This document shows, one piece after another, positions 1-35,648 of a stretch of DNA of 35,648 bases; positions within the stretch are counted from its first letter, which is position 1, and the number at the start of each line of letters is the position of its first letter. The stretch covers positions 1-35,648 of the forward strand of contig NZ_JAHLQE010000115.1 of NCBI RefSeq assembly GCF_018918235.1, written 5' to 3'. Both the position numbers and the translations under genes were made by a program. The stretch is from Eubacterium sp. MSJ-13 (GTDB taxonomy: Bacteria > Bacillota > Clostridia > Lachnospirales > Lachnospiraceae). The notes beneath the pieces were generated by a model. It did not search any database. It was not told the origin of the DNA and was given only the letters and a program-made list of their open reading frames with translations.

Positions 1-54
1 CCCACTTATTGCTCTACGCAATAGAAGTGGGGGACTTCCTTGATAGTGTTAAAA
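1..54. repeat. Bulged hairpin repeat, copy 1 (left edge)
   Basis: CCCACTT and ATTGC pair with GCAAT and AAGTGGG around a TCTAC loop, leaving a 2-nt AG bulge on one side. The hairpin is followed by a conserved tail containing CTTGATAGTGTTAAA. A second copy in the same orientation lies at 34041-34096, where a changed base (GCAAT to GCAGT) keeps pairing through a G-T wobble. A subterminal hairpin with a one-sided bulge resembles IS200/IS605-type ends, but no transposase or TnpB is in the window, so the IS link is inference. The copy may extend beyond the left edge. Confidence 0.6.
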
Positions 55-100
55 TAATCAATATCTGTGATTTCCAAGCTTCCCTCAAACTTTTATTTAC

Positions 101-132
101 GCAAAATAGAGAGCCGGTAAAACCGACTCTCT
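101..132 (-). terminator. Rho-independent terminator of the 183-1130 gene
   Basis: AGAGAG-CGG and CCG-CTCTCT form a stem at 108-132 around a short A/T loop. The one mismatch seen on the plus strand becomes a G-U pair in minus-strand RNA. In that RNA the stem is followed by ATTTT, a weak U tract. It sits about 50 nt past the stop of the minus-strand gene. Confidence 0.65.
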
Positions 133-182
133 ACTCTGGATAATAAATGAGAAAATTTATGTTACAAATATAAACTTATAAC

Positions 183-1130
183 CTATTTAACTTTTACAGT
201 CTTTGTTACTGTCTTGTAACCTGACTTTGTAACCTTTACAGTAATCTTTGTGTTCTTCTTAAGTGCTGAAGAAACATTTAATGTAAAGTTCTTTCCTTTA
301 ACTGTAGCTGCTTTAGCTTTTGCACTTCCAACAGTTACCTTAACCTTTGCATTTGCAACTGAAACTGTTCCTTTGACAACCTTTGTGCCTGCCTTAGCTG
401 TAACTTTCTTTACAGACATTGATTTTTTTGTTGTTGTATTTGTGTTATCATTTGACTTATCAAACGGATCATCACAAGCTTTTGTGATAAGTGCCTTAGG
501 GAATTTTCCGATAGTGCACTTCTCACCTGTAACTGAAATATAAAGTTTCTTTCCTTTTGACTCATCATATTTGAATGTTGCTATACCTGTAATTCCATTG
601 TTTGTAACTTTTACTGTAACTACACCATCTTTAATCTGTGTTGTATAAGATACATCTACACCTTTCTTATTAGCAGAAAGCCATGCTGCCCAATCTGCCG
701 GTGCATTCTCTGTCGTAAATGTAAGCTCATTTGTTCCTGCATATCCTTCTGGATTTGCGATATCTCCACCAGCTGACCATGACCAAAGGTCTGAACGGAT
801 AACTGCTACTTCATCATATCCTTCTACAGCATAATCATCTCTTTTTACTTCATTCTTGTCACCATAGTAAATAACAAAACTTGGTGTATCCCAGTTGTTG
901 ATAGCTGTAGGATCATTATCTGTAATAGCCTTGAAATTAACTGTCTTTTCTGTCTCTGTAATCTCATCACCGTATGTATGAGCTGTCCACCAACCGTCAA
1001 ATGTCTGTGCTCCTGTCTCTTCCTCTGCTGCCTGTGCCACTGCAACATTCTTATAACTTGGTACTGCTATAACTGCTGTAGAAAGTGCCATAGTAGTTGC
1101 AAGTGCTATTGCTAAAATTCTTTTTCTCAT
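183..1130 (-). CDS. Secreted putative carbohydrate-binding protein with C-terminal Ig-like domain
   Basis: This 315-aa protein starts with a clear signal peptide (MRKRILAIALATT..., cleavage probably after AQA near residue 34), so it is exported. Residues about 43-215 form a beta-rich, aromatic-rich module beginning FDGWWTAHTYGDEIT. It resembles non-catalytic modules attached to polysaccharidases, and I see no catalytic motif. A Thr/Asn linker (about 220-235) leads to a lysine-rich Ig-like domain ending TKTVKVK. It is the last gene of the secreted cluster on the minus strand, has a GGAGAG ribosome site, and carries the 15-bp palindrome (1173-1187) 43 nt upstream of its start. The likely role is substrate capture or cell-surface attachment. 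A precise CBM family cannot be assigned by eye. Confidence 0.7.
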   Translation of the reverse strand: MRKRILAIALATTMALSTAVIAVPSYKNVAVAQAAEEETGAQTFDGWWTAHTYGDEITETEKTVNFKAITDNDPTAINNWDTPSFVIYYGDKNEVKRDDYAVEGYDEVAVIRSDLWSWSAGGDIANPEGYAGTNELTFTTENAPADWAAWLSANKKGVDVSYTTQIKDGVVTVKVTNNGITGIATFKYDESKGKKLYISVTGEKCTIGKFPKALITKACDDPFDKSNDNTNTTTKKSMSVKKVTAKAGTKVVKGTVSVANAKVKVTVGSAKAKAATVKGKNFTLNVSSALKKNTKITVKVTKSGYKTVTKTVKVK

Positions 1131-1172
1131 AACTGACTCTCCTCTCGAATCTAATTTTTTTAATATTTTCGT

Positions 1173-1187
1173 AAACTAATTTAGTTT
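1173..1187. promoter_or_regulatory. Putative 15-bp operator (best palindrome)
   Basis: AAACTAATTTAGTTT is a perfect 7-bp inverted repeat around one central base, 43 nt upstream of the 1130 start. The same motif, in poorer palindromic form (AAAnTAnTTTAG[T/C]), is found upstream of other genes of the locus. Operator function is inference. Confidence 0.5.
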
Positions 1188-1281
1188 TTATTATAATAAC
1201 ATGCTTATTTCTAAATGTCAACATATTTCAATAAAATTTTAAATTATTTTTGCATATTATGCATAAATAATTTAAACACTA

Positions 1282-1327
1282 TCAAAAAAGCGTAGTGAAA
1301 TTTTTACAATTTCACTACGCTTAAAAA
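1282..1327 (-). terminator. Strong terminator downstream of the LamG gene
   Basis: A perfect 14-bp stem (AAGCGTAGTGAAAT with its complement) spans 1288-1322 around a 7-nt loop. In minus-strand RNA it is followed by a run of six U. It lies 48 nt past the stop at 1370. A-rich flanks on both sides may make it bidirectional. Confidence 0.85.
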
Positions 1328-1369
1328 ACATTTTTATGTATAATTTATACTAAATAGATTCTATATCAA

Positions 1370-2254
1370 TTATTTAGCGATAGCTTTTACCTGTTTAGCT
1401 GTAAGAGCCTTATCCCAAAGTTTAACATCATCAATGAGACCTTTGAATCCCATATCCCATGCATTAAGTCCTAAGAAGAATGAGTTAGAGTTTGACATAG
1501 TTCCTTTTGCAACTGTTCCGTTTCCGAAAAGCTTTCCATTTACATATGTCCATGCATGATAAGATTTAACATATCCTGATTTACCCTTTGTACCATACTC
1601 GCATGTCTGCTTTGTATTTACAACGAGTGTGATATGTGTCCACTGTCCAGCTTTAACAGCCTGCTCTGCTGTCCAAGTACCTTTCTTGTCCTGATGACCA
1701 TACCATGGGAACTGGTCGTTCTTTCCGTTTGATACGCTGTGTGACCAGATAGTAGGAGTGTTAGTCTTGCTGTCAAGCCATGAATCCTGTGTGATTGAAA
1801 GCCATTTTGTGTTCTTAGGATCTGTGATATGATTTCCTGTAAAGAACATAGCCATGAAGTTTGAAAGGTTTGTCTCAGGTTTAACCCAGAAAGAAACTGT
1901 CCAAGAACCACTTCCAAGTTTAACATTCTTAAGCTGAGCTCCCATAGAAGCTGCTTTTCCGCCTACAGTTCTTGAAATGTAAAGAGCCTTTCCATGTTTA
2001 CCTTTCTTATACTGAAGTTTAGCATTCTTGTTTGCTGTTGGTAAAACACCTGTCTTTGTGTTTCCTGTTGTACCGGCACTTATATCGCCTTTACGAGCAA
2101 CACCTACTACATTTTTGTTTGCACCATTCATATCAAATGTGTACTTTGGCTTTGGAGCTCCTGCTGCATCAACTGATGCTGGTTTAGCTGCATATGCTGC
2201 TCCTCCGATGACCATAGCTGCTGCTAAGACACCACTTAAAAATTTCTTATACAT
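1370..2254 (-). CDS. Secreted LamG-domain (concanavalin A-like) protein
   Basis: The 294-aa protein has a signal peptide (MYKKFLSGVLAAAMVIGGAAYA) and is predicted to be exported. Almost all of the mature chain is one concanavalin A-like/LamG_3 beta-sandwich: KHGKALYISR, WTVSFWVKPETNLS, AGQWTHITLVVNT, YVNGKLFGNG, and FKGLIDDVKLWDKALTAKQVKAIAK at the C-terminus. That last stretch is the usual LamG closing strand. There are no glycosidase catalytic residues, so it is probably a lone glycan-binding protein. A LamG module also occurs inside the 4936-8016 arabinanase. The start is supported by an AGGGAGG site. It lies 149 nt downstream of the 731-aa GH43 with its own operator-like site between them, so it probably has its own promoter. 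Confidence 0.8.
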   Translation of the reverse strand: MYKKFLSGVLAAAMVIGGAAYAAKPASVDAAGAPKPKYTFDMNGANKNVVGVARKGDISAGTTGNTKTGVLPTANKNAKLQYKKGKHGKALYISRTVGGKAASMGAQLKNVKLGSGSWTVSFWVKPETNLSNFMAMFFTGNHITDPKNTKWLSITQDSWLDSKTNTPTIWSHSVSNGKNDQFPWYGHQDKKGTWTAEQAVKAGQWTHITLVVNTKQTCEYGTKGKSGYVKSYHAWTYVNGKLFGNGTVAKGTMSNSNSFFLGLNAWDMGFKGLIDDVKLWDKALTAKQVKAIAK

Positions 2255-2302
2255 TTTTATTCCTCCCTTTATTTAAAAAAATTTATTTCTTTATTGATTT
2301 GT

Positions 2303-2317
2303 AAATTATTTTAGCAT
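2303..2317. promoter_or_regulatory. Putative operator upstream of the LamG gene
   Basis: AAATTATTTTAGCAT matches the AAAnTAnTTTAG[T/C] pattern, 49 nt upstream of the 2254 start. That is nearly the same distance as the copies before the 1130 and 31217 starts. Confidence 0.4.
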
Positions 2318-2403
2318 TTGTTTATTTATTTGTCAACAGTTTATGACCAAATTATTAACATTTCGTAAATATAACCTTGTCATGCATAAATATACATATA
2401 ATA

Positions 2404-4599
2404 TTATTTAGCAATTTTTATTTTCAATGTCTTCATAGCACCTGTGAGTGTCTTTCCGTTATAATCTCTGTATGCTTTTACTCCAATCCAGTATGTCTTT
2501 CCTGCCTTGAATGTGGCATCATCTGATACTGTACACTTTGTTCCTGAGGCTTCTGTCACATATTTAAACTTACCATTCTTGCTTGTTTTATAATATACTT
2601 CGTAGCCTGTAACTTTTGCTACACCCTTCCATGAAAGCACAACTTTTGCCTTTTTTGCAGCTTTTTTCTTTGTAACTTTCGCTTTAAGGTTTGTAACTGA
2701 CTTAATCTTTGGAAGAATTGATACTGATACTGACGCAGTCTTTGTAATATCTCCTTCTGTGTATGAAACAGTTGCATACTGTGTTCCTGCTTTACCTACA
2801 TCTACCATTGAGTAATCAACTTTATAATCAGTAATCTCTTTCTGTGTTTCGTCTGAATAGATTGCTTTTACACTTGTAAGGTTCAGTTTTGTAATCTTAT
2901 CTCCCTGTGTTATAATGTTTGAGCCAGCTTGCACATTAAGTCCACGAAGCACTGTAGTCTCACTGCTTTCACCTACAACAAATGTTGCTGCCGTCTTATC
3001 TGAACCATCTGTGAGCTTTAATGCATCATTTACAATAGTAAGATACTGTCCCGGTTCAAATACACTCTCAAATGAAACTCCATCCTCAGAACCATCTAAT
3101 GCTTTTATGCTTCTGAATGTCTGTCTTTTTGCTGTCTCCTCTTTTCCATCTGAATCCTGATTAAGAGTAACCTTACCATTGTCATTTACAGTAAGGTAAA
3201 GACCTGATTTATTTTCAGACTGTATTGAAACATACGCAGGTTTTGTCTTGTCTGCCTTTCCGTCAGTAAGAACCCACTGTGAATCCTTTACATCAGAATA
3301 TCCCATAGCACCTACATAAACATTCTCATAAGGATAATCTGCATCAGATGTTGAATTGAGGAAGTTCTTATGTGCAAGTATACCTGCACCTGCCTTTGTG
3401 TATATCTTAGTAGTAGTTCCTGCTATACCAGCAGTAGTTTCAGGCACTTCATCAATACTTCCGTCCTCATTGAATTTAAGTTCTGTTATGTTTGCAACTC
3501 TGCGGTATCCGTTTCCACCTGCAAGTGCACCATTATGATAAATAAAATATGTCTTTCCCTTAAAATCAATAACTGCCATATGGTTTGTATTTGATGTTAC
3601 ATTTGGTCTTGCTATCTCATTTCCATACTCCCACTGACCATTCATAAGGTCATCAGTTGTAGAGTATGCCATACCTTCTCTCCAGCCTGATGCATAGAAG
3701 AGATAGTATTTTCCATAATAATTTCCATTCTCATCCTGTCTTCTGTAGAGCCACGGTGCTTCTGTATATGGACCTTCCGGTGAATCTTTCTGGATAACAT
3801 CAGCATCTTTTACTGATTTACCGCCTGTAATCTTTCCGTCACCATTCTGGTCTTTTACTGAAATCATATCATCGTTAAGTTCGCAGATATAGAAGTTTCC
3901 ATTTCCCCATGCAAGATAACGATGTTCCTCGCCATTCTCATCTTTTTCTATCCATACTGTAGGATCAATATCATTCCATGTACTTGACTCAGTACCTATA
4001 TCAGTAATTTCACCGCTTACAACAGGTTTTCCAATATCCTCAAACGGACCTGTAGGACTGTCTGAAACAGCAACACCGATAGACTGCTGTCCGTCACTTG
4101 TTGTCTTGTCCCATGTACAATAGTAGAAATAATATTTTCCATTATGCTTTATAGTCTGGGCTGCCCATGCTGAATTTGCTACATTTGCCCATGAGATGTC
4201 TTTTGCTTTCATGATCTCGCCCTCATATTTCCAATTGAGCAGATCTTTTGTCGAATAGCATATCCATCCGTCAATAACATATGAATCTCCCGTAGCGATA
4301 TCATGTCCCGTATAAAGATATACGGTATCTCCGTCTACCATCGCTGAAGGATCTCCGCCATATGTAAGTTTACCGTTGTTGTCATAACCTCCGATAGGAT
4401 TTGTGTACTGGCTCTTAGCCACCTCAACCTCACCCTCACCAAGCGGTTCTTTAGTAATGCTGCTTCCTGACGCCGCCGATGCCGTATCGTTCTCAGATGC
4501 TTCTACCTTGTCCAAACCTGCGAAGCTGTTTATCGCAGGTACAGATGTAACTGCAAGACTGAGTGCAAGCACACTTGCAAATAACTTTGTCTTTCTCAT
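2404..4599 (-). CDS. Secreted multidomain GH43 arabinofuranosidase/arabinanase-type enzyme
   Basis: The start at 4599 is preferred because GAGGAG precedes that ATG and a signal peptide (MRKTKLFASVLALSLAV) follows; an upstream in-frame ATG (4665) has no good site. The product is 731 aa. Residues about 65-400 are a GH43 five-bladed propeller with the expected acids: D83 (YGGDPSAMV), D212 (WNDIDPTVW) and E280 (PYTEAPWLYR). Residues about 400-550 look like a beta-trefoil module (AbfB/CBM42-like), 555-640 an Ig-like domain, and 645-731 a fibronectin type III domain ending LKIKIAK. An unusual DQNGDGKIT loop at 250-258 resembles a calcium-binding EF-hand/dockerin loop. It is transcribed divergently from the 1026-aa arabinanase. 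Exact specificity (alpha-L-arabinofuranosidase, arabinanase or xylosidase) cannot be fixed by eye. Confidence 0.82.
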   Translation of the reverse strand: MRKTKLFASVLALSLAVTSVPAINSFAGLDKVEASENDTASAASGSSITKEPLGEGEVEVAKSQYTNPIGGYDNNGKLTYGGDPSAMVDGDTVYLYTGHDIATGDSYVIDGWICYSTKDLLNWKYEGEIMKAKDISWANVANSAWAAQTIKHNGKYYFYYCTWDKTTSDGQQSIGVAVSDSPTGPFEDIGKPVVSGEITDIGTESSTWNDIDPTVWIEKDENGEEHRYLAWGNGNFYICELNDDMISVKDQNGDGKITGGKSVKDADVIQKDSPEGPYTEAPWLYRRQDENGNYYGKYYLFYASGWREGMAYSTTDDLMNGQWEYGNEIARPNVTSNTNHMAVIDFKGKTYFIYHNGALAGGNGYRRVANITELKFNEDGSIDEVPETTAGIAGTTTKIYTKAGAGILAHKNFLNSTSDADYPYENVYVGAMGYSDVKDSQWVLTDGKADKTKPAYVSIQSENKSGLYLTVNDNGKVTLNQDSDGKEETAKRQTFRSIKALDGSEDGVSFESVFEPGQYLTIVNDALKLTDGSDKTAATFVVGESSETTVLRGLNVQAGSNIITQGDKITKLNLTSVKAIYSDETQKEITDYKVDYSMVDVGKAGTQYATVSYTEGDITKTASVSVSILPKIKSVTNLKAKVTKKKAAKKAKVVLSWKGVAKVTGYEVYYKTSKNGKFKYVTEASGTKCTVSDDATFKAGKTYWIGVKAYRDYNGKTLTGAMKTLKIKIAK

Positions 4600-4809
4600 A
4601 CTCTTTCTCCTCTCTATAATCCATTTTTCTTGTTCAGATGACTGCAATATATCTCCTGCAACCATCTAAAGTGACACAATATCTCAATATTTTTAGCAAA
4701 AGCAAAAATATTTTATATTTTATTTGATATTATATACAACTCCTATAAAATATGCAATATAAAAGATGATTTTTTTCATACTTTTTATATATTTTATATA
4801 CAAATCTCG

Positions 4810-4824
4810 TTTTTAGTTTAGTTT
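4810..4824. promoter_or_regulatory. Partial operator-like site in the divergent GH43 promoter region
   Basis: The right part (TAnTTTAGTTT) of the 15-bp motif is present but the left AAA is not. It lies in the 336-bp gene-free gap between the divergent starts 4599 and 4936. The rest of that gap is very AT-rich spacer plus the promoter listed separately. Confidence 0.25.
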
Positions 4825-4849
4825 TTTTCAAAATAAAATAGTATTTTTA

Positions 4850-4878
4850 TTGTAAATAGTACTTAAATATGATATTCT
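4850..4878 (+). promoter_or_regulatory. Possible sigma-A promoter for the 4936 gene
   Basis: TTGTAA (4850-4855) and TATTCT (4873-4878) are separated by 17 bp, 58 nt upstream of the start codon. In sequence this AT-rich, such matches arise easily by chance. Confidence 0.35.
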
Positions 4879-4935
4879 TTTATATGAATTAACTATAAAT
4901 ATTACAATTATTCAAAATTCCACGGAGGTAACATC

Positions 4936-7900
4936 ATGAAGAAAAACTTTAAGCGTGTTGGTGCTATAGTGCTCTCGACAGCACTTGCTTTCTCAAATGC
5001 ATCAACTTTAGTACCACAGCTTTCCTTATTTAATAGTGAAAGTATTGCAAAAGCAGCAAGCGTAACTCATATCTCAAGCTCTCCAAGCAGAGTTTCCGTA
5101 CATGATCCTTCTATTACAAAATCATCAGACGGAACATATTATGTATACGGCTCACATACAGCAGCCGCAAAATCAAATGACCTTGTAAACTGGACTAAAC
5201 TTTCAAATGACCTTAACGCAGGTGATACTTCTACTGCGACCAACAATTTCGTTTTCGGAAATATATCTAAAAATCTCAAAAAACCATTTGAATGGGCAGG
5301 TGACCACGATGCAGATGCCAGCTTTTACAATGTATGGGCTCCTGATGTTTTCTGGAATCCCGACTATGTAAATACTGACGGAACAAAGGGAGCTTATATG
5401 ATCTATTTCTGTACAAGCTCAACTGCTGTGCGCTCTGTAATCGCATTTGGTGTATCACAGAGTATCGAAGGTCCATTTGAATGTGTAGATACACTTATCT
5501 ATTCCGGCTTCACAAAAAATAAACCTGTCTTTGAGGCGGCAAAGGATACAAGCTATACAAACACAAATATTCCTGAGCTTATAAAAAACGGACAGATTGA
5601 AAAATACGATACAAACTGGTCATCAGGTGACTCATACAATAACAGCTATGCCCCAAATGCCATCGATCCTGAGATCTACTATGACAAAGAGGGTAAAATG
5701 TGGATGACATATGGCTCATGGTCAGGCGGTATCTTCACACTTGAGATTGATCCTGCAACAGGTAAAGCTAAATATCCCGGAAAAACATACACAAGAGATG
5801 ACGGTCTTTTGGTAGACCAGTATTTCGGTACGAGAATCGCAGGCGGCAAAGCAAAATCAGGCGAAGGTCCTTTCATGCTTTATGATGAAAAAACAGATTA
5901 CTTCTATTTATATGTGTCATACAACTACCTTGATTCCATAAGCGGTTATAATATGAGACTTTTCCGTTCAAAAAATCCTGACGGACCATTCGTTGATGCC
6001 GCAGGAAACAATGCAAATATGTTTGTTTCTGAAGACAAAGACCATGAAGATGTAGGTATTAAAGTTATGGGAACATACAAATTCTCATGTCTTGATAAAT
6101 ATTACAAATCAGAAGGCCACAACTCAGCCATGATAGACGATGACGGTCAGATGTACCTTATCTATCACACAAGATTCTCAGACAGCGGTGAATACCACGA
6201 GTTAAGAGTTCACCAGCAGTTCCAGAATGAAGAAGGCTGGCCTGTAACAGCACCATTTGAAAATAAGGGTGACAAGATTTCAGAAACAGGTTATGCAAAA
6301 GACGATATCGTTGGTGAGTACGAATTTATAAACCACGGAAAATCCGGCACTGCAACAGCAAAGACACAGTCAATAAAATTAAATGCTGACGGTACTATCT
6401 CAGGTGATGTGACAGGTACATGGACAGCAAAAGACGGCACTTACTATATGAACGCTGTTATCAACGGTGTAACTTATAGCGGTGTATTCTTCCTTCAGCA
6501 TGATGAGTCAGCAGAATGTAAGAAGGTAATGACATTTACTGCCATCGGCACAGACAACCAGTCTATCTGGGGAGTAAGAAAAGAAGCATACAAATATACG
6601 GATAAGGAGATACTCGAAAGAGCATCAAATGATCTTGATTACAACTGCCCTGTCCCTGCAAAAACAACTTCTGATATAACCCTTCCAACAGAAGGCTTTG
6701 ACAACTCAACCATCACATGGACTTCAAGCAATGCTGATATAATCTCAAATGAAGGAAAAGTAACAAAAGCCTCGGACGAAACAGAAGTTACACTTACCGC
6801 CGTTATAAGATCAGGCAGTGAAACAGTCACAAAAACTTATAAGACAACAGTTCTTGATGCCACACTGACACCTGATTTCAAATATGACTTTGAGACAGTA
6901 AACGACAAGACTGTACCAAGCAACGGAAAATCCACAGCAGATGCAACAATAACGGGAAATGCAAAAGTAAGCAAGGATTCATGGTACGGAAATGTACTTA
7001 CCATCAAAAACAGCAAACAGGGTGAAGGCTACTTATCACTTCCTGCCGAACTGTTCAAAAACATTGACAAATCAGGCTTCACAGTAGGAATGTGGGTTAA
7101 GACAGGCTCTGAAACATCAGATGAAACTGCATTGTTTGAGGCAAAATCAACAAACAACCGCAACAACTACCCATACACAGCACTCCATTCAAGCGTCTAT
7201 GCTGATTTTGTAAGCCTTGATGGAATAACTAAGGGTAATTACCAGTCATCATTTATAACTGGCACATGGAGTTATGTCGTTTACACTGTTTCTACAGATG
7301 GTGTCAGAACATATCTGAACGGAGATCTGATGTCAACACAGGCAACAGACCTTTCAAATGCACTCTCCGACAATAAACTTTCAGATATCGATGATATAAG
7401 AATAGGAAGTGGAACACTATCAAATAGTAACGATGTACAAAATGCCCAGTTTGACAACATTGAATTTTATTCAACTGCACTTACTGAAACTGATGTAAAA
7501 ACAAAATACAATGAAGAAAACACAGCTTATCCTTCGTTTACACTTAACACTTCTGCCTCAACACTTTATGTCGGTGGAAACACAGGAAAAACAGCTAAAC
7601 TTTCCATATCTTTAACACCATCAGTTAAAAAAGATGTAACATACACTTCATCAGACACTAAAGTTGCATCAGTAACAACAGACGGTCAGATTTCAGCAAA
7701 AAAAGCAGGAACAGCAACAATAACAGCAACAGTAACATCAGGTGATAAAACAAAGAAACTTACAAAGAAAATCACCGTAAAGAAAGCCTACATCAAATTT
7801 GCAAGCAAAAAAGCCACACTCAAAGTAAAGAAAACAGCAAAATTCAAAGTAAAAGGCTACGGTGTCAAATTATCATCAATAAAATGGACATCAAACAAAC

Positions 7901-8016
7901 CAGATGTACTTTCAGTAAATAACTCAGGAAAAGTAACAGCAAAGAAAAAAGGAACCGCTGTTGTCACAGCTAAAAGTGGAAACTTTAAAGTAACATATAA
8001 GGTCACAGTAAAATAA
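4936..8016 (+). CDS. Secreted multidomain GH43 endo-1,5-alpha-L-arabinanase-like protein
   Basis: This 1026-aa protein has a GGAGGT site 8 nt before ATG and a signal peptide (residues 1-41). The GH43 propeller (about 50-440) shows D57 (VSVHDPSI), D244 (NAIDPEIYYD) and E310 (GEGPFML), and is followed by the small C-terminal beta-barrel (about 450-560, ending NQSIWGVRKE). That layout is typical of Abn2-type endo-arabinanases. Further modules are an atypical bacterial Ig domain (about 565-645), a LamG domain (about 650-815), and two lysine-rich Big_2-like Ig domains (about 825-1026). There is no LPXTG motif. The basic C-terminal repeats may hold the enzyme at the wall (inference). The catalytic core is paralogous to the 540-aa lipoprotein at 32027. 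It probably starts extracellular arabinan cleavage. Confidence 0.87.
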   Translation: MKKNFKRVGAIVLSTALAFSNASTLVPQLSLFNSESIAKAASVTHISSSPSRVSVHDPSITKSSDGTYYVYGSHTAAAKSNDLVNWTKLSNDLNAGDTSTATNNFVFGNISKNLKKPFEWAGDHDADASFYNVWAPDVFWNPDYVNTDGTKGAYMIYFCTSSTAVRSVIAFGVSQSIEGPFECVDTLIYSGFTKNKPVFEAAKDTSYTNTNIPELIKNGQIEKYDTNWSSGDSYNNSYAPNAIDPEIYYDKEGKMWMTYGSWSGGIFTLEIDPATGKAKYPGKTYTRDDGLLVDQYFGTRIAGGKAKSGEGPFMLYDEKTDYFYLYVSYNYLDSISGYNMRLFRSKNPDGPFVDAAGNNANMFVSEDKDHEDVGIKVMGTYKFSCLDKYYKSEGHNSAMIDDDGQMYLIYHTRFSDSGEYHELRVHQQFQNEEGWPVTAPFENKGDKISETGYAKDDIVGEYEFINHGKSGTATAKTQSIKLNADGTISGDVTGTWTAKDGTYYMNAVINGVTYSGVFFLQHDESAECKKVMTFTAIGTDNQSIWGVRKEAYKYTDKEILERASNDLDYNCPVPAKTTSDITLPTEGFDNSTITWTSSNADIISNEGKVTKASDETEVTLTAVIRSGSETVTKTYKTTVLDATLTPDFKYDFETVNDKTVPSNGKSTADATITGNAKVSKDSWYGNVLTIKNSKQGEGYLSLPAELFKNIDKSGFTVGMWVKTGSETSDETALFEAKSTNNRNNYPYTALHSSVYADFVSLDGITKGNYQSSFITGTWSYVVYTVSTDGVRTYLNGDLMSTQATDLSNALSDNKLSDIDDIRIGSGTLSNSNDVQNAQFDNIEFYSTALTETDVKTKYNEENTAYPSFTLNTSASTLYVGGNTGKTAKLSISLTPSVKKDVTYTSSDTKVASVTTDGQISAKKAGTATITATVTSGDKTKKLTKKITVKKAYIKFASKKATLKVKKTAKFKVKGYGVKLSSIKWTSNKPDVLSVNNSGKVTAKKKGTAVVTAKSGNFKVTYKVTVK

Positions 8017-8037
8017 ATCACTTCACATGTTGGTCAG

Positions 8038-8065
8038 TTGACACTTGACACTTGACACTTGACAC
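8038..8065. repeat. Four perfect tandem copies of TTGACAC
   Basis: A 7-bp unit repeats four times without interruption, ending at the left arm of the first structured element and about 20 nt after the GH43 stop. Each copy contains TTGACA, the consensus -35 hexamer, but no convincing -10 follows. Confidence 0.85.
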
Positions 8066-8209
8066 CGGGACCGATATGGAATTTCCGACTCAGAGCCGGC
8101 TCTCGCCTCGGAGAATATCAGTAGCAGTACATAAAGGCGTAAAAAACACGCCTTAAGTACTGACTGACATTCTAAACGCTCTTCGCTGAAAATCCCATAT
8201 CGGTCCCGG
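8065..8209 (+). repeat. Structured ~144-nt element, copy I
   Basis: Perfect 15-bp outer arms (8065-8079 and 8195-8209, CCGGGACCGATATGG and complement) enclose a conserved interior. That interior contains GGCTCTCGCCTCGGAGAA, an inner stem GAATATCAGT/ACTGACATTC, CAGTAC/GTACTG, and an apical stem AAGGCGT/ACGCCTT with loop AAAAAAC. The element is followed by GCTGTTTTTTG, so it may also terminate transcription from the upstream GH43 gene. The other copies are II, III and IV. Confidence 0.8.
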
Positions 8210-8350
8210 CTGTTTTTTGTCCAAAACAACTATATTGCAATACCAATACAGTCAAGCAGATATTCGCAATGCGCTTTGCTACCTGTTCATAACACTATTA
8301 ACTGCTATCACAGTATATCAGAAGGGGCTTGTCACCCCTTAGTGTCAAAT
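8210..8350. other. Gene-free spacer between element I and the terminator
   Basis: This forms part of the 651-bp gene-free gap between the converging 8016 and 8668 gene ends. Apart from a short AAGGGG/CCCCTT hairpin (8322-8340) I see no gene or recognisable motif in it. Confidence 0.6.
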
Positions 8351-8396
8351 AATAAAGCAGAGTCAGGATATCAAATCCTCCTGACTCTGCTTTATT
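8351..8396. terminator. Bidirectional terminator between converging genes
   Basis: An 18-bp perfect stem (AATAAAGCAGAGTCAGGA with its complement) surrounds a short loop. T-rich sequence follows on the plus side, and A-rich flanks give a U tract on the minus side. It can serve the GH43 gene from the left and the ArsR-type gene from the right. Confidence 0.8.
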
Positions 8397-8492
8397 TTCC
8401 ATCTTATCAAAAAAACACACAATCTACCCTTCGCTTCCCCAATTTAACATCAAATAACACTTCGCCACCAATCGCACCAACACACACAAACA

Positions 8493-8636
8493 GCCGTTGA
8501 GGATGGATATTATGCAGCAAATGGCGTTTGAACACTGTCGGCACTCAGGGCACGTTCTCTGTGCCCTTATGTACCGCTACAGTGTTCTCCGAGGCGAGAG
8601 CCACCCATTTGTCGTATAATATCCATCCTCAACGGC
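8493..8636 (-). repeat. Structured ~144-nt element, copy II (inverted relative to copy I)
   Basis: Perfect 21-bp arms (8493-8513 and 8616-8636) are unrelated in sequence to those of copy I. Read on the minus strand, the interior again has GGCTCTCGCCTCGGAGAAC, then CGGTAC/GTGCCG and a GGGCAC/GTGCCC stem with loop AGAGAAC. GGCTGTTTGTGTG follows the right arm. The element lies just past the stop of the ArsR-type gene, but points the same way as that gene's transcription. Confidence 0.8.
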
Positions 8637-8667
8637 GTCCGTCCGCCACTCCCCCCAAAAAACCAAA

Positions 8668-9597
8668 TTATATCTCGTCCTCCGCCATCGGCGTATAACT
8701 TATCGCAACATTTATATCCTGTCCATAATTTCCAAATGACTTGCCAAAAAGTGTAAGTCCTCCCTTATGTGTTGCATTCTCATCCACACCAAGTTTAAAT
8801 CTGATATTGCTTCTGTAATCAAGATTAAAATCATTTATAGTGACATCTGATATCTTAAGTCCGTCAATAAATGTTCCTTTCCTGTTTATTACAAGAAGTT
8901 TTAGAAGTCCATACTGATTCCAGTTCTCAGGCCACCATGTCGGTGTAAAAAGACCTTTTACATCACCGAAATCTCCCGGTGATGTCCAGCATCCAAGTGG
9001 CTTGTCATTAAGATAAAACTCTATATCTGATGGCCAGTCACTATTGACTCCCGGTGCTTCTGAGCTAAGTTCCATAGTGATAGATATCTGGGTAATCTTC
9101 TGGAATCCCGGAATAAAGTTCGGTATAACATACTCAACAAAACCATTTGTAAACCAGAGAATTTCAGCATTATATCTGTCAGGATGCTCAAAATATCTCG
9201 CATCATCAACTTCTCCTATAAGAGCCTTACTTGAAGCAAGTCCACATGTAGGTGTAATTTCATAATTTGAATAATGACCAACCTTTATTTCAGTATTATA
9301 TACATTTTCATCCTCAACCTGCTTTTCAAGATCAATAACTATTCTGTCCCAATGTACAGAACATATCTTCTGATTTCCATGAACAACCGACTCCGCAGAT
9401 GTCGTAATAAGACCACAACTCTCGAGCTTTTTAATATGTCCTGTAAGTGCACCGTTAGTAATATTAAGTTTGGCCGCCAAATCCTTCATGCTCATGTTGC
9501 TGTTCTCAAGCAATATATTTAATATCTGAATCCTGACATCCGAACCCAATGCTTTAAATATTTCTAGTCCTTCATCCAATGATGTAATGTGTAACAT
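8668..9597 (-). CDS. ArsR-type HTH regulator with long C-terminal putative sugar-sensing domain
   Basis: The start at 9597 is chosen because GAGGT lies about 8 nt before this ATG; the first in-frame ATG (9654) has no site. The product is 309 aa with no signal peptide. Residues 1-90 are a winged helix: FKALGSDVRIQILNILL, then MSMKDLAAKLNITNGALTGH as the recognition region. Residues about 100-309 are beta-rich with many Trp/Phe (SDWPSDIEFYLNDKPLG, FTPTWWPENWNQYG), resembling a carbohydrate-binding beta-sandwich. Classical ArsR metal sensors are about 100 aa, and I see no metal-binding cysteine cluster. It sits next to GH127 and has several copies of the 15-bp motif upstream. It is the only recognisable transcription factor in the window, so it is the likely controller (inference). 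Confidence 0.75.
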   Translation of the reverse strand: MLHITSLDEGLEIFKALGSDVRIQILNILLENSNMSMKDLAAKLNITNGALTGHIKKLESCGLITTSAESVVHGNQKICSVHWDRIVIDLEKQVEDENVYNTEIKVGHYSNYEITPTCGLASSKALIGEVDDARYFEHPDRYNAEILWFTNGFVEYVIPNFIPGFQKITQISITMELSSEAPGVNSDWPSDIEFYLNDKPLGCWTSPGDFGDVKGLFTPTWWPENWNQYGLLKLLVINRKGTFIDGLKISDVTINDFNLDYRSNIRFKLGVDENATHKGGLTLFGKSFGNYGQDINVAISYTPMAEDEI

Positions 9598-9715
9598 TGT
9601 GTCTACCTCTTTTCCATGCAATTTTCTACTGTTTACATAATCAAGCAATAACATTCTTTTTTATTTTTTTCAATTTTAAATACAAATATTTTGAAAGCTT
9701 TTTGTTTTTATTTAC

Positions 9716-9860
9716 AAACTGCTAAACGATTATATATAAAAATCAAATATTTTTACTATTTTCAACAAAAAATATATATTTTAACACATATATTATAGCA
9801 TTTTGTATATTTATTATACCCAATAACTGCTAAATAGTCAATAATATACTAAATCATTTT
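9716..9860. promoter_or_regulatory. Cluster of three operator-like sites upstream of the regulator
   Basis: Sites at 9716-9730, 9825-9839 and 9846-9860 read on the minus strand as ATCGTTTAGCAGTTT, GACTATTTAGCAGTT and AAAATGATTTAGTAT. All share TTTAG[C/T]A. The region is a gene-free AT-rich gap (9598-10111), and the spacing would allow looping or cooperative binding. Together with the site at 9976 it suggests self-regulation plus control of GH127. Confidence 0.4.
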
Positions 9861-9975
9861 ACCTTTTGTCAAAATAGCAATATATTACCATCACAAGCAA
9901 TATACTTATATATGAAATAAATACACTTAAAACAACATTTTTTGATTGATATTTGATTTATTTTTAGATATAATT

Positions 9976-9990
9976 AAATTACTTTAGCAA
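9976..9990. promoter_or_regulatory. Putative operator upstream of GH127
   Basis: AAATTACTTTAGCAA differs from the site at 31265-31279 (AAATTACTTTAGTTT) only in the last three bases. It lies 122 nt upstream of the 10112 start, before the structured leader. Confidence 0.45.
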
Positions 9991-10012
9991 CTTATAAACA
10001 CATTTACACTTA

Positions 10013-10106
10013 GCTGACTGCTTATGAGCAAAAGCACTCAGCTTTTATGACGACACAAATTTTAAATTTGCGCCGCCTCTTTGCAAAAGGCTGCTCAGAA
10101 AAGAGG
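10013..10106 (+). promoter_or_regulatory. Structured leader that can mask the GH127 Shine-Dalgarno
   Basis: Hairpin 1 (10013-10042) pairs GCTGA/TCAGC and TGCTT/AAGCA. Hairpin 2 (10056-10070) pairs CAAATT/AATTTG. CCTCTTT (10076-10082) can pair with AAAGAGG (10100-10106), which contains the Shine-Dalgarno of the 10112 gene. TGAGCA in the loop of hairpin 1 (10025-10030) is complementary to TGCTCA (10092-10097) in the masking loop, so a competing fold is possible. It matches no riboswitch family that I recognise. Confidence 0.4.
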
Positions 10107-10111
10107 ACAGT

Positions 10112-12097
10112 ATGAAAACAAAAAAATTAAATCTTTTACCACTTAAAGCACTTAAAGTAGATGACTTCTTTTGGAACAAATATACGGGACTTGTCACAAA
10201 AGAAATCATTCCTTATCAGTGGAAAGCACTGAACGATGAAGTAGCAGACGCAGAACCAAGCCACTGTATTGACAATTTCAAAGTTGCCGCAGGACTCAAA
10301 AAAGGAACTTTTCACGGCTGGGTATTTCAGGACACTGACCTTGCAAAATGGCTTGAGGCCGTTGCCTATTCCCTCTCCTATGAACCAAATGAAGCACTTG
10401 AAAAACTTGCGGATGACGCAATAGAACTTGTCGGTAAAGCCCAGCAGGAAAACGGATACATAAACACACACTTCTCTATCCTTCATCCCGGCAAGCAGTA
10501 CTGCAACCTTAAAGAAGGACATGAGCTCTACACGACAGGCCATTTTATCGAGGCAGCGATTGCTTATTATGAGGTAACAGGTAAAGATAAATTCTTAAAT
10601 ATAATGAAAAAGAACGCAGACCTTATATGCGAAGTATTCCACACCGAAAAATACCAGAATGCAGTTCCGGGACACGAGGAGATTGAACTTGCACTTATGA
10701 AACTCGCCACCATAACAGGTGATGACAAATACGCAGATATGGCAAAAGACTTTATCGACAGACGAGGAACAGAGCCAAATTATCTATTCAACGAAAGCAA
10801 AAATAAAGATTTCATTGATGTATGGCACGATCCAAACCCATATATAAACGAATACGGTCAGAACCATCTCCCTGTAAGAAAGCAAAAAACAGCTGAAGGT
10901 CATGCGGTAAGGGCAACTTACCTCTACTGTGCAATGGCCGATATAGCACAGAAATATCAGGATGAATCATTATTTGAAGCCTGCGAAAACCTCTACAACA
11001 ACATTGTCAAAAAGAGAATGTACATAACAGGTGGAATTGGAAGTTCAGGCGTAATGGAACGCTTCACAACAGACTACGACCTTCCAAACGATACAAATTA
11101 CTCAGAAAGCTGTGCCTCAATAGGGCTTGCACTCTTCTGCCGCCGCATGGCACAGATAACAGGTAACAGCAAATACATAGATACAATGGAACTCGCACTT
11201 ATGAACACTGTACTTGCCGGAATAGCAATGGATGGAAAGAGTTTCTTCTATGTAAATCCGCTTGAAGTGTGGCCTGACAACTGCATCCCTGCCACTGACA
11301 AAAACCATGTAAAACCTGTCAGACAGAAATGGTTTGGCTGTGCCTGCTGCCCTCCAAACATAGCAAGAACATTAAGTTCACTCGGTGAGTACCTCTTTAT
11401 GCAGAGTGATGACGGATTATTCATAAACATGTTTGCAGGCGGTGAGTACAAAACAACAGCACTCGGCGGATACAAGAAGTTAAATATTCAGACGAGATTC
11501 CCATTTGAAGGAAAAATAATAATATCAATATCCGACATAGCAGACAAAACCTCCGGAAGTGACACACCATCAGACAAAAAAATATATATAAGAATCCCTG
11601 AATATGCACAGAACTACAAAATAAAGATAAACGGCTGTGATATAAACTACAGAACCGAAAACGGATACGCCGTATTGTCAAAAGACGATATAGCATCCGC
11701 ATGGAAAGGCACATGCATAGAGATAAACTTTGAAATGCCCGCACACTTCGTCTACGCCAACCCAAAAGTGCGTGCAGACGCAGGCAAAGTAGCGATCAAA
11801 AAAGGACCACTCGTATACTGTGCGGAACAAATAGACAACGGAGAAAACATCTCATCAATAATGGTAGACATAACAAAACCTATAAGCGAATATTGGGATG
11901 ACAACACATTAGGCGGAATAACCGTCATAAAAGCACATGGCAAAACAATAAAACATCCTGAAAAATACGACACCGAAGAACTCTATTTAGACGAACCGGC
12001 AGAACTCGGTTATAAAGAGATCACCTATGTTCCATATGCAAACTGGGGCAACAGAGGAGCAGGCGAGATGTATACGTGGCTTAGAAGATTTTGTTAA
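10112..12097 (+). CDS. GH127 beta-L-arabinofuranosidase (DUF1680 family)
   Basis: This 661-aa cytosolic enzyme has no signal peptide and is close in length to Bifidobacterium HypBA1 (about 658 aa). It is expected to release beta-linked L-arabinofuranose from arabino-oligosaccharides or glycopeptide-derived sugars. The zinc/cysteine catalytic set of the family is visible: E316 (VMERFTTDYDL), E332 and C334 (SESCAS), and C412-C413 (GCACCPPN). By alignment to HypBA1 these correspond to the acid/base, the zinc ligands and the nucleophile cysteine. The start is fixed by AAGAGG 5 nt before ATG. The gene stands alone on the plus strand beside the ArsR-type gene. GH127 has an uncommon cysteine-nucleophile mechanism. 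Confidence is high for family, lower for exact substrate. Confidence 0.92.
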   Translation: MKTKKLNLLPLKALKVDDFFWNKYTGLVTKEIIPYQWKALNDEVADAEPSHCIDNFKVAAGLKKGTFHGWVFQDTDLAKWLEAVAYSLSYEPNEALEKLADDAIELVGKAQQENGYINTHFSILHPGKQYCNLKEGHELYTTGHFIEAAIAYYEVTGKDKFLNIMKKNADLICEVFHTEKYQNAVPGHEEIELALMKLATITGDDKYADMAKDFIDRRGTEPNYLFNESKNKDFIDVWHDPNPYINEYGQNHLPVRKQKTAEGHAVRATYLYCAMADIAQKYQDESLFEACENLYNNIVKKRMYITGGIGSSGVMERFTTDYDLPNDTNYSESCASIGLALFCRRMAQITGNSKYIDTMELALMNTVLAGIAMDGKSFFYVNPLEVWPDNCIPATDKNHVKPVRQKWFGCACCPPNIARTLSSLGEYLFMQSDDGLFINMFAGGEYKTTALGGYKKLNIQTRFPFEGKIIISISDIADKTSGSDTPSDKKIYIRIPEYAQNYKIKINGCDINYRTENGYAVLSKDDIASAWKGTCIEINFEMPAHFVYANPKVRADAGKVAIKKGPLVYCAEQIDNGENISSIMVDITKPISEYWDDNTLGGITVIKAHGKTIKHPEKYDTEELYLDEPAELGYKEITYVPYANWGNRGAGEMYTWLRRFC

Positions 12098-12166
12098 TCC
12101 GTTGAATAATATGTGAACATTTAAACTAATACTTGAAAAAAATACTATAGATTTATATCAATTTAC

Positions 12167-12220
12167 AAAAGCCGTACGAGAGAATAATTTTTGATTATCA
12201 ATATCTCTCACACGGCTTTT
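12167..12220 (+). terminator. Terminator after GH127
   Basis: AAAAGCCGT and GAGAGA pair with TCTCTC and ACGGCTTTT across a 2-bp internal mismatch, about 70 nt after the stop. The stem ends in TTTT. The remainder of 12098-12317 shows nothing else recognisable. Confidence 0.7.
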
Positions 12221-12317
12221 GTTGCGGTAAAAGGTGACTTTAGATTTTATAAAAGTATCTGTTGCTGCATCTAACACAAAAATTTTTTATCTGCATTTTT
12301 CAAATACTTTACGATTA

Positions 12318-13100
12318 CTAACATATTTTATAATCATCAATATATTTCACACAATCCCTCCATAATTTCGCTCCAAAATAATCTAACAAAAATTCCGGAA
12401 ATGCACTTAATATGAATACCCTTTTTCTTAAAATTTCATTTTCTTCTTGTTTATAGATTTCAACTGAATTTATATCTTCTAAATACTCCTCATAAGAAAT
12501 CATATCTTTACAATTTATAAGACAAGAGATGCGCATTACAAATACATTGAGTATCTCTTTCCATATCGGATAATCATACTCCTTAAATTGTGGATAACGC
12601 GACCTGGCCGCTAATATAGTTTTGTAATTATCACCTTCCTCTATTGCAACAAAACAATCACCTTCTCTGCCACACTGTCCTTCCTCAAAATCTCTAAGTG
12701 CTTCCACCATAGGATAGCTGATATATAACTTTCCATTCTCTGTTTCATTATCAAAACTATTAAGCATCTGTTTAATCACATCTTCACTTTCAGATTCACC
12801 AAGATTATTTTGATGTCCATCATAGTCAAAAAAAAGATAAATTTCGGAAAAATCATCTCTTTCTAATCCCGCAAGCTGCTGTTCTATTTCCTTATTTTCT
12901 TCTCTTAATACTTCTATAATATCTGTATCAAAATCATCCTCTTTTAATTTTTTCCAAAGCATATATATATTCTGACCTGCTGGAAGTGTAATAATCTTGA
13001 ATTTAACATTTCTGAAAAAAACTTTTGATATATTATCAATAATAAGAGGTTCCCTAGCCTCTCCCTCGACTATGAATACTTTATAGTCCTTATCATTCAT
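12318..13100 (-). CDS. TOPRIM-like protein, partner of the AAA ATPase (candidate phage-defence effector)
   Basis: The start at 13100 is chosen because its ATG overlaps the ATPase stop in ATGAATGA (8-nt overlap), a sign of translational coupling; a longer in-frame start (13142) would overlap by 50 nt. The product is 260 aa with no signal peptide. KVFIVEGEAREPLI near the N-terminus and EIYLFFDYDGHQ near residue 90 fit the E...DxD pattern of TOPRIM metal sites, followed by ISYPMVEALRDF. Small TOPRIM proteins beside SMC-like ATPases occur in AbiL, PARIS (AriA/AriB), RloA/RloB and OLD-like systems. I cannot assign one of these by eye. Function as a nuclease effector is inference. Confidence 0.6.
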   Translation of the reverse strand: MNDKDYKVFIVEGEAREPLIIDNISKVFFRNVKFKIITLPAGQNIYMLWKKLKEDDFDTDIIEVLREENKEIEQQLAGLERDDFSEIYLFFDYDGHQNNLGESESEDVIKQMLNSFDNETENGKLYISYPMVEALRDFEEGQCGREGDCFVAIEEGDNYKTILAARSRYPQFKEYDYPIWKEILNVFVMRISCLINCKDMISYEEYLEDINSVEIYKQEENEILRKRVFILSAFPEFLLDYFGAKLWRDCVKYIDDYKIC

Positions 13101-14199
13101 CAAATGCACCTGCCTTATACATTTTTTGAAGATTATGGGCAAATCGCAATTCTTTCTGCGTCAACTCTGATATCGTTTTAATCTTATTATCTTTTAAAAT
13201 GTAATAACAATCAGGACGCAGCAAATCATTACTCATAAGATCCGTATTATGCGTTGTTGTAAAAATTTGCACATGCTTAATCGCCCTTAACATTTTCTGA
13301 ACATTTTCCGACAATTCAAAATGATAAAATGCATCAAACTCATCAACAAACACAAATGAAGCATTTTGCATTTGTATATACCAATAGAAAAAAAGTGCAA
13401 GTGATCTGGTTCCCGTAGAAGCAATCTTAAAAAAATCGACATCCTGATTTTCAAAATGACAATAAATCCTTTTTCTGCCATCAACCTCGCAACCATATAA
13501 ACTGTAAATAATACCATTCTGTTTTAAAAATTCTTGAAATTCATCTACTTTTCCACTATTTACAATTCCCTCCGTTACATTTTTACTACCATTTGTAAAT
13601 CCTTCATATCCCCTGCTGTCTAATGAATAAAACAGCAACATATGTTCAACAAAATCCACAAATTTTTTAAATATCTTATTTTCTATATTGTCATCTAATA
13701 TAGAATTATTATTTACATATTTAACCCTTGATATCGGACTCTCATTTTTGATAGTAGCATTTAATGTAGCTGAACCCTCCAATCTAGTAAATCCTTCATT
13801 CTTAATATAATCGTAGTATATTACTTCTCTGTTATCAATACTTAAGCTCTCCTCTCGAAGTATATCTACATTATTTTTTTTATACCTATAAATCACCTCA
13901 TGCCCGTCAAAATCAAAAATATATTCAAATTCTGCAAATGATTTTCTACCACTCATATTTAAATATAAATCATAATTTCTTAAAAGTCTTTCTTTTTCTG
14001 TCAAATGTGTAATAATATCAAAAATCGCCAATCCAAGATTTGACTTACCACAACTATTTATACCATATACAATCCCTTTCGTAACACAACCATTTTCAAT
14101 TATATCTGAATTAAAACTATAATTACTAGGAGAACCCATATCAAAAACCAATTTATCTTCAAAACCTTTGAAATTTTCAACGCTGAACCTTCTTAACAT
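13093..14199 (-). CDS. SMC/OLD-like AAA ATPase (RloA/AriA-type), first gene of a two-gene defence-like operon
   Basis: The start at 14199 is chosen because GAAAGGG precedes that ATG and the typical opening MLRRFSVENFKGF follows; the ATG at 14223 lacks a site. The product is 368 aa. It shows Walker A GINSCGKS (about 46-53), a signature-like STGTRSLALFF, Walker B SFVFVDEFDAF and a switch histidine in TTTHNTDLM. This is the AAA_15/AAA_21 layout of RecF/OLD-type ATPases. It is cytosolic. It has no sugar-related features and appears inserted into the arabinan locus. It is translationally coupled to the TOPRIM-like gene, so the two products probably act as one complex. Confidence 0.75.
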   Translation of the reverse strand: MLRRFSVENFKGFEDKLVFDMGSPSNYSFNSDIIENGCVTKGIVYGINSCGKSNLGLAIFDIITHLTEKERLLRNYDLYLNMSGRKSFAEFEYIFDFDGHEVIYRYKKNNVDILREESLSIDNREVIYYDYIKNEGFTRLEGSATLNATIKNESPISRVKYVNNNSILDDNIENKIFKKFVDFVEHMLLFYSLDSRGYEGFTNGSKNVTEGIVNSGKVDEFQEFLKQNGIIYSLYGCEVDGRKRIYCHFENQDVDFFKIASTGTRSLALFFYWYIQMQNASFVFVDEFDAFYHFELSENVQKMLRAIKHVQIFTTTHNTDLMSNDLLRPDCYYILKDNKIKTISELTQKELRFAHNLQKMYKAGAFDE

Positions 14200-14425
14200 A
14201 GCAACACACCCTTTCTTACTCATATTATATTATTATGCGTAATTTTTCGCAAGCTATACCGTATTTTTTTTACGGCATTTCAGTCCCACCAATTAACATC
14301 TTTAAAAATTCCTCACATTTTTCTTTAAAACACACAAAAAAACAGCCGTATTGGATATATAGTACCAACACGACATTACTTCAAATACATCATTGATTTT
14401 TTCTTTTACATAATTTCGATACACA
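14200..14425. other. Gene-free spacer upstream of the ATPase gene
   Basis: This is AT-rich sequence with a small ACCGT/ACGGC hairpin near 14263-14277. The promoter of the defence-like pair should lie here, but I cannot pick convincing -35/-10 boxes. Confidence 0.4.
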
Positions 14426-14568
14426 GACAAACAGGGTTTATATATGTTCTGCAAGCGGCATTTTCAAACTCGCCGGCACTTACGCACCGTATTTAGGTGC
14501 GTTAGTACCGCTGCGTGTTTGTATAGCGCAAGCGTGCCGCCTAAGAACATATATAAGCCCTGTTTGTC
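14426..14568 (-). repeat. Structured ~144-nt element, copy IV (diverged)
   Basis: 25-bp arms (14426-14450 and 14544-14568) pair fully with one G-T wobble and are unrelated to the arms of the other copies. Read on the minus strand, the interior keeps the family plan: GCGGCACGCTTGCGC, CAAACACGC/GCGAGTTTG, CGGTAC/GTGCCG, and ACGCACC/GGTGCGT with loop TAAATAC. It lies between the ATPase start and the end of the small cysteine-rich gene. Confidence 0.7.
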
Positions 14569-14593
14569 GTCACTTCCCCAAGCAAAATCCCCC

Positions 14594-14836
14594 CTACCAA
14601 AATTTATGCGGACACCTCCCCACCTTCGCCGCAGCTCTAAGTTCCACATAACACCCACACGCCCCACAAGTCCCTGCATTAAGAAGATCACACTCCCTGC
14701 AGACCGCAAGTCTTTCCTCATACTTCTCCTCAGATACCCGGTCAATCTTCTTAATACCATTCTTATACTTCTCTATCATTTTTGCATCTTCTTCCGCCAT
14801 TTCACGCAGAAAACATTTTTTACATATATGTGCCAT
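14594..14836 (-). CDS. Small cysteine-rich protein (DUF6171-like)
   Basis: The start at 14836 is supported by AGAGG before the ATG and by the conserved opening MAHICKKCFLREM; the upstream in-frame ATG (14974) lies in the palindrome at 14863-14986. The product is 80 aa and soluble. It has CKKC near the N-terminus, then CRECD, GTCGACGCYVELRAA and a final CPHKFW. That suggests a zinc-ribbon-like fold with two metal sites. The middle is charged and probably helical (SEEKYEERLAVCREC). I recognise the pattern from DUF6171-type small proteins of Lachnospiraceae. The function is unknown, and nothing ties it to arabinan use. Confidence 0.65.
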   Translation of the reverse strand: MAHICKKCFLREMAEEDAKMIEKYKNGIKKIDRVSEEKYEERLAVCRECDLLNAGTCGACGCYVELRAAAKVGRCPHKFW

Positions 14837-14862
14837 AATATTCCTCTTTTCCCATATATAAG

Positions 14863-14986
14863 AAATGTACTGTCGGGGCTGTCGCATTAAGTATAATCTA
14901 TACAATATGTAGATATTAATAACAGATTTATTATCTACATATTGTATGAATAGTGCTTCGTGCGACAGCCCCAATACAGTACATTT
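14863..14986. repeat. Large palindrome, MITE-like or terminator-like
   Basis: Outer arms AAATGTACTGT and GGGGCTGTCGCA pair with their complements, with a 1-nt versus 3-nt interruption. A separate perfect 16-bp inner stem (14900-14915 and 14932-14947) surrounds a 16-nt AT-rich loop. It lies 21 nt past the stop of the GH51 gene and just before the 80-aa gene. It does not share the interior of the four ~144-nt elements. Confidence 0.75.
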
Positions 14987-15007
14987 TTATTTGTAGTCTA
15001 TTTATTT

Positions 15008-16513
15008 TTATTTCTGAAGTCTTATCTCTACTACTGAATTTACAGGAAGTTTTACTACGATATTTCCGTTTTTAACTTCATAATCAGTAAAGTCTTTCTC
15101 TACTACTTCCTCAGGTGCTTCAAATGTATTATGTGCATGCATATCACTGTTTGTTACTATGCGTGACTCTACCACTTTATACTCACCGTTTGCAAGCTGT
15201 ATCTCCACTTCCTCTGCTGCTTCGATTGAAAGATTATTAAGCGTGATAGTGATAACACCGTCTTTATCTTTTGATACAGACTCTGTTACCTTTGGAACTT
15301 TCCATTCATCAGGTCCGATTTCATCTATTCCTGTCACACTGCTCTCAAGAAGTTTTGCCCCCTGATGATGTCTGTACATATGCATTACATGGTATGTAGG
15401 TGTCTTTATCATCTTGTCACCCTCTGTGAGAAGAACTGACTGAAGTACATTTACCATCTGTGCAAGTGCTGCTATCTTAACTCTGTCGCTGTGCTTATTG
15501 AAGATATTGAGTGTGATTCCTGCTATAAGTGCATCCCTTACAGTGTTCTGCTGATATAAAAATCCCGGATTTGTTCCCGGCTCACAGGTATACCATGCTC
15601 CCCACTCATCAACACACATTCCTACTTTCTTCTCAGGATCATACTTATCCATGATAGTTCCATGTCTTGTGATAAGTTCGTCCATATGAAGTGCCTTGTT
15701 AAGCGTCTTATACCATACTTCACCGTCAAAGTCCGTCGAACTTCCCTTTATCTCCCATCCTTCCGGATGTACATAATAATGAAGTGACAGGTAGTCCATA
15801 AATCCATGTGCCCACTCTGCATGGCTGAAACATGTCTTCATAACACCCTCTGTCCAGAAATAATCATCAACATTTGCACCACAGCAAACCTTTTTTATAG
15901 GTTTTTCAGGATCATAATTTCTAACATATGTCTGATAACGGCGGTACTCATTTCCGTAGTACTCAGGTGTCATATTTCCGCCGCAGCCCCAGTTTTCGTT
16001 ACCTACACCAAAGAAATCAACCTTCCACGGTTCCTCGTGACCATTTTCTTTTCTAAGGTCTGCCATAGGTGATACGCCATTGAATGTCATATATTCAACC
16101 CATTCTGACATCTCCTGAACCGTTCCGCTTCCAAGATTTCCGTTTACATAAGTCTTACAGCCTATCTGACGGCAAAGTTCCATAAACTCATGCGTTCCGA
16201 AACTGTTGTCCTCAACAACACCACCCCAATGTGTGTTTATCATTTTCTTTCTAGTCTCTTTTGGTCCGATACCATCTTTCCAGTGATACTCATCTGCAAA
16301 GCAACCACCCGGCCAGCGAAGCATCGGTACTTTAAGTTCCTTTAATGCCTCAACTACATCTGTACGCATACCGTTTACATTAGGTATGTCAGAGTTTTCT
16401 CCAACATAGATTCCCTCATAGATACATCTTCCGAGATGCTCTGAAAAGTGACCGTAGATTTCCGGCTCTATCGTGCTTAATTCTTTGTTCTCGTTAATAA
16501 TAAGTTTTGCCAT
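15008..16513 (-). CDS. abfA: GH51 intracellular alpha-L-arabinofuranosidase
   Basis: This 501-aa protein has the normal length for clostridial/bacillar GH51 enzymes and no signal peptide, so it acts in the cytosol. The TIM-barrel acids are visible: acid/base E173 in GNENWGCGG and nucleophile E303 in CVDEWGAWY. Other family marks are [11 protein letters not shown] at the N-terminus and [13 protein letters not shown]. It removes terminal alpha-L-arabinofuranose from imported arabino-oligosaccharides, giving L-arabinose. The ATG is preceded by AGGGAG. It lies downstream of the intracellular GH43 on the same strand with a 160-nt palindrome-rich gap. The symbol is given by family likeness only. 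Confidence 0.92.
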
Positions 16514-16544
16514 TTCAATCTCCCTTTCTTTTTTATTTTTATAT

Positions 16545-16645
16545 ACAACACGCCAAATGTCGTATGCTCATATCTGACGAAACTGAGTGTTTGACACCTT
16601 AATTTCACCAAAACATCTATATGACAAATGGCGTATACTACTTAT
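16545..16645. repeat. Imperfect palindrome between GH43 and GH51
   Basis: The 160-bp gap holds an imperfect inverted repeat: ACGCCAAATGTC near its left end faces GACAAATGGCGT near its right end, with two mismatches. Further partial pairs lie inside (CTCATATCTG against CTATATGA). It could be a degraded intergenic element or a weak attenuator between the two genes. Confidence 0.35.
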
Positions 16646-16673
16646 AAATTACAAATTAAAATCGACTATTCAA

Positions 16674-17630
16674 TCAGTCTTTGTAAGAAAATACCGGTCT
16701 TCCATCCTCATCCCAGCGAACCTTCATAAGCATCGCATGTCTGTTAGGATTGTAGAGAGGATCTCCTTCTATCTCGGCTTCTTTTCTTGCATGGTATACC
16801 ATGACATCATTTCCGTCCTCATCGACAGTAAATGAGTTGTGTCCCGGTCCGTATATCTCAAGTTCCTCATTTGTCTTGAGTACAGGATATCTCTCCTTCT
16901 TCCAAGACAATGGATCAAGTACATCTGAATCTTCGTCAGCGGTAAGCATACCCATACAATAATTTACACCTGTGTCACTTGCTGAATATGTGAGGAACAG
17001 TTTTCCGCCATGCTTGATGACTGCCGGTCCTTCATTTACCCAGAAACCATGACGCTCCCAATCATAATCAGGTGTTGTGAGAAGTACCTGAACTGTCTTA
17101 AGTTTATATCCTGATTCCATCTCAGCAATATAGAGATTTGAGATCTGTGGACCAACGCTTACTTTTTCAGCCCATACATAGTAATATTTTCCTTTATTTT
17201 CAAATATAGTAGCATCAAGTGAAAATGCTTCAAATGAGAATATATCATCATCGGCCCTCTGCATCTTGCCTTTCTCTATCCATTCATCATTGATAGGATC
17301 AGCTCCCTGACACTCAAGCACATATGGACGGATATTCCATATATCATCTACTTCACCTGCCGCAAAATAAATATACCATTTTCCGAAAAGGTAATGAAGT
17401 TCAGGAGCCCAGATATGTTTACTCATGATTCCACTCTCATGCTTCTTCCAAACAACAACTTCTTCCGCATCTTTAAGACCATTAAGTGTCTTTGAACGCC
17501 TAAGTGCTATACAATCATAACTTGGTATTGACGCAGTAAAATAATACCATCCGTCTTTTTTACATACAAATGGATCAGCTCTCTGCAATATCCACGGTTC
17601 ATTGTATTTAATTTCCATATTCTCTGCCAT
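16674..17630 (-). CDS. Intracellular GH43 exo-alpha-L-arabinofuranosidase-like enzyme
   Basis: This 318-aa, single-domain GH43 propeller has no signal peptide. The three acids are D19 (LQRADPFVC), D139 (FSLDATIF) and E200 (WVNEGPAVI), with HIWAPELH in the second blade. The compact layout resembles exo-1,5-alpha-L-arabinofuranosidases of the Araf43A type (GH43 subfamily 26 is my best guess). Such enzymes trim alpha-1,5 arabino-oligosaccharides from the non-reducing end. An AAGGAG site lies 8 nt upstream of ATG, and an operator-like site is at 17664. It probably works with the GH51 enzyme downstream. Beta-xylosidase activity is an alternative for this family. Confidence 0.82.
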   Translation of the reverse strand: MAENMEIKYNEPWILQRADPFVCKKDGWYYFTASIPSYDCIALRRSKTLNGLKDAEEVVVWKKHESGIMSKHIWAPELHYLFGKWYIYFAAGEVDDIWNIRPYVLECQGADPINDEWIEKGKMQRADDDIFSFEAFSLDATIFENKGKYYYVWAEKVSVGPQISNLYIAEMESGYKLKTVQVLLTTPDYDWERHGFWVNEGPAVIKHGGKLFLTYSASDTGVNYCMGMLTADEDSDVLDPLSWKKERYPVLKTNEELEIYGPGHNSFTVDEDGNDVMVYHARKEAEIEGDPLYNPNRHAMLMKVRWDEDGRPVFSYKD

Positions 17631-17663
17631 TCGTTTTCTCCTTTTCCTTTTTAAGTTTACTTT

Positions 17664-17678
17664 TTACTAAAATATTTT
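17664..17678. promoter_or_regulatory. Putative operator upstream of intracellular GH43
   Basis: The minus strand reads AAAATATTTTAGTAA, matching AAAnTAnTTTAG[T/C] at all fixed positions, 34 nt upstream of the 17630 start. It has the opposite orientation relative to its gene compared with the sites at 1173 and 31265, which fits a roughly symmetric operator better than a promoter box. Confidence 0.4.
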
Positions 17679-17886
17679 AATATCAATTAAATTATACCTC
17701 AATTTATAATATTTTACAACAGTTTTTGTTATTTTTTTTGATAAATTTATATCTATTTACATACAAATATATATCAGAGAAATTTTTATGCAAAACTCAA
17801 AAAGCAGATATCAATACAACAGCCGTGGCATCAGCTTAAGACAAAATGCCTTTTGAGCCAAAAATCATATCACAAAGAACAAAATA
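17679..17886. other. Gene-free AT-rich spacer
   Basis: No coding potential or recognisable motif is seen here apart from the terminator that follows and the operator-like site before it. Confidence 0.5.
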
Positions 17887-17919
17887 AATGGGAGACACCC
17901 AGAATAGGTATCTCCCATT
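17882..17919 (-). terminator. Terminator of the solute-binding protein gene
   Basis: AATGGGAGA-ACC pairs with GGT-TCTCCCATT around a 7-nt loop. In minus-strand RNA the stem is followed by TATTTTG. It is 62 nt past the stop at 17981. Confidence 0.75.
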
Positions 17920-17980
17920 ATCTTTTATCATTTTCTTAAACTTCCGTTTAAGATATATCCGCTTGTTTCAGTCCGGTCAA

Positions 17981-19552
17981 CTATTTATTTTCTTTTTCCA
18001 TCTTCTCATACTTAGCAATATCTTCATCTGAGAGTACATCATATCCGCTCTTTCCGAAATATTTAAGCATTGCTTTTGCATGATAGTAGTTAGCCTTTGA
18101 AGTTGCCTCGTCTACATAGTCAGCAGCTTTCTTCTCTCCACTGTCAACTTTAGTATGAATATCAATCTTGTTGAAGTATTCATTACAGTAGTTCCAGTAT
18201 CCTGCGATACTTGTCCAGCCGTATGGGATTGGCTGCATGCAGCTTGCGAAATACTGTTTCCAAAGTTTAACATGCTCATCATCCATACCTTTGCAGTACA
18301 TCTTGATGTAATCATTCCAGATGTCTGAGTTAGTTGTGATAGGTGCTGGCATTACATCATATTTAAGTGCAAGTCCTGATGAGTTTTTCTTACTCTCGTC
18401 ATTGTAAAGCTCGATTCTTGTCTTCCATCCGTCCTGTCCAAAGCTCATGAATTTAAGAAGTTCATATGCTTCACGAGGATATTTACAAGATGTTGTAACA
18501 CCACCAAAGTCGATAGTTGCGATTGAGTGATGATCTTTTGATGCATCCTCTTTGCTTACTGCTGGAATTACATAAGGTACGATATCAAGGTTGTATTTCT
18601 TGAATGCATCTGTAGCCCATGTTCCCTGATATGTCCAGAATGCTTCTGTAAAGAGTGCTACATGGCTTGAAGCTCCACACCATGCATCAGCAGATCCCAT
18701 CCAGTTCTCCATATCAAGTGTCTGTGTCTGAGGTGCGATATATCCGCCCTGTTTAAGTTCAGCAAACTGCTGCTCACCTTTAGCCCATGCTGAAAGGTCA
18801 AACTGTGTTCCATCGAAACCAAATTCACCCTGTACTGTCTGCTTAGCAGCGATTCCATAGTATGAATCAAGTCTGTTGTAGTAACCACATCCATAATAAG
18901 CCATACCGTCTGATGACTTCTTAACTGTAGTATCTTTGATGAGCTTGATCATGTCATCCCATGTCCAGTTTCTTGAAGGTGCTTTAACATTAAGCGTTGA
19001 TAACACATTTCTGTCAATGTACATAACACCAGGGAAGAACTTAACAGGTACTGCGTATCTCTTATCTGTTCCGTAACATCCGAGTCCGCAGTCATTAACT
19101 GTTGATGCAACTTCCTTTGTCTCCTCATCTGAGTTCCAGTATGGTGAAATATCCTGTACAAGCATGTTTGTAAGCGCGAAATCTGCATCTGAGAACATGA
19201 TTACATCAGGAGCTTCCTTGTTTGATACCATTGTAAGCAATGAATCATTGTACTTAGATACCTGCTGATATTTAACATTTACCTTAATGTTTGGATAAAT
19301 TTTCATAAAACGGTCTGCAAGATACTTAACTGTCTCATCCTGATCGAAGTGATAATATGTAAGTTCGATATTGTCACTTGTGATATCCTTTGCTTTTTTG
19401 TACTTGATTCCATTGATTTCCTGTTCATCGTACTCGTTGGAAACCTTTGCCGCACTATTCGATGAAGTGCCACTGTTCTTGTTACCTCCACATGCTGTCA
19501 GACCTACAACCATAGACGCAGCAAGCAGAAGTGCCATAAGTTTTTTCCTCAT
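17981..19552 (-). CDS. Sugar ABC transporter solute-binding lipoprotein (CUT1 type)
   Basis: This 523-aa lipoprotein has signal peptide MRKKLMALLLAASMVVG and lipobox LTAC (C21). The mature chain is a type 1 extracellular solute-binding protein: ELTYYHFDQDETVKYLADRF, KYPREAYELLKFMSF and many Trp/Tyr/Asp suited to oligosaccharide binding. It is monocistronic, with its own upstream gap and terminator, and follows the seven-gene transporter operon on the same strand. It could serve the second permease pair (20872/21893), which has no solute-binding gene of its own within the operon. The most likely ligand is an arabino-oligosaccharide, by context only. A weak operator-like site is at 19643-19657. 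Confidence 0.88.
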   Translation of the reverse strand: MRKKLMALLLAASMVVGLTACGGNKNSGTSSNSAAKVSNEYDEQEINGIKYKKAKDITSDNIELTYYHFDQDETVKYLADRFMKIYPNIKVNVKYQQVSKYNDSLLTMVSNKEAPDVIMFSDADFALTNMLVQDISPYWNSDEETKEVASTVNDCGLGCYGTDKRYAVPVKFFPGVMYIDRNVLSTLNVKAPSRNWTWDDMIKLIKDTTVKKSSDGMAYYGCGYYNRLDSYYGIAAKQTVQGEFGFDGTQFDLSAWAKGEQQFAELKQGGYIAPQTQTLDMENWMGSADAWCGASSHVALFTEAFWTYQGTWATDAFKKYNLDIVPYVIPAVSKEDASKDHHSIATIDFGGVTTSCKYPREAYELLKFMSFGQDGWKTRIELYNDESKKNSSGLALKYDVMPAPITTNSDIWNDYIKMYCKGMDDEHVKLWKQYFASCMQPIPYGWTSIAGYWNYCNEYFNKIDIHTKVDSGEKKAADYVDEATSKANYYHAKAMLKYFGKSGYDVLSDEDIAKYEKMEKENK

Positions 19553-19704
19553 AATAATCCTCCTTAAAAATTCGATATCTTGTATCTCCCTTGTTGTTGT
19601 CCATTATATCACACTTTTTTCACAATTGCTATAGTTTTTTGTGAAATATTTTAACTTTTTATGAATCCATTTACAATTTATACATCTTTATTCACAGAAA
19701 ATAC
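19553..19704. other. Promoter region of the solute-binding protein gene
   Basis: This AT-rich spacer contains GAAATATTTTAACTT (19643-19657), a weak version of the 15-bp motif with A in place of the conserved G, 91 nt upstream of the 19552 start. Confidence 0.3.
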
Positions 19705-19746
19705 AAAAAAACCACCAACACAAAACTCTGCGTTAGTGGTTTTTTA
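19705..19746. terminator. Terminator of the seven-gene transporter operon
   Basis: AAAAAACCAC pairs with GTGGTTTTTT, with further pairing of CAAC and GTT-type bases inside. A/T tracts on both sides make it potentially bidirectional. It lies 125 nt past the stop of the last permease gene. Confidence 0.8.
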
Positions 19747-19811
19747 CTTTTCACTTAATTCGAGCAAAAAAACTTGAATACAAAATAAATTCTGTTTTTG
19801 CGTTTTTCTGT

Positions 19812-19867
19812 GCGAAGTTAGTACTTCTTTGGCTGCGTACTTCGCAGCCTCTAGAAGTACTCTTCGC
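19812..19867 (-). repeat. Stable three-part hairpin directly after the last permease gene
   Basis: GCGAAG/CTTCGC, GTACTTCT/AGAAGTAC and GGCTGCG/CGCAGCC are nested, separated by 1-3 nt internal loops, with a 5-nt apical loop. It starts 3 nt from the stop codon of the last operon gene. There is no U tract next to it; the true terminator follows about 65 nt later. It may protect the mRNA 3' end. Confidence 0.65.
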
Positions 19868-19870
19868 GCT

Positions 19871-20872
19871 TTATTCACCCGTAATACCTGTTCTGTCAAT
19901 ACTCTCAACAAAGTATCTCTGAAGGACAAAGTACATTACGAGAAGCGGAAGGATACTGAGCATTGTTCCTGCCATGTTGATAGATTCATTTATGCTCGTT
20001 ACTGCTGTTGTAGCTGTCTGTGCATATTCTGAATAATTTGAAGCGAAGTCACCCAGTTTGATTACAAGTGATGACCAGCCTGATTTTGTTGTAACACCTG
20101 ATACATACATCTGTGTAAGGTATGATTCATTCCAGTACCATACAAAAGAGAAAAGAGATACTGTGATGATAGCTGGTGATGCTGATGGGAGTGAGATTCT
20201 GAAGAATGATTTCAGATATCCTGCTCCATCTATCTGAGCTGCTTCGATAAGTACCTTTGGCACCTGTCTGAAGAACTGCCAGAATATCAGGATAAATATC
20301 GGTGCATTTATTCCCATACCTAAAAGTGCAGGAAGTACAAATGACCAGATTGTTCCAAGGATACCCATATTTGAGTAAAGCACATATGTAGGAATCATTG
20401 TAACCTGACTTGGAAGTATAAAGGTAAAGATGATAATTGCAAGTACTACTTTCTTTCCAGGGAACTCAAAACGTGCGAGTCCGTATCCGATAACAGAACA
20501 AGAAAGAAGGTTACAGAGCGTAGGTGCTCCAGCAATAATGATACTCTGTCCAAAAGACTTCCAGAAGTCCATACTCTGTGCTGCCTGTTTATAGTTATCT
20601 AAATTAAGTTTTGATGGAATCCAGTTGATAGAAGAATCAAGCAGGTCATCAAGTGTCATAAAGCTCTGGCTCACCATATAAAGAATCGGATAAATGTATA
20701 TGAATCCGATACAGATGAGGAGTGCATATATTACAAATACCTTTAAAAATCCTTCCCTTTCCTTTGAGCCTAAAAGGAATTTACGGACTTTTTCTTTTGT
20801 GAATCTTGGCTGTGTTGATACTACTGCCTGTGCTGCCCCGCTAGGCTGCTGCTTTTGCGTTCTTTTTAGCAT
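19871..20872 (-). CDS. CUT1 ABC transporter permease, MalG type (second pair)
   Basis: This 333-aa inner-membrane protein has six predicted membrane segments. The first is at FVIYALLICIGFIYIYPIL, and the last is near LSILPLLVMYFVLQRYF. The cytoplasmic EAA loop that contacts the ATPase is present (EAAQIDGAGYLKSFFRISLP). The start, with AGGAGCG upstream, lies inside the end of the preceding permease gene, a 32-nt overlap that implies coupled translation. It is the last gene of the seven-gene operon. It would pair with the 21893 gene product to form the translocation channel. Confidence 0.9.
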   Translation of the reverse strand: MLKRTQKQQPSGAAQAVVSTQPRFTKEKVRKFLLGSKEREGFLKVFVIYALLICIGFIYIYPILYMVSQSFMTLDDLLDSSINWIPSKLNLDNYKQAAQSMDFWKSFGQSIIIAGAPTLCNLLSCSVIGYGLARFEFPGKKVVLAIIIFTFILPSQVTMIPTYVLYSNMGILGTIWSFVLPALLGMGINAPIFILIFWQFFRQVPKVLIEAAQIDGAGYLKSFFRISLPSASPAIITVSLFSFVWYWNESYLTQMYVSGVTTKSGWSSLVIKLGDFASNYSEYAQTATTAVTSINESINMAGTMLSILPLLVMYFVLQRYFVESIDRTGITGE

Positions 20873-21893
20873 TTCTTGCGCTCCTCCTTTCTATCTTCTT
20901 AAGCTGGCGCTGTTCTTTCTTATGTGCCTTCTTAGCTCTCTTAACCTGTTTCTCATATACATCCTTCTTAGCAAAGAATACGAGTGAGAACAGACCTACT
21001 ATAAGAAGAACTACAAGTGAATACAGCCATGCCATTGCTGATGCATATCCATATCCTTTTTCCTCTGTTCCTGAAAACATGGCATCTTTTATCAGTCCTA
21101 TTATCGAGTTCTGATCGTTGTTTGAGATAAATACTATAGTGTAAACAAGGTTCAAAAGTATCATCGGTTTGATGTTTGGAAGTGTTATCTTCCAGAAACA
21201 CTCCCAGCCTGAACCACCGTCAATCTTGGCTGCCTCATACATTGCCCTGTCAATCTTCTGCAATGCTGAGAGGAAGATAAGTATCTGTACACCTGAATAC
21301 CAGAGGATCGTTACCATATTCTCAAAAAGATCTGAGATAGGTGTTGCAAGTGCTGTCGGTAAAAATCCTTTAATTGCTTCCGTGATAGCCTGTGTATCAA
21401 TAGATGTGATACTTCCTGCTCCCTGAGCATTTAACATTCCAAGGATAGGACCACTTACTATGATAACCGGAAGGAAAAAGATAAGTCTGAAAAATCCTTT
21501 TCCTTTTATCTTCTGGTTAAGCATCATAGAAATTATAAGTGCAAATACTACGATGATAGGTACTGAGATTATCGTTGATACCACATAGTCTATCAGTGTC
21601 GTAAGGAAATCTGACTCTGATAAAAGTATCTGTGTAAAGTTTCCATAACCTACAAATGTAAAGTTCATTCCCATTGGAGTGATACGGATATTATTTAATG
21701 CATACCTGAATGATGTGATCAATGGGTAAGCAAGGAATAAAAGTGCTCCGACTATCCAAGGAGATATAAAGAGTATTCCCGTAATCGCATCTCTCTTAGC
21801 GAGTTTTCCAGGTTTTGCACTCTTTTTAAGCTGTTTTAACTGCTGCTTTTCTTCTTTTGTCAATTTTTTCTTCTTACTCATCTCTTCACTCAT
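20841..21893 (-). CDS. CUT1 ABC transporter permease, MalF type (second pair)
   Basis: The start at 21893 is chosen because ATGAGTGA overlaps the stop of the upstream gene by 8 nt and AGGTGAG lies just before; a longer reading frame (21932) is less likely. The product is 350 aa with a very basic N-terminus (SKKKKLTKEEKQQ) and a basic C-terminal tail (RRSARNAKKNAKAAA). Six membrane segments lie between, with EAA motif YEAAKIDGGSGWECFWKITLP. The lysine-rich tails are longer than in typical MalF-type proteins. It functions with the adjacent MalG-type protein to import an oligosaccharide. Confidence 0.88.
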   Translation of the reverse strand: MSEEMSKKKKLTKEEKQQLKQLKKSAKPGKLAKRDAITGILFISPWIVGALLFLAYPLITSFRYALNNIRITPMGMNFTFVGYGNFTQILLSESDFLTTLIDYVVSTIISVPIIVVFALIISMMLNQKIKGKGFFRLIFFLPVIIVSGPILGMLNAQGAGSITSIDTQAITEAIKGFLPTALATPISDLFENMVTILWYSGVQILIFLSALQKIDRAMYEAAKIDGGSGWECFWKITLPNIKPMILLNLVYTIVFISNNDQNSIIGLIKDAMFSGTEEKGYGYASAMAWLYSLVVLLIVGLFSLVFFAKKDVYEKQVKRAKKAHKKEQRQLKKIERRSARNAKKNAKAAA

Positions 21894-24234
21894 TCGTCTC
21901 ACCTGCCTTATATGAATATGACATAGGTCCAACTTTAACTCCGTCTACCGTTCTTGAAACTTCTGTATAGTTCACAAAAATCTTTACGCCGTTGTCATAA
22001 GTTACAACCGTAACTCCGTTTTTAAGTTTCTCATGACTCTTAATTGTTGAACCCTTTGTGAGTTCGTTGACTTCTCTTAAATCCTTATCATACTCAGCAA
22101 TAGTATCTTTGTATGTCTTGTACTCTGTACTGTAAAGATCTGATGAGTTTGTGTAGATAAGGTCTGATGAGTTTTCATAAGTTACATAGAATGAAGGGTA
22201 TACACCAGCTTCAACCATCTGTAAGAGGAATTCCTGTTTGTTAGCTTCAAAGTTTACATAATTTGAATACATAGGAATTATTCCCTTGAGTACCATTGAG
22301 ATAAAAGGTACTTCCTCATCAACATACATATAATCTGATGAACCAAGAGGCATATCAAGGAAAGCATTTGTATCTTTCCAGAGATAAGCTACAGGCTGTT
22401 CAAGTACAAGATTAGTACTCTTTGCAATATCATCTATAAGTTTTTCATTATCCTCTGCTGTATTGCATCTTGTATAATATTTTCCTTTTAAGCTGTATGA
22501 AAAGATCGTATTGCTAAGTCCTGCTACTGCAAGATTCTTAACACCATCATCTGTATATGATGATACAAACTTCTTTAGATCAGCATTTGCTTTCGATGGT
22601 ATAAGATAATAGAAAGTATCATAAACTTCCTTCTTTTCTTCCTCTTTGAAAGTTCTCTTGTTCACCTGCTTTATCATGTCATATGTCATTTTGTTTGTAG
22701 AAGGATTAAGCCTTAAAGCATCATTGTAAAGATACAGCTGATAATTATCTTTTGCTGAATCTTTTATAAGACTTGTAAGCTTAGATGTTCCTCCGATGTG
22801 TCTGTCAGCCTTATACTTTGTGATAGGCACATTGTAAAGTCCGCCTTTCTGCCATCCCTTGTACATTGAGATAAGACTTGAAACACCTTTCTTCTTTAAC
22901 TCACCAAATATCTCTGAAATATTGTCTGTAGTTGTCATTGTGACAGCCTTAGTTCCGATAAGGAACTCCTCTCTGTCTGTTCCAAGGAAATCAACTCTTG
23001 TGTTGTAAGAGTCATCCTTCTTTGTGACAAGTCCTTTTTCAAGGAGATAGTTACGGTATCTTGTTGCCATTGCAGAATAATTTGCATCATCACCTGAAAG
23101 CATCATGTATCTTACTGTCATATCCATGTGTGTACGCTTTTCTTCTGCTTTTGTGATCGTTCCTGAATTTGAGTTGTTAAGAGGCTGTACATAAATATCT
23201 CTTAACTTAAATTTTGCGAAACAACGATTGTAATTTACCATAACTCCATTTGGATGAGCCTCAATGCTTGCACGCTTGTCACCGCTTTCTACTACCGCGA
23301 TATATCCAAGCTTCTCCCTTGTATGAGCCATACCAAAGATAGGCGCTATAACTTCGTTTGTATCCTCGATCATATCTATCTTATCCCAGAGATATGTCTT
23401 TACCTCAGAATCGTCAAATCCTGCATCGTTTCCGTAAATGTTCTGGGAAAATCCTGTAGTGTATCTTCCCTCTTTATTGTCAAGATTGATAAGTGCTCCA
23501 TTTCCATCAGGTATAAGCATATAGCCCTGTTCATCATCAAGGTATGTATAACCCATAAGTGGGAATAAACTTATAGTGGAAATATAAATTCCTTCTGCGT
23601 CCTCTTTGATCGATTTGTCAGGAACTGATACTACAAGATCCTCACCGTCAAGTTTAACGCTTACTGAGAGACCGAACTGATATTCATCAAAGTAGATATC
23701 AGCCGTAAATCCATCAGATTCCTCATTTACATTTATTGTATTAGAATTGTTTACAAGGTCAACCTGATATGTGTTCTTTGCATCTTTGATAGCATTGATT
23801 ACAATACCTGATTTCATATAACCATTCCATATACTGTTACTGTTACCATCATCCTTCTCATCGCTGAGTGTAGATTCCATTATCTTTCCTGTCTTCTTAT
23901 TTTGAAGCATTATGGAAAGACGAGGCTCATATAAATACATTTTGTAAGTGTCGTTCTCGGCAACAAGCTTGTAATCTTTAAGTGTTACCCATTTTGACTT
24001 GTCAACCTTACCTACAGCACCATCTTGGACGACTTCTCCATCATCCTTGACCTGATTCGTATCTTCCTCTTTCTTTTCAGATGAAGCATCAGATGAGCCT
24101 GCTGCATCCGTTGACTCCGATGTCGCATCGTTGTCTGAATCAACGCCTGTTGCGTGTGAGATAACCGGTACTGCCGTAACTATAAGCGCCAATGCACTAA
24201 GTATTGCTATAATTTTTTTCTTATTCTTAGCCAA
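21886..24234 (-). CDS. Exported DUF5696-like protein of a sugar ABC operon
   Basis: The best start is a TTG codon at 24234: it overlaps the upstream stop in TTGGCTAA, GGAGAGGTGG lies at normal distance, and a signal peptide (AKNKKKIIAILSALALIVTAV) follows. An ATG at 24297 would lie inside the upstream gene and spoil the signal sequence. The product is 782 aa. An acidic Ser/Asp linker (about 30-70) leads to a large soluble domain with YMLIPDGNGALINL and a C-terminal region ending SYSYKAGETNE. I recognise it as similar to DUF5696 proteins found beside CUT1 transporters. Its biochemical role is not known to me. It might capture or process oligosaccharides at the membrane surface (inference). Confidence 0.7.
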   Translation of the reverse strand: MAKNKKKIIAILSALALIVTAVPVISHATGVDSDNDATSESTDAAGSSDASSEKKEEDTNQVKDDGEVVQDGAVGKVDKSKWVTLKDYKLVAENDTYKMYLYEPRLSIMLQNKKTGKIMESTLSDEKDDGNSNSIWNGYMKSGIVINAIKDAKNTYQVDLVNNSNTINVNEESDGFTADIYFDEYQFGLSVSVKLDGEDLVVSVPDKSIKEDAEGIYISTISLFPLMGYTYLDDEQGYMLIPDGNGALINLDNKEGRYTTGFSQNIYGNDAGFDDSEVKTYLWDKIDMIEDTNEVIAPIFGMAHTREKLGYIAVVESGDKRASIEAHPNGVMVNYNRCFAKFKLRDIYVQPLNNSNSGTITKAEEKRTHMDMTVRYMMLSGDDANYSAMATRYRNYLLEKGLVTKKDDSYNTRVDFLGTDREEFLIGTKAVTMTTTDNISEIFGELKKKGVSSLISMYKGWQKGGLYNVPITKYKADRHIGGTSKLTSLIKDSAKDNYQLYLYNDALRLNPSTNKMTYDMIKQVNKRTFKEEEKKEVYDTFYYLIPSKANADLKKFVSSYTDDGVKNLAVAGLSNTIFSYSLKGKYYTRCNTAEDNEKLIDDIAKSTNLVLEQPVAYLWKDTNAFLDMPLGSSDYMYVDEEVPFISMVLKGIIPMYSNYVNFEANKQEFLLQMVEAGVYPSFYVTYENSSDLIYTNSSDLYSTEYKTYKDTIAEYDKDLREVNELTKGSTIKSHEKLKNGVTVVTYDNGVKIFVNYTEVSRTVDGVKVGPMSYSYKAGETNE

Positions 24235-26290
24235 ATCGGTACACCACCTCTCCAAATACAGCACTGATAAACTCAAATACCTGAGCCCATAATACATAAA
24301 TTATGAATATGAGGAGTGCCATAATTAAAATCGTAAATATCGTTATAAATATGATCTTTGCTGTTTCTTTTGCCGTGTAGTTATTTACTTCTTTTATACC
24401 AAGTATTATGAGAACTACTACCCATCCTACGATAACATAATTAAGCAGAGTGATAAGGAACTGCTCGTTTGTCGTAAGTATATGTGACAAAATAAAGCTA
24501 AACGGTATATATACTACATATGGAAGAAGTGAATAGCAGAAGTATGTGTAAATCTTCTTTACCGTACCTTCACCTTCATTGATAGTACATACAAGATAGT
24601 TACAAAGTGTAACCGCTAACATTACAATAATAATCTTTCCTATATCAGAGAAGATCTCGTATCTTCCTTCTCTTATAGTCTTCTGTAAGAATCCACACAG
24701 ATATTTATTGATAACATATTCTATCATAAATATCAAAAGTATAAATGACGGTGCAGACCATGATGCCCTGCCTTCTCTCGCTATTCCGTACGAACCATCT
24801 ATAGGATGCTTCATATAATATTTAGCATAATATACATTAGAAACAAATTTGTTTTCCTTGAATTTTGCCATAGCTGCTTTTGGCTTTGCAAGAATCGCTT
24901 TCTTCTGATCAAGCACCTTAACGACCTTATATAACGCCCATATCGCAACTATTAAGATAAGTGCAGCTACGATATTATTTTTCAGCCATTCATTTCTTAT
25001 CTCCCAGAAAGCATCTGAATATCCTTCATAATCTTTTGCAAGTTTGGCATATTTAAGTGCCATCTTGTAATTTTCTTCCTGAAAATATGCACGTCCCATA
25101 GCCTTGTTTGCATAGTCAAACATGCTGTTCATCTGAAGAACCTGCTGTAAAGGCTTTTTGCTCTCTGTGTAATGACCTTTTGAGTAGAGGTAAAGTGCAT
25201 TATGTAAAAGCTGTGTAAACTCTGAAGGCTCATATACCTGAATCTGTTTCTTATCAGAATCAAGAATATAAATATTGTCTTTTGAATCTACCTGAATACT
25301 TGTAACCTGTGTAGAAAGACCTACTCGCTGTGTACCATCATCAGTACCTGCAAATACATAAAGGAGTTCACCCTGTTTATTGTACTCATAGATATAACCC
25401 TGTGATGATGCTACATAGATGTTATCATGGTTACCTGTCGTAACTGCTGCCGGTGATTCATCATAGTCATCTACACCGCTTTTGATAAGGTTTGTACCTG
25501 CGATATTAAGTCTTTTAAGAGTAAGATTTTCATCACCACGCGTTACTGTGTAGATAAGACCTTTTGAATCAATCGAAAGGTTATCAGGTGTTGACGGCAT
25601 ATTACTTACCATCTTTGCTCTCTGCTCATCAGTAAGGATAGCACGGTAGATTATCGTCTGAAGGCTTACTGACGCATAGTTTGTACCAAAGTATCCAAGG
25701 AATGTTCCACCTTCTTCTGGTGAAATCTCAACGATACCGTTTGTATTTGACTGACATACGATATACATAACACCTGCATCGTTTACTACCAGCTTCTGTG
25801 GAAGGAAATCGAGTCCGTCACCATAAAGCGGGCTATCTGGTTTTGTATATTTGTTTATGACCTTTCCTTTCTGGTCAAAAACATAAACTGCTTTTCCATC
25901 TCTATCGGCTACATAAATATTTTTATTTTCAGTTACAAATACTCCTGTAGGAGTTTTTAACTTTCCTTTACCGATAATTTTCAATAATTTTCCATCTGCT
26001 GTACCAACCAGAATTCTTCCATTTCCGGTGTCGGCTACATACATCGTGCCGTCCTCTGTAATGTACATGTCACTCGGGTTGCTCATAAATTCTTCACCGA
26101 ACTTTATGAGTGTCTTTTTTGCAAGGTACGCTGTCTGGGTTTCCATCGTTCTTCCATAACCGTCATTAGTAAATGTACGGTATGGTGTTTCTGCGGATAC
26201 TAATGCAGAACCAGCTCCGGAAGTCAGCGTTATAACGAATGCTAAGAGCAATACAGAAACAATTTTAAATAATTTATTATTCTTTTTCAT
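24227..26290 (-). CDS. Membrane protein: exported NHL-repeat propeller, TPR-like helices and Yip1-like membrane domain
   Basis: This 687-aa protein has a signal sequence or first membrane helix (FKIVSVLLLAFVITL). Residues about 55-360 contain NHL-type propeller repeats: PSDMYITEDGTMYVADTGNGRI, TPTGVFVTENKNIYVADRDGK, and IQVDSKDNIYILDSDKKQIQVY. Residues about 365-425 look like TPR helices (YLYSKGHYTESKKPLQQVL, AYFQEENYKMALKYAKLAKD). A membrane helix near 445 and a multi-helix Yip1-like domain (about 490-687) follow. The propeller would face outside. It is encoded between two permease pairs and is coupled to the DUF5696-like gene. It has no usual role in ABC import, so a structural or sensing role is possible. 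Confidence 0.75.
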   Translation of the reverse strand: MKKNNKLFKIVSVLLLAFVITLTSGAGSALVSAETPYRTFTNDGYGRTMETQTAYLAKKTLIKFGEEFMSNPSDMYITEDGTMYVADTGNGRILVGTADGKLLKIIGKGKLKTPTGVFVTENKNIYVADRDGKAVYVFDQKGKVINKYTKPDSPLYGDGLDFLPQKLVVNDAGVMYIVCQSNTNGIVEISPEEGGTFLGYFGTNYASVSLQTIIYRAILTDEQRAKMVSNMPSTPDNLSIDSKGLIYTVTRGDENLTLKRLNIAGTNLIKSGVDDYDESPAAVTTGNHDNIYVASSQGYIYEYNKQGELLYVFAGTDDGTQRVGLSTQVTSIQVDSKDNIYILDSDKKQIQVYEPSEFTQLLHNALYLYSKGHYTESKKPLQQVLQMNSMFDYANKAMGRAYFQEENYKMALKYAKLAKDYEGYSDAFWEIRNEWLKNNIVAALILIVAIWALYKVVKVLDQKKAILAKPKAAMAKFKENKFVSNVYYAKYYMKHPIDGSYGIAREGRASWSAPSFILLIFMIEYVINKYLCGFLQKTIREGRYEIFSDIGKIIIVMLAVTLCNYLVCTINEGEGTVKKIYTYFCYSLLPYVVYIPFSFILSHILTTNEQFLITLLNYVIVGWVVVLIILGIKEVNNYTAKETAKIIFITIFTILIMALLIFIIYVLWAQVFEFISAVFGEVVYRFG

Positions 26291-26323
26291 AATGTCTGTT
26301 CCTTCTCCTCCTCTAGCTGCATT

Positions 26324-27193
26324 TTACTTGATACCTGAATGTGCCATTGTATTCATGACATTATTCTGAAGTATGATAAACAACACGAGGTTAGGAACAA
26401 ACAATATAAGTGAGGCTGCCGCCGCCATACCCTGACCGGATACTGTGTTATTTACATTGACAAGCGAGTTCATATAGAATGTCAATGTTTTCATACTGTC
26501 ATCATTTACATAGTAGTTTGATGTTTCCATGTTTACCCATACCTGCTGGAAAACAAGGATTGCTGCTGTTGCTATAGCCGGCTTTATCATCGGGATGATA
26601 ATCTTTCTGTAAACCGTAAAGTCTGTCGCACCGTCTATGTAAGCTGCTTCGATAAGTGAGTCAGGAACCTGCTCAACGAACTGCTTAACAAGGAAAAGTG
26701 CTACAGGATAAGCAAGCAGTGGCAAGATATGTGCCCATATACTGTCGATAAGTCCTACTTTACAGATAACAAGGTATCTTGGTATAAGAACTGCTGTTGC
26801 AACGAACATCAATGCAAGCTGGTTGATATCCATCATAAGCTGTCTGCCCTTGAATTTTAATTTTGCAAGTGCAAAGGCAGCGAATGTCGTAAACAGAAGT
26901 GATAATCCTACAGTAAGACCTGTAACAAGCAAACTGTTAAATACATAACGGCTGAGTGGTACACCTGCCGTACGGCTGAATTTTATCAATTTTGTAAAGT
27001 TTTCAAGTGTCGCATTTTTTACAAAGAATGTAGGTGGGAATGCAAACAACTCATCCATAGGCTTAAACGCATGGTTTGCGATAAACACGATTGGTAATGC
27101 CATGAATATTACGAGAGGTAATAATATGGCGATAATCTTGATCTGTCCTCTTTCAAACTTCTGAGGATTAATTCTTTTGCCTTTATATGCCAT
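26324..27193 (-). CDS. CUT1 ABC transporter permease, MalG type (first pair)
   Basis: This 289-aa permease has six membrane segments and the EAA motif YIDGATDFTVYRKIIIPMIKP, the loop that meets the ATPase. An AGAGGAGG site precedes the start. It follows its MalF-type partner by 18 nt and precedes the NHL/Yip1 gene by 33 nt, so all are cotranscribed. It serves import of sugars delivered by the giant solute-binding protein two genes upstream (inference from order). Confidence 0.9.
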   Translation of the reverse strand: MAYKGKRINPQKFERGQIKIIAILLPLVIFMALPIVFIANHAFKPMDELFAFPPTFFVKNATLENFTKLIKFSRTAGVPLSRYVFNSLLVTGLTVGLSLLFTTFAAFALAKLKFKGRQLMMDINQLALMFVATAVLIPRYLVICKVGLIDSIWAHILPLLAYPVALFLVKQFVEQVPDSLIEAAYIDGATDFTVYRKIIIPMIKPAIATAAILVFQQVWVNMETSNYYVNDDSMKTLTFYMNSLVNVNNTVSGQGMAAAASLILFVPNLVLFIILQNNVMNTMAHSGIK

Positions 27194-27211
27194 TTCTTTT
27201 TTCCTCCTCTT

Positions 27212-28165
27212 TTAAAAATCGTCTTTCTCCGTCAAAAGTGCATTTGCCGCTTTCGAGAAGATCTGTACGATCAACAACAATACAACTGAAACTGCTGCTG
27301 CATAACCCATCTCATATCTAAGGAAACCGTAATCTTCTATATGGTTTACGATAAGCTGTGCCGCATATCCCGGTGAAGGGTTACCTGTAAGCTGTGTAGA
27401 TATAAGTCCGTTCTGGAAAGCATTTACGATAGCCATAACCGCAGCGAACAACATCTGTGGTTTCATCTGTGGAATAGTTATGTATATCATTTCCTGAAAA
27501 CGGTTCTTGATTCCGTCAATAGCTGCTGCCTCATAAAGCTCCTCGTTTGAGTTTAAGATACCTGCTATCATTGAGAGGAAACCTACACCCATTGATGACC
27601 AGAGACCTATGATGATAACTATAGGTAAGAGGTATTTAGTATTTACAAGCCATATGATAGGTTCGTCGATAAGACCAAGATTCATAAGCCATGCATTTAA
27701 AAGACCTGTCTGGTCTCCTGAGAAGATAACCTTCCAAAGAACTGTCATCGCAACACCTGCCGTCATACTTGGTGAGTATAAGATAAGGGCAAATATCGTT
27801 CTTGGAACTTTTGTAAGGTTACAAAGTGCCCATGCAAGCACGAAGGATAATATATATCCTCCGATACCTACAACAACCGCATACAATACTGTATTTGGCA
27901 ATACATACTGCATAAATACTTCATCACTTGTAATAAGTGTAATGTAATTCAAAAATCCTACAAATTTCGGGAACTGAATCGCATTAAAGTTTGTGAATGA
28001 AAGTACAACCGCCAACACTGTCGGAAGTAATATAAATACCACAAACATAAGAGCATATGGCAGCATAAAGAGATAACCGTTTGTATTTGAATTTTCTCTT
28101 TTTCTAATGCCGGTTTTCTTTTTACCGGGCTTTCTAACTGATTTTTCTGTATTTTCGTTAGCCAT
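27212..28165 (-). CDS. CUT1 ABC transporter permease, MalF type (first pair)
   Basis: The start at 28165 is chosen because GGAGGG lies about 12 nt before this ATG and the ORF's earlier ATGs have no usable site. It begins 25 nt after the upstream stop. The product is 317 aa with a basic N-terminus ([13 protein letters not shown]) and six membrane segments starting [20 protein letters not shown]. The EAA motif is [23 protein letters not shown]. It is the partner of the 26324-27193 permease. Confidence 0.9.
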
Positions 28166-28190
28166 ATTCTTTCTCATCCCTCCGATCATA

Positions 28191-31100
28191 TTATTCATCA
28201 CTATCTGTTCTGCCAAGCAGCTTCTTCACAGATTCATAAGTCGGAATATTATAATCTTTTATTACTTTGCCATTACTGTCACTATATCCAAATTCCTCAA
28301 GTTTTCTGTCAAACTCGTGGTTTACGGTCTTAACCGCTTTGTCTATACGCGTCTGTTCATTGTCACCGTTTACAGCAATATCATTGAATGTATTACTCAT
28401 CTCTCGCTCGAGAAGATATGTACCCGGAACTCTCGCAACGTCCTTAACATTCTTTGCTGTCTGTTCAACAACTTTCTTTGTATCAGCATTTATAGGAAGC
28501 TGTGCAAATGCTTTTGTATTTGCTGTAGGCCAGATGTACTCATCACCATATGTGATCTGTATAGTCTGTCCAAACTCAGCCTGTGTCTCTGTTGATGACC
28601 ACCACTTAACAAATTCCCATGCCTTCTTCTGTCTCTCGTCATTGCTCTTGAAGATTACGCTGCTCTCAGCACATCCGCAGACTGAACGGTCGATAGTTCC
28701 ATCTGACTGCTTAGTACCAGGGATAAGGGCAACCTTCCATGAGCTTGAAAGTTCAGGAGCTGCATTAGTAAGCATGTTGAATGTTGCATAATCAGCGATA
28801 CCGATAGGCATATCACCGTTTCTGAAATGCTGATAGAAGTTATCAACATTTACAGGCATATTGTAAACCGTAAACAAATCCGTAAGTTTTGTAAATCCGT
28901 TTACTGACTTCTCATTTCCAAGTGCTGTACCCTCTGCTGCTGTCTTAGCGTAAAGTGAACCACCGTTCTGCACGATAAGAGGTGTAGTGCCATGGAAATT
29001 TCTCATAAGAGTCATACCTGCTGTCGGATAATAGAAGTTCAAACCTCTCATCTGAAGTTTAGGAAGCATGTCTATTACATCATCCATTGTCTGTGGAACT
29101 TCAAGATTAAGTTTTTCAAGAACATCTGACCTGTAGAACAGTACCCAGAAGTTCATTGTCTCAGGCATTGAATAAATACCATCGTTGATAGAACCTGTCA
29201 TAAAGAATCCCGGCTCATAGCCATCTGTAGACTCCTTAAAGTCATCATACTGTGCCATATTTACAAGAGCACCTCTGATACCAAGTTCATAAGGTATCGT
29301 ATAGTTTATACCTGTCGCAACATCAGGTGCATTTCCCGATGAATTTGAAAGTACGAGTTTATACTGGTCAGGCATGATACTTATATCAACATTGATTCCT
29401 GTCTTTGGTGTGAACTTTTCATCGATCATCTTCTGCATTATCTGTACATACTGGCTTGAACGGTTTACCCATACCTGAATATGGTCACTGTTCGTATTCT
29501 TTGTCGAATAAGCCTGATCAGTAAATGATGCAGCAAATCTTGATATGCTCATCGCACATGATTTAAAAAATCCCGGTTTAGACGGAAGCTTTGCTCCATC
29601 CTGATAAATGTAAATACGGTCGATGGCAAGATCATTTGCGATAAGGTTATCGATCGTAGTTGCAAGATAATGGTTTACTGAGTTTGAACTTGTTGATAAC
29701 TCTGCTATACGGTAAGGTATTGAATCAGGGCTGTCTGCCAAACTCTTTAACTGCTTTGCTGCGATAAGAAGTGATGACATAACGGCTACGTTCTTATCAC
29801 TTTCACTCCATTTTATCGCACTCTTTTCAAGTTCTGTAAGTCTGTCTGAATATGCATAAAGTGTCTTTTCCAAATTTGGAATATACTTTGAAAGTTTAAG
29901 GTCACGATACTTATCTGCATTTGTACCGGCAACCTTTGTAATCTCAAGTGCAAGGTCATTTACATCCGACATGACTTCATCTATTTCTTCCATAATATAT
30001 GAAATAGGATTCATGCTTATTGTGTATGAGATCGTGTGCTTTCCTTCCTCAAGATGTACAGTTAAATCTTCGCCCTTTGAATCCTGCATTGTAGTTGTCT
30101 TATATTTTGTAGTATAAGCCATGCTGTAATCCTTAAATGCACTGTTTGGAACTTTTCCATCAATCTCAACATCACAGAATACCGGGAAATCAGTTTTTTC
30201 TGACTGACGGTAATTTGCTGCTATCTTATAGTTTCCTGCTACCTTAACATCAAATTCATACGATACTCTCTGACCTGCTGTATTAAACGAATCAGAATCA
30301 AGTGTATTTAACACTGTATCTTTTGCCTGATATGGATCAACACTCGTATCATACTCGGCAACACCATGGATAGAAGAACTGTTCGTTGTCGTGTAATCCT
30401 CACCCTGAATGGTGATAAGCTCGTTTCCATCAGCCTTGTCAGAAGAACCACTGTACTCTTCAACTGATGCAGGTGCTTCAAGTGAAATATTTCCTAAAAG
30501 GAAAGTTCCCTCGTCAACACTGAGTTCAATCGAATGTTTTCCTTTTGTAAGCTGAACTTTAAGCGGATCTGAGTGACGATAACTTGAATCCATCAGATAC
30601 TTGCTCTCCCACTGAATCTGCTTATTTGGAATAGTAACTGTCTCATTGTCATATCTGTCGTATGCAGGCTCATCACTGAGTTTCCATGTCGTCTCAAACT
30701 CAAGGCTTCGACATTCATAAAACGGATACTTTCCATCAACTTTCATCTTCATTGACACCGGAAGAATCGAATCATCATATGAAAGATAATCAAAATTCAT
30801 ATAATAAAGACCATCCTCCGGAACATCAAAATCAAGTGTAACTTTGTTGCCGCTCTTTAAATCAAGAACTTTACTGCTCTTTTCATACCCTTTAACATTA
30901 GTCGTAAGGTATTTCTTACCGCCCGCCGTAACTGAATCTTCTTCTGAAACAGTCACCGGATCGCCGGTATAATCTGAGGCTGTATATCCCTTGCTTATGT
31001 TTGAATAGATAGTAGCTATTCTCTCGCTGGAATACTCCTCAGAAGTCACTGATGATTCTTTCTTATCTGAACTGTCAGATTCAGATGTAGTCTTTGATGT

Positions 31101-31217
31101 GTCATCTGTCACATCTTTGGCAAAACTTCTAAGTGTTGCAGAGCCTAATGCCATAGACACTATCAAACCAACAGCGACTGTCTTCTTAAACTTACCTCCA
31201 ATTTTTCTGTGCCGCAT
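28191..31217 (-). CDS. Giant (1008 aa) sugar-binding protein with N-terminal carbohydrate-binding-like modules
   Basis: The start at 31217 is preferred: AAGGAGG sits 5 nt before this ATG, while the longer frame begins at a TTG (31232). Basic residues and the helix [17 protein letters not shown] form a signal peptide or membrane anchor, and no lipobox cysteine is seen. Residues about 90-250 and 265-410 look like two beta-sandwich, CBM6/35-like modules ([28 protein letters not shown]). A helical linker (about 415-560) leads to a type 1 solute-binding domain (about 575-960; [55 protein letters not shown]). Ordinary solute-binding proteins are 400-550 aa. It is the first gene of the seven-gene operon, with an operator-like site 48 nt upstream. 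Confidence 0.82.
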
Positions 31218-31264
31218 AACTTCCTCCTTCAAGAATTCTTGCTCAAGTATTTTTATGTTTTCAT

Positions 31265-31279
31265 AAATTACTTTAGTTT
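31265..31279. promoter_or_regulatory. Putative operator upstream of the transporter operon
   Basis: AAATTACTTTAGTTT lies 48 nt upstream of the 31217 start. It is identical over 12 bases to the site before GH127 (9976). Confidence 0.45.
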
Positions 31280-31544
31280 ATTTTATATTACTATTATTTT
31301 GAACAAAAGTCAATGCCAATTATAGTCAAATTGTTGTATATTTCTTTCACCTTAATAACAAATTTCAGTCACTTTTTAGCAATATGCACATAAAAACCAC
31401 CTGATAGCAGTATCTTTCTTAATACACCTTGCACAATACAATTTACTAATTTGTTTCAAAAAAAAATTTTAGAAACTACTAAACAAAATTCATTTTAGTT
31501 TACAATTATCTCAATAATTAAAATTTAATAAAAAAATTGAGAAT
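31280..31544. promoter_or_regulatory. AT-rich promoter region with two further operator-like sites
   Basis: Part of a 414-bp gene-free gap. AATTCATTTTAGTTT (31487-31501) and, on the minus strand, AATTTTGTTTAGTAG (31476-31490) lie directly side by side in opposite orientation. The promoter of the seven-gene operon should lie here. No confident -35/-10 pair could be chosen. Confidence 0.35.
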
Positions 31545-31582
31545 AAAAAAATCCCAAATTATTTTAAATTTGAGATTTTTTT
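31545..31582 (-). terminator. Terminator of the small membrane protein gene
   Basis: AAATCTCAAATT pairs with AATTTGGGATTT in minus-strand RNA (one G-U pair), followed by a run of seven U. It lies 49 nt past the stop at 31632. Confidence 0.75.
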
Positions 31583-31631
31583 ACTGTATTTATATTTAAG
31601 GCATAACATGAAAGCTATATTAGTCTTAACC

Positions 31632-31877
31632 TCATCTCACCCATTTTCTTATCTGCATTCCAAGATAAACGACTGATGTTATTATCATAAGAACAAATGA
31701 GTATCTGAGTATCGAATCAAATGTTACATGCCATACATTCAGAAGCACAAGTGAGGCAATAAGCAGTACGACAAGCCAGTACCCAAATGATGCCGCTGTC
31801 ACGAGCACCCAGGCTGCTACGCTCTTACTTACATCTATTATCTGCCTTTTTAACTTTGCATCCATTTTTTTTGCCAT
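31632..31877 (-). CDS. Small two-helix membrane protein
   Basis: This 81-aa protein has an AGGGAGG site before ATG. A basic N-terminal helix (MAKKMDAKLKRQIIDVSK) is followed by two hydrophobic segments (WVLVTAASFGYWLVVLLIASLVLL and YSFVLMIITSVVYLGMQI) and a short basic tail. I recognise no family. It lies between the GH43 lipoprotein (149 nt upstream) and the transporter operon and has its own terminator. It could be a small accessory to the membrane complex nearby, but there is no direct evidence. Confidence 0.65.
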   Translation of the reverse strand: MAKKMDAKLKRQIIDVSKSVAAWVLVTAASFGYWLVVLLIASLVLLNVWHVTFDSILRYSFVLMIITSVVYLGMQIRKWVR

Positions 31878-32026
31878 CGTTAATCCTCCCTTGAAATCGT
31901 CTTCCCGATAATCACTGACTATCTTATAACAACTTTATAAGCCAAAACATATACATAAATTTTATCAAGTTGTATCGACCAATAAAGCTGCTTAATCTAT
32001 TTACCACTTTAAATATTATGAATCCT

Positions 32027-33649
32027 CTATTTATAATATCTGACACCCCAAAGGCTCTTGTTTTTGCTTACAGCCGAGAATGTCATACATTTTGTTCCGG
32101 CTTCGTCATTCATCTCACAGAATACACCCTTAAACTCATCATCACCATATTTTATGGTCACATAATATGTACCGTCTTTGACTGTCCATATTCCCTTTAT
32201 GTCTTTTCCGAATACGCTGCCTTTATCGGTAAAGATAAGTTTGAACGGCTCTGCAATATTTCCATCAACTGTAGTATCCTGATCTACAACATAATATTCT
32301 CCGATGATCTTTTCCTTATCATAACCTTTTTCGGAAACTGTCTCACCGTCTGTCGCATAAGGAAGCATGCATGGCCATCCGTCTTCATTTAAAAGATACT
32401 GATGGACTCTTGGTTCATGTGCCTCTGTGCCGTCATCAAATCTTGTGTGGTTTACAATGTATCTTTTTCCGTCCGTATCGATAAGTGCTGAATTATGTCC
32501 CGTTGCCATATATGCTTTTTCAAGACTTGGCAGCATATAATTTCCTGAAAGTTTAAGTCCGAAGAATGATTCATCTCCCGAATCAGGCTTTGGAGTATTT
32601 CCCTTCATATCTACATAATCGCCATCGACTTTCTTTGAACGGAACACTCTTATCTGATATCCTCCGTTACTTACAAGTGAACCATACGATACAAACAGAT
32701 AATAATATCCGGCTTCTTTGTCATATTCTATCCACGGACCTTCTATGGCAACATGACCACCGCCTATAAGTCTCTTTCCAAAATATGCATCGACATTGTT
32801 TTTCTCATCTGCTTTAGGATGAATGACTTTTCCTGTATCCTCATCAATCTCAAGAAGGAAGATTCCACCTGACCATGAGCCATATACCATCCACATTTTT
32901 CCGTCCTCATCATAAAATGTGGTAGGGTCAATAGCATTAGGACACTCATTATAATTGTACTCCTCGGTTCCACCTTTATCATTTATATAATGTTTTTTTG
33001 CATAATCCTCGCTGACATAATCAAGTACATCAGTATCTTTGAGTGTATCAGATGTAAAGCCCGAATAAATAAGAGCACCTTTCCACTCAAAAGGTCCTTC
33101 CGGCGAATCTGATGTTGCGTAACAGAGATTTGATGCATTCCATGTTGATGATGTACAAAAATACATAAAATATTTCTTCTGCTTCTTATTATATACTACA
33201 TCGGGTGCCCACACATGAGTTCCGTTGTCATCTGTAGGTATCGCACTAAATGCGCCGCCCGCATATTTGAAAGCCTCATCATTACTCAGGAAATTTTTAT
33301 AGACCGGATTGCTCAAATCATAACCGTCACCGATGCTCGTCCAGTTTCTGAGGTCTGTGGATTTAGCCGAAGACATATGCGAGCCGTAAATATAATATGT
33401 ATCGTCAACCTTTAATATAGAAGGATCGTGCACACTCACGCCAGCACTTATAGATGCTGTTTTTATGCCATCATAACTTACCGTATAGTCAGGTTTTAAT
33501 TCCTTCTCCTCTTTTTCAAGTGCTTCCATGTCAATTTCTCCTCCATCTGATGAACTTTTTGAACTGCTGCACCCTCCTGCAAAAACAGCAGTACTGCATA
33601 TAGCTATACAAGTGCCTAAACTCACAAGCTTTTTACTGAATTTATTCAT
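32027..33649 (-). CDS. Surface lipoprotein GH43 endo-1,5-alpha-L-arabinanase-like enzyme
   Basis: The start at 33649 follows GGAGG; the frame's earlier TTG start lies within that site. The product is 540 aa with a lipobox (VFAGGC, C27), so it is anchored to the outer face of the membrane. The GH43 propeller (about 65-425) has D75 (VSVHDPSI), D241 (NAIDPTTFYD) and E303 (IEGPWIEYD). It is followed by the small C-terminal barrel that ends SLWGVRYYK. The core is clearly paralogous to residues 50-560 of the 4936-8016 protein, but without the Ig and LamG modules. It probably cuts arabinan near the cell surface and so feeds the importers. It is separated from the flagellin gene by element III. Confidence 0.88.
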   Translation of the reverse strand: MNKFSKKLVSLGTCIAICSTAVFAGGCSSSKSSSDGGEIDMEALEKEEKELKPDYTVSYDGIKTASISAGVSVHDPSILKVDDTYYIYGSHMSSAKSTDLRNWTSIGDGYDLSNPVYKNFLSNDEAFKYAGGAFSAIPTDDNGTHVWAPDVVYNKKQKKYFMYFCTSSTWNASNLCYATSDSPEGPFEWKGALIYSGFTSDTLKDTDVLDYVSEDYAKKHYINDKGGTEEYNYNECPNAIDPTTFYDEDGKMWMVYGSWSGGIFLLEIDEDTGKVIHPKADEKNNVDAYFGKRLIGGGHVAIEGPWIEYDKEAGYYYLFVSYGSLVSNGGYQIRVFRSKKVDGDYVDMKGNTPKPDSGDESFFGLKLSGNYMLPSLEKAYMATGHNSALIDTDGKRYIVNHTRFDDGTEAHEPRVHQYLLNEDGWPCMLPYATDGETVSEKGYDKEKIIGEYYVVDQDTTVDGNIAEPFKLIFTDKGSVFGKDIKGIWTVKDGTYYVTIKYGDDEFKGVFCEMNDEAGTKCMTFSAVSKNKSLWGVRYYK

Positions 33650-33807
33650 ACTTTCCTCCAAATATCTCCAAATAATTTTTCGGGTGTTTTTAAGTTTTTG
33701 TGCTATTTAACAAAAAATAAAATAATTTATGTTTTTATATAGTTAAATATAACAAATGGGGAGGTAAAAAGCAAGATAAAAGTTGGGGGATTTTTGAATC
33801 ATATGAC

Positions 33808-33951
33808 GCAAGGATTGGGATATGCTTTCCGACTCAGAAGCGGCTCTCGCCTCGGAGAACATCGTAACAGTACATAAGCGGGCATAATACGCCCGCTAAG
33901 TGCTGACGATGTTCTAACGTTCTTCGCTGGAAAGCATATCCCAATCCTTGC
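33808..33951 (+). repeat. Structured ~144-nt element, copy III (clearest copy)
   Basis: Perfect 23-bp outer arms lie at 33808-33830 and 33929-33951. Inside are GGCTCTCGCCTCGGAGAAC, stem GAACATCGT (33857-33865) with ACGATGTTC (33906-33914), stem CAGTAC (33868-33873) with GTGCTG (33900-33905), and apical stem AGCGGGC (33877-33883) with GCCCGCT (33891-33897) around loop ATAATAC. CTTCGCTG lies just before the right arm. GCTGTGTGTTG follows, comparable to the sequence after the right arm of the other copies. The rest of 33650-34245 holds only AT-rich spacer, the hairpin repeat and the flagellin terminator. Confidence 0.85.
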
Positions 33952-34040
33952 TGTGTGTTGAAAAAGGTTGCGATTCTAGTTTTTGTATTTATGCATTATT
34001 TGTATATTGCTTGTATCTCTGCTGATACAGGCAAGTCCCC

Positions 34041-34096
34041 ACCCCGACTTATTGCTCTATGCAGTAGAAGTGGGTGACTCCTTGATAGTGTTAAAT
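34041..34096. repeat. Bulged hairpin repeat, copy 2
   Basis: This is the same hairpin and tail as at 1-54, in direct orientation: ACTT-ATTGC, loop TCTAT, GCAGT-AG-AAGTGGG, then GACTCCTTGATAGTGTTAAA. The base of the stem is less regular than in copy 1. Confidence 0.6.
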
Positions 34097-34130
34097 TTAT
34101 CCGTCAATATATTTTTATACAATAATGTTA

Positions 34131-34179
34131 AAAATCGCCACAGAATATACGATAGTATGTAATATTCCGTAGCGATTTA
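34131..34179 (-). terminator. Flagellin gene terminator
   Basis: AAATCGC and GGAATAT pair with ATATTCT and GCGATTT, including G-U pairs, in minus-strand RNA. TTTTT follows. The stem begins about 67 nt after the flagellin stop codon. Confidence 0.75.
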
Positions 34180-34245
34180 TTTTGTTTCATATGAAAAATC
34201 CTGCAATAACAACCCAGCAAAATCTATCCATATTTCATCAGATTA

Positions 34246-35648
34246 TTACTGAAGAAGTGAAAGTACACCCTGGTTAGACTGGTTAGCCTGTGCGAGCATA
34301 GACTGTCCTGCCTGTGAAAGAATGTTATTCTTGCTGTAAGTAACCATTTCTTCTGCCATATCTGTATCACGGATACGAGATTCAGCGGTCTGAGTATTCT
34401 CAGATGCTGCGTCAAGGTTAGCAATCGTATGCTCAAGACGGTTCTGAACGGCACCAAGTTTACTTCTCTGAGCTGATACTTTCTTGATAGCTGCGTCAAT
34501 AGTTGAAGTAGCTTTCTTGGCTCCATCCTGAGAAGAAAGGTCAACTTTGTTTCCATCTACACCAAGCGATCTTGCACTCATATCGTCAATAGTAAAGCTC
34601 ATAGTCTGACCTTCATTTGCACCAATCTGGAGTGTAATTCCTGAACCTGAAGAAGAACCGTCATATCCATCCTGACCCCATAATGCTTTCGTACTTCCAA
34701 GTCCTGCACCGGCTGTGCCACCACCCATTGTAAGGTCGTCAATTGTAGTAGCTCCACTTGTTGCAAACAATGTACTTGGTTCATCCGGCTTAGCTCCACT
34801 TAAAGTCACATCGAAATCAAAGCCCGCTGTTTTAAGAATATCTTCTAAATCCTCAGCTGTATATTCTTTTCCAGCTGCAAGATGAATTGTATACTCACCT
34901 GCTGTAACACCATTAGTAGCGCTAATAGAAATTGCCGTATCCGTTTCTACCTCTTCTTTTCCAGCTTCCTTATCAAACTTAAAATGAAATTGTGTATTAT
35001 TAAATTCTGCACCATATTTGTTAGCTGTAAATTTAATAGTATCTGCACCAACAAATCCTCCTGCACCGACATTTACCTCATCAGAAACTGCTTTCACACC
35101 AGCCGCAGTTACTGTTCCTGCTGTTGTTGCGGCATCTGCATTAAAAATACCATTCTTCAATGTAACTTTTACTTCTGCCGGAGCACCTGTTGCTGTACTG
35201 TCTTCCTGCTTGGCATTTGCTATAAGACCATCAATCTCATCCTGAGTATAAACCTTATTTAAAGAAAGATTTAAAGTTAATGTTTTTCCTGTAGCATCCC
35301 ATACTGCTGTTTCCTGACCAACTTTTGTATCTGAGGTTGCTGTTGTCGCAACTTTAATTCCTCCTACATTAGAAGTAACAAGTGCACCATCTAATGTAGC
35401 ATCTATTACACCAAACTTTGGTCCTGAACCTGTTGTAGATGAAGTTCCGCCCTGACTTCCATCTAAAAGTTTCATTGTATTAAACTCTGTTGTACTTGAA
35501 ATTCTTGTAAGCTCTTCCTGAAGCTGGCTTATCTCTTTCTGTACTGCTTCACGATCATCATCTGTTTCAGTACCGTTTGATGCCTGTATCGAAAGTTCTC
35601 TCATTCTCTGAAGGATAGAGTGTGATTCATTTAAAGCACCTTCAGCCG
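34246..35648 (-). CDS. Flagellin (partial, 5' end outside the window)
   Basis: The frame stays open to the right edge (reading ALNESHSILQRMRELSIQAS), so the gene starts beyond the window; an internal ATG at 35604 is not the true start. The conserved D1 helix (MRELSIQASNGTETDDDREA, then LQEELTRISSTTEFNTMKLLDG) and C-terminal D1/D0 (QRSKLGAVQNRLEHTIANLD, AEEMVTYSKNNILSQAG, ending GVLSLLQ) identify the flagellar filament subunit. The central 250-270 residues are a long variable, Thr/Gly/Ala-rich domain that would be surface-exposed on the filament. It is exported by the flagellar type III system, with no signal peptide expected. A terminator follows at 34131. It is unrelated in function to the arabinan genes. 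Confidence 0.93.
   Translation of the reverse strand, partial: AEGALNESHSILQRMRELSIQASNGTETDDDREAVQKEISQLQEELTRISSTTEFNTMKLLDGSQGGTSSTTGSGPKFGVIDATLDGALVTSNVGGIKVATTATSDTKVGQETAVWDATGKTLTLNLSLNKVYTQDEIDGLIANAKQEDSTATGAPAEVKVTLKNGIFNADAATTAGTVTAAGVKAVSDEVNVGAGGFVGADTIKFTANKYGAEFNNTQFHFKFDKEAGKEEVETDTAISISATNGVTAGEYTIHLAAGKEYTAEDLEDILKTAGFDFDVTLSGAKPDEPSTLFATSGATTIDDLTMGGGTAGAGLGSTKALWGQDGYDGSSSGSGITLQIGANEGQTMSFTIDDMSARSLGVDGNKVDLSSQDGAKKATSTIDAAIKKVSAQRSKLGAVQNRLEHTIANLDAASENTQTAESRIRDTDMAEEMVTYSKNNILSQAGQSMLAQANQSNQGVLSLLQ

Follow-up and report, generated by a model that had tools for sequence, protein, structure and literature searches.

A multi-copy palindromic repeat family with a conserved core and variable paired arms in Lachnospiraceae

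The window (the whole 35,648-nt stretch of Eubacterium sp. MSJ-13 DNA analysed here) contains four copies of a short repeat, whose family is widespread in gut Lachnospiraceae, multi-copy and patchy. We consider it probable that the repeat is a short non-coding MITE-like mobile palindrome, in which the variable paired arms are kept by template switching and the conserved core forms a three-way junction within one long palindrome. Two features of the family are surprising: one core lies in elements with different ends, and paired arms can be almost wholly replaced at fixed sites. In the proposed mechanism, a DNA polymerase on the hairpin would switch template and copy one arm from the other, and would now and then flip the centre, leaving the arm sequence free and the arm palindromy constrained. 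The core would be conserved because its fold is needed, either by a transposition or replication protein or by an RNA copy in a 3′ UTR. The available text of PMC8604942 and PMC8794818 describes template switching as homogenising repeat arms and inverting spacers.

Structure of the element

The initial annotation placed the four copies at 8065-8209, 8493-8636, 14426-14568 and 33808-33951 (145, 144, 143 and 144 nt), and these positions and lengths are correct. RNA folding reproduces the outer-arm pairing and the inner stems that it described in all four copies, and the 7-nt apical loops ending in AC are verified (ATAATAC, AAAAAAC, AGAGAAC and TAAATAC). GGCTCTCGCCTCGGAGAA is common to three copies, at 8098 (+), 33842 (+) and 8585 (-), and the fourth has a diverged form. 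For each of the four copies, 0 of 200 shuffles reach the fold energy of the real sequence. The features are summarized in Table 1.

Table 1. Element copies and their parts in the window. Strand is the core orientation (+ for 33808 and 8065, - for 8493 and 14426); z values are from 200 shuffles.
Feature	Position	Strand	Arms	R1 (bits)	RNA fold (kcal/mol; z)	Remark
Element copy 33808, including bases just outside the arms	33802..33957	+	33808-33830 / 33929-33951	176	-82.7; -11.8	
Small side hairpin GGC-TCTC-GCC of 33808 copy	33842..33851	+				From fold
Apical stem and 7-nt loop ATAATAC of 33808 copy	33877..33897	+				From fold
Element copy 8065	8058..8216	+	8065-8079 / 8195-8209	152.6	-66.9; -9.8	Outer arm pairs perfect
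Element copy 8493	8487..8642	-	8616-8636 / 8493-8513	164.3	-84.5; -12.4	
Diverged element copy 14426	14420..14574	-		87.8	-79.9; -12.2	Same place occupied in G001

BLAST of the own genome (G000) returned 27 rows, one of which is the palindrome matched against its own reverse, and 23 further own-genome stretches were compared in a single orientation. The element consists of outer arms of ~23 bp, a 4-bp stem, a small hairpin on the side (GGC-TCTC-GCC), an inner stem (9 bp plus CAGTAC/GTGCTG) and, at the apex, a 7-bp stem with a loop of 7 nt. The most constant sequence among the 23 own copies lies in the core, which contains constant unpaired bases and has a consensus of about GTARCRGTAC-ATAAG-stem-ANAATAC-stem-CTAAGTRCYGAC. 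The arms, initially described as unrelated between copies, are highly variable but share a weak common pattern, many of them starting with GC and having an A/G-rich stretch. The bases just outside the arms are constant in most main-type copies (ACGGACGC-like before and GCTG-like after), and therefore the arms are part of the element.

A hand-drawn structure of 52 pairs was scored across nine copies of the own genome: 95.1% of cells are paired as drawn, compared with 75.8% in shuffles and only 35-41% when the structure is slid by 1-3 columns. Changes on both sides are found in 92 cells (26.4 in shuffles) and 32 pairs (17.6 in shuffles). The covariation first noticed in the four copies is strong when more copies are aligned, both in these nine and in the seven orthologous pairs described below.

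Other repeats adjoin two of the window copies. Four head-to-tail TTGACAC units at 8038-8065 lead directly into the 5′ arm of copy 8065. The 3′ flank of the 33808 copy contains a different, unrelated repeat (~34009-34098), with a match of 81-83% over ~90 nt in the 3′ flanks of copies L012 and L020.

Distribution of the family

A scan of the genus with a covariance model (R1) at E 0.001 found matches in 20 of 28 genomes and none in eight. At this threshold, the own genome has 43 matches, G001 46 and G014 54. The Lachnospiraceae-wide scan suggested in the initial annotation, which was run with stricter filters and seven candidates scored per genome, found the family in 114 of 397 genomes. A class-wide draw at E 1e-5 gave matches in 10 of 391 genomes, and all ten are Lachnospiraceae. 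Several genomes are crowded, with 129 matches in G137, 105 in G294 and 75 in G064 at E 1e-6 (150 candidates scored per genome). Because any long hairpin might score with R1, 20 stretches from other genomes (two from G001) were inspected, and the core is recognised by eye in all 20, in either orientation. A pattern scan of named genomes yielded 35 stretches, the records of which are titled Lachnospiraceae or its genera with two exceptions (L203, 'Bacillota'; L210, 'Clostridiales'). The 35 loci behind alignment A5 were picked with the core pattern, so core conservation in A5 is biased and was not used.

A scan for the element found 0 stretches in viral contigs and none in plasmids, and phage records gave a single 46-nt match, in one unannotated record; a phage or plasmid origin was rejected on these counts. 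That the element belongs to no known Rfam family is borne out by an Rfam covariance-model search. No match in the window reached the gathering score, and within the 33808 element there was none even with E relaxed to 5; the one weak match seen falls outside this element. A family common in a major gut lineage is thus without an Rfam entry. Its description is absent from the literature searched, which held few subscription papers and no preprints. PMC8040213 lists 3161 candidate RNAs from human microbiomes, 250 of them palindromic, and an overlap of the family with these candidates is possible.

Genomic position

The copies of G000 and G001 cluster closely downstream of stop codons, in sense orientation. 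With a mechanical call of ORFs of at least 90 aa, an upstream ORF is present for 49 of 51 copies, co-directed in 37 and antisense in 12, and the 37 co-directed ORFs stop at a median of 26 nt from the element. Among stops within 50 nt, 30 face the 5′ end and 2 are at the 3′ end (p 2.5e-7, which is too small since the 51 copies include four orthologous pairs). Two of the four window copies fit this placement: 8065 lies 42 nt behind the + strand gene 4936-8016, and 8493 sits 26 nt behind the - strand gene 8668-9654. The stop is 434 nt off for 14426, and the upstream ORF of 33808 is antisense. In G064, 10 of 19 copies have an upstream TAA at exactly 65 nt from the core, and in one further copy the distance is 66 nt. 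The recent B-type copies of G001, a subfamily described below, have no sense bias (4 of 8), which was counted against the explanation favoured here. Either the element targets sites behind stops, or insertions survive there because they are harmless.

The position behind stop codons would suit an intrinsic transcription terminator. However, in 25 copies no T-run follows the stem: the 12 nt after the arm hold 4.7 T compared with 4.1 in the flanks, and windows with at least 6 T make up 20% after the arm and 24% in the flanks. Moreover, the convergent copies 8065 and 8493 flank a separate terminator-like hairpin at 8351-8396 (AATAAAGCAGAGTCAGGA..TCCTGACTCTGCTTTATT). The terminator was rejected for want of a T-run, and we give it almost no credence.

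The sense copies close behind stop codons also agree with a structured RNA or 3′-UTR element, the + strand of which would be co-transcribed with the upstream gene; its three-way junction would stabilise or regulate the message, and selection on the RNA fold would produce the covariation. The constant unpaired core bases point the same way. Against it stand the 12 of 49 copies antisense to the upstream ORF, the lack of an Rfam match, and the transposon ends and duplications of some copies. Together with the mispairs analysed in the next section, these points make an RNA element unlikely, though it deserves some weight.

Changes in the arms

The gene order around 8065, 8493 and 14426 is conserved in G001, and orthologous sites were compared there, as the initial annotation had proposed. 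Copy 14426 is shared and has compensated arm changes in G001. Copies 8065 and 8493 are not found at matching distances from both genes; in the readable 588 of 1539 bases of that place (951 are masked), the core motif is absent and the arm sequence present does not exceed 9 nt. This comparison bears on the earlier suggestion that the element inserts into the centre of pre-existing palindromes. Such insertion would account for arms that differ between copies, and the palindrome in G137, G193 and G023 does run further out, to other ends. However, constant bases lie outside the arms, the arms are copied together with the core, and the readable part of the matching G001 place is without arms beyond those 9 nt. 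The suggestion is not supported, and we regard insertion into palindromes as very improbable.

Seven orthologous pairs, 72-93% identical, were compared between the own genome and G001. Among the changed base pairs, 35 are one-sided, 34 are both-sided and Watson-Crick, and 6 are both-sided without a standard pair; the arms alone have 18 one-sided and 19 both-sided changes. Independent hits predict ~9 double changes in all for the seven pairs, and the 34 + 6 observed were counted for the favoured explanation. The 5′ flanks of 120 nt consist mainly of gene ends, and 63-92% of their columns match, compared with 37-58% in the 3′ flanks. On these figures, the arms need not outpace neutral DNA. The notable point is that the two arms change jointly, not the speed of the change.

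Single pairs of loci illustrate how the arms change. In L024/L097, the arms are almost wholly different and the flank matches in 101 of 126 columns. Both-sided changes are found in the arms and apical stem of L030/L104, and a cluster of neighbouring changes is present in both arms of L015/L098. In L131/L095, the core is inverted between like flanks, which was also counted for template switching. Independent insertions at one site could mimic the inversion in L131/L095 and the arm replacement in L024/L097. In a further pair (L021/L103), a copy that is whole in G001 has its 5′ half replaced by a main-type copy in the own genome.

Recent copies show one-sided and compensated events in ratios of 42 to 11 in G137, 39 to 5 in G064, and 21 to 0 in the B type of G001. 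The Watson-Crick double cells number 27 in G137 (~1 expected), 8 in G064 (~0.4 expected), and 0 in the G001 B type (0.1 expected). The G001 B-type copies, with 21 one-sided and no compensated events, count against the favoured explanation.

An RNA stem is expected to carry more G-U pairs. With one copy per cluster, the arm mispairs are 11 G-T and 16 A-C of 686 pairs, and in recent copies 25 of each. Counting all 63 copies gives 17 G-T and 67 A-C, and the arms in other genera have 16 G-T and 44 A-C group events. By contrast, one core stem in G000/G001 has 14 G-T and 4 A-C group events (p 0.03). The group-event counts leave out three rows of alignment A4 (a duplicate, a reverse-strand self-match and a deleted copy) and, from A5, seven rows that were partial or doubtful. 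There is no clean RNA-strand signal in the G-T to A-C comparison, the outcome of which varies by helix and data set. In the arms, G-T is about as rare as A-C, which fits template-switch homogenisation or selection on a DNA hairpin. Strand symmetry of the mispairs is not general, because A-C exceeds G-T across all 63 copies and in other genera, and this excess was counted against the favoured explanation.

For the RNA element, the G-T excess in one core stem is favourable evidence, whereas the few G-T pairs in the arms and apical stem, the arms without a G-T excess on the + strand, and the A-C excess in other genera are unfavourable. The core may have an RNA role, for which the evidence favours neither side. 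Alternatively, a DNA hairpin could be under selection alone: its folded single strand would be required by a transposase or a replication protein, as for other elements that move in single-stranded form, and template switching would have no special part. The Watson-Crick pairing with rare G-T and the constant unpaired core bases are consistent with this analysis, but the clustered two-arm changes in L015/L098 and the inverted core in L131/L095 resemble template switching, and we judge selection alone to be distinctly unlikely. We conclude that the DNA level is probably where the palindromy is chiefly maintained, with template switching as the simplest mechanism. As for the selection on a fold (ncRNA or DNA hairpin) raised in the initial annotation, its DNA-hairpin part fits and its RNA part gains no support from arms that are nearly all Watson-Crick.

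Ends, subfamilies and mobility

Near-identical copies, arms included, are located at unrelated sites in G137 and G064, which was counted for mobility. The element is also found in head-to-tail arrays in G137. The tandem arrays L040, L041 and L055 of this genome have periods of ~164-187 bp, and G014 contains oppositely oriented copy pairs a few hundred bases apart with broken 3′-half repeats (L034-L037).

One subfamily, the B type, comprises 22 copies across G000 and G001 (80% identity), and its recent G001 copies end in TAGGTAATTGCGAAACTA..TAGTTTCGCAAAYRCCTA. Among the loci analysed, 32 elements have such ends, one of which (L050) may be a chance match to the loose end pattern. A duplication of at least 9 bp with at most one mismatch is found in 14 of the 32. 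Target duplications of 11-15 bp are found in 12, by a score that lets up to three end bases count in; all 12 carry the core, and 2 are from other Lachnospiraceae MAGs (L189 and L192). With both strands checked and L136 left out, 21 of 31 elements with B-type ends contain the core. The terminal inverted repeats and target duplications that define MITEs are both seen in the B type. The earlier argument that transposon ends would be conserved does not rule out a transposon, as the B type has its terminal repeats and duplications outside the variable arms.

No duplication was seen in the flanks examined for the main type of the window. The search for an autonomous partner found no transposase-wide pair of ends in G001 or G000 among the matches listed. 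That neither ends nor duplications are proven for the main type, and that this search found no partner transposase, were both counted against the favoured explanation. A tiny core-less palindrome with B-type ends (L165, G000:C110, 19-57) directly precedes an IS200-like Y1 transposase gene.

The same core is located within elements whose ends look unrelated. Its hosts are the B type (TAGGTAATTGCGAAACT ends and 11-15 bp duplications), the G064 copies (TAAACTG..CAGTTTA), and the G137, G193 and G023 elements (GTGTCAAAAGCCC). The G064 ends are seen in two copies by the strict pattern and in others by eye, and no long target duplication was seen in these copies. The outer palindrome of the G137, G193 and G023 elements extends further, to ends that are GTGTCAAAAGCCC or nearly so. 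An inner TCAATTTGCACA-like stretch is common to B-type and G137-type elements. G001 also has repeats of ~65-100 bp with B-type ends and without the core, three of which share one junction and others of which differ; they may have arisen by deletion or represent the pre-insertion state.

These hosts leave some room for the reading that the core hairpin is a transferable module inside unrelated miniature elements, turning its flanks into palindromes and keeping them so, which we hold to be rather improbable. Hairpin-primed or template-switched DNA synthesis would then make and maintain the flanking palindrome, and the conserved structure would be selected as folded single-stranded DNA. A comparison of L105 (~149-465) with L123 (272-427) shows ~130 extra bases in the apical part of a B-type copy in G001. 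These bases contain further palindromes, and the arms closely match those in the own genome.

Comparison with known repeats

The family resembles the REP, BIME and REPIN repeats (GTAG and CGTC families), as described in the accessible part of PMC3733652, in copy number and in its position at ORF 3′ ends in G000 and G001. According to the same text, some REPs supply the stop codon of an ORF, as the G064 copies also seem to do. In contrast, REPs in that text measure 20-40 bp and bear a GTAG or CGTC tag, whereas the Lachnospiraceae unit is ~145-215 bp or more and has a three-way junction. REPs are linked to Y1 (RAYT) genes, and the Lachnospiraceae repeat does not track Y1: PF01797 is absent from G001 and G023 (46 and 23 matches), and G009, G011 and G018 carry it without a single match to the element. 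Mobilisation by RAYT was rejected because the presence of PF01797 does not follow the element matches. The family is not a REP family, given its unit size and the missing link to Y1 transposases. With regard to the MITE or REP match that the initial annotation had named as a refutation, the REP part falls away and the MITE part stands for the B type, by its ends.

The repeat is MITE-like in that it is non-coding and, in the B type, has terminal inverted repeats and target duplications. It differs from MITEs in its variable palindromic arms and conserved core, and its ends that differ between genera, and no partner transposase was found. It is also akin to the quasipalindromes that evolve by template switching in the available text of PMC8604942 and PMC8794818, with arm homogenisation, clustered compensated changes and inversion of the centre in common. 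As far as that text goes, these papers concern yeast genes, rRNA and microRNA stems, whereas the arms here are 15-25 bp and belong to dozens of dispersed copies.

With dozens of such arms in each genome diverging yet staying paired, the family is a natural test bed for compensatory change by one-step template switching versus two mutations under selection. Covariation by itself is no proof of RNA. Three own-genome contigs end inside a copy, and therefore the repeats may break assemblies.
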